From assembly GCA_025449115.1 (NCBI GenBank), contig JAHLKC010000109.1, positions 1 through 64,000 on the forward strand: a stretch of 64,000 nucleotides of DNA, written 5' to 3'. Below are positions 1 to 64,000 of the stretch, piece after piece. Within the stretch, counting starts at the first letter, position 1; each line of letters begins with the position of its first letter. A program made the translations under genes and the position numbers. The notes under the pieces were generated by a model. The model made no database searches, was not told where the DNA came from, and saw only the letters and a list, made by a program, of their open reading frames with translations. Source of the stretch: Chytridium lagenaria (taxonomy: Eukaryota; Chytridiomycota; Chytridiomycetes; Chytridiales; Chytridiaceae).

Positions 1-467
1 CCGTAGAGACTCTTCATGCACAAGCAAACCCAGTCTTCTTTCCCTTCAACAAAACCTCGGGTTGCTCAATAGATTCGTGATCTTCAAGCTTGCCATTTAA
101 AAATGCAGTCTTGACGTCGTATGCCTAATTTCCATGTCTTCTTGACAGGCGACGCTAGCATGACTCTAAGTGTGGCTTGCTTGATAACTGCAAAACTTCT
201 CATCAATGTCAACGCCTTGTTTTGCGAATACCCTTTTGCAACAAAGCGTGCCTTGCGTTTGTCCAAATTACCCAACTCATCACGCTTTGTTTTGTACACC
301 CATCCAGATTTGATAATCTTCTTATCTTTTGGTCGGGGCACCAGCCTCCAAGTCCCCATCTCGACCAAGCTCTTCATCTCCTCTTCCATCGCTTTCCTCC
401 ATTCATCCTTCTCCTTCCTCTGCATCGCTTCTAAGTAAGTTTTTGGCTCATCATCTTTTCTTCCCAT
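1..467 (-). pseudogene. pol: RT N-terminal part of Cop-2 pol
   Basis: This is the start of the copia reverse transcriptase, which copies element RNA into DNA in the virus-like particle. Reading leftward from 467 it shows KSLVEMGTWRLVPRP, then GWVYKTKRDELGNL, FVAKGYSQ and KQATLRVMLA. These are the blocks that open RT in the better preserved copy Cop-6 (38878-39200). After FVAKGYSQ the frame slips, and the block equivalent to QYDVKTAFLNG is read in another frame. The left end stops before the YVDD catalytic block because the window ends. Indels mark it as a pseudogene. Confidence 0.85.
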
Positions 468-1150
468 GATGCGGTGTTGGCGGATGGCTTAACCGTCCAA
501 AACTCTCCAGGTTTCTTCTTGTTCCTTGTTGACCTTCGAAGGGATGTTTCGTACGGTTCATCCAGGTCTTCACGGAAATTTGGTACTCTTCTTCCACCTG
601 AACGACGAACCGTAGGTGAGCGTGGTTCTTCTCTATCTTCTTCGTTGTAGTCTTCACGATCAGGTGTGTGATAACTAACATTATCATCTTCCTCTTCATC
701 GGAGATCATCCACAGCGTTTCGCCCTCGCTTCGCCAGAACTTGACGAATCCGTGTTGTAATCTGGTAAGTCCAAATCACTCTTCCATTCTGATACATCCC
801 TTCAAACTTCTCGTCTCCCTTCTTCTCTTCCGCCCCAAAAACTCCTTCGTCAAAAATGACAGACTTGCTTCTAACCAGCTTATTTTCTTGCAAGTCCCAC
901 AGGCGGTATCCAAGCGGTTCATATCCCACAAGCACGCAGCGGCGAGCGTTAAAGTCACCTTTCTTTCTCTGCTGCTTTGGGATCAAGACAAGCGCGAGGC
1001 ATCCCCAACACGCAACCTCGAGAGGTCAGGCTTGACCCGGCAATTTCTCAAGTGGCGTGCGTCTTCTTCGTTGGTGCGCGTAGGCGATCTATATAAGGTA
1101 AGCTGCAGCCATCACAGCTTCTCCCCAAAATCTCGTTTCCAGTTTTGATG
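431..1150 (-). pseudogene. pol: Integrase C-terminal domain and INT-RT linker of Cop-2
   Basis: Reading leftward, this begins with the integrase C-terminal block ARRCVLVGYEPLGYRLWDL, equivalent to the ‘FLGY...GYRLYD’ block common in copia integrases. It goes on to KLVRSKSVIFDEG and an acidic, serine-rich linker (SDEEEDDNVSYHTPDRE) ending in basic RSGGRRVPNFREDLDEP. At least two frames are needed (696-986 and 431-709). The linker joins integrase to RT in the polyprotein and is not itself catalytic. It is nearly identical to the linker of Cop-7 (55376-55963), which is better preserved. Confidence 0.8.
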
Positions 1151-1153
1151 AGC

Positions 1154-1692
1154 TTAACATGCTCTTAGATCGCTCGTTAAGCTCCTGTTCATCCTCTCAG
1201 CAACACCGTTCTGTTGCGGTGTGTATGGCATGGTAAAGGTGAGTCGACTTCCATGCTCCAAACACCAATCCTTCATTTTTGTTGTTAACTCCCCACCGTT
1301 GTCCGCCACAATCTCTTTTAGTTTTGTTGATGCGTTTTTCGGCTTCTTCTTTAACCTTAATACTTGACTGATCGTCTTCTTGCACAATACCGTCACGTAG
1401 TTTGTGGCGCTGTCCACGATTGTGAGAAAATATCGTGCGCCGCCGTTTGACGCATTCTTCATAGGCCGACAATATCGACGTGAATCCTTTCAAGAGGTTC
1501 TTTAGCTTTGATTTCGTCGGGTTTGTCAGGGAATGAAACTCTCGTCATCTTTCCATCAACACACCCTTCGCAAAGGTGAGTGTCCTCTTCATCTGTCATG
1601 TTGACTCCCTTTGCAACCTTCACTAACTTCTTCACACTCTTCTTTCCTAGATGACCCATCCTCAGGTGCCACTGATGTGGCGATAGTGGCTT
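1154..1692 (-). pseudogene. pol: Integrase core of Cop-2
   Basis: Copia integrase inserts the cDNA into host DNA. From the right, HLRMGHLGKKSVKKL and CEGCVDGK give the H2C2 zinc-binding half (1560-1690). RIHVDIVG carries the first catalytic Asp, IVADNGGE the second, and TPQQNGVAERMN the Glu region (near 1190-1240). The core is split into two frames near 1460-1490, so a frameshift removes function. All three acidic positions still look present, unlike the sister copy Cop-7, where the first is changed. Confidence 0.85.
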
Positions 1693-1738
1693 CCCAGCCT
1701 TTGCAACGGAGGTGCTGGGTTTAGACTCCGACGCTTGA

Positions 1739-2215
1739 TCAAGGTAAATGAGGTTTTCCTTGCTGCTGTATGTGAAAGTTGCTAGCGCTTGTGCTGATGG
1801 TCCCTTTCTTCGGTTTCAGATCATAGCCATCATCTTTTGGAAAGATGTCCAGTTCTTTCTTCCTCGCCATCCCAAGCGAGATCAGGTTCCGTCCGATGTT
1901 TGGTACATATAACACATTCTTCAGTATTAGCGTTCCTGTTCTTCTCCCAATTCTAATCCTTACTTCACAGTCTCCGACCCCTTTCGATTCCAGCTCGCTC
2001 TGGCTGTCCGCCGTGCTGATGTTGCACTGAATGGATCTGTAGTTTGACAGGATGTTGCGTTGAAACGTCATATGGTGAGTAGCTCCTGAATCTAACATCC
2101 ATCTAGTGTCTCTCGCTTGCAGCATGCCATCTCCAGTCATGTTGACTGTTGGCACTGCGGCAACGAACACTACTGGATTCCCTCCGTTGTTGTTGTTGTT
2201 TTGATTGTTGTTCTG
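1739..2215 (-). pseudogene. pol: Aspartic protease of Cop-2
   Basis: The copia protease cuts Gag-Pol. The frame (1739-2170) contains the family signature DTRWMLDSGATHHMTF, with active-site Asp-Ser-Gly in WMLDSGA. Downstream KNVLYVPNIGRNLISLGMA is the usual hydrophobic block near the end of copia PR, followed by GYDLKPKK. It lies directly after the asparagine-rich gag end (QNNNQNNN, about 2190-2230). The core looks intact, but the reading frame changes at both ends compared with Cop-7, so it is not joined to a working polyprotein. Confidence 0.85.
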
Positions 2216-2344
2216 ATTCGCTACGTTTGCATTAGGGCCACGGTTCCAACCACCACGGCCTCGACCACCTCTTCCGCGGCCTCCACGACCACGGAATCCA
2301 CCACGTCCTCGTCCACGGAACTGGCCTCTTCCAGCTGCTGCTGG

Positions 2345-3136
2345 TTAAGCTTGATGTTCGTTATTACTATCATTTCTGTTGTCATGACTTCTTCTCGCAC
2401 TCCAGCAATCTATAGCTAGATGTCCACGACGACCACAGTTAAAACATGCGCGGTCTTCACCTCCGCGTTGCCGTTGCTGATTGTTGTGTCGCCCTGCAGC
2501 ATGCGCTTGAGCACCTTCACTGTCCTCTGTCTCCTTCTTTCTTTCTTTAATTTTTGTCTCGTGATCTAACAGTTTTCCCACCACATAGGCATAGTCGGTC
2601 TCTGCTTTAGCGTCGTTCTCGAGGAGATTTACGATAATATCATATGCTTCTGGTAGGGTGGTCAGAAGGATAGAGATGTGCTGCGGGGTTCCAGTGTCCT
2701 CCCCCGCAGCCTTTAGTTGCTGGATTGTTGACGAGATCTCTGCAATGTAAGTCTTTAAGTCATCCTCTTCTTTCATCTTCAAGTTGGTGAGCTTTCTTCT
2801 AATCGCGTTTCTGTTTGTCTGAGCCTTTCTCTCATAGGTCTCGACGATTTTATCCCAAGTTGCTTTAGCCGTTATTTCATCCTGGATTAGCGGTAAGATG
2901 ATATCATGCACTCTTGATTCAATTCTCGCTTTTGCTTTCATATCCAGGTCTTCCTCTTCTAACCTAGTTTTCTTCTCGGCGTTTGTAGGCGTGTCAACGA
3001 CTGCATAGGGCGTCCAGCCCTTATCCACAATCTTCCAAAGGCCCTTGCCTTTGAGGTATCCGACCATGCGGTACTTCCAGATGTGGAACTGTGTGCCATT
3101 GAACATCACAGGTTTGTCGTCCTTTTCTTTCGTCAT
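2345..3136 (-). pseudogene. gag: Gag of Cop-2
   Basis: Copia Gag forms the particle and binds RNA. The frame starts with an ATG at 3136 (MTKEKDDKPVMFNGTQF) and runs 263 residues. It has the copia Gag core with FHIWKYRMVGYLKGKGLW, the block around TLPEAYDIIVNLL and a zinc knuckle CFNCGRRGHLAIDC near residue 230. It ends at a TAA where Cop-7 (near 62403) has CAA in an otherwise matching stretch. The stop is therefore a nonsense change that cuts off the RGG repeat and pol. The RGG-coding DNA is still visible at 2250-2335. Confidence 0.9.
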
Positions 3137-3254
3137 CTTTCGTGTTGACTGGTTACTTTCTTTGGTGACTTGGGACTGATTCTTTCTTTCTTGCGATGCT
3201 CACACTCTTCTCTACTGGTCCTCAAATGGATCGTTCACTCCTTCTTCCAACCAG

Positions 3255-3270
3255 ATGAAGTGCTACCACT
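3255..3270 (-). other. Primer-binding site of Cop-2
   Basis: On the minus strand the LTR end ...CCCTACA is followed by AGTGGTAGCACTTCATC. The TGGTAGCA core is complementary to a tRNA 3' end and resembles the Ty1 initiator-Met PBS (TGGTAGCG). The same site follows the 5' LTR of Cop-3, Cop-4, Cop-6, Cop-7 and Cop-8. Confidence 0.65.
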
Positions 3271-3642
3271 TGTAGGGTTTACGGGGCTCTTTGTAATAAT
3301 AATAAACTTAATAAACTAATTATTATAATGAACTGGTGAACGAGGTCTCCAGAGGTGACGACTAATTAATACTGATGACAACTAACTTATTATTAATATA
3401 GCTTGAAAACAATACATTATGATATGTGGGTGGCACTCCTAGCCTTAACGTCTTCTGACCGTGCATCCCTCATTGTCCCAAAACTAAACAGAATAAATAA
3501 ACTACGGGCGGGGTTTGGAACATATCAAACTGACAATTTTAACTTAAGGAATGAAGGCAAGAATTTAGACGGGGGCAACAAAAAAAACTTAGACAAATTT
3601 AAATGCGGGTGAGTAAACAAAATAGAAAGATGAAATCCAACA
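3271..3642 (-). repeat. 5' LTR of Cop-2
   Basis: The LTR is 372 bp with TG...CA ends: plus strand TGTAGGGTTTACGG at the left and ATCCAACA at the right. It is closely related to the LTR of Cop-7 (63328-63720) and more distantly to the 400-bp LTRs of Cop-3, Cop-4 and Cop-6, with which it shares GAGCCCCGT near the U5 end. Confidence 0.85.
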
Positions 3643-3739
3643 AAGAGTAGAGCAGAAGAGAAGAGTGTGAGAACTGCAAGAAGGAAGCAGTTAGCCCAAG
3701 TCACAATCAACAGCATAAGAAGATATCAAGAGAAAAAAG

Positions 3740-4541
3740 ATGGCGAAAGAAAAGGACGACAAACCTTTGATGTTCGATGGCACACAGTCCCACATCTGGA
3801 AGCACCGCATGGTCGGTACCTCAGGCAAGGACCTTTGGAAGATTGCCGAAAAGGGCTGGACGCCCTGTGCTGTTGTTGACACGCCTACAAACGCCGAGAA
3901 GAAAATTAGGTTAGAAGAGGAAGACCCGGACATGAAAGCAAAAGCAAGAATCGAATCAAGAATTAACGATTACATCCCACCGTTGGTTGATACAGGATGA
4001 GCCTACGGCAAAGACAACTTGGGTTAAGATCATTGAGACCTATGAGAGAAAGGCTCAGACAAACAGAAACGCGATCAGACATTAACTCACGTACTTGAAG
4101 ATAGAAGAAGAAGATGATTTGAAGACTTACATCTCAGAAGTCTCGTCAACCATCCAGCAACTGAAGGCTGCGGGGGTGGGCACAGCAACCCCGCAACAAA
4201 TGTTCATCCCGTTGACGACCCTCCCAAAAGCATACGACATTATCGTCAATCTCCTAGAGAACAATCCCAAAGCAGAGACGCACTATGTTTATGTCGTTGG
4301 AGAGCTGTTAGACCACGAAACGAAAATTAATGAGAGAAAGAAAGAAAATAAAGTTGAAGAAGGTGCCCAGGCTCATGCCGCAGGGCGAAACAACAGCTAT
4401 CAACAAAGCCAACGGGATGGTGAAGACCGAGCAAGAGTGCTATAATTGTGGCAAGAGAGGACACCTGGCAAGAGACTGTTGGGGGTTAGAAGAAACAACA
4501 ACAACGACAACAGAAACGAGAGGAAGAACGAACCTCAAGCT
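3740..4541 (+). pseudogene. gag: Gag of Cop-1
   Basis: The start ATG at 3740 opens MAKEKDDKPLMFDGTQ, matching the Gag start of the minus-strand copies. Seven residues of the YLKGKG region are missing (RMVGTSGKDLWK). The frame breaks near 4000, resumes at 4095 (DDLKTYISEVSSTIQQLKAA), and breaks again before the zinc knuckle CYNCGKRGHLARDC (about 4438-4480). After it comes an RGG-rich stretch near 4560-4640. At least three frames are needed. The leader at 3643-3739 matches the leader of the minus-strand copies. Confidence 0.85.
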
Positions 4542-4572
4542 CAACCAGTAGCAGCAGGAAGAGGCCAGTTCC

Positions 4573-5413
4573 GTGGAAGAGGACGTGGAGGTTTCCGTGG
4601 TCGAGGAGGACGTGGAAGAAGTGGTCGAGGCCGAGGTGGTTGGAACCGAGGACCTAACGCAAATTGTGGCAAATCAGAACAACAATCAAAACAACAACAG
4701 TGGAAATCCAGTAGTCTTTGTTGCAGCAGTGCCAGCCGTAAACTTGAGTGGGGATGGTGCGTTGCAAGCAAGAGACACTAGATGGATGTTAGATTCAGGA
4801 GCTACTCACCACATGACCTTTCAACGCAACATCCTGACCTACTATCGCTCCATCCAGTGCAACATCAGCACTGTGGATAGCCAGAACGAGCTCGAATCAA
4901 GAGGAGTGGGAGACTGTGAAGTCAAGATTAGAAACAGTGGAAGAACGGGAACGTTGGTGTTAAAGAACGGGAACGTTGGTGTTAAAGAACGTTCTCTACG
5001 TACCTAACATTGGAGGGAACTTGATCTCGCTTGGGATGGCAAGGAAAAAAGGTCTTGAGATTTTTCCAAAAGACACCGGATATGACTTGAAACCAAAGAA
5101 AGAACCGTTAGCACAAGCGCTTGCAACGTTCACATACGGCAACAAAGAAAACCTCATCTACCTTGATCAAGTGATGAATTCAAAAACCCAGCGTTTCCTT
5201 GGCAAAGGTTGGAAGGCCAGTGACTCCACATCAATGGCATCTGCGGATGGGCCATCTAGGAAAGAAGGGGTGAAGAAATTAGTCAAGGTAGCAAATGGAG
5301 TCAATATAACTGATGAAGAGGACACTCACCTCTGCAAAGGGTGTGTTGATGGAAAGATGACGCGTGCATCATTTCCTGACGAATTCGACAAATTGAAAGC
5401 TGAAGACCCACTT
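4573..5413 (+). pseudogene. pol: Protease and N-terminal integrase of Cop-1
   Basis: The RGG tail of Gag is followed by VVFVAAVPAVN and the protease signature DTRWMLDSGATHHMTF (about 4767-4815). A 22-bp perfect tandem duplication (4944-4987) then shifts the frame, so KNVLYVPNIGGNLISLGMA is read from 4976 on. GYDLKPKKEPLAQALATF and the integrase zinc half (DEEDTHLCKGCVDGK, about 5310-5355) follow. The MGHLG histidine region is altered. The element is cut at 5413 by the 3' LTR of Cop-3 and resumes at 52027. Confidence 0.85.
4944..4987 (+). repeat. 22-bp perfect tandem duplication in Cop-1 protease
   Basis: AACGGGAACGTTGGTGTTAA followed by AG occurs twice back to back (4944-4965, 4966-4987). 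Other copies have it once. Twenty-two bases is not a multiple of three, so the duplication breaks the PR frame. Confidence 0.9.
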
Positions 5414-5809
5414 TGTAGGGGTTACGGGGCTCAATTGTAATTAAATTATAATGATTAATAAAGAATTAAACTATAAAAATCGTGATGGAGTCTCCAGCGG
5501 TGACAGGGAGGTAATGACTACGAAACTTCCATATATTAATGTTAACTCTTTTCGCAATACATGTAGAGGGTGGGGATTTACACCAGAACTCATGACCCGT
5601 AAATCCCTCCAATTACGTATCATAAATAAAACATAAAGTAATAAGGTTAAAGGGATTAACGCTTCCTCAAATGGAATGAGGAGCTCAATAAACTGATCAA
5701 CTCAAAACTTAAAATAACGCGTAAACAAACAGGTTCGGGGGAAAAATAACTTAGACAAAATAACGAATGTGGGTGAGAAAACAAAATAGAAAGATGAATA
5801 AACCCAACA
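5414..5809 (-). repeat. 3' LTR of Cop-3
   Basis: 396 bp with TG...CA ends, plus strand TGTAGGGGTTACGG to AATAAACCCAACA. It is directly followed by a pyrimidine run that is the polypurine tract of the minus-strand element. Confidence 0.93.
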
Positions 5810-5827
5810 TTCTCCCCCTCAGCTTTC
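5810..5827 (-). other. Polypurine tract of Cop-3
   Basis: The plus strand TTCTCCCCCTCAGCTTTC reads GAAAGCTGAGGGGGAGAA on the minus strand, directly upstream of the 3' LTR. This is the position and composition expected of the plus-strand primer. Confidence 0.85.
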
Positions 5828-7350
5828 TAACCTTGCAGTTTTAATCAACCACTTTAACCATCCCAAACTTTGCTCGTAATTCTTCAAACTTCGTTCGAGG
5901 CAAAGCTTTCGTAAACAAGTCTGCAGGTTGCTCTTCGTGTTCAGGTACTCCACGCGTATTTTCTTCGCGTTAACCCTATCTCGTATGACGTGGAACCTTC
6001 TATCCACGTGTCGCGAACTTTGCGATATTATCGGCGTGCTGGCGAGGGAATTTGCTGTCGTGTTGTCGCCGTAAATCACCGGAGGGTCATTAAACGTATA
6101 ACCCAACTCCCCCAGAAGTTGGCTAACCCATATCATATGTGACGATGCTTCACTAAGTGAAACATATTCAGCTTCTGCGGTAGACTGAGCCGTCGTTGCT
6201 TGTTTCTTCGTTCCCCACACCACAGCTCCCCCGTTCAACGTGATCACAAAACCACTCGTTGACTTCATGTCGTCTGGATCCGTTCCCATGTCGGCGTCTG
6301 CATATCCCACCAATTCCAGCTTGTCCTTTCTAGTATACTGAATTCCCAATTGCTTCGTTTGCTGTAAGTATCCACAAGTTCGGTAAAGCGCATCCCAATG
6401 CGCTGGGTAAGGGTTCTCTTGAAACCTAGCGCTCATTCCAAGCGCGAATGCTATATCAGGTCGAGTTCCAATCATCGCATGCATTAAGGATCCAGTGTAC
6501 TGTCGGTATCCTTGATTCTTCTCGTTCGTTTTCATTATCTCCCCTTCCATGTTCTTCAGGAGTTTCTTCACGGCGTCCATTGGGTATAGTGTAAAAGAGT
6601 TTTCGGTAATTCCAGCTTTTGACCCATCGTTTCGATGTATCTCTGCTGGAACACCACAATCTTCCCTTTTACACGATCATAGCGACATTGCCACCCCAGG
6701 ACGTATCGAAAACTTGGAGCTCTTGTACCTCGGTAACGTCTCATGAATCGTTTTTCTGATCGATCTAATTCCTCCTTGCTCGTCGACGCTTCTATGATAT
6801 CATCAACGTAACTCCCTTCAAGGTGAGATCCTTGCCGTTTCGCTTGTAATAAAGAGGATCCGCCGCTGACGAGTAAACTTCTCCTCGTCGACTTGGAACG
6901 TGTTCAAGTCGGTGTTGAAACACATTGGTGCTTGAACGAGTCCGTAGAGACTCTTCATGCACAGGCACACCCAGTCTTCCTTCCCTTCAACGACGAATCC
7001 TTCAGGCTGTTCAATATATCTCATGATCTTCCAACTTCCCATTCAAGAACGCGGTCTTGACGTCGTATTGTCGAATCTCCATGTTTTCTTGACAAGCGAC
7101 CGCAAGCATCACTCTCAACGTTGCTTGCTTGATGACGGTGCGAATTTCTCGTCATAGTCGATTCCTTGTTTTGCGAGTAACCTTTAGCAACAAATCTCGC
7201 TTTTCGTTTATCGAGATTTCCCAACTCATCTCGCTTTGTTTTGTACACCCATCCTGATTTAATAATCTTTCTCCCTTTAGGTCGGGGAACCAACCTCCAT
7301 GTTCCCATCTCAACCAAACTTTTCATTTCTCCTCCATCGCTTTCCTCCAC
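5819..7350 (-). pseudogene. pol: RT and RNase H of Cop-3
   Basis: Reading leftward: RT start (KSLVEMGTWRLVPRP, 7250-7350), FVAKGYSQ, the CLCMKSLYGLVQAPMCF block (about 6930-6980), and RT thumb with GSLMHAMIGTRPDIAFALGM. RNase H follows with YADADMGTDPDD, STAEAEYVSLSEASS and YGDNTTAN, the copia-type catalytic acidic positions. Frames change several times (near 7030, 6640-6820, 5930). The last shift turns the C-terminal NTKEQPADLFTKAL of Cop-6 into an unrelated tail. The ATCATCAACG stretch near 6797 corresponds to the YVDD region and has lost a base. Confidence 0.88.
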
Positions 7351-7937
7351 TCGTCCTTCTCCTTCCTACCCATCGCTTCCTGGTAGGTCTTTGGTTCGTC
7401 GTCATCTTCTAACGATGCCGTGTTTGCTGATGGTCTAACCGTCCAAAACTCTCCAGGCTTCTTCTTGTTCCGTGATGACCTTCGAAGGGATGTTTCGTAT
7501 GGCTCATCCAGGTCTTCACGGAAGTTTGGAACTCTTCTTCCACCAGATCGACGAACCGTAGGTGAGTGAGGTTCCTCTCTTTCTTCATCTTCATCGTCGT
7601 CGCGATCGGGTGTATGATAACTAACATTATCATCTTCATCTTCAGACTCTTCGTCATTAATCGCCGTGTCAACTTCACTACCACCAGAGCTTGACGAGTC
7701 TGTAGAGTAATCCGGTAAGTCTAGGTCGTTTTTCCATTCTTGAACCTCCCCTTCAAACTTTGATTCTCCCTTCTCTGCTTCCGCCGCCATTACTCCCTCG
7801 TTAAAAATCACTGACTTGCTTCTAACCAACTTATTCGTTTGCAAATCCCAAAGGCGATAGCCCAGCGGCTCATACCCAACGAGAGCACACCGTCGTGCGT
7901 TGAAATCTCCCTTCTTTCGTTGCTGCTTGGGTATCAA
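7323..7937 (-). pseudogene. pol: INT C-terminal domain and INT-RT linker of Cop-3
   Basis: One open frame of 204 residues. It holds IPKQQRKKGDFNARRC, GYEPLGYRLWDLQTNKLVR, a serine/acid-rich hinge (TDSSSSGGSEVDTA), HTPDRDDDEDEEREE and the basic end RRSGGRRVPNFREDLDEP. It then runs into the KEKDEWRKAMEE start of the RT domain. The same order occurs in Cop-4 and Cop-6. The start codon shown by the frame is internal to the polyprotein and should not be read as a real initiator. Confidence 0.82.
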
Positions 7938-8843
7938 TACGAGTGCCAGGCAACCCCAACCACGAAGTCGACAAGTCAGGTTTCACTCCAGCGAATCTCT
8001 CAAGCGGCGTTGCATCTTGTTCGTTCGTTCGGGTTGGTGATCGGTTAATGAGGTAAGCTGCAGCCATCACGGCTTCACCCCAAAAACGCGTTTCGAGTTT
8101 TGAAGAACTTAACATGCTTTTAGACCTCTCGTTCAAGGTCCTGTTCATCCGTTCGGCAACACCGTTCTGTTGCGGTGTGTACGGCATGGTGAACGTAAGT
8201 CGAATCCCATGCTCTAAGCACCAATCCTTCATTAGTTTGTTGTTGAATTCGCCGCCGTTGTCTGCCACGATTTCAATGAGCTTCCTTTTGATTTTCTTCT
8301 CGGCTTCTTCTTTAAAACTTTTGATGAACTTGAATGACTCATTCTTCTTCTTGCACAGGTAAACGGTAACGTAGTTTGTCGCGCTGCGCGATGGTGAGGA
8401 AGTAACGTGCGCCGCCATTTGACGCGGTCTTCATAGGTCCAACGATGTCACGTGGATTTTCTCGAGAGGCTCCTTGGCTTTCAACTCGTCGGGTTTGTCA
8501 GGAAATGATGTCCTTGTCATTTTCCCATCAACACAACCCTCACACAGGTAAGTGTCTCTTCATTCGTCATCTTGACTCCCTTCGCTACCTTCATTAACTT
8601 CTTCACTCCCTTCTTTCCTAGATGACCCATCCGCAAGTGCCACTGGTGCGGTGTCAGAGACTTCTTCGCCTTTGCTGAGGCGGTGCTTGGCTTGAATTCG
8701 ATGACTTGATCAAGGTAAATGAGTTCTCTTTGCTGCTGTAGGTGAACGTTGCAAGTGCTTGTGCTGACGGTTCTTTCTTGGTTTAAGGTCGTATCCGTCG
8801 TCCTTCGGGAATATGTCAAGATCCTTCTTTCTCGCCATCCCAA
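7870..8843 (-). pseudogene. pol: Integrase of Cop-3
   Basis: From the right: GAG-pre region (QALATF-like, ENLIYLDQVIEFKPS), HQWHLRMGHLGKKGVKKL, then the zinc Cys pair region in a shifted frame (EETLTCVRVVL), then the core. The core shows VADNGGEFNNKLMKDWCLE with the second catalytic Asp, TPQQNGVAERMN with the Glu, and the long helix RFWGEAVMAAAYLINRSPT. Base losses near 8385 (VDS region), 8445 (HVDIV region) and 8550 break the frame. It is equivalent to the single open frame of Cop-4 at 30691-31602. Confidence 0.87.
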
Positions 8844-8849
8844 GCGAGA

Positions 8850-9851
8850 TCAGGTTCCGTCCGATGTTTGGTACGTATAAACGTTCTTGAGTATTAACGT
8901 TCCTGTTCTTTCACCGTTTCTAATCTTCACTTCACAGTCACCAACTCCACGGGATTCAAGATTGCTGTTGTTGTCGGCAGTGCTGATGTTGCACTGGATG
9001 GAGCGGTAGTTCGACAGGATGTTGCGCTGGAACGTCATGTGGTGAGTGGCTCCAGAGTCTAACATCCATCTGGTGTCTCTAGTCTGCGGACCGCCTTCCG
9101 AGCTCATGTTGACGGTAGGTACTGCTGCAACGAATACCACAGGATTTCCTCCGTTGTTGTTGTTCTGATTGTTGTTTTGGTTTGCCAGGTTTGCATTAGG
9201 TCCTCGATTCCAACCACCTCGGCCTCGACCTCCTCTTCCGCGTCCTCCTCGACCACGGAAACCACCGCGACCTCTTCCACGGTAAAACCTCTTCCTGCAG
9301 CCGCAGGTTGAGCTTGGGTTCGTTGTCTCTTTCATTTCTGTTGTCGTTATTTCTTCTCGCGCTCCAACAGTCTCTTGCTAAGTGGCCTTTCTTTCCGCAA
9401 TTGTAGCATTCTCGGTCCTCGCCGCCGCGGTGTCTTTGTTGTTGATTGTTGTAGCGTCCCGCAGCGTGAGCCTGAGCGCCTTCGTTCTCTTCATTTTCTT
9501 TCTTTCTCTCTTTCAGTTTCGTTTCATGATCTAACAGCTTTCCAACGACATAGGCATAGTCAGCCTCGGCTTTGGGTTCGTTCTCGAGGAGATTGACTAT
9601 GATGTCGTATGCTTCCGGGAGGGTCGTCAAGAGGATGGAGATGTGTTGCGGGGTTGCCGTGTCTTCCCCCGCTGCCTTCAGTTGCTGAATGGTTGACGAG
9701 ACCTCCGCGATGTAAGTCTTTAAGTCGTCTTCTTCTTTCATCTTCAAGTTCGTGAGTTTGCGTCTAATCGCGTTTCTGTTCGTCTGAGCCTTTCTTCATA
9801 GGTCTCGATTATTTTATCCCATGTCGCTTTGCCGTGGATTCATCCTGTATC
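8850..9851 (-). pseudogene. gag-pol: Protease and C-terminal two thirds of Gag, Cop-3
   Basis: PR reads DTRWMLDSGATHHMTFQRN (about 9035-9085) and ends with a shift near 8880. Gag here carries RGG repeats (GGFRGRGGRGRGGRGRGGW, about 9200-9260), the zinc knuckle CYNCGKKGHLARDC (about 9370-9410) and the core TLPEAYDIIVNLLENEPKAE. It is interrupted at 9851 by Cop-4, and the missing N-terminus is at 51262-51509. The long ORF here ends in a different frame after the knuckle than PR uses, so an indel lies near 9290-9320. Confidence 0.87.
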
Positions 9852-10251
9852 TGTAGGGGTTACGGGGCTCAATTGTAATTAAATTATAATGATTAATAAA
9901 GAGAAATAAACTATAACAAATCGTGATGGAGTCTCCAGCGGTGACAGGGAGGTAATGACTACGAAACTTCCATGTATTCATGTTAACTCCTTTTCGCAAC
10001 GCATGTAGAGGGTGGGGATTTACACCAGAACTCATGACCCGTAAATCCCTCCAATTACGTATCATAAATAAAACATAAAGTAATAAAGTTAAAGGGATTA
10101 ACGCTTCCTCAAATGGAATGAGGAGCTCAATAAACTGATCAACTCAAAACTTAAAATAACGCGTAAACAAACAGGTTCGGGGAAAAATAACTTAGACAAA
10201 ATAACGAATGTGGGTGAGTGAAACAAAATAGAAAGATGAATAAACCCAACA
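9852..10251 (-). repeat. 3' LTR of Cop-4
   Basis: 400 bp, plus strand TGTAGGGGTTACGG to AAACCCAACA. The polypurine tract (minus strand, purine-rich complement of TTCTCCCCTCAGC) follows at 10252. Confidence 0.93.
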
Positions 10252-10261
10252 TTCTCCCCTC

Positions 10262-11077
10262 AGCTTTCTAACCTTGCAGTTTTAATCAACCACCTTAACC
10301 ATCCCAAACTTTGCTCGTAATTCTTCAAACTTCGTTCGAGGCAAAGCTTTCGTAAAACAAGTCTGCAGGTTGCTCCTTCGTGTTCAGGTACTCCACGCGT
10401 ATTTTCTTCGCGTTAACCCTGTCTCGTATGACGTGGAACCTTCTATCCACGTGTCGCGAACTTTGCGATATTATCGGCGTGCTGGCGAGGGAATTTGCTG
10501 TCGTGTTGTCGCGTAAATCACCGGAGGGTCATTAAACGTATATCCCAACTCCCCCAGAAGTTGGCTGACCCATATCATATGTGACGATGCTTCACTAAGT
10601 GAAACATATTCAGCCTTGGCGGTAGACTGAGCCGTCGTTGCTTGCTTTTTCGTTCCCCACACCACAGCTCCCCCGTTCAACGTGATTACAAACCACTCGT
10701 TGACTTCATGTCGTCTGGATCCGTTCCCATGTCAGCGTCTGCATATCCCACCAATTCCAGCTTGTCCTTTCTAGTATACTGAATTCCCAATTGCTTCGTT
10801 TGCTGCAAGTAACCACAAGTTCGTAAAGCGCATCCCAATGCGCTGGGTAAGGGTTCTCTTGAAACCTAGCGCTCATTCCAAGCGCGAATGCTATATCAGG
10901 TCGAGTTCCAATCATCGCATGCATTAAGGATCCAGTGTACTGTCGGTATCCTTGATTCTTCTCGTTCGTTTCATTATCTCCCCTTCCATGTTCTTCAGGA
11001 GTTTCTTCACAGCGTCCATTGGGTATAGTGTAAAAGAGTTTTCGGTAATTCCAGTTTTGACCCATCGTTTCGATGTA
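10262..11077 (-). pseudogene. pol: RNase H and C-terminal RT of Cop-4
   Basis: RT thumb (GSLMHAMIGTRPDIAFALGM, 10880-10950) and RNase H (GGAVVWGTKKQATTAQSTA, KAEYVSLSEASSHMIWV) are in two or three frames. One difference from relatives is STAKAEY where they have STAEAEY, changing a conserved RNase H glutamate to lysine. The frame is also broken at the YGDNTTAN block. The sequence stops at 11077 at the TA duplicated by Pogo-1 and resumes at 29386-29388. Confidence 0.87.
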
Positions 11078-11106
11078 CCGTCATTTCGTTTGCCGAAGCA
11101 CCAAAT
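11078..11106 (+). repeat. Left terminal inverted repeat of Pogo-1
   Basis: CCGTCATTTCGTTTGCCGAA plus GCACCAAAT. It matches the complement of 29357-29385 with one mismatch and is preceded by the TA duplication. Confidence 0.93.
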
Positions 11107-11147
11107 CATGCAGCTAATTAAATCTGCTGGTGCTTCGACATACGAAA
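11107..11147 (+). repeat. Left copy of Pogo-1 subterminal direct repeat
   Basis: ATGCAGCTAATTAAATCTGC followed by TGGTGCTTCGACATACG resembles 29312-29350 (TTGCAGCTAATAAAATAGCC, TGGTGCTTCGACATACG) in the same, not inverted, orientation. The TGGTGCTTC part can also pair with GAAGCACCA of the adjacent inverted repeat. It may be a transposase-binding site. Confidence 0.7.
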
Positions 11148-11592
11148 CTTGTTTTTTTTTTATTAATAAATAAATAATAAAAAAGGGAAATAGCTTTCAT
11201 CCATGAAGAAAAGCGCATTCCCAAAGTATAGCGGCTGTGGGTTAAACGGTTGGGGAGAACTTTTCAAGTTTAAGTTTTTTGTCCGAAACTGCATGATGGT
11301 AAGCAGTGATGATGAAGCTTCCGTCACGGAGCCATCAAAAAGACCCGACGACGACTATCCAACAAGAAAAAAGCACTCATTATGGATAGGCTGGCTGCTG
11401 CGCAAAGCTTTCGGGGGACAGTCCATCAGGGAATTCGCAAGGGAAAATGATGTTCACCATTCCTCACTAATACGGTGGCAGAAGAAGGAGGATGCCATCA
11501 GAGACGGAAAAGGAAATAGTATGACTTTGCATAAGGGTAGACGGCGTTTTGGTCATGAACAAGGGCATGTACAGTTTATTTTAGGTAGGTTA

Positions 11593-11643
11593 AAATAATT
11601 AGATCGGAAAGACCATTCGCTAAAACATTATTTATTTTGGTAG
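11593..11643 (+). other. Candidate intron 1 in Pogo-1 transposase
   Basis: TTTTAG|GTAGGTT at the left and TTTTGGTAG|ATCAAG at the right, AT-rich between them. Splicing would carry the frame QFIL into DQVENKIQLQ. The donor is weak, so this is tentative. Confidence 0.35.
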
Positions 11644-12212
11644 ATCAAGTTGAAAACAAGATTCAACTGCAGGAGTACTGCAGTGTGGCATACCTCGCAT
11701 TTGCCCTCGCCCACCGGGACCCCTCTTTCTCGCCACATCTACACGAAACGCCATTTCAAATCACGATCAAGAAAACATTCCCTTCCGTCTCACCTTAGTC
11801 ACGTCTCACCTGAAGACATGCCTTTAGAGGAAGAAAGTTCTTTTCCAGAATGTGATGCGGTGGCAGCATTGGGTGGGTTGGTGGTACATTGGTGGGGTCG
11901 GAGCGTTACGAATATCAGGGGAAGTGCTTAGAAAGCATTCGCGGATATGCAACTGGGTGAGACGTTGTCTCGTTAGCAATGATTACAACTGCAACCGACG
12001 TGTTACTCACATTGCACAGTCATCTGGGTTAACTGTGGATGAAAAGAGGATTTTCGGTTGGATGTATTGCGTCTTTGTTGAAGACTTTAATATTTCCCCA
12101 GACCGAGTGGGGAATATGGATCAAACAAACGTTCCGTTTGATATTATCCACAAAACTACGATGGCAAAAAAAGGGGCTCGTACTGTATCATTGCGTTTAC
12201 CAAAGAAGCAAG

Positions 12213-12292
12213 GAAGTAAGTAGTGATTAGTTTTGCGTTGATAAAGTAGACTAACTATTTATATTTAACATTAATTATTAATAGCAGGGGGC
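12213..12292 (+). other. Candidate intron 2 in Pogo-1 transposase
   Basis: GTAAGTAG follows KKQGS coding sequence, and TTATTAATAGCAG precedes sequence coding CSLTVIGDGTKL, the next transposase block. The join is one base out of phase, so an indel must also exist or the boundary differs. Confidence 0.45.
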
Positions 12293-12944
12293 GTGCGACG
12301 TGCAGTTTAACTGTGATTGGAGATGGAACAAAGCTTACAGCCCCTCATAACGTTTCATGGAACACGAACGGCGGATTCTGGGAGGGGAAGAGGTGGACGC
12401 ATTGCCAAGGAGTGTGGTGAGCTGAGGGGCTTCATCCAGGGTTGCTATTTGCTGTCATCAGAATGGATGGGTGGACGAGGATCGGCTGGACTGGGTGGAG
12501 AGGTTTGGAAGCCCTTTGCTTTATCAAAGCGAGCAGCTGGTCTTTGTCTTTTGATGCTGGACCATTTTAGTGTTCACCTTATGGCTTCTGTCGGTAAAGC
12601 CATCGGTGATTGCAATACTATTTTAGTATTCCTTCCGGAACACTCTACAAGCACGCTACAGATTTGCGACGTGGGTATTAACAAACCGTTCAAGGATGAT
12701 CTTCGTGTTGCTGTAATTAATGAACTTCAGGGGAAATCTGGAAGAAAGATTGGACGGACAGAAATATCACGATGTATTGCCTATGCTTGGGAGGGAATAA
12801 CTTCACATACCATAATAAATACTTACCGAAGGGTGTTTTTCCATTGACCATGATATGTATCAAATATAACTTTTCAATAAATATTAAGATTAATTAATGT
12901 GTCAATTAGTTTATTTAAGTATGTGGCATAGCACTACATAAGAT

Positions 12945-13962
12945 TGTGAAGTTCTAGTGGTTTTTCACTTCACACCTTCATTTAAGTACTAAAGTGATTC
13001 TATTACTTTATGTAAATGGACGCACTTACGCGGTCCAAGTATAAATACACGAAATCCTCTATTCTTTTCCCTTATGTTATAGGGTTTTTACTGAAGGAGG
13101 TGACATAGACTTTACGCGCGTTCGAGGTATCGGGCCGTGTAAAGCTGTGTGTTCTGTGTTTGTTGTTTTTGGGTTGTATAAGTGTTTCCATTTCATGTAT
13201 TACGTTAATAGATGGATTGTTGACTTCATTTCTGCTCTTTGAGATTTGAGGCTCCTCTGGGGCTCTCTTGCCATGACCCCCTTGCCATCCACCATTAATA
13301 TATTCAGGAATGCCTGCCTAACCCTCTGCTGTCGCCGCCAGGCTATTCCTCTCGCAGTCAGCTTACTGGGCTGAACCCAGGGAACAAAGGCAGCTTTGGA
13401 GCTGGTTCAATCCCAGTATTTTCGCCTCCTTAGCTGAAGCCTAGTTCTGATCCCCTATCCTTGATGGCAGGATCACGGCATGACGGGCTAGCATCACTCC
13501 TTCCTATGTCCCCCAATGACGTTGGCAGTTGATGCAGTGAGCAGATGCTGCATGCCCTGCTTTGCAACGTAGGCTGGAAAGGAAGTGCACATACAACTGG
13601 TGAAAAGGTGATTGAAGCATGGCGGAGAGTGGCTCCCCACGGGCGTGTTCTAGGACGCCAGGTGTACAAGCTACAAGGTATGTTATATGTGTTATTGCCC
13701 CTTTTATTACTAGAAACCCTTGATTGTGAGATGAGAACCCCATCCCTTGATCAGTTCACGAGAACCAAGCCAAATTAACGTCTGCTGGCCGAGCATCGAG
13801 AGTACATGTCGACGCCGGAAACCAAGCAGGGACTTCCTACCTACAGAACGGCATGACCCATGTTCCGCTGTAGGCTCGGAACTCTAGAAGACATCCACCC
13901 CATCTCCCCATTCGAACATGAGGAATATGGAGGGCCAGGTGTAAATAACCGATGATGTCGCA
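12945..13962 (+). repeat. 5' LTR of Gyp-1
   Basis: 1018 bp, TGTGAAGTTCTAGTGG to GATGATGTCGCA, aligned with 27808-28838 over its whole length. A TATAAATA element at 13040-13047 is a good promoter candidate. It lies about 95 bp from the LTR start and is also present in the 3' LTR. Confidence 0.92.
13040..13047 (+). promoter_or_regulatory. TATA element in Gyp-1 LTR
   Basis: AAGTATAAATACAC, kept in both LTRs. The position fits a U3 promoter, but a transcription start cannot be seen. Confidence 0.5.
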
Positions 13963-15418
13963 GTGGGGGCCCAACCAAAATGGTTTTCTACTGGTTAGTG
14001 ATGCGTTTCTCCCCTCGCTCCTGGGTCTTTTCTCCTTCCTGTTAGAATTCCTTTTTATCCCCATTATGAGGCCTTCTTCCAGGCTCTCTCCCGTCGCTGT
14101 CTCTCCGCATTTGGAGTAGGCAAGCACACCATTGATTCCCCGCATTCCTGGCTACCTTCCATTAGCCGCTTATGCACGGAACTCCTAAAATGAGTCCTCA
14201 GTGGTCATCCCTGCTGAGGCCCTCAAAAGTTTATAAGTAAAAACGAATGCCGACTTCCGAGGCCTCGTCACCTTTATTCATATAGTAAGTTTACACGTTC
14301 AATATTGCATCCCGAAACCTCTGTGAAGGGCTTTCCGATGATGTATTGCATGCCTCGAGCCGCGTCGGGTATCACGCAATCACGCTTTGCGCTCGAGGCA
14401 TCCCCATGATGCCTTCACCATCATCCATGTCCCCGCAGGAGCCGCCTTGAAACGACTCCTTGTTTCAGGGTACTCCTTGTTTCAAAGATCAAATCTTAGT
14501 CTTTTTTGTAAGGACAATTAGTGATGATTCATTATGAAAAGGTACCTACTCCTTGCGGTCCCTCGTTTCGGCACTCTAGTGTTGCGGCGACTAGGAGTCC
14601 CTCAGAATGATCTGTGTGATTATTGGCTATAACTATAATCAGTAAACTTTAACAAATTACCTCTGAGCTCTCGTGGCTTAGGAGGAACATTCAAATGTTC
14701 CTCCTAAGCCTCCGGCGCTTCATCCATTATCCCACCGCTCCCATTGCAAAACACGCCAAATGGCGTGCCGACAATTTTAATTAGAATTTCTAATTAAAAA
14801 CCTTTATTCTCACTTTGCGGCTCCGTTTACTTAGTAAACCTACATTCGGTCACTAAGTAAAGTCGTTTTTTGAGGACTCGCGGTTCTAATGGAACTGCTT
14901 TTACCGCATTCCCATTATTTCCCGTCGAGAACGGCCTTTGCTAAGAATTTATACTTATCCTAATTAGAAATCTTTCTCTCTTTCCTTTTTTGGGAAGTTC
15001 TAATTAACTACATACGTGGTCCACGGTTCGATTCCCCTTTGGGCAATCCTTAATTGCCTCATTCATAAATGATTATTTACATATTCGAAATCTTTTCAAA
15101 TATCCAAGCCAAACCACCTAAAGTTTAGCGGCACGTCACGTATAAATGTCTTAACCAATTTTTACTTTTGGTCTAGACTTGGCCCTATAGAACATAAAAT
15201 AAAACCAATATTATTTTATTCTAATATAATATACATAACGCAACGGCACCCGCCGTGCAATCCACGATCCTTGTTCTGCGGCGCCTCTGCCTCGCTCCTC
15301 GTTGACAAACAAAGAAACCCCTCTCTTGTTTAAAGGGTAAACGAAAAATAAGAGGAAAGGAATAGGTGGACGACAGCCCCTTCTTGGGCAATGCTCACTT
15401 AAAGTATCTCCTGGGCTA
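13963..15418 (+). other. Gyp-1 leader region, no gag visible, rich in hairpins
   Basis: This 1.46-kb stretch lies between the 5' LTR and the first pol frame. A gag gene is expected here, but all frames are short and none shows a Gag or CCHC motif. TGGGGGCCCAACC just after the LTR (13964) is a possible primer-binding site that I could not match to a tRNA. Several inverted repeats stand out: TGCCTCGAGC with GCTCGAGGCA (14350-14400), a 16-bp perfect hairpin at 14675-14710 and a 12-bp palindrome at 14774-14798. The last part (15180-15418) has no feature I recognise. Confidence 0.6.
14675..14710. repeat. Perfect 16-bp hairpin in Gyp-1 leader
   Basis: GGCTTAGGAGGAACAT, loop TCAA, ATGTTCCTCCTAAGCC. 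The stem has no mismatch. A TTTTAATTAGAA / TTCTAATTAAAA palindrome follows about 60 bp downstream. Confidence 0.9.
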
Positions 15419-18400
15419 ATGACCCCACGCATTCGCAAAACTTTGACCTTTAATATAGTCGCCGCTTGCCCGCGTCCGATTATCTTAGGAACACCCACAA
15501 TAAATGCTTTCCGTATGGATTTACTTGCCAGCGAAAACATTGTGCGTTATTACTACTACGACAATAGTACTCAGAAACCCCCTTCGACGGCTTCTGTTAG
15601 GTCACTTTATTCCCCGAGTGACTGCTCTTTCACCGATGACGGAAGTTCGGAACCTGAAAGGCCACTTGACAAAACAATACCGCCAAAAGTTTCCCATTAC
15701 ACCACACCTATGAAGCTGGTCTCAAAAGGTTTTACTTACCGTAATTCTTCACCTTTTGTACGCGTCATTGCCGTCCAGGACACCACTTTAGAGTCGGATA
15801 TGACACATGCGGTAATGTGTAAGATAGACCGTCTTCCCGACGTCCCCAACTATACATATAATGTATGTCCTCGGAGTGATTTATCAGATATCGCCCCACA
15901 GTTTACTACCTTTGATCATGAAGATCTTTTCCCTGATGGCATGATTGCTCATGCCGTTAAAAGAAAGTGGAACAAAAAGGCGAAAGCCAAGTTTGAAGAA
16001 GAAATGGATGTCGTAATGAAACCTTTCCCTCTCTACGTCACGTACACCGGGTCCTTACCGACTACGATACATGCGGGAATGGAACTTGGACGTCTTTATG
16101 ACGAAGTTAAGAAATCCAATGATTTCGTTCTGAACATCTCAGACGAGATTCAAAAGGATGAATCCATGCTTATGTCTTTATGGCTAGAAGCACAAATAAA
16201 TAAGAAAATAAAGTCTCTCGACGACTTATATGTCCACTATTCTCTGTTGACGGAACCTGAAAAGGTTTCTCGACGAGAACGACGCCGTTATCAAAGAACG
16301 AGCAAAGGACATTCAACTAAGATACCAAGGTCTTTACCTACCGAAACTCTCAAAAAGCTTCGGAAGATGGAGAAGACCGACCCCGCAATTGATGATCCCC
16401 TTATGGATCTAAGCGACAATGAGGCAGATGACCAAACTGCTCTCGCCAACGAAAGCATTAATTTACCTCCCTCAGACCTCAACGCTTTGACGGATAACGA
16501 GGTCATCGACCTTCTAAAACCATCTAAGGAAGAAGAGGAAGTTCTTTCTCGCCTCCAACCTCACGATACTACGAATGAAGATCGTATGGACTATCTTAAA
16601 AATATGATCCCTCAGTCTTTTGAAGATATCTGGACCAAGTTTAACCTGGACCACCTTAAAAACAACCCTGAACGAATTGACGCCTTAGTGAAGTTCCTTC
16701 AACGAGGAAACAACGCTGATGTATTTCGAGAATATATCACAACTGGCGATAAATCGCCTGGGAAGCATACTGTTGAAATTAAACCCTATGCGCGAGCACC
16801 TAACATGCCTCCTTACCCTGTGGGTTTGGAACGTGCTAAGATCATTCGCGATCATATTAGCGAAATGTTAAAAACGGGAGTCATAAGAGAGTCACGATCT
16901 CCTTACGCTTCCCCTGTATGTCTCGCCAAAAAGAAGGACGGAACTGTAAGGTTTTGCACAGACTTCAGGCGTCTTAATGAAATAACTATAAAAGATAAAT
17001 ACCCTTTACCAAGGATTGACGAAACCTTTGACCGATTAGCTGGGTCAACCATATTCTCATCGCTTGACCTACTTTCTGGATTCTGGCAAATTCCTGCTGC
17101 TACAGAAGACCGACATAAAACCGCATTCGTCACTCCTGACGGACTTTATGAATACCTTGTAATGCCGTTTGGTTTAACTAACAGCCCACCCACCTTTCAA
17201 AGGTGCATGGACATGGTCCTTGCTGGACTAAAATGGATAAATTGCATGGTCTATATCGACGATATTATAATCTTCTCCAAAGACGACGAATCCCACTTTG
17301 AAAATCTACAAATGGTCTTTGATAGACTCTTGGAGTATAATCTAAAGTTGAAACCAAAAAAGTGTCAGTTCCCCTTTGAGGTTCTCCCATTCTTAGGACA
17401 CGTCGTCTCCAAAGACGGCATAAAGCCAGACCCCGATAAGCTGACCAAGCTGGACGACTGGCCAACCCCCACCTGCTGTAAAGATGTCCAACGTTTCTTG
17501 GGCTTCACTAATTACTTTAGACGTTTCGTCTACAATTTCACTGAAGTCGCGTTCCCACTTTACAACTTGTTGAAGAAACAAAATAGTTTTACTTCGACAG
17601 ATTCCTGTGAATCCTCCTTTAGGCATCTTATCAAAACATTAAAGTCCGAGGTTCAGCTGACGAATCCTCTCCCAGACGATAAGCTCGTTATTTCCTGTGA
17701 CGCCTCCAAGTATGGAATTGGCGCCGCTTTATTCATCAATAGAGATGGCATCTACCTTCCCGTTGCCTTTGCCTCGCGCACTTTGAATGAAGCCGAGCAA
17801 AATTACTCAAACACTGATAGAGAAGGTCTAGCCGTTGTATGGGCCGCAAACTTATTTGAACCCTACACATGGCATAAACCCTACCGTATAGAAACCGACC
17901 ACTCTGCTCTTATCCCTTTATTTTCCAAAGGAGATCTGAAGGGCCGATTTGCTCGATGGGCTTACGCGCTTCAAGAGCATGAAATTGAATTGGTTCATAT
18001 ACCAGGTAAAAGTCAGGCTGTTGCCGACGCCTTATCACGGGCTTTTAAGCCAGAAGAAATCATAAAATCCGACGAGTCCGTCGCATCCATAATATCTGAC
18101 TCTTCCCGCGCCCACATAGGTAAAAACGCGAAAGAGAAAAACAAAGCTTTACCACAAAAACATAAAGATGTAGCCAAACGCTACGACTTACAATATTCCC
18201 AAGAAGATGTTTTAATCATCACGGAAAGCGACCAAGTCGTTCCCTTACGATCTGGATCTAAGGACTTCATCTTTTTAAGCTACCTTATTCCTCAACGCGT
18301 CCAACGACTTTGGATAATGGAAATGAAGCCAAAGGCCGCATTGCACATTGTTGTGCAGATAGGTACTGTTCACCTCCCCGGCGAAATTACCAATAATGTA

Positions 18401-18541
18401 GGACTCGGCAATGCCGATTTCAACAAGGGACTTACCGAGTTTCAATATGCCTATCCTGTTCACGGCGTATATGAACTCACCAAACCTTTGAAGCCTATTG
18501 ACTTCAAACAAAGTGTAAATAAAGAGTGGTTTATTAAGTAA
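15419..18541 (+). CDS. pol: Gyp-1 pol: protease end, reverse transcriptase, RNase H and unknown C-terminal segment
   Basis: One open frame of 1040 residues. The N-terminus keeps only the end of a retroviral-type protease (RPIILGTPTINAFRMDLL), so the true start is upstream and broken; the ATG at 15419 is probably not the initiator. Residues about 100-450 are an unrecognised charged region. RT starts near residue 475 with VIRESRSPYASPV, then TDFRRLNEIT, SSLDLLSGFWQIP (catalytic Asp), PFGLTNSPPTFQ and VYIDDIIIFS (YIDD). RNase H shows ISCDASKYGIGAAL, NYSNTDREGLAVVWA, ETDHSAL and ADALSRAF. The last 160 residues, after RNase H, match nothing I know. The stop (TAA 18539-18541) lies where Cop-5 sequence begins, so the natural frame probably continued at about 23352. 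Confidence 0.93.
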   Translation: MTPRIRKTLTFNIVAACPRPIILGTPTINAFRMDLLASENIVRYYYYDNSTQKPPSTASVRSLYSPSDCSFTDDGSSEPERPLDKTIPPKVSHYTTPMKLVSKGFTYRNSSPFVRVIAVQDTTLESDMTHAVMCKIDRLPDVPNYTYNVCPRSDLSDIAPQFTTFDHEDLFPDGMIAHAVKRKWNKKAKAKFEEEMDVVMKPFPLYVTYTGSLPTTIHAGMELGRLYDEVKKSNDFVLNISDEIQKDESMLMSLWLEAQINKKIKSLDDLYVHYSLLTEPEKVSRRERRRYQRTSKGHSTKIPRSLPTETLKKLRKMEKTDPAIDDPLMDLSDNEADDQTALANESINLPPSDLNALTDNEVIDLLKPSKEEEEVLSRLQPHDTTNEDRMDYLKNMIPQSFEDIWTKFNLDHLKNNPERIDALVKFLQRGNNADVFREYITTGDKSPGKHTVEIKPYARAPNMPPYPVGLERAKIIRDHISEMLKTGVIRESRSPYASPVCLAKKKDGTVRFCTDFRRLNEITIKDKYPLPRIDETFDRLAGSTIFSSLDLLSGFWQIPAATEDRHKTAFVTPDGLYEYLVMPFGLTNSPPTFQRCMDMVLAGLKWINCMVYIDDIIIFSKDDESHFENLQMVFDRLLEYNLKLKPKKCQFPFEVLPFLGHVVSKDGIKPDPDKLTKLDDWPTPTCCKDVQRFLGFTNYFRRFVYNFTEVAFPLYNLLKKQNSFTSTDSCESSFRHLIKTLKSEVQLTNPLPDDKLVISCDASKYGIGAALFINRDGIYLPVAFASRTLNEAEQNYSNTDREGLAVVWAANLFEPYTWHKPYRIETDHSALIPLFSKGDLKGRFARWAYALQEHEIELVHIPGKSQAVADALSRAFKPEEIIKSDESVASIISDSSRAHIGKNAKEKNKALPQKHKDVAKRYDLQYSQEDVLIITESDQVVPLRSGSKDFIFLSYLIPQRVQRLWIMEMKPKAALHIVVQIGTVHLPGEITNNVGLGNADFNKGLTEFQYAYPVHGVYELTKPLKPIDFKQSVNKEWFIK

Positions 18542-18543
18542 GT

Positions 18544-18886
18544 TGAGTGAAAAGTTGGAGTGTGTCAACTAGAGGAAAGCGCTTGCAAGTGCAAAAGGAA
18601 GTGTGAGGGAAAGGAGGTGAGTGCTCCTTTTATATGCAGCGCTGTTCCCTTCAGAGTTGCTGCGGGCTGCTTCAAGGGAAGCGTACCGCCACTTTGGCGT
18701 TTTGAGACGACGGGTGAAGGGGGTGAGTTGAAAGGACAAAGTCAATCAATGAGTGTAACCTGTTTATAACCCAATAAACAGTATACTTGTGTAACTTGAT
18801 TCTTTATTTGTTTTGTCTCCAAGGTTGGTATCCCAGGAGTCCGTCGGCCTTTGGAGGCGGCAACGGAACCTCACTGGTTTCCAACA
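18544..18886 (-). repeat. Probable 3' LTR of Cop-5
   Basis: It ends with CCAACA at 18886, directly followed by the purine tract complement CTTCCCCCCAGG. The left limit is uncertain: TGAGTGAAAAG at 18544 or TGTGTCAACT at 18561. There is no second LTR to compare with. Confidence 0.6.
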
Positions 18887-20760
18887 CTTCCCCCCAGGTT
18901 TGGAAGCTCGGTAGCTTGCAAAGATGCAAGTTGACGCATGCCGAGGGATTCTCTGTGTTGAGAAAAATGGTGGAGCGAGTGCTTTGGTGAAGATGTCGGC
19001 GATGTTGTCGTGGTGCCGACTGCCTTCACTTGGAAGAAGTTTTGTTCAACTAATTCGCGTATATAGTGTACGGAACGTCGAATATGCTTGGTTTTCTCGT
19101 GATGTTCAGGATTGTACGCGAGGTGAATGGCGGACTTGTTGTCGTTGTAAAGGTTAACAGGATTTAGCGTAACGCCAAGTTCTTCAAGAAGTTTGAAGAT
19201 CCAAACAATCTCTCGTGCACTTTCAGAAACGGTTTGATATTCTGCTTCTGCGGTTGAGAGAGAGATGGTTCCTAAACTTCCAACTTCGCCATGAAACCAG
19301 GTTTCCTCCGAAGAAGAACGCGTACCCGACTTGAGACTTGCTGTCGTCTGGATCAGACTGAAATGATGCGTCGCAAAAACCGACGACGGCATTGTGTCCT
19401 TCATTTGTATAGAGGATGCCTAAGTCACGAGTGCTCCAGACGTAACGGAAGATGCGTTCAACCGTTTTCCAGTGTGTTTGGGAAGGGTTTCCCATGTGTC
19501 TTGCCACAACAGAACGGAGTAGCTTATGTCGGGTCGAGTTTGGGTTGCTAAGTACATCAACGCACCCACAACCTGAGCATATGGACCGCTGGAGGCTTCT
19601 TCGCTCGGTTTCTTGCGGAAGATCTTGGTTGTTGAGTTCATGGGAGTGGACTCGGGGGTAAGGTGTGTGTCCGAGAAGAAGCGTCGTTTAAGTTCGTTGA
19701 CGTACTTATGCTGGTGTAGCAGAAGTCCTTCTGGCACCTTGGTGAATTCGACACCTAGACCAAAGCTGGCAGATCCAATGACCTTGACCTCGAAGCGGGC
19801 TTGTAAGTAGTCCAATGCCGTCTTAACGGCTTCGTCCGTTCCAAAGAAGAAAAGGTCGTCGACATATATGGCGATGAGAACACTAGGTGTGTCCAGAATG
19901 AAGAGCAAGGGTCAGCGCAACTTGGAAGGAAACCAATTTCCTTCAAGTAATCTGTAAGGCATATGTTCCAACGCCGTCCAGCTTGCTTGGTGCCATACAG
20001 TGACTTGACGAGTAACCATACTCTCTTGGTGCCGTCGCCGAAGCCTTCAGGCTGTTCCATGTAGACGGCGTGGTCCATGTCGCCGTAAAGATACGCGGTA
20101 ACCACGTCGGCCATGTGAACTTCGAGGCTGCGAGACACGGCAAAACTGAAGAGCCAACGAAGTGTTTCAGCACGAACTACGGAGCGAAGGTCTCAAGGAA
20201 GTCAATCCCGTACTTCTGCGTGAATCCTTTGGCGACCAGTCTTGCCTTGTACCTTATGGTTCCGTCGGGATTCTTCTTGAGGCGGAAAACCCACTTGGCG
20301 CCTATGACATGCTGACCTTGAGGTCTGTCTACGAGGGCGTAAACACTTCGAAGTTTAAGAGCTTCGATTTCAGCAAGGCATGCGTTTCTCCATTCTTGAC
20401 CATCGGGGCGAGAGAATGCTTCTTGTTCGGTTAATGGATCAGGTTGGTGTCTTGGTTCATAAGGTTCAGTAACCTTGGTGTTGTAGAGATGAGTTGGCTT
20501 CTTGACCTTGCGGCCAGAGCGAGTCCCATCCGTTGTCGGCATAACCTCGTCAATGCTGCGGTCACTATAGTTGCCGAGGTTGGATTCTTCGCTCTCGCTT
20601 GATGCTATTGAAGCGTCATCCAATAGGTTGGTGATGGGAATGGTTGCAGAAGTCCCGTCGTCCTCGTTTGTGGACTCGTCTGGTTTGGACCATAGAGATG
20701 TGTATCTCTCGTCTTCAGGGTTGGGTCCTGAATTTATGGGTTCCAAGTCAGAGTCCGTGT
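18880..20760 (-). pseudogene. pol: RT and RNase H of Cop-5
   Basis: The linker and RT start (20177-20746) show RSGRKVKKPTHLYNTK, NACLAEIEALKLRSVYALVD, GAKWVFRLKKNPDGTI and YKARLVAKGFTQKYGIDF. RT continues with VVTAYLYGDMDHAVYMEQPEG, VKSLYGTKQAGRRWN and LIAIYVDDLFFFGTDEAV, with the YVDD catalytic pair. RNase H follows with VVGFCDASFQSDPDD, ISLSTAEAEYQTVSESARE and LYNDNKSAIHLA. At least four frames are used (20177-20746, 19755-20138, 19420-19908, 18871-19404), so it is inactive although all catalytic motifs are still readable. Confidence 0.9.
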
Positions 20761-20879
20761 CAACGTGGCTTGATTGTTGCCTTCCCCCCGGACGAGGACG
20801 TTTGGAAACACGGGGTCGTGAGGAGGTGGACGATTCTCACGGGGACGCTGATTATGAAGTTGAAGTTAATAATTGAAAT

Positions 20880-21045
20880 ATAATGAAACAATAAACAAAA
20901 TTAAGCTTTTTGTGGGAAAAAGAGTGTATTAATGGATGATGCGGGCATAAGAGCCAAACAACTTTGCGATGTTTTCCACTCATTAACTACAACAATAAAG
21001 GTATGTGCTCTGTGGCTACACATGTCAATCCACAATATTGATATT
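20880..21045. other. AT-rich non-coding gap in Cop-5 linker
   Basis: No copia coding frame can be followed here in either direction. The flanks are the integrase C-terminus (right) and the linker (left). It could be a small insertion or decayed linker, and I see no repeat ends. Confidence 0.4.
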
Positions 21046-21047
21046 CT

Positions 21048-21673
21048 TCATAAGGTTATCAAGCAATACCTTAGCGGTAAGGGTGGTTGAAGCGAATTCT
21101 TGCTCATCCTCGCTAGTGGAGTCGATCTCGACGTTATCTTGTTCATCTGCACATGAAAAGACAAGGTGAGAAGATGAGAAGAAGCATTGACACGGTTTGT
21201 AGTTACCATTAATGAACTGCAAAGTTCCCTCATGTGAGAGTGCGAGAAGGCGCGGTGCAATCTTTGAGCCGTAGATTGCGGGAAAACGGCGATCGAAGAA
21301 ATCGCAGTTTTTGAGGTGAGCCGCATGCTCATGGCCTGTGTGGATGTCGAGGACGATTGCTTTGGAGAGCTTTCGAGGCCGACAAAGATGTTCTTGGCCA
21401 TGCGAGGTGCCATGCGGTGAGTGCGGTTGATTTTAGTGACATGAATGCCTACTAAACAACCAAAAGGATGAAGATCTTGAAGAGTGGGTTGCTTGCCGTA
21501 GAGTGCTTCATGTGGAGAGAGAGCGCCTTTCTTGGTGGATGGGATGAGGTTATGGAGATATGCGGCATGGTTGATTGCATAACCCCAGCACCAAGAGGAA
21601 GGCGGCATTGAAGCATGAGAGCGAGAGCTTTCGTGAAGATGGTGCGGATATGGCGTTCAGCAACGCCGTTCAT
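21048..21673 (-). pseudogene. pol: Integrase Glu region and C-terminal domain of Cop-5
   Basis: NGVAERHIRTIFTKALALML (about 21610-21670) carries the third catalytic residue of the DDE integrase. YAINHAAYLHNLIPST follows and then PHEALYGKQPTLQDLHPFGC, the usual copia block before the integrase C-terminal domain. After GCLVGIHVTKINRTHRMAPR comes KNIFVGLESS. The frame shifts between NGVAER (21452-21673) and the rest (21048-21608). The N-terminal part of integrase is in the neighbouring open frame 21657-22661. Confidence 0.85.
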
Positions 21674-22661
21674 CCAAGATGAGTCGGCTCAGTCCAAGTA
21701 GGTTTGATGCCACTCTTTTCGCACCAGCAACGAAGTCGTTATTCTTCAGTTCCTTGGCTTGATCGGCACGGAGCTCAGTGACGATAGGATCTTCAGGAGT
21801 GTGATGAAATTCTCGTCGAAGTGTTTCGATGAGAGTGATTACCCTGTCAGCAAGCTGGCTCTTGGTAGGAAGTAGACTGACCCAAACAAACGAAGTTGAT
21901 GAGTCAACGATGACTGCAACCGTGGTGCTGCCCTTGTGGGGTGCTTGACTCGGTCCGAATCCGAGGTCCACGTGTATACGCTGAAGACGTCGAAGTTGAG
22001 CTCTTGTAGAGTCATTCTTGGAGGTCTTGCGTTGTCGTGTTGAGGAACAAACGGTGCAAGGGTCGAGTGCGTCTAAGTACCGTACCAGTGCCTTTGATCC
22101 GATGCCGTAAGCTTGTTTCTTGCGAAGCATGCGCTTCATTACTTGCCGTGATGGGTGACCGAGTGCGGTGTGAAGTTTCTCAAGTTCTCGTTCCATGACG
22201 GTTCGGTTGGCAAGATCGAATTGCCCATCAGCATGGAACGAGGAGAAGTCGTTGGAGTCAACGATGGTGGTGATTGCTCCAATGTTGGTGGGAGCTCGAG
22301 GTCCTTGAGGGGAAAGCGAGAGAATCATTAAGCCTGAAGGAGAATCAATGATTTCTGCTACTTCACCGTCACCTGGTCTTGTGAGGAAAGACCCTCCTGG
22401 CCCATCTTGCATGTAGAGGCCAGCATCTCGAAGAGTGTTCCTTGAGACTAAACGGACGCGTATGCTGGGAACATACAAAGCAGGGAATTGGATGGGATGG
22501 CCAAGGTTTGTGAAGCCTTTGACGATCCCAAGCATTTCACTTTGTTCACCAGCAAATGCACCGTCAACGCCAGCGCGATACGGTGTTGGGTCTTGGAGGT
22601 CCTCGAGGAACGGGGTGAGAGCTTGGTCGGTGAGTCCTGTGTCAAATGCCCATTGACTCAC
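21657..22661 (-). pseudogene. pol: Protease, GAG-pre and integrase N-terminal part of Cop-5
   Basis: 334 codons in one frame. WAFDTGLTD near the start is the protease active site (Asp-Thr-Gly; copia usually has DSG). FPALYVPSIRVRLVSRNTL is the hydrophobic PR block. LHTALGHPSRQVMKRML with CTVCSSTRQRK is the integrase H2C2 zinc unit. RIHVDLGFGPS carries the first catalytic Asp, and ELRADQAKELKNNDFV the second. The frame then diverges, and the Glu region is read at 21610-21670 after a shift. Confidence 0.88.
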
Positions 22662-22812
22662 GCCGTCGTCAAGGTCCGGGTGGATACGAGAACTTGCAAC
22701 TTGAAGGGCGTCAATGTTGACAGCGGCAAAGAAAGCAAAGCGGGGTCTCTTGGGAGGGATGCTTGAAGTATCAATCTTTCGTTTGCCGTGTCTTGTCGTT
22801 CGACGACTTCAA

Positions 22813-23350
22813 TTACTGGGAGGTCTCGTTCCTTGACTTGGACGTGGTTAACTTGGGTCTTGCGCACAGACGACGAGTTGTGAGTTCCGAGAGTTGCTCC
22901 TTGAGTTCGTTCACCGTTGTGAGTAAGGCTTGCATGGTTCCCTTGTAGCCTGTCTGCGTGTGCGAGACGGTCTTGGTACCAGCAACCTTAGGACAGTCGA
23001 TGGAGATGTGCCCTTTGGTGTTGCAGGCAACGCAAGTTAGGTCTTTGCAGACCTCAAGGCGTCGAGACTTGGTCATTCTCTTGAGTTGGCCGAATGTAAA
23101 GCCGGTTGAGTGCACGGAGTTTGGTCCTGCTTTGGCGATCAGCTTTGCATCTGGATGCAACTGGTGGAGTCTGTCCTTGCCTTGACCTTTGCCTTGTTTT
23201 CCTTGCGCTTGAGTTTTTCCTTGCGGAGGACCAGAGTTGGTTACCGACAACACGAGGGTCTTTGAGTCGGAGTTAGTGCGATTGTGAATGCTCACAAACG
23301 ACTCCATGCTTTTCAGCATGTTCTTGGTTGTTGTCTCCTTGGCGAGGTTT
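22813..23350 (-). pseudogene. gag: C-terminal Gag of Cop-5
   Basis: A basic Gln/Gly/Lys-rich stretch (KTQAQGKQGKGQGKDRLHQL) precedes a zinc knuckle CVACNTKGHISIDC, then a hydrophobic tail. Only the C-terminal part of Gag is present; the N-terminal core seen in copia Gag is missing at the right end. The frame to protease is broken near 22800. Confidence 0.8.
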
Positions 23351-23351
23351 G

Positions 23352-24072
23352 TTAACGAATCCCAATGTCGTCATATCCCAATGACGATATTTGAAAAACA
23401 CCCATTAAAACGGATGAATAAACTTATAACCCACCCGCCCACCCTTGACGATTATCTTCTCTCAAAAACGGGAGTTTGATGATAGTCATCAATGTCTTGT
23501 GAATGGAGTAATCAATCACTCACCTCCAAAGCAACTTTTTACTCCAGAGGATGTCGTTGATTACTCCCTCAAAAGATAGATCATTTTAGAATCTGACTTT
23601 ATCTTACGAATGAGCTCTTCGCGACTCCAGGATATCCTGACAGGTCAGCGAGAGTTTGAATACACAAGAAGGAGTTCCCTGCATATCTAGCTTCTGGATT
23701 TGCCAGATTCCTGACGTGGGAAAGAACGATAATGGCGTAAGGAAGAAAACCCTGCCAGGGCGTATCTCACACGTTATTACCGTTGCAAAACCACTACCAC
23801 CAGGAAGCGCCGACTATCCACAACCGGATAAGTATGGTCTCGGCTACTACCTTGACACGCATTATGCCTACCGCATTATTGAAGTACATGAAATCCCCAA
23901 CGTTCTGATGGAACGAAGGATTGATAAGAATGAACCTCCCTCGTTACAAGAGCTCTATAACGTACCTACAACGCGGGGCATGCCCGCCGTCCCTCCAAAA
24001 ATGATGCTTGACTATGCGCCATCTCTATTAACAAGAGTGTTCCCTCCTGAGAAAGGTCTTCCCCTTTCTTAA
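23352..24072 (+). pseudogene. Gyp-1 pol segment between RNase H and endonuclease, function unknown
   Basis: Gyp-1 coding-like sequence resumes after Cop-5. From about 23352 there is a short frame (HIPMTIFEKHPLKRM, THPPTLDDYLLSKTG). After a damaged stretch (23470-23655) comes a frame of 138 residues (23656-24072) with KTLPGRISHVITVAKPLPPG, GLGYYLDTHYAYRIIEV and PPKMMLDYAPSLLTRVFPPE. I do not recognise a domain. The last codons overlap in another frame with the start of the endonuclease, suggesting one original polyprotein now shifted by a base. Confidence 0.6.
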
Positions 24073-25186
24073 GCACTTCACTCAAATTGGCGAGTTGGAA
24101 CGTCAACAGCTTACATGCATTATGCAAAAAGTATTACAAACACAGAAAAGAAGATGAAGATTATAACAAAGCTGAGTTCCTCGCGAAATACCTAGATCAA
24201 ATGGGTTACTCCATTGTATGTCTTCAAGAGACAAAGATGGGGCGAAGGAGCAAGAAAGCTCTGGGATCAACTTCATAACCTTTCAAAATGGAACGTTTAT
24301 TCAGACGATATACGAGACGGTTCTAATGGTGTTGTAACCTTAGTCCGTAAACACATACCAGTAATCTCGGTGCTCAAGGGCACTTCATTCACACCAAGCA
24401 ACGACTTCGTTGAAGAAGGTCGCTGCCTTACCCTTTGCCTTCCTGGGCTCAACTTAGTTAATATCTACGCACCCAATGGCACACGCCATGATCATAGACA
24501 AAAGTATAAGATGAAGTTTCTAAGCAGAGTTTATGACTTTGTGAAAGAACTCCTTCAAAAAGATAAAACCATAGTTCTAGGCGATTTTAACATCGCGCAT
24601 ACCTCACTTGACGTCCGTCATCCCCGAGGTTCCATGGATATTCTGGTTTCCGTTATGATGAACGATCATGGCTTGACGCCTTTCTTAGACTCGGATTCTT
24701 TGACGGATTCCGAAAATGCCATCCTAACTTACCAGGATACACGTGGCATGACCCCCAACACTTTTACCAAGCTGTTTGGAGGATAGACTATGCCTTCATT
24801 GACTATAGAATACCCTGCAATTGGACTGTTGAGCACCGCTTTGTAGCCGGCCTCACCGACCATAGCGCCGTCGAACTTACTTTAAGCAATGACGACGCTG
24901 CACAATACGAAGCTGACCAGTATGTCTCATTACCCGCACTTGAAGTTGACGATGGGCCTCCTACGAGGCTTCTACGCAAAAAGAAGAATAAAAATGCGCG
25001 TACTCAAACGCCAAAAAAGATACCCTCCGGTGCTGCTAGCAACGAGGATGAACCTGACGAATTCTTTGCACTTGGGAAGATGTCTGATGAAATTCTCAAA
25101 CTACAACTACTTGACCAAGACTTCAGCAAAGTTATCCAATTCCTAAAAATGGAACTTTACCTGAGGAAGAAAATGCGAAAGCTATA
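24066..25186 (+). pseudogene. ExoIII/APE-family endonuclease domain in Gyp-1 pol
   Basis: Members of this family (EEP superfamily) are metal-dependent AP endonucleases/exonucleases. Readable in order: ASWNVNSLHA (conserved Asn, 24090-24115), IVCLQETK (metal-binding Glu, 24228), NIYAPNG (about 24460), VLGDFNIAH (Asp and Asn, about 24575-24600), DERSWLDAFLRLGFFDGFRK (24655-24715), GYTWHD (24733), WRIDYAFID (24777-24805) and LTDHSAV (Asp-His pair, about 24855-24875). All catalytic positions of the family are kept. Two single-base shifts (near 24236 and 24630) break the frame. The SWLDAFL and GYTWHD blocks are like ExoIII/APE1 more than like the APE domain of LINEs. A basic linker (RLLRKKKNKNA) leads into integrase, with a further shift near 25148. 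It lies inside the LTRs between RNase H and INT. Confidence 0.88.
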
Positions 25187-27388
25187 GTGCTGAAAAATGC
25201 TCAGCATAGCATCATACGCGGTGAGCTTCTCTACCGCGTATTACACGTAAAAGAATATTTATTAAAGAGGTCGCCTGTGCGATTAGCTTTATGTGTCCCG
25301 CGCGGGCTCAGGCAGGTTGCCTTTGAACAAATACATGATGATATCATGACCGGTGGTCACCTTGGTGCACAGAAGTTGCTCACCACCACCCTCGAAAGGT
25401 ACTGGTGGCCTACTATCCATCGCGATCTTATCAATTATGTGCGTGGATGTTCTACGTGCCAAAAATGTAAAGACTCTCTTAGGAGAGTTGGAGCTGTAAA
25501 ACCCGTTCCCTTAGGTGATAAGCCTTGGGAACGCGTCGCTATAGATATTGTGGGACCACTTAAAGCAAGTAAAACCGGAAACAAGTATATTGTTGTACTG
25601 ACTGATTACTTCACCCGATGGGCCGATGCTTTTGCCGTCCCTGATATAACTACTGACACCGTCTCCAAGATAATAGTGGAGCAATGCTTCTGCCGTTTTG
25701 GAATACCTCTGATCCTGCACTCGGATCAGGGGCAACCCTTTATTAGTGAACTTATGAAGAAGGTTAGCATAGTGCTTGGACTTCGAAGATCCTTCTCCTC
25801 ACCTTACTGGCCTCAGGCCAATGGTTTGGTTGAAAGGACTAATAAAACACTATGCCAAATGATCAGGGCATACATCAACCAAGATACCCACGATGATTGG
25901 GATGAAATCTTGCCGTACGTCATGTTCGCGTACCGAACAACAGTCAACCCCACTACTCATGAGACTCCTTTCTTGTTGATGTTCGGGCGAGACCCATTAA
26001 CTCCCGCAGACCTTCGTTTTGGTATATCTACTGACGATGTCTTTGCGGAAGAATATCCCGACCCGTCTACATGGGCTGGACAAGAACCACAACTCTTAGT
26101 AAATACCTCTGTTACTGTCGTTGAGGAAGAATCTGAGTTCCCTCGCGTGGCTGTTATGTACGCCACTCAGAAACACGTTCTTACACAGCGTTTATCCAAA
26201 GCAGCACATGGCTTAAAGACACGCGCCGACAGAGACGATTGTCTTCTGGCTGGGGATCTACTCATCAAATATAACTTGGACGCCTTATACCTGGTACATA
26301 CCATGGCGTTTCCAAGACAACACTCCAAATTCTTCTGGAGAACTCAAAATGAACCAGATAGGGTCCAGATTTACACCGCGTTCTCTAAGGTCAGTCTTAC
26401 TCCCTCTGATGGGAAGAAACAGTTATCCTATGTGAGTGTATATCACCTTGGCGGCCTAGTAAAGGATCCTGCTGAAGGATTACACTTAGATAAAGAAATG
26501 AATCTCTTGTATAAAGGGAAGTGTATAGTTAGGCCTGAGGCCTTTGACGATCATCACGGCGCCCCTTTGAACGCTGAGGTCCCTTCAATCATGCTGATAT
26601 CTTCAGCCATAAATACCGATCCACAAGTCGTGGGTAGTATTGCCAACGAGACTGCAGAACTACCATTCCGAGATCATGAGATCTTTGCGAATACCAGAAC
26701 AAAGCTGAAGAGAATTGTAAAGAAAGTATTCAAAGATCACATACCTGACTACAAGGATTATGTTGAAAAACTCACTTCACGCTTAGCTTTTGCTAAGTCT
26801 GTGCTAATGCGTGAAGAACGAAAACGTATACAACACGCTAATGACCGCGCTAAAAACGACCGGCACCGGTTTGAACTTGGTGACCTTATATGGTTATCCG
26901 TCCCCCTACGTAGTGACTCCACGCGAGGAGATGCCATGCAGAAATTCCAGTTCAGATGGGCTGGCCCTATGAGAGTCATTGGACACTCAGAAGATCATAA
27001 TCGATTTGATCTAGTTGAAACCTTACCTGATGGTCGTTTGCTATCACGAACCGCCAATGCTGCCAGGATGCGCCCTTACCACCCAGCGCCACCTTTAGAC
27101 AGTGCTAATGACGCCTCTGCTAGAGTCATTACTGATGACTTTGAAAAAGAAATTGAGGCATGGAAACAACTCAGAATGCTAAAACGACGCCCTCGAGTTC
27201 GAGTTGCTCTTGGCGTTAATAGAGAACTTTTTAGAAGATTCGACGCTGATGTTTTAGAAGCTGACATCGACGATCCTGAGTATTACATAGAGAAAATTGA
27301 TGAGCATACTTTTAATGCTGATGATAAAACATATCAATACCATAAAATGGTTAGGCCATGGTACTGCCCACAACCTTTGGTTGGATGA
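25187..27388 (+). CDS. pol: Gyp-1 integrase with a large extra segment
   Basis: An open frame of 733 residues. The H2C2 zinc unit is HDDIMTGGHLGAQKLL ... CSTCQKC (residues about 45-90). The DDE core reads WERVAIDIVGPL (Asp), LILHSDQGQPFIS (Asp) and SPYWPQANGLVERTNKTL (Glu). After MFGRDPLTPADLRFG, where gypsy integrases soon reach the GPY/F-type module, there is an additional segment of roughly 215 residues (26060-26700) with no recognised domain. Then come DYVEKLTSRLAFAKSVL, FELGDLIWLS and FQFRWAGPMRVI, the usual C-terminal module. The frame continues into a chromodomain (DPEYYIEKIDEHTF) and ends at 27388 because of a shift. The apparent ATG is internal; the upstream frame (24800-25150) joins it with one base shift. 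Confidence 0.92.
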   Translation: MLKNAQHSIIRGELLYRVLHVKEYLLKRSPVRLALCVPRGLRQVAFEQIHDDIMTGGHLGAQKLLTTTLERYWWPTIHRDLINYVRGCSTCQKCKDSLRRVGAVKPVPLGDKPWERVAIDIVGPLKASKTGNKYIVVLTDYFTRWADAFAVPDITTDTVSKIIVEQCFCRFGIPLILHSDQGQPFISELMKKVSIVLGLRRSFSSPYWPQANGLVERTNKTLCQMIRAYINQDTHDDWDEILPYVMFAYRTTVNPTTHETPFLLMFGRDPLTPADLRFGISTDDVFAEEYPDPSTWAGQEPQLLVNTSVTVVEEESEFPRVAVMYATQKHVLTQRLSKAAHGLKTRADRDDCLLAGDLLIKYNLDALYLVHTMAFPRQHSKFFWRTQNEPDRVQIYTAFSKVSLTPSDGKKQLSYVSVYHLGGLVKDPAEGLHLDKEMNLLYKGKCIVRPEAFDDHHGAPLNAEVPSIMLISSAINTDPQVVGSIANETAELPFRDHEIFANTRTKLKRIVKKVFKDHIPDYKDYVEKLTSRLAFAKSVLMREERKRIQHANDRAKNDRHRFELGDLIWLSVPLRSDSTRGDAMQKFQFRWAGPMRVIGHSEDHNRFDLVETLPDGRLLSRTANAARMRPYHPAPPLDSANDASARVITDDFEKEIEAWKQLRMLKRRPRVRVALGVNRELFRRFDADVLEADIDDPEYYIEKIDEHTFNADDKTYQYHKMVRPWYCPQPLVG

Positions 27389-27450
27389 GGTAGACCTTCC
27401 CAAACTTATGATCCAAGACTATTGGACTAAAATAGCTACAACTAATCGAC
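27270..27450 (+). pseudogene. Chromodomain at the C-terminus of Gyp-1 integrase
   Basis: EYYIEKIDEHTF, then after a one-base shift near 27340 IKWLGHGTAHNLWL, then EVDLPKLMIQDYW. This reproduces the chromodomain layout (Y.VEKI ... Y.IKW.G ... W.....L ... LI..YW). Chromodomains at this place define chromoviruses and are thought to steer integration to particular chromatin. Aromatic positions Y, W and W are kept. Confidence 0.8.
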
Positions 27451-27766
27451 CTGAATATCGAGACAGACTTGCATTCTTAAAGAAGCAAGGCATTCCTAGA
27501 AGACAAGTACCTGCACCCCGATATACAGTCGCTGAAGATAATGATGGATTGAATCTGATAAAGATTCAGAAGTCCCTTTGACAAAGAAAACAGCACGCGC
27601 AGGCAAAAGTATTAAAAAGAACTTACGCGATGTTGCTACTAAAGATAATGAAAAACCTACCACGCTGGCTAAGCCATTAATACCACTACCGTTATATATT
27701 GACGAAGATGAATTACCACTTGCCATAGAATCCCTTAGAGATCCTAAGACAAATACACCAATGTAA
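27451..27766 (+). pseudogene. Gyp-1 pol C-terminal tail
   Basis: A basic tail: RPEYRDRLAFLKKQGIPRRQ, then after a shift KKTARAGKSIKKNLRD, KPTTLAKPLIPLPLYIDEDE and a stop at 27764-27766. It follows the chromodomain directly. No domain recognised. Confidence 0.55.
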
Positions 27767-27794
27767 GTCTTATATAAGGAGTTTGTCTCTTCTT

Positions 27795-27807
27795 AAAAAC
27801 GGGAGAA
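27795..27807 (+). other. Polypurine tract of Gyp-1
   Basis: AAAAACGGGAGAA immediately precedes the 3' LTR. Confidence 0.8.
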
Positions 27808-28838
27808 TGTGAAGTTCTAGTGGTTTTTCACTTCACACCTTCACTTTAAGTACTAAAGTGATTCCTATTACTTTACGTAAATGGACGCGACTTACGCGGT
27901 CCCAAGTATAAATACACGAAATCCTCTATTCTTTTCCCTTATGTTATAGGGTTTTTACTGAAGGAGGTGACATAGACTTTACGCGCGTTCGAGGTATCGG
28001 CGCCGTGTAAAGCTGTGTGTTCTGTGTTTTGTTTGTTTTTGGGTTGTATAAGTGTTTCCATTTCATGTATTACGTTAATAGATGGATTGTTGACCTTCAT
28101 TTCTGCTCTTTGAGATTTGAGGCTCCTCTGGGGCTCTCTTGCCCATGATCCCCCTTGCCATCCACCATTAATATATTCAGGGAATGCCTGCCTAACCCTC
28201 TGCTGTCGCCGCCAGGCTATTCCTCTCGCAGTCAGCTTACTGGGCTGAACCCAGGGAACAAAGGCAGCTTTGGAGCTGGTTCAATCCCAGTATTTTCGCC
28301 TCCTTAGCTGAAGCCTAGTTCTGATCCCCTATCCTTGATGGCAGGATCACGGCATGACGGGCTTTAGCCATCACTCCTTCCTATGTCCCCCGATGACGTT
28401 GGCATTGATGCAGTGAGCAGATGCTGCATGCCGCTTTGCAACGTAGGCTGGAAAGGAAGTGCACATACAACTGGTGAAAAGGTGATTGAAGCATGGCGGA
28501 GAGTGGCTCCCCCACGGCGTGTTCTAGGACGCCAGGTGTACAAGCTACAAGGTATGTTATATGTGTTATTGCCCCTTTTATTACTAGAAACCCTTGATTG
28601 TGAGATGAGAACCCCATCCCTTGATCAGTTCACGAGAACCAAGCCAAATTAACGTCTGCTGGCCGAGCATCGAGAGTACATCGTCGACGCCGGAAACCAA
28701 GCAGGGACTTCCTACCTACAGAACGGCATGACCCATGTTCCGCTGTAGGCTCGGAACTCTAGAAGACATCCACCCCATCTCCCCATTCGAACATGAGGAC
28801 ATATGGAGGGCCAGGTGTAAATAACTGATGATGTCGCA
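27808..28838 (+). repeat. 3' LTR of Gyp-1
   Basis: 1031 bp, TGTGAAGTTCTAGTGG to GATGATGTCGCA, aligned with 12945-13962. Followed by the AGAT target duplication. Confidence 0.92.
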
Positions 28839-28915
28839 AGATGCAAGTTCCTGCCCCCCCATTCTTGTAGGAAAAGCGTCGGGTGTGCTGTTGTCGGATT
28901 CAGCTTTCAAATCAA

Positions 28916-29233
28916 CTATCTGAGCCAATTGACCGTGCAAGCTTTGCTTGTAATGAAGCATGGCCCTTGGAACAAAGCCAACCGTGCAACCCTCGAACCC
29001 CCCTCCACCTTAACCACTTTCACCGCCGCTTCTTCTTTTCCTTCGTCGTTCAAGATGGAGTCAATCTTAAAGCGCACCAGATCGCCCACCCTGAGATATT
29101 TGCCGCATGAGTCCTCGGGGTCGGCGTGCTGGATGCACAATCGTCCGTTGGTGTGCTTGTGAAGGCCAACGATGAGGATTCGGCCTTCATATGGACTCGG
29201 TTCGTTGAGGACAGGATGGATAGGCCCTAACAT
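28916..29233 (-). CDS. Small OB-fold / cold-shock-like ORF in the right arm of Pogo-1
   Basis: ATG at 29233, stop at 28916, 105 residues, unbroken. The centre reads EGRILIVGLHKHTNGRLCI, KYLRVGDLVRFKID and EEAAVKVVKVEGG. That succession (short β-strand, Gly-Arg/aromatic-poor second strand, VGDLVRFKI, then AAVKV) resembles a cold-shock or related OB-fold nucleic-acid-binding domain, but the classical RNP1 aromatic residues are not obvious. It runs opposite to the transposase, towards it. Read without Gyp-1 it lies about 80 bases downstream of the insertion point. It may be an accessory transposon gene or captured host sequence. The domain call is an inference from pattern only. Confidence 0.5.
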   Translation of the reverse strand: MLGPIHPVLNEPSPYEGRILIVGLHKHTNGRLCIQHADPEDSCGKYLRVGDLVRFKIDSILNDEGKEEAAVKVVKVEGGSRVARLALFQGPCFITSKACTVNWLR

Positions 29234-29245
29234 CAATTTTCGCAA

Positions 29246-29356
29246 GAATTTGTCACTTTAGGTATTACATGGATCAAAAAAAAATTTATTTTTAGGTTTA
29301 ATTAATAAAATCTTGCAGCTAATAAAATAGCCTGGTGCTTCGACATACGCTCTTAA
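29246..29356. other. Pogo-1 right end, non-coding, with subterminal repeat
   Basis: AT-rich. It contains TTGCAGCTAATAAAATAGCC and TGGTGCTTCGACATACG (29312-29350), the partner of the left subterminal repeat in the same orientation. Confidence 0.65.
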
Positions 29357-29385
29357 ATTTGGTGCTTCCGCAAACGAAATGACGG
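29357..29385 (+). repeat. Right terminal inverted repeat of Pogo-1
   Basis: ATTTGGTGCTTCCGCAAACG then AAATGACGG, followed by the TA duplication. Inverted partner of 11078-11106. Confidence 0.93.
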
Positions 29386-29387
29386 TA

Positions 29388-30140
29388 TCTCTGCTGGAAC
29401 ACCACAATCTTCCTTTTACACGATCATAGCGACATTGCCACCCCAGGACGTATCGAAAACTTGGAGCTCTTGTACCTCGGTAACGTCTCATGAATCGTTT
29501 TTCTGATCGATCTAATTCCTCCTTGCTCGTCGACGCTTCTATGATATCATCAACGTAACTCCCTTCAAGGTGAGATCCTTGCCGTTTCGCTTGTAATAAA
29601 GACACGGATCCGCCGCTGAGCGAGTAAACTTCTCCTCGTCGACTTGGAACGTGTTCAAGTCGGTGTTGAAACACATTGGTGCTTGAACGAGTCCGTAGAG
29701 ACTCTTCATGCACAGGCACACCCAGTCTTCCTTCCCTTCAACGACGAATCCTTCAGGCTGTTCAATATATATCTCATGATCTTCCAACTTCCCATTCAAG
29801 AACGCGGTCTTGACGTCGTATTGTCGAATCTCCATGTTTTCTTGACAAGCGACCGCAAGCATCACTCTCAACGTTGCTTGCTTGATGACAGGTGCGAATT
29901 TCTCGTCATAGTCGATTCCTTGTTTTTGCGAGTAACCTTTAGCAACAAATCTCGCTTTCGTTTATCGAGATTTCCCAACTCATCTCGCTTTGTTTTGTAC
30001 ACCCATCCTGATTTAATAATCTTTCTCCCTTTAGGTCGGGGAACCAACCTCCATGTTCCCATCTCAACCAAACTTTTCATTTCCTCCTCCATCGCTTTCC
30101 TCCACTCGTCCTTCTCCTTCCTACCCATCGCTTCCTGGTA
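29388..30140 (-). pseudogene. pol: N-terminal and central RT of Cop-4
   Basis: The RT start KSLVEMGTWRLVPRPKGRK and SGWVYKTKRDELGNL (30000-30100) is followed, after a shift near 29945, by RQYDVKTAFLNGKLEDHE, CLCMKSLYGLVQAPMCF and DPCLYYKRNGKDLTLKG. The YVDD block right after is read in a second frame (YVDDIIEAS, about 29545-29575) because a base is missing compared with Cop-6. The protein is cut at 29388 by Pogo-1 and continues at 11077. Confidence 0.9.
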
Positions 30141-30163
30141 GGTCTTTGGTTCGTCGTCATCTT

Positions 30164-30694
30164 CTAACGATGCCGTGTTTGCTGATGGTCTAACCGTCCA
30201 AAACTCTCCAGGCTTCTTCTTGTTCCGTGATGACCTTCGAAGGGATGTTTCGTATGGCTCATCCAGGTCTTCACGGAAGTTTGGAACTCTTCTTCCACCA
30301 GATCGACGAACCGTAGGTGAGTGAGGTTCCTCTCTTTCTTCATCTTCATCGTCGTCACGATCGGGTGTATGATAACTAACATTATCATCTTCTCATCTTC
30401 AGAGTCTTCGTCGTTTACCGCCGTATCAAGTTCACTTCCACCAGAGCTTGACGAGTCTGTAGAGTAATCCGGTAAGTCTAGATCGTTTTTCCATTCTTGA
30501 ACCTCCCCTTCAAACTTTGATTCTCCCTTCTCTGCTTCCGCCGCCATTACTCCCTCGTTAAAAATCACTGACTTGCTTCTAACCAACTTATTCGTTTGCA
30601 AATCCCAAAGGCGATAGCCCAGCGGCTCATACCCAACGAGAGCACACCGTCGTGCGTTGAAATCTCCCTTCTTTCGTTGCTGCTTGGGTATCAA
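30164..30694 (-). pseudogene. pol: INT C-terminal domain and linker of Cop-4
   Basis: The same arrangement as 7323-7937: ARRCALVGYEPLGYRLWDL, KLVRSKSVIFNEG, TDSSSSGGSELDTAVNDEDS, then a shift near 30395 that changes the acid-rich part into a basic reading. The RT-side end is FREDLDEPYETSLRRS in another frame. Confidence 0.82.
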
Positions 30695-31602
30695 TACGAG
30701 TGCCAGGCAACCCCAACCACGAGTCTTGACAAGTCAGGTTTCACTCCAGCGAATCTCTCAAGCGGCGTTGCATCTTGTTCGTTCGTTCGGGTTGGTGATC
30801 GGTTAATGAGGTAAGCTGCAGCCATCACGGCTTCACCCCAAAAACGCGTTTCGAGTTTTGAAGAACTTAACATGCTTTTAGACCTCTCGTTCAAGGTCCT
30901 GTTCATCCGTTCGGCAACACCGTTCTGTTGCGGTGTGTACGGCATGGTGAACGTAAGTCGAATCCCATGCTCTAAGCACCAATCCTTCATTAGTTTGTTG
31001 TTGAATTCGCCGCCGTTGTCTGCCACGATTTCAATGAGCTTCCTTTTGATTTTCTTCTCGGCTTCTTCTTTAAAACTTTTGATGAACTTGAATGACTCAT
31101 TCTTCTTCTTGCACAGGTAAACGGTAACGTAGTTTGTCGCGCTGTCGACGATGGTGAGGAAGTAACGTGCGCCGCCATTTGACGCGGTCTTCATAGGTCC
31201 AACGATGTCAACGTGGATTTTCTCGAGAGGCTCCTTGGCTTTCAACTCGTCGGGTTTGTCAGGAAATGATGTCCTTGTCATTTTCCCATCAACACAACCC
31301 TCACACAGGTAAGTGTCATCTTCATTCGTCATCTTGACTCCCTTCGCTACCTTCATTAACTTCTTCACTCCCTTCTTTCCTAGATGACCCATCCGCAAGT
31401 GCCACTGGTGCGGTGTCAGAGGCTTCTCGGCCTTTGCTGAGGCGGTGCTTGGCTTGAATTCGATGACTTGATCAAGGTAAATGAGATTCTCTTTGCTGCT
31501 GTAGGTAAACGTTGCAAGTGCTTGTGCTGACGGTTCTTTCTTTGGTTTAAGGTCGTATCCGTCGTCCTTCGGGAATATGTCAAGATCCTTCTTTCTCGCC
31601 AT
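30691..31602 (-). CDS. pol: Integrase of Cop-4, nearly intact
   Basis: 303 residues open: GYDLKPKKEPSAQALATF (end of PR/GAG-pre), HQWHLRMGHLGKKGVKKL and CEGCVDGK (H2C2), EKIHVDIVGPM (catalytic Asp), IVADNGGEFNNKLMKDW (catalytic Asp) and TPQQNGVAERMNRTL (catalytic Glu), then RFWGEAVMAAAYLINRSP. It is the best preserved copia integrase in the window. The frame ends in a shift near 30720 where Cop-3 continues VWGCLAL. The upstream ATG is internal to the polyprotein. Confidence 0.92.
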   Translation of the reverse strand: MARKKDLDIFPKDDGYDLKPKKEPSAQALATFTYSSKENLIYLDQVIEFKPSTASAKAEKPLTPHQWHLRMGHLGKKGVKKLMKVAKGVKMTNEDDTYLCEGCVDGKMTRTSFPDKPDELKAKEPLEKIHVDIVGPMKTASNGGARYFLTIVDSATNYVTVYLCKKKNESFKFIKSFKEEAEKKIKRKLIEIVADNGGEFNNKLMKDWCLEHGIRLTFTMPYTPQQNGVAERMNRTLNERSKSMLSSSKLETRFWGEAVMAAAYLINRSPTRTNEQDATPLERFAGVKPDLSRLVVGVAWHSY

Positions 31603-31613
31603 CCCAAGCGAGA

Positions 31614-31960
31614 TCAGGTTCCGTCCGATGTTTGGTACGTATAAACGTTCTTGAGTATTAACGTTCCTGTTCTTTCGCCGTTTCTAATCTTCACTTCACA
31701 GTCACCAACTCCACGGGATTCAAGATTGCTGTTGTTGTCGGCAGTGCTGATGTTGCACTGATGGAGCGGTAGTTCGACAGGATGTTGCGCTGGAACGTCA
31801 TGTGGTGAGTGGCTCCAGAGTCTAACATCCATCTGGTGTCTCTAGTCTGCGGACCGCCTTCCGAGCTCATGTTGACGGTAGGTACTGCTGCAACGAATAC
31901 CACAGGATTTCCTCCGTTGTTGTTGTTCTGATTGTTGTTTTGGTTTGCCAGGTTTGCATT
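31614..31960 (-). pseudogene. pol: Protease of Cop-4
   Basis: TRDTRWMLDSGATHHMTF (about 31805-31855) with DSG, upstream VVFVAAVPTVNMSSEGG. A base lost at about 31762 shifts the frame after NYRSI. The C-terminal part GDCEVKIRNGERTGTLILKN is in the second frame, and TTTGGTACGTATAAACG near 31635 lacks a base against KNVLYVPN. Confidence 0.85.
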
Positions 31961-32863
31961 AGGTCCTCGATTCCAACCACCTCGGCCTCGACCTCCTCTT
32001 CCACGTCCTCCTCGACCACGGAAACCACCGCGACCTCTTCCACGGTAAAACCTCTTCCTGCAGCCGCAGGTTGAGCTTGAGGTTCGTTGTCTCTTTCATT
32101 TCTGTTGTCGTTATTTCTTCTCGCGCTCCAACAGTCTCTTGCTAAGTGGCCTTTCTTTCCGCAATTGTAGCATTCTCGGTCCTCGCCGCCGCGGTGTCTT
32201 TGTTGTTGATTGTTGTAGCGTCCCGCAGCGTGAGCCTGAGCGCCTTCGTTCTCTTCATTTTCTTTCTTTCTCTCTTTCAGTTTCGTTTCATGATCTAACA
32301 GCTTTCCAACGACATAGGCATAGTCAGCCTCGGCTTTGGTTCGTTCTCGAGGAGATTGACTATGATGTCGTATGCTTCCGGGAGGGTCGTCAAGAGGATG
32401 GAGATGTGTTGCGGGGTTGCCGTGTCTTCCCCCGCTGCCTTCAGTTGCTGAATGGTTGACGAGACCTCCGCGATGTAAGTCTTTAAGTCGTCTTCTTCTT
32501 TCATCTTCAAGTTCGTGAGTTTGCGTCTAATCGCGTTTCTGTTCGTCTGAGCCTTTCTCTCATAGGTCTCGATTATTTTATCCCATGTCGCCTTTGCCGT
32601 GGATTCATCCTGTATCAACGGTAGATGATGTCGTGAACTCTTGATTCGATTCTTGCTTTTGCTTTCATGTCCAGGTCTTCTTCTTCTAACCTAGTCTTCT
32701 TTTCGGCATTTGTAGGCGTGTCAACGACTGCATAGGGCGTCCAGCCCTTCTCGACGATCTTCCAAAGGCCTTTGCCTTTCAAGTACCCGATCATGCGGTA
32801 CTTCCAGATGTGGAACTGTGTCCCATCAAACATCACCGGTTTGTCGTCGTTTTCTTTCGTCAT
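31961..32863 (-). pseudogene. gag: Gag of Cop-4
   Basis: ATG at 32863 (MTKENDDKPVMFDGTQF). Core FHIWKYRMIGYLKGKGLW, then QTNRNAIRRKLTNLKMKEED, TLPEAYDIIVNLLENEP, zinc knuckle CYNCGKKGHLARDC (about 32130-32170) and the RGG repeat (about 31975-32035). Frame breaks at about 32625 (IIYR) and 32337. Leader and PBS follow to 32980. Confidence 0.88.
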
Positions 32864-32980
32864 CTTCTCGTGTTGACAGCTTGCTTTCTTTCTTGGGATA
32901 AACGCTCTTTTCTCTTTTACTCTTCGGCCCTCAAATGGATCGATTCACTCCTCCTTCCAACCAGGTGAAGTGCTACCACT

Positions 32981-33164
32981 TGTAGGGGTTACGGGGCTCA
33001 ATTGTAATTAAATTATAATGATTAATAAAGAGAAATAAACTATAAAAATCGTGATGGAGTCTCCAGCGGTGACAGGGAGGTAATGACTACGAAACTTCCA
33101 TGTATTCATGTTAACTCCTTTTCGCAACGCATGTAGAGGGTGGGGATTTACACCAGAACTCATG
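32981..33164 (-). repeat. 5' LTR of Cop-4, inner part
   Basis: TGTAGGGGTTACGG to CAGAACTCATG. The remaining 216 bp lie at 51041-51256, beyond the YR elements. Joined length is 400 bp with no base lost or gained. Confidence 0.93.
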
Positions 33165-33585
33165 ACCAATATTATCCAGATTCAGCTATGGAAAGTAGCT
33201 ATTCCGCGCCAAAAACGGGTAAAACCGCCCGCAGCTGGCGCGGAATCGCGACGAGCCTAGCACCATCCGGCGGGGATTGAACCCACCGTGAATCAAACAA
33301 TGGTGATACGCAATGAACAAAAGAAAATAAAATCCAAAATTACGTATGGAAGAAAGAAATAAAACGATATAAGGAAGGATGGTGCTAGGGGATGGAGGGT
33401 GGGAACAAATCTTGACGACTCTTCCAAGAGGTCGTCAAGAAGAGAAAAAGAGATGGTGACACTAAACAAATGTCACTCCCTATATTTTCTCATTTATCCG
33501 CAAGATTTCGTGACAATCTGTGCGGATAAATATTAAAATGATGCCTCTCCATTTGTACTTGGACCTTTTATTTCTGGAGATTATG
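33165..33585 (-). repeat. Complete repeat unit of YR-2
   Basis: 421 bp. Its left end (ATTATCCAGATTCAGCTATG, CTATTCCGCGCCAAAAACG) matches 45184-45245. Its right part from about 33404 (TCTTGACGACTCTTCC ... CTGGAGATTATG) matches 50857-51040. The middle (33245-33400) has no terminal copy and holds CCTAGCACCATCC / GGATGGTGCTAGG inverted arms (33256-33268, 33377-33389) around a hairpin GGCGGGGATTGAACCCACC. Confidence 0.9.
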
Positions 33586-33990
33586 GTATATACTATCCAG
33601 ATTCAGCTATGGAAAATAGCAAGAATGCGCAACAGACGGGTCTCCGCCCGCCGCTGGCGCAGACTTGATAAGCCTAGCTCCACCCGGTGGGAATTGAACC
33701 CCCCGTGAATCAAAAGGTGAAAGGTAAAAGAAACAGGGGCAGGAGAAACGCTCCTACCACAAAATTATAATACAAAGACACGGGACGAAGTGGAGCTAGG
33801 GTGGGAAAACGATACTTGACGACTGTCCCGACAGGTCGTCAAGAAGAAAAAAGATAATCCTGTTAGACTACCAGGATTCCAATTATCAATTTCCTAAGCC
33901 GTCGTACAAAATTGCTTAAAATTTCGACGGGACTTAGGCGAATTATAATTATGTGCACTGGTCGCTAACATTTCTTTCTTGGAGATTATG
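33586..33990 (-). repeat. Complete repeat unit of YR-1
   Basis: 405 bp. Left part (GTATATACTATCCAGATTCA) matches 33991-34065. Right part from about 33804 (AAAACGATACTTGACGACTG ... TTGGAGATTATG) matches 44997-45183. The middle holds CCTAGCTCCAC / GTGGAGCTAGG arms (33673-33683, 33790-33800) around GGTGGGAATTGAACCCCCC. Confidence 0.9.
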
Positions 33991-34112
33991 GTATATACTA
34001 TCCAGATTCAGCTATGGAAAATATAGCAAGAATGCGCAACAGACGCATCTCCGCCACCGCTAATACTACACCCATAGCTAAAAGAAAGAAAATAATGCAC
34101 CAGTGAAAGAAA

Positions 34113-35475
34113 TTAATCAGATTTCATATTCCAATTACTAAAAAACAAGAACTCAGCCAACTCATCACGCCAAAGACGGAGCTGAGTGAGGGTAATGCCC
34201 GACCCTGAGGCCAAAATGGAAGCCAACGAGCTATAGCGAGCAGCCGTAGTCGCGGAACGCCAAGCCCCGCGTTGCATAACCGCCGCCAAATCAACGCCAG
34301 AACCCGAAGCGGAAATAGCCCCGCGACACGCATACCCTGCAACGTGTCATTGGCAAAACAATGGCTAGCCACCAACGCGGCTTTAAAGGCGGCTTGAAAA
34401 AGACGTGCCGAACGAATACCATCCGACACCCCCCCAGTATCATCAATCAATGGGAATAAAACGGGCCACGACACCACTGGAATATTCAAGAGAGAAGCCT
34501 CGGAGGCATACGCAGCCAAAGCAGCGATAGCACACGAGCCAGGGGATGCCATATTACGAGAAAGTACCAAGCGATCAACCAAACCCCCAGTAATGGTCTT
34601 TCCGGAGAAGAGGGCAACGTGCACCGAGGAGAAAGTGGGAAGCCAATGAAACGCTAACGGATGCAAACGCACTAAATCACCCCCCCGACGGGTAACTGAT
34701 GACATCAAGAGAACAAAAGCAATGTTCTGCAGAGCAATCAAGCGAGAAAAAGGCGGAGAGGATGCGCGAGTACCGGCGAGAGCTTGTGCTTTACGACGCC
34801 AAAACGACACGGCAACAGCAACTTTATCCGAAAAAACAGGAAAAGCTTGAAACCGGCGCGACCAGAGATTCCTTGGCCCGATGACGGCAAAGGAGAGATA
34901 CGAGGAAACCAAAGGGTCTTCCACTGGGTTAACCAGAGGAGCCCGAGGAAGCAAGGATGAATCCCCAAATGCGGATTTAAGAAGACTAATCATCTTCTCA
35001 ATGGACCCAGCCGCAGCGCGAGAAGGACAAACTAAAAGAGCCGCCGTTAAGGAACCACGATGAGGGCACGTGGACGGTGAAGGGCAACCAGGCCCCGCAC
35101 AGTTATCCACCCGACGATGGAAGCCGAGGCCGAACCACGATGAGGACACGAAACTGAATGGTACTGAGTGCGCCCCATCTCATCCAATGAAACAAGGAAG
35201 CCACGATTGATTGTGGAGGGCACCCGGAAACACTAAAGCGGATCGGCTGGGCTTGCAAGAAAAACCTCCAAAGAAAGCAGGGCTTTCCGCTGCGAGACGA
35301 GCTTATTAGAGGAAGCACGCCACGCATGGAACTCGGTCAAAGTGGTAGCAACTTGAGGAGAAGCAAAGAAGATGACAACACACCCCCCGATAGAGAATCA
35401 ACACACGGACAACCACATTGAGAACAAAAACGAGCCGCCCGCGAAAGAGGAGATGCACACGACGGACATGCTAGA
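34113..35475 (-). pseudogene. Tyrosine recombinase of YR-1 with N-terminal zinc-ribbon-like module
   Basis: The recombinase replaces integrase in DIRS-type elements. At the N-terminus CPSCASPLSRAARFCSQC (35420-35475) is a C-X2-C, C-X2-C pair. A Cys/His cluster (HRRVDNCAGPGC, CPHRGS) follows near 35050-35110. The recombinase part shows the first Arg block MSSVTRRGGDLVRLH (about 34670-34710), then FANDTLQGMRVAG and GAWRSATTAARYSSL with the candidate nucleophile Tyr (about 34200-34245), ending at TAA 34113-34115. Frames shift near 35100 and 34300. The usual His of the HxxR motif is not evident. Confidence 0.85.
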
Positions 35476-35496
35476 GACCGCATTGACTAAGATATT

Positions 35497-37251
35497 TTAA
35501 TTTCGAGACGAATCACACAGGACAACAAACATGGAAAACCCAAAGGCGACAACCAAGTGAAAAGGGAATATACGAACGGGAAGAAGAATCATAACCAGAC
35601 ACCGATAAAGTAGAAGCTTCCGACAAAACAAAAGTTCGAGTAGACGAAGATTGCAAAAGGGGCCACCAAGAATCAAAGAACTCCGGCACCACAATAGTAA
35701 ATGTGACGGGTAGAGATAGAAGATGGTCCACAACAGACCGGATCATAACGAACGGAGGGAAGACATACAAGGATTCACGCGAGTTGGGAAGAGGAAACCA
35801 CGTAAGAATGTTAACCCCAGAAGTAGACGGACACCAATAGCGAGAAAGAAAACGAGAACAACGAGCGTTACGAGACGATGCCATAGCATCCAAAGAGAAA
35901 GGGCCACAAGCAGCATCAACAAGAGAAAATAAAGAATCAACGAGAGAATAATCGAAACGCGAATCCTCTCGAGAAACCGAGTCGGCTTCTACATTACGAA
36001 TACCCTCAATGTGGTGAAAACTAAGACGAAAACCACCAGCCCGGCAAGATCGAAAATGGTCTTGAGTTCAGCATTAATAGCTGGTGAACGAGACGAACCC
36101 TTAAGCAGAGAATGGTAAAGACCTTCATTGTCCACTCCAATATCCAACCAAGCTTGAGCAGAAGGAGAGGCCACAACGGACATGAGGGCCTCCGACGCAT
36201 AAACATCGAGAAAACATCGGGACAAATGTGGCGAGAGCGACTGCAACGTTAAACGACACGCTACGGCTTCCCGAACGTTAATGGAAGCACCAGCCGACTC
36301 GAGGTAAACCGAGTCAAAAGGACCACCGGCAGTCAAATCCGAAGGAGAAGGAGAAACAAGGACGTCCGAAGTAAGCCGACTAGTCCGGGAAGACGCAAAC
36401 AGGTGGCCACCCCAACGATGATTGCTGGCATCCGTACGAAGAACCAGCACTTGATAGGCCGAAGATGACCACAAGTATGGGTGGTTAGAAAGAACCCACT
36501 CGCGCCAAACGGTGATTTCAGCCACAACCATAGGGAGAGCCAAAATAGAAAGATGGGGAGAAGCCCTAGCACGACGAGCTAGGCGACGACGAACCCGAGA
36601 AATCTCCAAATACATGTGACGAGTGAACGCCAAACCACCGGGAATAACCATTGAAAAATGAGCACACTTCCCCGCAAACCGCTCAAAAGAAGTAAGGGAA
36701 ACCCGGGAGCCCAACAGCAATGCATCAGCCAACAAAACGAAAACGGATTGTTTGTCTGAAGGGATGGAAAAGGAACGAGCCAAAAGATCCACCCAGAAAC
36801 CCAAGAAGCGGAACGAAGAGGCCGTGGCAAACATGGACTTAGATAGAGACACGTAAAATCCGCCTAATATAGCCACTAAACACCACACCGACACAGCGTC
36901 ATGACCCGAGCACACCGACGAACACTCGGCGGATAAACGCGAAGCAATGGCCACGTCATCGATCCAAATGAGACAAGGAAAACGCCACGCCCGTACAAAA
37001 CGTGTCAGAGCCACGCCCAACGTTTGCGCAACGTACGGTGAAGGTGACCACCCAAAAACAAGAACCGTGGAAAGAAACCACGCCGAACGACCAGAAGGAA
37101 GAGGACCCCACGAGCCAAAATACTTGTAGGAAGAAGGATGAAGACGTATGTTTTGAAAGCACGCCTTCAGATCAATGACCGCCGCCTCACGAGACCCTTG
37201 CCAATACGTCAAAGACATGAGACCTTCCATGGTAAACGACGGAGGCAACAT
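35497..37251 (-). pseudogene. C-terminal RT and RNase H of YR-1
   Basis: This continues the RT begun at 42486-43027. It shows AAVIDLKACFQNIRLHP (first catalytic Asp, about 37150-37190), the segment FGWSPSPYVAQTLGVALTRF, CLIWIDDVAIAS (WIDD in place of YxDD, about 36945-36980) and GGFYVSLSKS. DIRS-type RNase H follows: VLRTDASNHRWGGH, INVREAVACRLTL and IGVDNEGLYHSLLKGSSRSP. After a shift near 36010 come VEADSVSRED and FSLDAMASSRNARCSRFLSR, a region commonly found after RNase H in DIRS elements. The ORF reaching 37470 continues into the Cop-6 LTR by chance. The true coding limit is 37251. Confidence 0.87.
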
Positions 37252-37256
37252 CCATA

Positions 37257-37657
37257 TGTAGGGGTTACGGGGCTCAATTGTATGTAAATTATAATTATGA
37301 ATAAAGAGAAATAAACTATAACAAATCGTGATGGAGTCTCCAGCGGTGACAGGGAGGTAATGACTACGAAACTTCCATATATTCATGTTAACTCCTTTTC
37401 GCAATACATGTAGAGGGTGGGGATTTACACCAGAACTCATGACCCGTAAATCTCTCCAATTACGTATCATAAATAAAACATAAAGTAATAAGATTAAAGG
37501 GATTAACGCTTCCTCAAATGGAATGAGGAGCTCAATAAACTGATCAACTCAAAACTTAAAATAACGCGTAAACAAACAGGTTCGGGGGAAAAATAACTTA
37601 GACAAAATAACGAATGTGGGTGAGAAGAACAAAATAGAAAGATGAATAAACCCAACA
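37257..37657 (-). repeat. 3' LTR of Cop-6
   Basis: 401 bp, TGTAGGGGTTACGG to ATAAACCCAACA, followed by the polypurine-tract complement TTCTCCCCCTCAGC. Confidence 0.95.
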
Positions 37658-37688
37658 TTCTCCCCCTCAGCTTTCTAACCTTGCAGTT

Positions 37689-38975
37689 TTAATCAACCAC
37701 CTTAACCATCCCAAACTTTGCTCGTAATTCTTCAAACTTCGTTCGAGGCAAAGCTTTCGTAAACAAGTCTGCAGGTTGCTCCTTCGTGTTCAGGTACTCC
37801 ACGCGTATTTTCTTCGCGTTAACCCTATCTCGTATGACGTGGAACCTTCTATCCACGTGTCGCGAACTTTGCGATATTATCGGCGTGCTGGCGAGGGAAT
37901 TTGCTGTCGTGTTGTCGCCGTAAATCACCGGAGGGTCATTAAACGTATAACCCAACTCCCCCAGAAGTTGGCTAACCCATATCATATGTGACGATGCTTC
38001 ACTAAGTGAAACATATTCAGCTTCTGCGGTAGACTGAGCCGTCGTTGCTTGTTTCTTCGTTCCCCACACCACAGCTCCCCCGTTCAACGTAATCACAAAA
38101 CCACTCGTTGACTTCATGTCGTCTGGATCCGTTCCCATGTCAGCGTCTGCATATCCCACCAATTCCAGCTTGTCCTTTCTAGTATACTGAATTCCCAATT
38201 GCTTCGTTTGCTGCAAGTAACCACAAGTTCGGTAAAGCGCATCCCAATGCGCTGGGTAAGGGTTCTCTTGAAACCTAGCGCTCATTCCAAGCGTGAATGC
38301 TATATCAGGTCGAGTTCCAATCATCGCATGCATTAAGGATCCAGTGTACTGTCGGTATCCTTGATTCTTCTCGTTCGTTTTCGTTATCTCCCCTTTCATG
38401 TTCTTCAGGAGTTTCTTCACAGCGTCCATTGGGGTATAGTGTAAAAGAGTTTTCGGTAATTCCAGCTTTTGACCCATCGTTTCGATGTATCTCTGCTGGA
38501 ACACCACAATCTTCCCTTTTACACGATCATAGCGACATTGCCACCCCAGGACGTATCGAAAACTTGGAGCTCTTGTACCTCGGTAACGTCTCATGAATCG
38601 TTTTTCTGATCGATCTAATTCCTCCTTGCTCGTCGATGCTTCTATGATATCATCAACGTAAACTCCCTTCAAGGTGAGATCCTTGCCGTTTCGCTTGTAA
38701 TAAAGACACGGATCCGCCGCTGAGCGAATAAACTTCTCCTCGTCGACTTGGAACGTGTTCAAGTCGGTGTTGAAACACATTGGTGCTTGAACGAGTCCGT
38801 AGAGACTCTTCATGCACAGGCACACCCAGTCTTCCTTCCCTTCAACGACGAATCCTTCAGGCTGTTCAATATATATCTCATGATCTTCCAACTTCCCATT
38901 CAAGAACGCGGTCTTGACGTCGTATTGTCGAATCTCCATGTTTTCTTGACAAGCGACCGCAAGCATCACTCTCAA
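37689..38975 (-). CDS. pol: RT and RNase H of Cop-6, intact domain
   Basis: 428 codons to the natural stop (TAA 37689-37691). RT: RQYDVKTAFLNGKLEDHEIY, CLCMKSLYGLVQAPMCF, GVYVDDIIEAS (YVDD) and GSLMHAMIGTRPDIAFTLGM. RNase H: GYADADMGTDPDDMKSTSGF, STAEAEYVSLSEASSHMIWV, IYGDNTTANSLA and TKEQPADLFTKALPRTKF. All catalytic acidic residues are present. The start at 38975 (MRVMLA) is internal; the polyprotein should enter from the right, but a base is lost near 38995 (GACGGTGCG against GACAGGTGCG in Cop-4). Of all copia pol regions in the window this one and Cop-8 are best kept. Confidence 0.94.
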   Translation of the reverse strand: MRVMLAVACQENMEIRQYDVKTAFLNGKLEDHEIYIEQPEGFVVEGKEDWVCLCMKSLYGLVQAPMCFNTDLNTFQVDEEKFIRSAADPCLYYKRNGKDLTLKGVYVDDIIEASTSKEELDRSEKRFMRRYRGTRAPSFRYVLGWQCRYDRVKGKIVVFQQRYIETMGQKLELPKTLLHYTPMDAVKKLLKNMKGEITKTNEKNQGYRQYTGSLMHAMIGTRPDIAFTLGMSARFQENPYPAHWDALYRTCGYLQQTKQLGIQYTRKDKLELVGYADADMGTDPDDMKSTSGFVITLNGGAVVWGTKKQATTAQSTAEAEYVSLSEASSHMIWVSQLLGELGYTFNDPPVIYGDNTTANSLASTPIISQSSRHVDRRFHVIRDRVNAKKIRVEYLNTKEQPADLFTKALPRTKFEELRAKFGMVKVVD

Positions 38976-39931
38976 CGTTGCTTGCTTGATGACGGTGCGA
39001 ATTTCTCGTCATAGTCGATTCCTTGTTTCTGCGAGTAACCTTTAGCAACAAATCTCGCTTTTCGTTTATCGAGATTTCCCAACTCATCTCGCTTTGTTTT
39101 GTACACCCATCCTGATTTAATAATCTTTCTCCCTTTAGGTCGGGGAACCAACCTCCATGTTCCCATCTCAACCAAACTTTTCATTTCTTCCTCCATCGCT
39201 TTCCTCCACTCGTCCTTCTCCTTCCTACCCATCGCTTCCTGGTAGGTCTTTGGTTCGTCGTCATCTTCTAACGATGCCGTGTTTGCTGATGGTCTAACCG
39301 TCCAAAACTCTCCAGGCTTCTTCTTGTTCCGTGATGACCTTCGAAGGGATGTTTCGTATGGCTCATCCAGGTCTTCACGGAAGTTTGGAACTCTTCTTCC
39401 ACCAGATCGACGAACCGTAGGTGAGTGAGGTTCCTCTTTCTTCATCTTCATCGTCGTCGCGATCGGGTGTATGATAACTAACATTATCATCTTCTCATCT
39501 TCAGACTCTTCGTCATTAATCGCCGTGTCAACTTCACTACCACCAGAGCTTGACGAGTCTGTAGAGTAATCCGGTAAGTCTAGATCGTTTTTCCATTCTT
39601 GAACCTCCCCTTCAAACTTTGATTCTCCCTTCTCTGCTTCCGCCGCCATTACTCCCTCGTTAAAAATCACTGACTTGCTTCTAACCAACTTATTCGTTTG
39701 CAAATCCCAAAGGCGATAGCCCAGCGGCTCATACCCAACGAGAGCACACCGTCGTGCGTTAAATCTCCCTTCTTTCGTTGCTGCTTGGGTATCAATACGA
39801 GTGCCAGGCAACCCCAACCACGAGTCTTGACAAGTCAGGTTTCACTCCAGCGAATCTCTCAAGCGGCGTTGCATCTTGTTCGTTCGTTCGGTTGGTGATC
39901 GGTTAATGAGGTAAGCTGCAGCCATCACGCT
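38976..39931 (-). pseudogene. pol: RT start, linker and INT C-terminal domain of Cop-6
   Basis: One frame of 281 codons (38972-39817) runs from ARRCALVGYEPLGYRLWDL through the Ser/Asp/Glu-rich linker to FVAKGYSQKQGIDYDEKFAP, which shows the linker-to-RT join. Part of the linker (about 39440-39500) is read out of frame because of two compensating indels. On the integrase side KGDFNARRC is disturbed by a base loss near 39760, and the RFWGEAV / LRVWG region by losses near 39890 and 39930. Confidence 0.87.
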
Positions 39932-40706
39932 TCACCCCCAAAAACGCGTTTCGAGTTTTGAAGAACTTAACATGCTTTTAGACCTCTCGTTCAAGGTCCT
40001 GTTCATCCGTTCGGCAACACCGTTCTGTTGCGGTGTGTACGGCATGGTGAACGTAAGTCGAATCCCATGCTCTAAGCACCAATCCTTCATTAGTTTGTTG
40101 TTGAATTCGCCGCCGTTGTCTGCCACGATTTCAATGAGCTTCCTTTTGATTTTCTTCTCGGCTTCTTCTTTAAAACTTTTGATGAACTTGAATGACTCAT
40201 TCTTCTTCTTGCACAGGTAAACGGTAACGTAGTTTGTCGCGCTGTCGACGATGGTGAGGAAGTAACGTGCGCCGCCATTTGACGCGGTCTTCATAGGTCC
40301 AACGATGTCAACGTGGATTTTCTCGAGAGGCTCCTTGGCTTTCAACTCGTCGGGTTTGTCAGGAAATGATGTCCTTGTCATTTTCCCATCAACACAACCC
40401 TCACACAGGTAAGTGTCATCTTCATTCGTCATCTTGACTCCCTTCGCTACCTTCATTAACTTCTTCACTCCCTTCTCTTCCTAGATGGCCCATCCGCAAG
40501 TGCCACTGGTGCGGTGTCAGAGCTTCTCGCCTTTGCTGAGGCGGTGCTTGGCTTGAATTCGATGACTTGATCAAGGTAAATGAGATTCTCTTTGCTGCTG
40601 TAGGTAAACGTTGCAAGTGCTTGTGCTGACGGTTCTTTCTTTGGTTTAAGGTCGTATCCGTCGTCCTTCGGGAATATGTCAAGATCCTTCTTTCTCGCCA
40701 TCCCAA
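39932..40706 (-). pseudogene. pol: Integrase of Cop-6
   Basis: 178 codons open (39932-40468) with CEGCVDGK, EKIHVDIVGPM, IVADNGGEFNNKLMKDW, TPQQNGVAERMNRTL and the end RFWG: all three catalytic acidic residues. The zinc His part and GAG-pre (GYDLKPKKEPSAQALATF, HQWHLRMGHLG) are in other frames because of indels near 40475-40535. It is almost identical to the intact Cop-4 integrase. Confidence 0.9.
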
Positions 40707-40734
40707 GCGAGATCAGGTTCCGTCCGATGTTTGG

Positions 40735-41010
40735 TACGTATAAACGTTCTTGAGTATTAACGTTCCTGTTCTTTCACCGTTTCTAATCTTCACTTCACAG
40801 TCACCAACTCCACGGGATTCAAGTTGCTGTTGTTGTCGGCAGTGCTGATGTTGCACTGATGGAGCGGTAGTTCGACAGGATGTTGCGCTGGAACGTCATG
40901 TGGTGAGTGGCTCCAGAGTCTAACATCCATCTGGTGTCTCTAGTCTGCGGACCGCCTTCCGAGCTCATGTTGACGGTAGGTACTGCTGCAACGAATACCA
41001 CAGGATTTCC
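40735..41010 (-). pseudogene. pol: Protease of Cop-6
   Basis: TRDTRWMLDSGATHHMTF (about 40910-40965) with upstream VVFVAAVPTVN. Base losses at about 40823 and 40858 shift the C-terminal half (GDCEVKIRNGERTGTLILKN). Confidence 0.85.
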
Positions 41011-41962
41011 TCCGTTGTTGTTCTGATTGTTGTTTTGGTTTGCCAGGTTTGCATTAGGTCCTCGATTCCAACCACCTCGGCCTCGACCTCCTCTTCCGCG
41101 TCCTCCTCGACCACGGAAACCACCGCGACCTCTTCCACGGTAAAACCCTCTTCCTGCAGCCGCAGGTTGAGCTTGGGTTCGTTGTCTCTTTCATTTCTGT
41201 TGTCGTTATTTCTTCTCGCGCTCCAACAGTCTCTTGCTAAGTGGCCTTTCTTTCCGCAATTGTAGCATTCTCGGTCCTCGCCGCCGCGGTGTCTTTGTTG
41301 TTGATTATTGTAGCGTCCCGCAGCGTGAGCCTGAGCGCCTTCGTTCTCTTCATTTTCTTTCTTTCTCTCTTTCAGTTTCGTTTCATGATCTAACAGCTTT
41401 CCAACGACATAGGCATAGTCAGCCTCGGCTTTGGGTTCGTTCTCGAGGAGATTTACTATGATGTCGTATGCTTCCGGGGAGGGTCGTCAAGAGGATGGAG
41501 ATGTGTTGCGGGGTTGCCGTGTCTTCCCCCGCTGCCTTCAGTTGCTGAATGGTTGACGAGACCTCGCGATGTAAGTCTTTAAGTCGTCTTCTTCTTTCAT
41601 CTTCAAGTTCGTGAGTTTACGTCTAATCGCGTTTCTGTTCGTCTGAGCCTTTCTTTCATAGGTCTCGATTATTTTATCCCATGGTCGCTTTGCAGTGGAT
41701 TCATCCTGTATCACGGTAGGATGATGTCGGTGAACTCTTGATTCGATTCTGCTTTTGCTTTCATATCCAGGTCTTCTTCTTCTAACCTAGTCTTCTTTTC
41801 GGCATTTGTAGGCGTGTCAACGACTGCGTAGGGCGTCCAGCCCTTTTCAACGATCTTCCCAAAGGCCTTTGCCTTTCAAGTACCCGATCATGCGGTACTT
41901 CCAGATGTGGAACTGGTGTCCCATCAAAACATCACCGGTTTGTCGTCGTTTTCTTTCGTCAT
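41011..41962 (-). pseudogene. gag: Gag of Cop-6
   Basis: The start ATG is at 41962. Core blocks FHIWKYRMIGYLKGKGLW and TLPEAYDIIVNLLENEPKAE, zinc knuckle CYNCGKKGHLARDC (about 41225-41265), and RGG repeat GGFRGRGGRGRGGRGRGGW (about 41070-41130). Six or more single-base indels (for example 41480, 41565, 41690, 41712, 41855, 41930) break the frame although the DNA is nearly identical to Cop-4. This pattern looks like recent decay or sequencing error. Confidence 0.87.
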
Positions 41963-42078
41963 CTTCTCGTGTTGACAGCTTGCTTTCTTTCTTGGATAAA
42001 CGCTCTTTTCTCTTTTACTCTGCGGCCCTCAAATGGATCGATTCACTCCTCCTTCCAACCAGGTGAAGTGCTACCACT

Positions 42079-42480
42079 TGTAGGGGTTACGGGGCTCAAT
42101 TGTATGTAAATTATAATTATGAATAAAGAGAAATAAACTATAACAAATCGTGATGGAGTCTCCAGCGGTGACAGGGAGGTAATGACTACGAAAACTTCCA
42201 TATATTCATGTTAACTCCTTTTCGCAATACATGTAGAGGGTGGGGATTTACACCAGAACTCATGACCCGTAAATCCCTCCAATTACGTATCATAAATAAA
42301 ACATAAAGTAATAAGATTAAAGGGATTAACGCTTCCTCAAATGGAATGAGGAGCTCAATAAACTGATCAACTCAAAACTTAAAAATAACGCGTAAACAAA
42401 CAGGTTCGGGGGAAAAATAACTTAGACAAAATAACGAATGTGGTGAGAAGAACAAAATAGAAAGATGAATAAACCCAACA
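42079..42480 (-). repeat. 5' LTR of Cop-6
   Basis: 402 bp, same ends as 37257-37657, preceded on the plus strand by AAGTGCTACCACT (PBS complement, 42066-42078) and followed by CCATA. Confidence 0.95.
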
Positions 42481-42485
42481 CCATA

Positions 42486-43027
42486 GATTAAGAAATGTGC
42501 AATCATCACATTTCCGTGGCTTAAGAGGTTCAACCACACAGCCGCTTACGGACCAGACAGCCTCTGGAGGAACCGCATCGTACGAGACAACCCGACGGGC
42601 ACCCGACGAAACGTCGTCGGCGAAAGATGTTGCAACAAAATCACGGAAAGAGATCCACCGGATAACCAGGATGGATATAACGAGGAGGAAGAAGAGAATC
42701 GTAAGAAACTCCCTTAAAAAATCCCCTTAAAACCGCGGGGGTTAAGGAACTCCCCACAGTAACTCCATGTTCGACCCAGCGAAGAATACGGGAGGCCTCC
42801 TCCGCCGAGGAGTACGCCACCACCTCCTTCCAGAAGGACAGACGAGAAACATCCACCCCACCAGCGCGAAAAGAAGACGGATCGGGGGAAAACCAATGAT
42901 GACGGCGCGACATGCACCGTACCCGACAGCAAACGTAAAGCAACGAGTGCATACGGTCCGCCGACGGAGCTAACGCTGGAATGCCATCTAAAGTACACCA
43001 CAAACGGCAAGGAAAACCTGAAGACAC
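42486..43027 (-). pseudogene. N-terminal RT of YR-1
   Basis: The frame from 43027 (MSSGFPCRLWCTLDG) includes RLSFWKEVVAYSSAEEASRI, GFFKGVSYDSLLPPRYIHPG, then after a shift near 42645 FVATSFADDVSSGARRV and the Cys pair EPLKPRKCDDCTFLNLW (42481-42530), just before the catalytic domain. It stops at Cop-6 and resumes at 37251. YR-2 has the same segment unbroken (48440-49076). An AG at a pyrimidine-rich tract (TTTTTTAG, about 43031-43040 on the minus strand) just before this frame could be a splice acceptor. Confidence 0.8.
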
Positions 43028-43299
43028 ATTCTAAAAAAGAGATGTAAGAAACAATAAACCAAACGAGAAAGTTTATTGAAAAGAGAAACAAAGGAAACCG
43101 AGATACAGTAGCAAACTACATAAAGCAGACTAAAAAAATGCTGCCTGCAAATGACGAGCAAGAAAGAATTAACAAGACAAACCACCCGACGGTGGTAACC
43201 AAAACACTCGTTAACATGGAGACGGTTACTTCATGCAAGGACACGATAAACGCGTGCAGACCGTCAACAAGAAACCAGTAGGCCGACGAGCAACCGGCG

Positions 43300-44977
43300 G
43301 GTACACCGAACCAAGCAATCCTTAGCCGCATGAGTACTGGAGTCACAGTGAAAGCACTGTAACTTACGAGAGCGAGACCTGAAGAGACCGATCAGGCTTA
43401 CGACGCCCACCAACCGTCTTGACGGAAGAGGATGCAACCTCCGGCCCCGCCGAAGCGGCTTTCAACTTTTATCCTTCAAGAATTGACGCTGAATGCGTTC
43501 CCGACGCGAACGCACCCCTCGATCTTCGCGAGATTCACCAACATCCCCAAAGAGACGACGAAAAATAAACAACTCGGCCTCCATAGACCCCTCCGAGTCT
43601 TGAATACTAGCGATAGTCGACGCCCAGTTGCGACGCTGTCGAGACGAAAACACGTCTGCCTTGATACCGGCACGCTCAACAAATTGAAGCTCCCTGACAA
43701 ATAGAGAGCGAGACGCGAGGGATGGGAAAACCCGAACCGCCGACGACCAAGAAGACGAGGATGCCGCACAAGCGGACCGAAGATCACGAAGCAATACGTG
43801 AAAACGCTCGTGTTCTAAACAAGAAAGAGTTAGCTAACACCGAAACCAAAAGGTGATAAAGCTAAATCCCAGAAGAAAACTCCAAAGAGCTGGTACTCCC
43901 AACAGAGGATGGAGCCAACGCTCTCAGTAACAAAGTTCCCAAAGAAACATAAAAATACTCCCAATGGAGAACGCACGGCCCCTGCAAACAGAAAGCCAAC
44001 AAGGAGTGCCAGACTATCCATTCGCCGCGAAGGATGATGGATAGCCTGGCCTAAAGGATGTTCCAAATAAGAAACCAACGGAAAAGAAGTGGTATCCACA
44101 TGGCTGCTGGGAAAACAAGACCCTACGGGCCCCAACACAGCCCAAATAATAAGAAAAGCAAAATCAAATGAAAAAGGACAGAAAAATGAGTGAGAAAGAA
44201 CACTGCGAGCCTTTCAGGAAGGACACACTAATGAAAACTCCCAGGTTCTTAGGAAAACCGACTACTCAAGAAACAAAGAAAAAACAACAAAAACACTCAC
44301 TCTGTCCAAAAGTTAGGGACGAAATCCTGACCAAGATCAAGACGTTCACGGTCCCCCGACAAGAGCGACGACTGAGACGAGGACGAAGAGGAAGAACCAG
44401 AATCCGAATCCGATCCGAGGACGACTCCGACAAAGACCTAGACCGCGGTGGCGCTTAGAGCGCTTACGATGACGCGAAGACCGATGCTTGCGAGCCTTCC
44501 GACGCAGAGCCTTGTTCTGCTTCTCAAGTTCCTTAACACGCTCTCCCAAAAGAGCCGTATCAGTGTCAGAAGGAGAGATATCATCCATCACGGATTCATC
44601 AGCGTTGATCTCAACATCAGCGGCATCGTCTCCGGCGAGGACAGCACCGGCATCCACCTCGGACCCGTCCTCCGCTCTCTCCTCCCCACCTCCACCCCCA
44701 TCCTCCGCAATGGCCGCACAAAATCTCCCGCTAAAATGGCATCAATGATGGCCATAGTAAAAGGAACGACGCCCAACACGGCAGCTGGGCGAGCATCATA
44801 AAACGATAGAACCTCCAACAGACGAACCCTTCGATTAATCAAAGGACCCGGAATGGGGCGATCATCGCCCAGATCCTCGATGGCCTGAGCCAAAGCAGCG
44901 CTATCCATAGCGGAGACTAGAACCCCTTCCCAAGAGGTGGTGGTGGAAACAAGGGGAGGAGGAACAACAGCAGCCAT
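43300..44977 (-). pseudogene. Gag-like ORF1 of YR-1, two exons
   Basis: ATG at 44977 (MAAVVPPPLVSTTTSWEGV). The N-terminal part has DLGDDRPIPGPLINRRVRLL and VLGVVPFTMAI. After a frameshift near 44700 an acidic stretch is followed by a coiled coil (LGERVKELEKQNKALRRKAR, 44500-44560) and a basic region. An intron (43815-44300) follows, then KHERFHVLLRDLRSA and AGIKADVFSSRQRRNWASTI. Near the end CFHCDSSTHAAKDC (43315-43356) is a CCHC zinc knuckle, typical of Gag nucleocapsids. The YR-2 copy (49300-50836) has the same order. Confidence 0.8.
43815..44300 (-). other. Conserved intron in gag of YR-1
   Basis: Donor GACAGA|GTGAGTGTTT, acceptor CTTGTTTAG|AACACGAGCG on the minus strand, 486 nt. The corresponding place in YR-2 has the same donor and acceptor while the inside is diverged and non-coding. 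Confidence 0.7.
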
Positions 44978-44996
44978 ACCTCAAAACGCGCTAGCA

Positions 44997-45245
44997 AGAA
45001 AACGATACTTGACGACTGTCCCGACAGGTCGTCAAGAAGAAAAAAGATAATCCTGTTAGACTACCAGGATTCCAATTATCAATTTCCTAAGCCGTCGTAC
45101 AAAATTGCTGACAATTTCGACGGGACTTAGGCGAATTATAATTATGTGCACTGGTCGCTAACATTTCTTTCTTGGAGATTATGTCCAATACTATCCAGAT
45201 TCAGCTATGGAAAGTAGCTATTCCGCGCCAAAAACGCGTAACCGC
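44997..45245 (-). repeat. Junction of YR-1 right repeat part and YR-2 left repeat part
   Basis: 44997-45183 repeats 33804-33990. 45184-45245 repeats 33165-33230. The joint TTGGAGATTATG|TCCAATACTATCCAG has the same layout as the unit junctions at 33585 and 33990. Confidence 0.88.
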
Positions 45246-45310
45246 CACCGCTCAAAACCTCCATAGCTGAAAGAAAAAGTGGAAAGTACAACCAAAAGAT
45301 GAACGAGAAT

Positions 45311-46680
45311 TTATGGGGAAGAGTGAACCGCCCAATTACTAAAAAATAGAAAATCAGCCAACTCATCCCGCCAAAGGCAAAGTTGAGGAGCGTGACACCC
45401 GTATGCGACGACAAAACCGTGGCCAGAGAGCTATAGCGAGCCGCAGTGGTCGCGGACCGCCACGCACCCGCACGCATAACCTCAGCCAGACCCACTGCAT
45501 CGACTGAGGCCGAAATTGCCCCCGCAACCCGCATATCCTGCAGGGTGTCGTTGGCAAAACAACGGGAAGCCACCAAAGCCGCTCTAAAGGCCGCCTGAAA
45601 AAGACGAGCCGCACGAAGGTCCCCCCACCCCCGTGGAGTCATCAATCAACGGAAAAAGACAGGACCAAGACACTACCGGAGTACGCAACAAAGCTGCCTC
45701 GGAAGCATACGCCGCCAAAGCGGCGACAGCACACAAACTGGAGTAACGGAATTACGAGAGAGAATAAGCCGGTCAACTATGCCTCCGGTGATAGTCTTGC
45801 CCGAGAACAAAGCAACATGAACGCTCGTAAAATTGGGCAGCCAATGAAAAGCGAGAGGATGAAGGCGGACCAGATCCCCACCCGACGGGTAACCGACGAC
45901 ATGAGAAGAGCAAAAGCCACGTTTTGCAGTAAAGATAGACGAGAGAAAGGAGGAAAAGAAGAGCGGGTGCCGGCGATCACCTGAGCCTTACGACGCCAAA
46001 ACGCCACGGCAACAGCCACCTTGTCCGAGAAAACCGGCATTGCTTGGACCGGAGCTACCAGTGACGTCTTCGCACGCGAACGGACGAAAGAAAGATATGA
46101 GGAAACCAAAGAGTCATCAAGAGGATTCACCCCGGATAACCTTGGAACAAGAGACGGATCCGAGAATGCCGAACGGAGAAGACTTATGGACTTCTCAACG
46201 GAACCCGCCGCAGCCCGATAAGGGCAAACACGCAAAGCATCAGCGAGGGATCCCGAATGGGGACAAGTCAAAGGAGAAGGGCAAGCAGCCCCGTCGCAAT
46301 GATCCACGCGGCGATGAGAAGCCGTGGCAGAGCCACGATGGGGACAAGAAGGCGAATGGTACTGGGTACGGCCCATCTCGTCTAAGGAGATAAGATATGC
46401 CACCACGGACTCCGGTGGACACACAGATAGGTCCACGGGACAGGCTGCTCCTGCAAGAAAACTGGAACGCCTCCAGCGCACGGCGCTGGGACGTCATCTT
46501 AGAAGACGACGCCCTCCAGGCATAAAAATCCTGGAGAGTAGCGGCAACAGCCAAGGAAGCGAAACGGGCCCTTGAAGAAAGGACCGCCGGTAGCCACCGA
46601 AGAGACTGGGGGCAGCCACACGCAAAGCAGAAACGAGCGCCAGACGGAAGACGTACGGCACACGACAAACAGGAAAGCAA
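45311..46680 (-). pseudogene. Tyrosine recombinase of YR-2 with N-terminal zinc-ribbon-like module
   Basis: N-terminal CLSCAVRLPSGARFCFAC (46620-46675) is a C-X2-C, C-X2-C module. The Cys/His cluster CPHRGSATASHRRVDHC, CPSPLTCPHSG lies near 46250-46350. The recombinase part shows GSVEKSISLLRSAFSDPSLV, LLQNVAFALLMSSVTRR (Arg), FANDTLQDMRVAGAISAS and RAGAWRSATTAARYSSL with the candidate Tyr (about 45420-45450). Stop at 45311-45313. Frames shift near 45885, 45630 and 45380. LQDMR stands where HxxR is expected, as in YR-1. Confidence 0.85.
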
Positions 46681-46795
46681 AATAGGAGGCTAAAAGAAAC
46701 CTTGTATTAAATACCCAAGATCAAACAAAAGGGGATTTGCCAACCGAAAAAACCCACAAAGATGGGAAGATGAATAAAAACATAAGAACGAGTGG

Positions 46796-49076
46796 TCACA
46801 TCATACACCTGAACCGATAAAGCCGACGGTTCAGACAAAAGAAAAGACGGGAGGCAGAAGACTGAAGGATAGGCCACCAAGAATCATAGAATTCGGGAAC
46901 GACAATAACGAAAGATACACCCAAGGAAAGAAGATGGTCAACTACCGACCGAATCATAACAAAGGGAGGAAAAACATATAGATGCTCGCGAGCACTTGCA
47001 GGAGGGGACCAAGCGAGTAAATTGACTCCAGAAGTAGCAGGACACCAATAACGAGATAAAAATCGGGGACAACGAGTGTTACGAGAGGAGGCCATAGCAT
47101 CCAAAGAGAAAGGACCGAACGCCTCTTCAATCCGCGAAAACAACGGAAAAGCCAAGGTATAATCACCAGCCACATCTTCTCGAGAGATAGAATCGGCCTC
47201 CACATTCAAGACACCGGCAATGTGATGGAACTGGAGACGAAAACCCCCAACGCGTGCCAACTCAAAAATGGCCTGAAGTTCCGCGTTCAGGGCTGGTGAG
47301 CGAGAGGAACCCTTTACAAGAGATTGGAGACACCTTGGTTATCAACCCCAATGTTCAACCACGCCTGAGCGAAGGAGAAGCCACCGCCGACATAAGAGAA
47401 TCGGAGGCGTACACGTCAACAAAGCAACGAGAAAGCGAAGAAGCGAGAGAGCCCAGAGCGAGACGGCAAGCTGCTGCCTCACGAACATTGATAGACACGC
47501 CAGCCGACTCGAGGTAACAATCGTCAAACGGTCCCCCGCAGACAAATCACCATGGAGGGGAAAACGCCCAGCCCAGCAGACAAACAAGAAGATCCGCGAA
47601 TGAGTATATAAATGTCCCCCCCATCTATAATTACTAGCATCAGTGCGAAGAACCAATACTCGGTGAGCGGAAGAAGCCCAGAGATAAGGCTGGTTAGAGC
47701 ACACCCACCCCCGCCATATGCGAATTTCCTCGGCAACCAGAGGAAGGCCAGTCAGAGAAACCGCCGACGAAGCCCGCCGACGACGGGAAAGGTTCCAACG
47801 AACCCGAGAAAATGGCCAAATACATCTGACGAGTGAAAGCCCCCCCCGGAATAACCATAGAAAAGTGGGCACATTTACCCGCGAGGCGCTCCAAGGAAGT
47901 AAGATAAAACGAGGACCCCGTAAAGTTCGTCAGCCAAGTGCGTAAAAGCAACCTGCTGTCGGGCGGTATGGAAAAGGTACGATCGACCATATGACCAAGA
48001 AACCGAGGAAACGAAAAGAAGACGAGGATTGGAAATCGACTTGGAGAGAGATATATAAAAGCCCCCAAGTATGACCACAAGACACCACGCGGATACCGCA
48101 TCTTTTCCGGCGCATAGGCGAGAAACACCGCGACAAACGAGGAGCTACAGCCACTCATCAATCCAAAGAAGACAAGGAAAACGCCAGGCCCGCAAAAAAA
48201 CGGGTAAGCGCAACACCCAACGTCTGAGCGACATATGGCGACGGAGACCAACCAAAAACCAACACCGTGGAGAAACCAAGCGTGAACCCCTGACGGAAGA
48301 GGACCCCAGGAACCGAAATACTGATAAGACGACGGATGGAGGCGAATGTTCTGGAAACACGCCTTCAAATCAATTACAGCCGCCTCCGAAGATTCCCGCC
48401 AATACGTAAGCGAGAGAAGACCCTCCATGGTGAACGAAGGTGGGGACATCCAAAGGTTGAGGAAAGTGCAATTGTCGCACTTGCGAGGCTTGGTGGGTTC
48501 AATGACACAACCACTAACCGTCCAAACGGAAAGCGGCGCCACAGGATCAGTCGACACCACCACCCTAGCTCCTGACGCCACGTCATCGGCAAAGGAGGTC
48601 GATACAAAATGCCTAAAAGACGAATCCGCAGGGTAACCAGGGTGAACGTATCTTGGGGGAAGGAGAGAATCATACGATACCCCTTTAAACATCCCTTTGA
48701 AACCCCGCGGGGAAAGAAATTCCTCCACCGTGACCCCCGAAGTTACCCAACGAAGTATCTGGGTGGCCTCACGAGACGGAGAATACGCCACCACCTCTTC
48801 CCAAAATGCTAAACGCGACGCATCCACCCCCCGGCCTGAAAGTAAAGAGGGTCCGGAAAAGGCAAAGAGGAGGGTCACAATGACTCGTCCCAGCAAGAAT
48901 ACCGTTAGGGTTTTCTTTAGAACCGCGGCCGACGGGGAAGGCGTCGAACTCGTATCCAGGCGACACCACGCGCGCGGGAGAAACCACCTGCAACCGTCTG
49001 GACAACATACGTAAGAGAATAAACCAGAAACGAGATAAAGGAAACAGAGAAGGTTTATTCCAACCAAAAGCAACAA
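46796..49076 (-). pseudogene. RT and RNase H of YR-2
   Basis: Uninterrupted by other elements. N-terminal RLAFWEEVVAYSPSREATQI, GMFKGVSYDSLLPPRYVHPG, the Cys pair KPRKCDNCTFLNLW, then AAVIDLKACFQNIRLHP. A base is lost near 48265 and another within WIDD itself (48160, read as LLWIDE). RNase H: VLVLRTDASNYRWGGHLYTH (47610-47660), INVREAAACRLAL region and VDNQGVSNLL region. Then VEADSISRED and FSLDAMASSRNTRCPRFLSR (46990-47210). Four or more frames are needed. Confidence 0.86.
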
Positions 49077-49299
49077 GAGACCAAAAAGGAACGAAAACTA
49101 CATGAAGGCGAGACCCCAAAATAGCACTAAACGACGAAGACATACAAACAAACGGTACCCCACAAAGGGATAATCAAGGTAAAAGAGACAAGGGAGCCAG
49201 AGAGCACAAAACGAGAAAGAGAAATAAGGCATAGGTTATTTCATACAAGGACAAGATAAACGAGTGCACACCGACAACAAGAAACCCACAGGACGACGA

Positions 49300-50836
49300 G
49301 CAACCGAGCGGGTGCACTTCGAAGTACATTCCTTCGCATCATGAGATGAAGAATCACAATGGAACACTGGAAACGGCGGGTTTTCGGGCCTGCCAACGAT
49401 GAGACAGAGGAACCTTTCGACCGCGATCCCCTCCAGATTTCAAGGTAGAAGAACCACTGCCGCCATCTCAAGCCGCCGACGCAGCTTGAAGCTTACGATC
49501 CTTCAAAATTTTGCGACGAATGCGTTCCCTCCGCAGACGAACCCCACGGTCCTCTCGGGATTCACCAAGATCACCAAAAAGGCGACGAAAAATGAACATC
49601 TCCGCCTCCATCGGACCCACACTATCTTGGATACTAGCGATAGTTGACGCCCAGTTTCTGCGCTGCCGAGACGTCAAGACTCCGGCCTTGATACCCGCTC
49701 GTTCAACTAGTTGCAGCTCCCTCACAAAGAGAGGACGGGAGGCCAGGGAAGGGAAAACCCGAACCGCTGAAGACCAAGAGGTGCGGAAGCCGCACACGCC
49801 GAGCGAAGATCCCGCAACAAGACGTGAAACCGTTCATGTTTCTAAGAGAAACCACAAGAAAAGGTGGAGGAGTTAGGAAAACCCCATATGTCAACACATA
49901 TCCAATAGCCACCACAAGAAACCCCCAACAGGCGAAGAATTCTCCCCAGGAGAACCATTTACGGGACCAATGCCCGTTAAGGCCAACGCCTAGTGATGGA
50001 ACCAAAGTAATAAAGAAAACGGGCTGCTGTAGCATAAAGACACCCCCAGCGAACCCAAAATAAACGAAAACGCAAAGAAAAGAACACCAAAAGATAAGAC
50101 AGAAAAGTGAGTGAGAGAACACTGCGCACCCCTCAAGGAGATAGCGCTAGCGAAAATCCCTGGCCCTTAGAGAGACCAGCTACTCAAAAAGGCAAAAGAA
50201 GAACACTCACCCTGTCTAACAGATCAGGGACGAAATCCTGACCCAAGTTCAAACGCTCCCTATCCGACGACGACAAGAAGAAGACGAGGAGGTCGATGAA
50301 GAATCCGAGTCCGACGAAGAGCTCCCCGAAAGAGAACGAGACTTCTTACGACGTTTGGAACCCTTATGACGACGAGATGAAGCCAACGCTTCCCTTTGGA
50401 TGCTTTACGGCGAAGCCGCTGATTCTCGCGCTCGAGTTCCTTTATCCTAGAAACCCAATCAACGTCCTCGAGAGCCACCTCTGAGGCAGCAAGATCGGAA
50501 TCCTCCGCGTTGGAATCCGCTGCATCCTCCTCCTCATCCCATCCGCTCCCTGCTAACAACCATTCCTCAGGGTGCCAGACAAAGGTGCCAGCCAGGATGT
50601 CATTCCAATAGCCATGGTAAACGGAACCACCCCCAGAACCCGGGCAGGACGCGCTTCGTAAAAGGAAAGAACCTCCAAAAGACGGGCCCTGCGGTTAATC
50701 AAGGATCCAGGAATGGGCCGATCATCCCCCAAATCAGAAATCGCCTGGGTAAGAGAGGCACCATCCATGACTGACACCAAGACCCATCCCAGGAAGTAGT
50801 GGAGGGGAGAAGAGGGGGAAGAACTACAGCAGCCAT
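49300..50836 (-). pseudogene. Gag-like ORF1 of YR-2, two exons
   Basis: ATG at 50836 (MAAVVLPPLLPSTTSWDG). A frame shift soon follows; the second frame gives DLGDDRPIPGSLINRRARLL and VLGVVPFTMAIG. After another shift comes an acidic stretch and a coiled coil (VSRIKELERENQRLRRKASK, 50380-50445), then FVPDLLDR. After the intron comes KHERFHVLLRDLRSAC, AGIKAGVLTSRQRRNWASTI and RRKILKDRKLQAASAA. The zinc knuckle region (HCDSSSHDAKEC, 49325-49360) has lost one base, destroying its first Cys. Confidence 0.8.
49842..50210 (-). other. Conserved intron in gag of YR-2
   Basis: Donor GACAGG|GTGAGTGTTC, acceptor TTCTCTTAG|AAACATGAAC on the minus strand, 369 nt. Splicing joins PDLLDR to KHERFHV without a frame change. 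Confidence 0.75.
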
Positions 50837-50856
50837 ACCTTGAAGCGACAGCAAGA

Positions 50857-51040
50857 GAACAAAATCTTGACGACTCTTCCAAGAGGTCGTCAAGAAGAGA
50901 AAAAGAGATGGTGACACTAAACAAATGTCACTCCCTATATTTTCTCATTTATCCGCAAGATTTCGTGACAATCTGTGCGGATAAATATTAAAATGATACC
51001 TCTCCATTTGTACTTGGACCTTTTATTTCTGGAGATTATG
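50857..51040 (-). repeat. Right repeat part of YR-2
   Basis: Matches 33404-33585 almost base for base and ends CTGGAGATTATG, after which the Cop-4 LTR resumes with ACCCGTAAAT. Confidence 0.9.
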
Positions 51041-51256
51041 ACCCGTAAATCCCTCCAATTACGTATCATAAATAAAACATAAAGTAATAAAGTTAAAGGG
51101 ATTAACGCTTCCTCAAATGGAATGAGGAGCTCAATAAACTGATCAACTCAAAACTTAAAATAACGCGTAAACAAACAGGTTCGGGGGAAAAATAACTTAG
51201 ACAAAATAACGAATGTGGGTGAGTGAAACAAAATAGAAAGATGAATAAACCCAACA
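51041..51256 (-). repeat. 5' LTR of Cop-4, outer part
   Basis: ACCCGTAAATCCCTCC to ATAAACCCAACA, followed by the GTATC duplication. Continues 32981-33164. Confidence 0.93.
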
Positions 51257-51261
51257 GTATC

Positions 51262-51509
51262 AACGGTAGGATGATGTCGTGAACTCTTGATTCGATTCTG
51301 GCTTTTGCTTTCATATCCAGGTCTTCTTCTTCTAACCTAGTCTTCTTTTCGGCATTTGTAGGCGTGTCAACGACTGCGTAGGGCGTCCAGCCCTTTTCAA
51401 CGATCTTCCAAAGGCCTTTGCCTTTCAAGTACCCGATCATGCGGTACTTCCAGATGTGGAACTGTGTCCCATCAAACATCACCAGTTTGTCGTCGTTTTC
51501 TTTCGTCAT
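51262..51509 (-). pseudogene. gag: Gag N-terminus of Cop-3
   Basis: ATG at 51509 (MTKENDDKLVMFDGTQF), FHIWKYRMIGYLKGKGLW, VDTPTNAEKKTRLEEEDLDM, then RVHDIILPLI, cut by Cop-4 and continued at 9851. The frame is open. Leader and PBS lie at 51510-51626. Confidence 0.9.
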
Positions 51510-51626
51510 CTTCTCGTGTTGACAGCTTGCTTTCTTTCTTGGGATAAACGCTCTTTTCTCTTTTACTCTGCGGCCCTCAAATGGATCGATTCACTCCTCC
51601 TTCCAACCAGGTGAAGTGCTACCACT

Positions 51627-52026
51627 TGTAGGGGTTACGGGGCTCAATTGTAATTAAATTATAATGATTAATAAAGAGAAATAAACTATAACAAATCGTG
51701 ATGGAGTCTCCAGCGGTGACAGGGAGGTAATGACTACGAAACTTCCATATATTCATGTTAACTCCTTTTCGCAACGCATGTAGAGGGTGGGGATTTACAC
51801 CAGAACTCATGACCCGTAAATCTCTCCAATTACGTATCATAAATAAAACATAAAGTAATAAGATTAAAGGGATTAACGCTTCCTCAAATGGAATGAGGAG
51901 CTCAATAAACTGATCAACTCAAAACTTAAAATAACGCGTAAACAAACAGGTTCGGGGGAAAATAACTTAGACAAAATAACGAATGTGGGTGAGAAGAACA
52001 AAATAGAAAGATGAATAAACCCAACA
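51627..52026 (-). repeat. 5' LTR of Cop-3
   Basis: 400 bp, TGTAGGGGTTACGG to ATAAACCCAACA, followed by CACTT, the target duplication shared with 5409-5413. Confidence 0.94.
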
Positions 52027-52545
52027 CACTTGAGAAGATCCGGGTTGATATTGTTGGGCCTATGAAAACCGCGTCAAATGGTGGCGCTCGCTGTTTCCTT
52101 ACCATTTTCGACAGCGACACGAACTACGTGACCGTATATCTTTGCAAGAAAAAGAGCGAGTCAACCAAGTACATCAAGAGTTACAAAGAAGAAGCTTGAA
52201 AAGAAAACCAAAAAAAATTGATAGAAATCGTCGCAGATAACGGAGAGAGCTCAACAACAAAGTGCTGAAGAAGTGATGCTTGGAGCATGGACTTTGACTT
52301 ACCTTCACCATGCCGTATATACCACAACAGAATGGTGTAGCTGAGAGAATGAATCGAAATTTAAACGAACAGTCTAAAAGTATGTTAAGCTGATCAAAAC
52401 TCGAGACGCGTTTTTGGGGGAAGCTGTGATGGCAGCAGCTTACCTCATTAAACGATCCCCAACCCGTACCAATGAAGAAGCCGCTACACTGTTTGTAAAG
52501 TTCGCCGGAGGCAAGCGGGACTTGTTAAGGTTGAGGGTGGGGATG
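52027..52545 (+). pseudogene. pol: Integrase core of Cop-1
   Basis: Continues 5413. EKIRVDIVGPMKTASNGG carries the first catalytic Asp. YVTVYLCKKKSESTKYIKSY follows, then after a shift EIVADNGE and TPQQNGVAERMN-like sequence (about 52325-52360, read CCGTATATACCACAACAGAATGG), then GEAVMAAAYLIKRSPTRTNE and FAGGKRDLLRLRVG. Multiple indels. It stops at the junction with a foreign 1.6-kb segment. Confidence 0.85.
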
Positions 52546-52677
52546 CTTATGGTTGCTGGTGGTGGACCCGCTATTTGCGAGATTGATAGGAACGATGACG
52601 CTGAATATTATTGGTGCTTGTTTCAGCAGTACTCAAACCATGCGTACTGTTTCCAAGCTTTCGGTCCCTCTGGCCCT

Positions 52678-52811
52678 GTAAGTAGTTGTGCTTGTTTGTT
52701 GGTTTCCATTCTTGCTTTTCTAAGTTCTCATTCACGAAGGCGACTTTCCTCCAATTTATTTTACATTACAACACATGTTGTCACATTTCTAACATCACTT
52801 TCCTACCACAG
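52678..52811 (+). other. Intron of the captured gene fragment
   Basis: GTAAGTAGTTGTGC at the donor, CCTACCACAG at the acceptor, 134 nt, phase 0. The flanking exon frames join FGPSGP to TLINLRK. Confidence 0.65.
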
Positions 52812-52870
52812 ACCCTCATCAACCTCCGCAAAGACGCCAACTTGGCCTGTGTCCGCGCTAGGGTCACTTT

Positions 52871-53270
52871 TGTTGGGTTTATTCATCTTCTACTTCGTTT
52901 TACTCACCCACATTCGTTATTTGGTCTAAGTTATTTTTCCCCCCGAACTTTATTTATTTACGCGTTATTTTAAGTTTTGATTTGATCAGTTTTATTGAGC
53001 TCCTCATTCCATTTGAGGATGCGTTAATCCCTTAACTTTATTATTTTATGTTTAGTTTATGATACGTAAAAGAAGGGATTTACGGATCATGAGTTCTGAT
53101 GTAAATCCCTATCTTCTACATGTATTGCGAAAAGTAGTTAACATCAATACATGGAAGTTTCATACTTGTTATCTCCCTGTCACCTCTGGAGACTCCATCA
53201 TCGTTTTATATAGATTACATTCTTTATTAATTCATTATATTTAATTACAATTGAGCCCCGTAACCCTACA
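52871..53270 (+). repeat. Solo LTR (Cop-3/4/6 family) in the gene fragment
   Basis: 400 bp, TGTTGGGTTTATTCATC to CCCGTAACCCTACA, plus orientation, with ACTTT duplicated at 52866-52870 and 53271-53275. It is more diverged from Cop-3, Cop-4 and Cop-6 than they are from each other. It interrupts exon B; removing it restores the frame RVTLTAQTE. Confidence 0.92.
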
Positions 53271-53516
53271 ACTTTAACCGCTCAAACCGAAACCCTCCTT
53301 GCAACTGACCCTATCACCCGAGCTGCAATCACTGCCACCACTGCAGCAAATGGGATCACCTCTGCACCTGTTGCATCAACAGCCACCATTGTCACGCCTT
53401 TGTCCACACCACTTTCGTTCCCTAGTCCTGCGAATGCTATTGTGCCGAGTGGGATTGCGACAGTGTTTGCGGCGATTGCGGGGATTGCAGTTGTGCTTGC
53501 TGCGAGAAGGTTTTGA

Positions 53517-54149
53517 GTTGATTGTTCTTTGGTCTTTTGGAGGATGATCTCATGTTGTCGTTTTCTTTGATGGCGATTTCGCTTTCTCTGTTTTCAAATC
53601 CTTTTTTATCGACTTTTTTCGTTTGTTTAAAAAACTTAAATGTTATTATGGCACTCTCATTTTTGTCGACCCTTGTGCTGATTATTATGAACTAAAACGT
53701 GTCGCGCTGTGTTTAGTTTCAAAATCTATCGACTTATTTAATATTTACTTATTGTCTTTAAAACCTTTGTTTCTGGCCCGTTGTTTTGTGACTTTCAGGC
53801 AATCTCTTTACGAAGCTACAACGGAGCTACATGTCAATATCGTTGGCATGTGCTAACTGGTTTTGCTCTGCCTGGCAATCGAGCATTAAGAATATTAGTT
53901 TGCTGCAAGACTCGGCCAATCCAGTGTCTGCCCATTTCAACACTGCCCATTTCAAAAACGACAGCCTTCAACCTTTGATGGACTGATCGTAATAGTTAGT
54001 GAGATGAAGCCACAGTTGGATGCGACTGTTACCCCTGTGGATTTCGCCCGCCTTGAGGATTCAACTAAAGTCAAAACGCGTGACTTTGTAAGCGATTTAA
54101 AAAACAAAAACAAATTTCACAGAACCTTCAGAAATGGCACAAGATGATG
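53517..54149 (+). other. Rest of the foreign segment in Cop-1, no gene recognised
   Basis: AT-rich sequence after the stop of the gene fragment, probably its 3' flank. Short frames only. TTTCAGGCAATC (53797-53808) and AAATTTCACAG (54113-54123) look like splice acceptors but no exons could be followed. Cop-1 resumes at about 54150 with CTGGTTTTGATTCCC. Confidence 0.5.
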
Positions 54150-54857
54150 TACTGGTTTTGATTCCCGCGGAAGAAGGGCAATTTTAACGCGCGACGCTGC
54201 GCTCTCGTTGGGTATGAACCGGTGCGTTACCGCTTGTGGGATCTGGAAACAAATAAGCTGATCAGAAGCAAATCCGTCATCTTTAACGAAGGGGTGACGG
54301 CGGCTGAATCAGAGAAGGGAGATTCAAAGTTTGAAAGGGAGCTTTAAGGTAGAAAGCTGACTTGGACTTACCTGATTATTCTACAGACTCGTCAAGCTCT
54401 GGTGGAAGTGAAGCAGATACGGCCGTGGATGATGATGAATCTGAATATGATGAGGATGATAATGTTAGTTATCACACTCCTGACCGCGACAAATACGAAA
54501 GAGAAGAACCCCGCTCACCTACTGTTCGTCGTTTTGGTGGTTGTTGTTGTACCAAACTTCCGTGAAGACCTAGATGAACCACATGAGACATCCCTTCAAA
54601 GGTCAACGGCGGAACAAGAAGAAGCCTGGAGAGTTTTGGACGGTCAAGTCATTAGCAAATGCTGTATTATGGGATAAAGATGATGATGAACCGAAAACAT
54701 ACCTAGAAGCGATGCAGAAGAAGGAAAAGGATGAGTGGAGGAAAGCGATGGAGGAGGAGATTAAGAGCTTGGTCGAGTTGGGGACTTGGAGGCTGGTCCC
54801 ACCAAAAGAAAAGAAAGATTATTAAATCACGATGGGTATACAAAACAAAGCGGGATT
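54150..54857 (+). pseudogene. pol: INT C-terminus, linker and first RT residues of Cop-1
   Basis: LVLIP then, after a shift, ARRCALVGYEPVRYRLWDL, KLIRSKSVIFNEGVTAAESE, then TDSSSSGGSEADTAVDDDES, NVSYHTPDRD and PNFREDLDEPHETSLQRS in changing frames. The RT start reads EWRKAMEEEIKSLVELGTWR and WVYKTKR. At about 54857 the sequence flips to the minus-strand RT of Cop-7. Confidence 0.83.
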
Positions 54858-55963
54858 AAGTGCGTAGAGACTCTTCATGCACAAGCAAACCCAGTCTCCT
54901 TTCCCTTCAACAACGAATCCTTCAGGTTGCTCGATATAGATCTCGTGATCTTCTAGCTTGCCGTTTAAAAACGCGGTCTTAACATCGTATTGCCTAATCT
55001 CCATGTCCTCTTGACAGGCAATCGCCAGCATGACTCTCAACGTGGCTTGCTTAATAACGGGTGCAAACTTCTCATCGTAATCAAGACCTTGTTTCTGCGA
55101 ATATCCTTTCGCAACGAAACGTGCTTTGTTTTGTACACCCATCCAGATTTGATAATCTTCTTATCTTTTGGTCGGGGCACCAGCCTCCAAGTCCCCATTT
55201 CGACCAAGCTCTTCATCTCCTCTTCCATTGCTTTCCTCCATTCATCCTTCTCCTTCCTCTGCATCGCTTCTAAGTAAGTTTTTGGCTCATCATCATCTTC
55301 TTCCCATGATGCGGTGTTGGCGGATGGCTTAACCGTCCAAAACTCTCCAGGTTTCTTCTTGTTCCTTGTTGACCTTCAAAGGGATGTTTCGTACGGTTCA
55401 TCCAGGTCTTCACGGAAATTTGGCACTCTTCTTCCACCTGAACGACGAACCGTAGGTGAGCGTGGTTCTTCTCTATCTTCTTCGTTGTAGTCTTCACGAT
55501 CAGGTGTGTGATAACTAACATTATCATCTTCCTCTTCATCGGAGATGTCATCCACAGCGGTTTCACCCTCGCTTCCGGCAGAACTTGACGAATCCGTGTT
55601 GTAATCTGGTAAGTCCAGATCACTGTTCCATTCTGATACATTCCCTACAAACTTCTCGTCTCCCTTCTTCTCTTCCGCCCCAAAAACTCCTTCGTCAAAA
55701 ATGACAGACTTGCTTCTAACCAGCTTATTTTCTTGCAAGTCCCACAGTTGGTATCCAAGCGGTTCATATCCCACAAGCACGCAGCGGCGAGCGTTAAAGT
55801 CACCTTTCTTTCTCTGCTGCTTTGGGATCAAGACAAGCGTGAGGCATCCCCAAACACGCAACCTCGAGAGGTCAGGCTTGACCCAGGCGAATTTCTCAAG
55901 TGGTGTCGCGTCTTCTTCGTTGGTTCGGGTAGGAGATTGGTTAATGAGGAAAGCCCCCGCCAT
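54858..55963 (-). pseudogene. pol: RT start, linker and INT C-terminal domain of Cop-7
   Basis: One frame of 195 codons (55376-55963): PLEKFAWVKPDLSRLRVWGC, ARRCVLVGYEPLGYQLWDL and the Ser/acid linker TDSSSSAGSEGETAVDDISD. RT side: MKSLVEMGTWRLVPRP, GWVYKTK (a short deletion removes the ELGNLDKRK region), FVAKGYSQKQGLDYDEKFAP, RQYDVKTAFLNGKLEDHE and VCLCMKSLYA, where it ends. Confidence 0.87.
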
Positions 55964-55968
55964 TACAG

Positions 55969-56471
55969 TGTTGGGTTTCGCTCACTTGACTCACAAGGAC
56001 GCGCCAGGATCACTCGCACCATTAGTCCGCGGCGTCGGGCGCAACACTAGAGTGATCTGGAATTTACGCGTCGTTCGAGTTGAGCGCGAACGCGCCCACT
56101 GGACTTCTAATTTACATTCTGGACTCATTTGAATTTCCACTTTGATTTACCTTCCTTGATTGGTTTGTTTTCTTTATGCCAGTTTAATTATAACTCTACC
56201 TGTTTGTGATTGGACATTCCCTTCTAGCCTTTATTCCCTTTGTTCCCATCAAGGCTCTTTGATTTGTTTATCTTTTAGTGGAGAGTTTAACGCGTGAGTG
56301 TACGCGTCTCTGATAGGTTTACCTTTGTATTGTCTTTCCTCTTTACTTGTTCGTTTTGTTTCAGTATTTAAAGACTCGTGTGTTGAGTCGAAATATATTA
56401 AGAACGTTGTTCAAGCAAAAGTGCGTTTAACTTTGTTTTAATTGAGCCCCGTGAACAACAAGTATTCAACA
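55969..56471 (+). repeat. 5' LTR of Cop-8
   Basis: 503 bp, TGTTGGGTTTCGCTCAC to AAGTATTCAACA. Contains several ACGCGT-type motifs (TTTAACGCGTGAGTG, GTACGCGTCTC) and GAGCCCCGT near the end, as in the other families. Confidence 0.9.
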
Positions 56472-56486
56472 GTGGTAGCACTTCGT
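56472..56486 (+). other. Primer-binding site of Cop-8
   Basis: GTGGTAGCACTTCGT directly after the LTR, same TGGTAGCACTTC core as in Cop-2, Cop-3, Cop-4, Cop-6 and Cop-7. Confidence 0.65.
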
Positions 56487-56514
56487 TTCGACGATTTTAT
56501 GCCCTGGCTTCCTG

Positions 56515-56580
56515 CCAGTACTGAGAGGACTTGAACCCCTAACGTCCCCTCAAAATGGGATCACTAACCAGTGGTTATGC
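56515..56580 (-). other. tRNA-like sequence 1 in Cop-8 leader
   Basis: The minus strand has TGGTTAGTGATCCCATTTTG, a GGGGAC arm and GGGGTTCAAGTCCTC with a B-box-like GGTTCAAGTCC (56527-56537). D-loop-like TGGTTAGTG, a stem CCC-ATTTTGA-GGG and a T-arm follow in tRNA order. The acceptor stem is not convincing. It may be a tRNA pseudogene or the head of a SINE. Confidence 0.4.
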
Positions 56581-56664
56581 TCTGGAGACTTCGTCTCTTC
56601 TCTTTCGTCCCAACTTTCACGTACACCCGTGATCGTCACGTGCTCCTCACGTGACAAGAGATTT

Positions 56665-56730
56665 TTGTTTCGTCCAGGATTCGAACCTGCAACCTTTTGT
56701 TCAGAAGTGCTACCAGCCGTAACCACTCTT
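56665..56730 (-). other. tRNA-like sequence 2 in Cop-8 leader
   Basis: The minus strand has AGTGGTTACGGCTGGTAGC (A-box-like) and AGGTTCGAATCCTG (perfect B box, 56678-56688) about 40 bases apart in tRNA order. The anticodon arm pairs poorly. Same orientation as the first tRNA-like sequence. Confidence 0.4.
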
Positions 56731-56739
56731 TACGCGTAT

Positions 56740-57115
56740 TCGTTGCAGAACTTTCGACAATGGTCAACCAACTCAAGGCAGCCGGCGAGGCTGTCTCCAA
56801 CGAGCAACACATTGCTCACCTGCTCACCAAACTCCCGGAAGCTTACGACGTCGCGGTTGCCAACATTGAAACGGACGACAAAGCGGTCAAGGACTACAAC
56901 CTGGTCGTTGCCAGGCTTCTCGACTGTGAAGAGAAGATCAAGGACCGCGTGGAGGCATCGGAGGAAGCGGAGGCCTTCTTCACGACAAGAGCGCGTAAGG
57001 GGAAGAAACCAGCAGGAAAGGACGCGTCGAAAGGTGGAGATAAAAGGTCAGTGACTTGTTTTAAGTGCAAGAAGATAGGACACTATGCAACAAGTGTCGC
57101 TCTGGGAAGAAGAAG
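56740..57115 (+). pseudogene. gag: C-terminal half of Gag, Cop-8
   Basis: FVAELSTMVNQLKAAGEAVS, TKLPEAYDVAVANIE, the basic KGKKPAGKDASKGGDKRS and a zinc knuckle starting CFKCKKIGHYA (about 57055-57100); the last Cys (KKCRSG-like) is in another frame. The N-terminal half of Gag, including the FHIWKYRM block, is absent. Its place is taken by the tRNA-like sequences. Confidence 0.82.
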
Positions 57116-57299
57116 GACTCGGGGGAGTCGAGTGATGATACCTCAGAGAACGAGAGAGATGGTGGTGGTAGGAACCGTCATCGTGGGAAGTGGTGGAAGA
57201 AGCGCGCCTCGGACAAGAAGAAGTCTGCAAACACGGCGCGTGCAGTCCAATTGCCTTTATGGCTATTGTGCGTCAGGTTGACGCGGAGGCTGGGGAAGC

Positions 57300-57640
57300 C
57301 TTGTCGGTTAAGCTGGAGAAGCGGGATAACCGATGGATTCTGGAGCCACTCACCATATGACCTTCTCGAAGGAAGGATTGCGGGGTTACCGCGCCGCGAG
57401 CAGCCGCGTAAAAACTGCAGAGCACGGCGAAGGAATACGCGTGGAGGGAGTAGGAGATTTAACCCTCAGCATCAAGGTCGGGAAGGCCACGCAAACGATC
57501 ACGCTCAAGAACGTACTCTATGTGCCGGAGCTCACGCGTAATCTCATCTCCTGGGTGCAGCAGCGTCGCGTGGCGTTGTTTTGGAGTCATCCAGCGGCAA
57601 GTATCGCCTCAGACACGTCGGATCGAACGACGTGACGGCA
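57300..57640 (+). pseudogene. pol: Protease of Cop-8
   Basis: NRWILEPLT in one frame, or with a base restored RWI.DSGATHHMTFSKEG (57333 on), holds the active-site DSG. EGVGDLTLSIKVGKATQTIT and LKNVLYVPELTRNLISW follow. Frame shifts at about 57335 and 57550. Confidence 0.83.
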
Positions 57641-58300
57641 GAGTTCAAGGTTGAGGACAACCTATTTTATCTGGTGCAGCCAGACACCGCAGCAAACACC
57701 ACGATGGGTGTGAAAAGCCAGTCGCTCAACAGCGCGCAGATTTGGCATCGACGGATGGGTCACATCTCGATGAAGGCGGTGAAGAAGCTTGAAAAATCGG
57801 CAACGGGTGTACGCATCACGTTGTATAACGACGACGACGACGTGCTGTGCAAGGGATGCATTGAGGGGAAGCTTACGCGCTCCTCTCACCCGGAGAGAGT
57901 TGAGAAGGACTACAAAGTCTTGGAACGCGTTCACGTGGATTTGGCGGGACCCATGAAGCGGAAGAGCTTGGGAGGGTCGCGTTACTTCATGGTGGTTGTG
58001 GACGCGTCAACGGGTTACTGCAACACGTACATGCTCAAGGAAAGAAGCAAGCGGTTCAGTACATCAAGCAGTACAAGAGAGAGGCCGAGGCACTCACAGG
58101 TCGACGGATTGACGCGTTGAGATACTCGGAAAGGAACCCTGAGGAGATGGAACGACTTCGATCTCCTGGAGATTGTTGCAGATAACGGTGGGGAATTTAA
58201 GAACAAGCAGCTGGAGGCATGGTGCCTGGAGGAAGGCATCAAGCTCACGTTCACCATGCCCTACACGCCTCAGCAGAACGGTGTCGCGGAAGAATGAATC
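57581..58300 (+). pseudogene. pol: Integrase of Cop-8
   Basis: GAG-pre GKYRLRHVGSNDVTAEF, then IWHRRMGHISMKAVKKL and CKGCIEGKLT (H2C2), ERVHVDLAGPM (first Asp), GSRYFMVVVDASTGYCNTYM, LEIVADNGGEFKNKQLEAW (second Asp, about 58170-58215, in a second frame) and TPQQNGVAE (third residue, about 58266-58292). A longer insert (ALTGRRIDALRYSERNPEEM) sits between the strand and the second Asp compared with Cop-4. Shifts near 58045 and 58290. Confidence 0.86.
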
Positions 58301-59175
58301 GGTCGCTCATTGAGAAGGCAAAATGCATGCTTAGCGACGCGAGTCTTGACGACAAATTCTGGGGAGAGGCCGTTACGTGTGCCACGTACTTGTACAATCG
58401 ATCTCCTCGTAAGGATGGGATTTTACCTCTGGAAGGCTTCATGGGAAGGAAGCCTAACCTGAAACGCGTTCGAATCTTCGGTTGCGCATGTTACGCGCAC
58501 GTCCCAAAGGAACGACGGAAGAAGATGGAGAAGAACGCGCGCAAATGCATTTTCTTGGGATATGAGGCAATGGGATATCGCCTTTATGACCCAGTCACGA
58601 AGAAAGTAGTGCGCAGCAAGACTGTTGTGTTTGACGAGTTGAACACTGGAGTGTGGGAAGGACACGACGCAGACGTGTCCACCTGGAAGGTACACAGGAA
58701 GCTGCTGGACAAGGTGGGAAGCGATTCAGGAGTTGGGGGAGCGATGAAGACTCCGAGGATTCCGAAGATGAGTCATTGAGCTCTGAGGATGATGGAGATA
58801 ACGCGTCACAGGTCAGTGAAGACAGCGAAGCGTTGGAGGATGATGTCGAGGATGCTCAGGAAGAGAACGACGCGTCAGAAGAGTTCGAAGACGCGCCAAC
58901 CTCGCCAAGAAGGACTCCTCAACGCGCTACACGCAGCGTTTCACGTCTCCCGGTACCAGCAACACCACCAGCAGAGGAAGGCACTCGTCGTTATTCCCTG
59001 AGAGAGAGGAGGCCAGCAAACGCAGAATGGTTTAAGGCTCAAGCGCCAGGAAAGCGCGCTCCTGCTCCACGTAAGCCTGCAGCACACACCGTTACCGTGA
59101 TGAGTGACGAGGACGTGACAGATCCAGCAACCGTTGAGGACGCGTTGGGACGCGTCGATTCAGAAGAATGGTGAA
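58288..59175 (+). pseudogene. pol: INT C-terminal part and linker of Cop-8
   Basis: RMNRSLIEKAKCMLSDASLD, FWGEAVTCATYLYNRSPRKD, KRVRIFGCACYAHVPKERRK and CIFLGYEAMGYRLYDPVTKK, the copia integrase C-terminal blocks. The linker is strongly acidic (DSEDESLSSEDDGDN, EDSEALEDDVEDAQ), then RRTPQRATRSVSRLPVPATP and RYSLRERRPANAEWF. Shift near 58735-58770. Confidence 0.84.
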
Positions 59176-60645
59176 GGCTCTTCAGGAGGAGTACCAGTCG
59201 TTGCTGGAGCATCAGACGTGGCGTCTGGTGCCTCGACCAAAGGGCAAGCACATCATCAAGAGTGGATGGGTGCTCCGTTACAAGCGAAAGGAAAACGGCT
59301 CCGTGGAAAGAAGAAAAGCTCGATTCGTTGCGAAGGGATATTCGCAGAAAGAAGGCGTGGACTACTTGGAGACTTACGCGCCAGTGATGAAAGGGGCGAC
59401 CTTTCGGACAGCACTCGCGGTGGCAGCTCACGAGGGGATGGTGTTACGCCAATACGACGTCAAGACGGCGTTTCTCAACGGCAATCTCAAGGAGGAGATA
59501 TACATCGAGCAACCAGAGGGTTTTGTGATTGTTGGGAAGGAAGACTGGGTTTGTCTTCTCTTGAAGACCTTGTACGGTTTGAAGCAATCACCTCTTGGAT
59601 GGAACGAGGTGTTGGATGAGTTTCTCATCTCGATAGGCTTCACACGTTCGCTCTCGGATCCCTGTCTTTACTACCGACGCAACGGCGAGAGGTTATCGTT
59701 ACTGGTTGTCTATGTTGACGACCTAGTGCACGCGTGTCCTGATCAGGAAGAGGCAGACGCGTTTCAAGACGATCTCAAGCGTCGGTTTACGGTCACAAGC
59801 CAGGGGGAGCCAAGATACGCGGTTGGAACCCAAGTTCGCTACAATCAACACGAGAGGCATGTGCGTATCAAGCAGGAGGCCTATATCATCTCGATGATGA
59901 AGAAGCTACGAGTGCCAGAAGGACATCTCAAGAAGCTTCCGCTAAGGCCAGGAACGCGTCTCAGACGCGTTGAAGACAACGAGACTCCATTGGAAGAAGT
60001 GGAGGGACTAGCCTATCGAACTGTGGTCGGTTCATTGATGTACGCGATGGTTAATTCGCGTCCCGACGTGGCATTTGCAGTTGGAATGCTGGCGCGCTAC
60101 CAGGCGCGTCCTGGACACGAGCACTGGGAGTGTGCTCGTGATTTAGTCGGGTATTTACAGTTGACGCGTAGCTTGGGCATAAGCTATTCGCGTCAAGGGA
60201 ACAAGTTGAAGCTTGAAGGATTCAGCGACGCGGATCTTGGGAACGATCCGGACGAGAAGAAGTCAATCAGTGGATTCGTCATCATGCTGAATGGAGGAGC
60301 TGTGATGTGGGGTGCGCGTAAACAAGCGTCAGTAGCTGTTTCCAGCGCAGAGGCCGAGTATGTCGCGTTGAGTGAGGCATCGTCGGAGCTCATCTGGTTG
60401 AAGCAGCTTCTGGAGGAGATAGGATACTCCTTTGACGATCCACCAACGCTTTGGTGTGATAACACGGCAGCAGAGGCCATTGCAAAGAACCCCATCATCA
60501 GCTCGAGGACGCGACACGTGGATCTTCGGTTCCACGCGGTTAGAGATCGCGTTGCCAAGCGTTTGCTTCAGGTGGAGCACATTGGAACCAAGGAACAGCC
60601 TGCAGACATGCTCACAAGGGGCTGGCGCGTAGAGACCTGGAGAGG
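59168..60645 (+). CDS. pol: RT and RNase H of Cop-8
   Basis: A long open frame starting inside RT (VKALQEEYQSLLEHQTWRLV). Blocks: KSGWVLRYKRKENGSVERRK, FVAKGYSQKEGVDYLETYAP, QYDVKTAFLNGNLKEEIYIE, LLKTLYGLKQSPLGWNEVL, LLVVYVDDLVHACP (YVDD), GSLMYAMVNSRPDVAFAVGM, then RNase H FSDADLGNDPDEKKSISGF, VSSAEAEYVALSEASSELIW, LWCDNTAAEAIA and GTKEQPADMLTRGW. All catalytic residues are present. The natural C-terminus is replaced from about 60646 by Cop-7 sequence, and the frame stops at 60671-60673. The ATG at 59168 is internal. Confidence 0.93.
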
Positions 60646-60667
60646 TGTCTCCCCAAAAACGCGTTTC

Positions 60668-61171
60668 TGTTGAATACTTGTTGTTCACGGGGCTCAATTA
60701 AAACAAAGTTAAACGCACTTTTGCTTGAACAACGTTCTTAATTTATTTCGACTCAACACACGAGTCTTTAAATACTGAAACAAAACGAACAAGTAAAGAG
60801 GAAAGACAACACAAAGGTAAACCTATTGGAGACGCGTACACTCACGCGTTAAACTCTCCACTACAAAGATAAACAAATCAAAGAGCCTTGATGGGAACAA
60901 AGGTATTAAAGGCTAGAAGGGAATGTCCAATCACAAACAGGTAGAGTTATAATTAAACTGGCATAAAGAAAACAAACCAATCAAGGAAGGTAAATCAAAG
61001 TGGAAATTCAAATGAGTCCAGAATGTAAATTAGAAGTCCAGTGGGCGCGTTCGCGCTCAACTTGAACGATGCGTAAATTCCAGATCACTCTAGTGTTGCG
61101 CCCGACGCTGCGGACTAATGGTGCGAGTGATCCTGGCGCGTCCTTGTGAGTCAAGTGAGCGAAACCCAACA
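60668..61171 (-). repeat. Solo LTR of the Cop-8 family in Cop-7
   Basis: 504 bp, plus strand TGTTGAATACTTGTTG to CGAAACCCAACA, i.e. the Cop-8 LTR inverted. GTTTC is duplicated at 60663-60667 and 61172-61176. It therefore arrived separately. Confidence 0.92.
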
Positions 61172-61925
61172 GTTTCAAGTTTTGACGAGCTTAACATACT
61201 TTTAGAACGCTCGTTAAGGTTCCGGTTCATCCTCTCAGCAATACCGTTCTGTTGCGGTGTGTATGGCATGGTAAAGGTGAGTCGATTCCATGCTCCAAAC
61301 ACCAATCCTTCATTGCCTTATTGTTGAACTCCCCACCGTTGTCCGCCACAATCTCTTTTAGTTTTTGTTTAATGCGTTTTTCTGCTTCTTCTTTGTAGCC
61401 CTTGATGTACTTGACTGATTCGTTTTTCTTCTTGCATAAATAGACCGTCACGTAATTTGTGGCGCTGTCCACAATCGTTAAGAAGTAACGAGCGCCGCCG
61501 TTTGATGTGTTCTTCATAGGACCCACAATATTGACATGGATCTTCTCGAGCGGTTCTTTTGCTTTGAATTCGTCAGGTTTGTCAGGGAATGAAACTCTCG
61601 TCATCTTTCCATCAACACACCCTTCGCAAAGGTGAGTGTCCTCTTCATCTGTCATGTTGACTCCCTTTGCAACCTTCACTAACTTCTTCACACTCTTCTT
61701 TCCTAGATGACCCATCCTCAGGTGCCACTGATGCAGCGATACTGGCTTCCCAGCCCTTGCAACGGAGGTGCTGGGTTTAGACTCCGACGCTTGATCAAGG
61801 TAAATGAGGTTTTCCTTGCTGCTGTAAGTGAATGTTGCTAGCGCTTGTGCTGATGGTCCTTTCTTCGGTTTCAGATCATAGCCATCATCTTTTGGAAAGA
61901 TGTCCAGTTCTTTCTTCCTCGCCAC
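61172..61925 (-). pseudogene. pol: Integrase of Cop-7 with altered catalytic residue
   Basis: 232 codons open (61227-61925): GYDLKPKKGPSAQALATF, HQWHLRMGHLGKKSVKKL and CEGCVDGK (zinc unit), EKIHVNIVGPM, IVADNGGEFNNKAMKDW; then after a shift near 61290 TPQQNGIAERMN. The first catalytic Asp (HVDIVGP in Cop-2, Cop-4, Cop-6) is Asn here, which would inactivate strand transfer. The C-terminal continuation is in 55376-55963, beyond Cop-8 and the solo LTR. Confidence 0.9.
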
Positions 61926-62638
61926 CCAAGCGAGATCAGGTTCCGTCCGATGTTTGGTACGTACAAAACGTTCTTAAATATTAGTGTTCCGGTTCTACCT
62001 CCAATTCTAATCTTCACTTCACAGTCTCCGACTCCTCTCGATTCGAGCTCGCTCTGACTGTCAGCAGTGCTGATATTGCACTGGATTGAGCGATAATTCG
62101 TCAGGATGTTCCCCTGAAAGGTCATGTGGTGAGTGGCGCCTGAATCTAACATCCATCTAGTGTCTCTCGCTTGCAGCATGCCATCTCCAGTCATGTTGAC
62201 TGTTGGCACTGCGGCAACGAACACTACTGGATTCCCTCCGTTGTTGTTGTTGTTTTGATTGTTGTTCTGATTCGCTACGTTTGCATTAGGGCCACGGTTC
62301 CAACCACCACGGCTTCGACCACCTCTTCCGCGGCCTCCACGACCACGGAATCCACCACGTCCTCGTCCACGGAACTGGCCTCTTCCAGCTGCTGCTGGTT
62401 GAGCTTGATGTTCGTTATTACCATCATTTCTGTTGTCATGACTTCTTCTCGCACTCCAGCAATCTCTAGCTAGATGTCCACGACGACCACAGTTAAAACA
62501 TGCGCGGTCTTCACCTCCGCGTTGCCGTTCCTGATTGTTGTGTTGCCCTGCAGCATGCGCTTGAGCACCTTCACTGTTCTCTGTCTCCTTCTTTCTTTCT
62601 TTAATTTTGGTCTCGTGATCTAACAGTTTTCCCACCAC
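61871..62638 (-). pseudogene. gag-pol: C-terminal Gag and protease of Cop-7
   Basis: 255 codons in one frame, showing how Gag runs into PR in this family. Zinc knuckle CFNCGRRGHLARDC (62460-62505), RGG repeat GGFRGRGGRGRGGRSRGGW (62295-62355), Asn-rich spacer, VVFVAAVPTVNMTGDG, DTRWMLDSGATHHMTF (62110-62165) and FKNVLYVPNIGRNLISLG. A base loss near 61924 shifts it out of the integrase frame. Confidence 0.9.
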
Positions 62639-63193
62639 ATAGGCATAGTCGGTCTCTGCTTTAGCGTCGTTCTCGAGGAGATTTACGATAATATCATATG
62701 CTTCTGGTAGGGTGGTCAGAAGGATAGAGATGTGCTGCGGGGTTCCAGTGTCCTCCCCGCAGCCTTTAGTTGCTGGATTGTTGACGAGATCTCTGCAATG
62801 TAAGTCTTTAAGTCATCCTCTTCTTTCATCTCCAAGTTGGTGAGCTTTCTTCTAATCGCGTTTCTGTTTGTCTGAGCCTTTCTCTCATAGGTTTCGACGA
62901 TTTTATCCCAAGTTTCTTTAGGCGTTACTTCATCCTGGATTAGCGGTAAGATGATATCATGCACTCTTGATTCAATTCTCGCTTTTGCTTTCATATCCAG
63001 GTCTTCCTCTTCTAACCTAGTTTTCTTCTCGGCGTTTGTAGACGTGTCAACGACTGCATAGGGCGTCCAGCCCTTATCCACAATCTTCCAAAGGCCCTTC
63101 CTTGCCTTTGAGGTATCCGACCATGCGGTACTTCCAGATGTGGAACTGTGTGCCATTGAACATCACAGGTTTGTCGTCCTTTTCTTTCGTCAT
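62639..63193 (-). pseudogene. gag: N-terminal Gag of Cop-7
   Basis: ATG at 63193 (MTKEKDDKPVMFNGTQF). Four extra bases at about 63098-63101 shift the frame in GYLKGKGLW. The rest is open: TRLEEEDLDMKAKARIESRV, QTNRNAIRRKLTNLEMKEED, TYIAEISSTIQQLKAA, then a lost C at about 62757 before TLPEAYDIIV. Leader and PBS at 63194-63327. Confidence 0.87.
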
Positions 63194-63327
63194 CTTTCGT
63201 GTTGACTGGTTACTTTCTTTGGTGACTTGGGACTGATTCTTTCTTTCTTGCGATGCTCACACTCTTCTCTACTGGTCCTCAAATGGATCGTTCACTCCTT
63301 CTTCCAACCAGATGAAGTGCTACCACT

Positions 63328-63720
63328 TGTAGGGTTTTACGGGGCTCTTTGTAATAATAATAAACTTAATAAACTAATTTTTATATAATGAAATGTGAAC
63401 GAGGTCTCCAGAGGTGACGACTAATTAATACTGATGACAACTAACTTATTATTAATATAGCTTGAAAACAATACATTATGATATGTGGGTGGCACTCCTA
63501 GCCTTAACGTCTTCTGACCGTGCATCCCTCATTGTCACAGATACAGTTGTAAGAGGAAAAACATGCGGGGATTAAAGCTGACTCAAATGGCATGAGCAGC
63601 AAAACAAATAATGAATTTTAAACTCAGAATTAATTAAGGCTGAAATGAATGCGGGGGCACAAATGACTTAGTAACATAGATGTGAGTAAGTAAAACAAAC
63701 TAGAAAGTTGAAACCCAACA
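63328..63720 (-). repeat. 5' LTR of Cop-7
   Basis: About 393 bp, plus strand TGTAGGGTTTTACGG to GTTGAAACCCAACA. The left 200 bp match the Cop-2 LTR closely; the right part is more diverged. Confidence 0.85.
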
Positions 63721-63780
63721 TTTGAGATGGTCAGCATTACACATTTTTTGCTATTAGTAAAATCCAATTTTGCATGTAAA
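63721..63780. other. Short gap, nothing recognised
   Basis: AT-rich, lies between the Cop-7 LTR and the partial LTR at the right edge. Target duplication of Cop-7 cannot be checked because its 3' LTR is missing. Confidence 0.4.
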
Positions 63781-64000
63781 TGCTAGGGTTTTCGTCTTTC
63801 TATTATGTTTCACTCACCCACATTCTTATTTTGTCTAAGTTCTTTTTCCCCCAAACTTGTTTGATTTATTCGTTATTTGACTTTAAGTTGACCAGTCATG
63901 TTGAGCTCCTCATTCCAGTTGAGGATGCCTAAGCTTTATTATTTATGTTTGTTTTATGATGCGAAAAAGGAGGGATTGATGGGTCATGAGATCTGTTGGA
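63781..64000 (+). repeat. Partial LTR of the Cop-3/4/6 superfamily at the window edge
   Basis: CTCACCCACATTC, TTTTTCCCCCAAACTTGTTT, GAGCTCCTCATTCCAGTTGA and AGGAGGGATTGATGGGTCAT follow the order seen in the solo LTR 52871-53270 in the same (plus) orientation, at lower identity. It continues beyond base 64000. Confidence 0.8.

What the first reader, a model, noticed from the sequence alone, without database searches (positions are those of the whole stretch)
24066..24960. ExoIII/APE-type endonuclease domain between RNase H and integrase of a Ty3/gypsy chromovirus
Seen: inside the LTR pair of Gyp-1, downstream of RNase H and upstream of the H2C2/DDE integrase, the blocks WNVNS, QETK, NIYAPN, GDFNIAH, DERSWLDAFLRLG, GYTWHD, WRIDY and TDHSAV occur in the order of AP endonucleases. 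Known: APE domains belong to non-LTR retrotransposons and DNA repair; LTR elements use a DDE integrase. I know of no described LTR family with both. Inference: the domain may nick DNA for an alternative integration route, process cDNA ends, or be a captured repair gene. It is joined to the polyprotein rather than being a LINE insertion: no LINE RT follows, and integrase continues after a short basic linker.
Basis: partly seen in the sequence, partly recalled or inferred. Interest (0 to 1): 0.92.

Follow-up and report, generated by a model that had tools for sequence, protein, structure and literature searches.

The report
AP endonuclease inside gypsy retrotransposons
A family of virus-like jumping genes in a chytrid fungus carries, between its RNase H and its integrase, a complete DNA-repair-type endonuclease that such elements are not known to have, and it has kept that enzyme under selection in many copies.

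The parts
12945..13962 (+). 5' LTR (TG...CA); flank ends in AGAT
   Evidence: pair alignment with the 3' LTR: 1014 matches, 4 mismatches, 19 gaps over the aligned stretch
27808..28838 (+). 3' LTR (TG...CA); flank begins with AGAT
   Evidence: other full-length copies of this LTR in the genome
15341..18541 (+). open frame with RT (about 16928-17401), RNase H (about 17672-17977) and the start of the unassigned region
   Evidence: Pfam RVT_1 2e-36, RT_RNaseH 2.3e-28
18209..18507 (+). first part of an unassigned region between RNase H and the endonuclease (clade A)
   Evidence: aligns with the corresponding part of C198 and C324; no Pfam family in its C198 counterpart
18508..23333 (-). nested insertion with Ty1/copia-type frames that splits the copy
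   Evidence: sister copies C104 and C44 lack it; frames on the minus strand (type judged by eye, no family scan)
23334..24065 (+). second part of the unassigned region
   Evidence: continuous with sister copies from 23334 on; 23641-24069 aligns with five relatives; no PDB or Pfam match
24066..24884 (+). ExoIII/APE1-type endonuclease (EEP) domain, broken by two frame changes in this copy
   Evidence: motif positions; PF03372; TIGR00633; alignment with natural open frames
24885..25114 (+). basic linker between endonuclease and integrase
   Evidence: sequence of the frame 24612-25187
25115..27388 (+). integrase frame: H2C2 zinc domain (about 25295-25474), DDE core (about 25520-25810)
   Evidence: Pfam Integrase_H2C2 2.2e-18, rve 4.1e-13

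Best explanation
It is the pol region of a Ty3/gypsy LTR retrotransposon of a chytrid fungus whose polyprotein permanently carries an ExoIII/APE1-family endonuclease between RNase H and a DDE integrase. SHOWN: the architecture, its conservation across copies and subfamilies, a second lineage and a metagenomic relative, intact catalytic residues, signs of purifying selection, and integrase-type insertion (TG...CA ends, 4-bp duplications). INFERRED: the element captured a cellular repair nuclease, probably more than once. After release by the protease or as part of the integrase precursor, the nuclease acts inside the particle on the element's own cDNA: it nicks at abasic sites or misincorporated uracil and removes blocked or ragged 3' ends, so that full-length LTR ends with clean 3'-OH groups reach the integrase. 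This works like, but is not, the lentiviral dUTPase that occupies the same slot. Anatomy about 0.97; cDNA repair or end-processing role about 0.45.
Against: No activity, expression or particle data. DNA-contact residues equivalent to APE1 N226 and N229 are not kept in clade A or P0061, and the loop before D283 is shorter in clade A, so substrate preference may differ from APE1. The AU test does not reject joining clade-A EEP with LINE endonucleases (p=0.14). The dN/dS argument rests on one informative pair, and over long times EEP changes faster than RT and INT. The fungus also has an APE1-like gene (C71), so the element would not strictly need its own. The first EEP-restricted protein search did not return P0061; only the EEP+integrase search did.
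Confidence: 0.55

Rival explanations
1. Alternative or assisted integration: the endonuclease nicks chromosomal target DNA (LINE-like) to prime or open the site.
For: LINE APE domains do this (passage in PMC5911963); the domain sits next to the integrase, separated only by a linker.
Against: TG...CA ends with 4-bp duplications at the window element and 6 of 8 other LTRs are the mark of integrase; the domain is of the repair type, not the LINE type, by profile and similarity.
Confidence: 0.12
2. RNA/DNA processing in reverse transcription: ExoIII-family RNase H or 3' exonuclease activity removes the tRNA primer, polypurine-tract primer or untemplated 3' bases.
For: ExoIII enzymes have RNase H and 3'-5' exonuclease activity (recalled); the slot is shortly downstream of RNase H in clade B and P0061 (by eye).
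Against: The element has its own RNase H, matched by Pfam with its motifs; no direct evidence.
Confidence: 0.25
3. Passive passenger: a captured gene fragment with no function.
For: Many copies, the window's included, are broken.
Against: Catalytic residues kept in 7 of 7 complete domains from three divergent groups; low dN/dS in the informative pair; presence in 25 of 25 groups.
Confidence: 0.04
4. Counter-defence: the nuclease clears uracil or abasic lesions placed in the cDNA by host deaminases, or blocks host repair factors.
For: Analogy with dUTPase and uracil restriction of retroviruses (PMC2427051, start of abstract in the listing).
Against: No deaminase-type mutation pattern was tested, and fungal cDNA deamination is not known to me.
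Confidence: 0.1

Closest known systems
Ty3/gypsy (Metaviridae) LTR retrotransposons, chromovirus-like
   Same: LTRs, RT-RNase H-integrase order, H2C2 and D-D35-E integrase, 4-bp duplications, chromodomain-like tail in C198
   Different: extra ExoIII/APE1 domain between RNase H and integrase and, in clade A, an additional unassigned region
ExoIII/APE1 (xth) AP endonucleases, incl. Mth0212 uridine endonuclease
   Same: family profile over cut-off, catalytic residues, predicted fold
   Different: part of a retrotransposon polyprotein; N226/N229 contacts not kept in clade A; shorter loop before D283
LINE (non-LTR) APE endonuclease
   Same: same EEP superfamily, in a retroelement
   Different: best score to 8 LINE domains of this genome 5.7 bits; lies after RNase H, not before RT; PF14529 under cut-off
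Lentiviral dUTPase
   Same: nucleotide/DNA-quality enzyme in the pol slot between RNase H and integrase (PMC4531489 passages)
   Different: unrelated enzyme; prevents uracil rather than cutting at lesions
Other gypsy elements with captured domains (archaeal-type RNase H; 2-ODD RNA demethylase in orchids)
   Same: capture and fixation of a cellular enzyme (PMC5348765 passages; PMC9289625 passages)
   Different: different enzyme

Membership tests
Ty3/gypsy LTR retrotransposon | direct LTRs with TG...CA and short target-site duplication | tested here: met
   12945-13962 / 27808-28838, AGAT
Ty3/gypsy LTR retrotransposon | RT-RNase H-integrase order with H2C2 and DDE | tested here: met
Ty3/gypsy LTR retrotransposon | gag and protease | tested here: inconclusive
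   no Pfam match in the first 900 residues of the C198 frame other than RT/RH; protease-like motif seen only by eye; gag of the window copy not found in its reading frames
Chromovirus | C-terminal chromodomain | tested here: inconclusive
   PF00385 24.0 bits, cut-off 25.1, in C198; none in the window frame; no tree with named chromoviruses
ExoIII/APE1 (xth) family | family profile over curated cut-off | tested here: met
   TIGR00633 131-160 bits, cut-off 99.05, in 6 of 6; the window's broken pieces 65.7 and 30.7 bits, under cut-off
ExoIII/APE1 (xth) family | catalytic residues | tested here: met
   7 of 7 complete domains (numbering recalled)
ExoIII/APE1 (xth) family | fold | tested here: met
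ExoIII/APE1 (xth) family | AP endonuclease activity | not testable with these tools
   needs purified protein
LINE APE endonuclease | PF14529 over cut-off (27.4) | tested here: not met
   12.2-21.7 bits in 6 of 6 element pieces; of two LINE pieces C40 30.8, C80 no match
LINE APE endonuclease | groups with LINE endonucleases in a tree | tested here: inconclusive
   LINE rows separate at 99/96, but AU does not reject A+LINE (p=0.14) or B+LINE (p=0.31)
Lentiviral dUTPase | dUTPase domain in the slot | tested here: not met
   no dUTPase family in the pieces of that slot scanned from C198, C95, C324 and C76 (of C324 only the endonuclease piece)

The most novel reading that the evidence does not exclude
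A hybrid retrotransposon class that carries two DNA-cutting systems, a DDE integrase and a repair-type AP/uridine endonuclease, and uses the second as an integrase-independent route, priming or resolving insertions at nicked or damaged chromosomal sites. Captured at least twice by unrelated gypsy lineages, it would bridge the LTR and LINE modes of insertion.
Probability: 0.08. Interest if true: 0.96.

Novelty: new variant of a known kind. Interest (0 to 1): 0.84.

Why it matters
LTR elements are defined by integrase and most LINEs by an endonuclease; here an LTR lineage carries both, apparently kept by selection, in at least two RT lineages and apparently in a second organism. It makes a question testable that lentiviral dUTPase raised: how far retroelement cDNA quality limits transposition. 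Several natural domains with intact active sites can be assayed one by one.

Tried and rejected
LINE insertion: rejected (integrase, not LINE RT, follows; repair-type family; in frame in relatives). One-off insertion or assembly chimera: rejected (25 of 25 groups; independent protein P0061). Loss of the domain in other copies: looked for. Of the 6 clade-A groups with RT only, the window is one (its EEP is separated by the copia-type insertion); C273 ends at the contig end; C115:1-4300 keeps part of the unassigned region but no EEP or INT was found; C346 lies at a contig end; C156 has EEP about 4.1 kb downstream; C296 was not examined. Of the 11 with INT only, C112 and C155:26900 show no RH or EEP upstream; C3:323979 keeps a degenerate integrase N-terminus and linker-like sequence but neither EEP nor RH in the 2 kb upstream, so a relative that lost the domain is not excluded there; C113 and C152 are at contig ends (coordinates); C131 has EEP about 7 kb upstream; C195, C142, two in C213 and C116 were not examined. 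The 64 groups with EEP only mix LINEs, host genes, fragments and some clade-B copies and were not sorted.

Unassigned region: I suspected ASCH/PUA-like domains from a pattern seen by eye. Pfam at E<=10, the PDB profile search and the AlphaFold model of P0062 (mean pLDDT 35.5) gave nothing, so no claim is made. A viral-contig scan with P0061 gave no relative. The Foldseek 'pdb' search was not run; the integrase part of the model was not compared.

One or two captures: the RT tree rejects A+B as one clade (AU p=0.00018); the EEP tree does not (p=0.40). Each EEP scores higher to cellular ExoIII (best 98-123 bits) than to the other clade's EEP (41-62) (A_C155 not used as query). The ExoIII set was recruited by similarity to a clade-A domain, which biases the A figures. 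Two captures are favoured, not proved.

Literature: ten searches ran, open-access PMC only: eight aimed at an endonuclease in LTR elements, one at the host name, one at dUTPase. Lists were capped (for example 25 of 373); beyond titles and abstract starts, only passages of ten papers were seen. None showed an APE domain in an LTR element. None of the 12 papers listed held the host name.

Full report
OBSERVATION. The frame-1 piece alone reaches PF03372 with E=3.2e-8; the frame-3 piece 24612-25187 has no Pfam match at E<=0.1. NCBIfam's exonuclease III model TIGR00633 matches two pieces of the window (65.7 and 30.7 bits). The copy is bounded by LTRs 12945-13962 and 27808-28838 with TG...CA ends and a 4-bp duplication AGAT. 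RT and RNase H lie in frame 15341-18541, H2C2 and DDE integrase in frame 25115-27388. An insertion with copia-type frames (18508-23333, minus strand) interrupts the copy; sister copies C104 and C44 lack it.

HOST. The window is part of a 41.9-Mb genome of 356 contigs with 8 chitin synthase (PF01644) matches on 4 contigs and none in 14 prokaryote controls, so a fungus. A protein of 96% identity over 16% of the query, named in nr 'BC829DRAFT_438990 [Chytridium lagenaria]', lies on a contig of 611,370 bases, exactly the length of contig C3 here. The host is therefore very probably the chytrid Chytridium lagenaria (taxonomy). This is inference from the match and the contig length.

THE DOMAIN IS RESIDENT. 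Several copies have it in one natural open frame: C198 (2,538 codons read in the locus, 2,573 by the genome search), C95 (1,604), C324 (1,308), C76 (1,145). In pieces, C198 gives RVT_1 (3e-40), RNase H (1.2e-27), Exo_endo_phos (9.6e-14), Integrase_H2C2 (3e-15), rve (9.5e-13) and a near-threshold chromodomain. YIDD, the endonuclease motifs and D-D35-E are intact in that one frame. I chained matches of RT, EEP and INT queries lying within 4 kb on one strand. Clade A (by my thresholds: RT at least 60% or INT at least 44% identical to the window) has 65 groups: 25 RT+EEP+INT, 20 EEP+INT, 3 RT+EEP, 6 RT only, 11 INT only, and none with RT and INT but no EEP. In all 25 the EEP coordinates lie between those of RT and INT. 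The window is not one of the 25, as the insertion splits its chain. Of the other 18 gypsy groups, 10 have RT and INT matches, and 9 of these have no EEP; there the gap from RT match to INT match is about 255 bases in the two I measured (C222, C23), against about 2.3 kb in C198. The hit lists are lower bounds, and not all fragments were examined (see Tried and rejected).

A SECOND LINEAGE. The tenth of those groups (C115), with C94, C63, C11, C137, C95:105.8 kb and C158, forms clade B, whose RT is only 33% identical to the window's where measured (C115, C94, C63; C137 known only from the hit tables). C94 and C63 were counted as RT+EEP because the integrase query missed them, but their frames show an integrase by eye. 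At C11 the RNase H end, EEP (1e-13) and H2C2 (4.9e-17) share a 500-codon stretch of open frame. In the clade-B copies read, EEP follows the RNase H end within some tens of residues, without the unassigned region. The RT tree puts B with a metagenomic element that has no EEP model (P0072, 100/100) and rejects A+B as one clade (AU p=0.00018).

ANOTHER ORGANISM. P0061 (ENA, 883 aa, 9 member sequences, a 6,250-base contig, no organism named) has Exo_endo_phos, Integrase_H2C2 and rve, 42% identical with full coverage of the 576-residue region searched. It was the only one of 12 hits with that set; ten of the other eleven were gypsy-type by their Pfam sets, without an EEP model, the last the C. lagenaria gene model (P0062). 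P0061 begins after an RNase H-like end and has about 95 residues before the endonuclease (by eye). The earlier search restricted to EEP, at E<=1e-10, returned one long protein only, an RT/group-II-intron type, and not P0061. How far the collection covers eukaryotes is unknown to me, so the spread is open.

SELECTION. By my own Nei-Gojobori-type script, dN/dS in the pair C76/C155 is 0.10 for EEP (278 codons) and 0.155 for INT (232 codons). The C95/C50 pair is too close to tell (0.277 on few changes). Between subfamilies synonymous change is saturated (pS of EEP 0.80-0.90) while pN of EEP is 0.17-0.42, higher than INT (0.23-0.30) and RT (0.12-0.24). So EEP is constrained, less tightly than the core enzymes over long times.

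HOW IT INSERTS. Nine further LTRs were read at both ends. One (C91) is the 5' LTR of a longer copy. Of the other eight, six have exact 4-bp duplications (C105, C53, C36, C22, C32, C218; the last two have nearly the same flanks and count as one site), two do not (C23, C89). All nine end in CA and eight begin with TG. This is integrase-type insertion and argues against a LINE-like route as the main one. It was tested for the window's LTR family only, not for the other subfamilies or clade B.

MECHANISM. Established knowledge (recalled): ExoIII-family enzymes cut at abasic sites, trim blocked 3' ends and degrade 3' strands and RNA in hybrids. With integration already explained by integrase, the economical role is on the element's cDNA. 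The lentiviral dUTPase, in the same slot between RNase H and integrase (PMC4531489, passages), is the working parallel. Two separate RT lineages having the same class of enzyme in the same slot suggests that the position is meaningful, for instance for release together with, or fusion to, integrase. None of this is shown biochemically.

LITERATURE. Eight searches of open-access full text aimed at it found no APE domain in an LTR element, as far as the capped lists and the passages read show. Passages describe captured RNase H and chromodomains (PMC5348765), an RNA demethylase (PMC9289625), DNMTs in dinoflagellate retrotransposons with an EEP or a tyrosine recombinase (PMC5890265), and complex nested fungal LTR elements (PMC3248453). 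The chytrid TE study PMC9926174 mentions apurinic endonuclease only for LINEs in the passages shown.

VERDICT. The novelty claim is limited to the sources searched. The function is inferred.

Noticed in passing
window:12945-13962: In 16 of 19 gaps between the two LTRs the 5' LTR is the one missing bases, mostly single ones; this looks like sequencing or assembly indels and may also bear on the frame changes in this copy.
   Followed up: partly
window:18508-23333 and 29258-31683: Minus-strand frames of copia type by eye: one set nested in the gypsy copy, another downstream of it.
   Followed up: partly
G000:C71:40051-40915 (L101 in part): Intron-split APE1-like gene, probably the host's own; the best single matches of human APE1 in the whole genome are nevertheless the retrotransposon domains.
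   Followed up: partly
genome G000: No match to endonuclease IV (TIGR00587) at E<=0.001 in a six-frame search; introns could hide it.
   Followed up: no
P0001: 933-aa ENA protein with RT, Exo_endo_phos and group-II-intron models (by recalled meaning of the accessions), a different retroelement-endonuclease combination.
   Followed up: no
L039:6040-7002, L041:2765-3754, window 18209-18507 and 23334-24065: Unassigned region between RNase H and the endonuclease in clade A, possibly two related domains.
   Followed up: partly
G000:C155:26900-27694: Integrase about 53% identical to the window's, without RT, RH or EEP found upstream; stray fragment or solitary integrase gene.
   Followed up: partly
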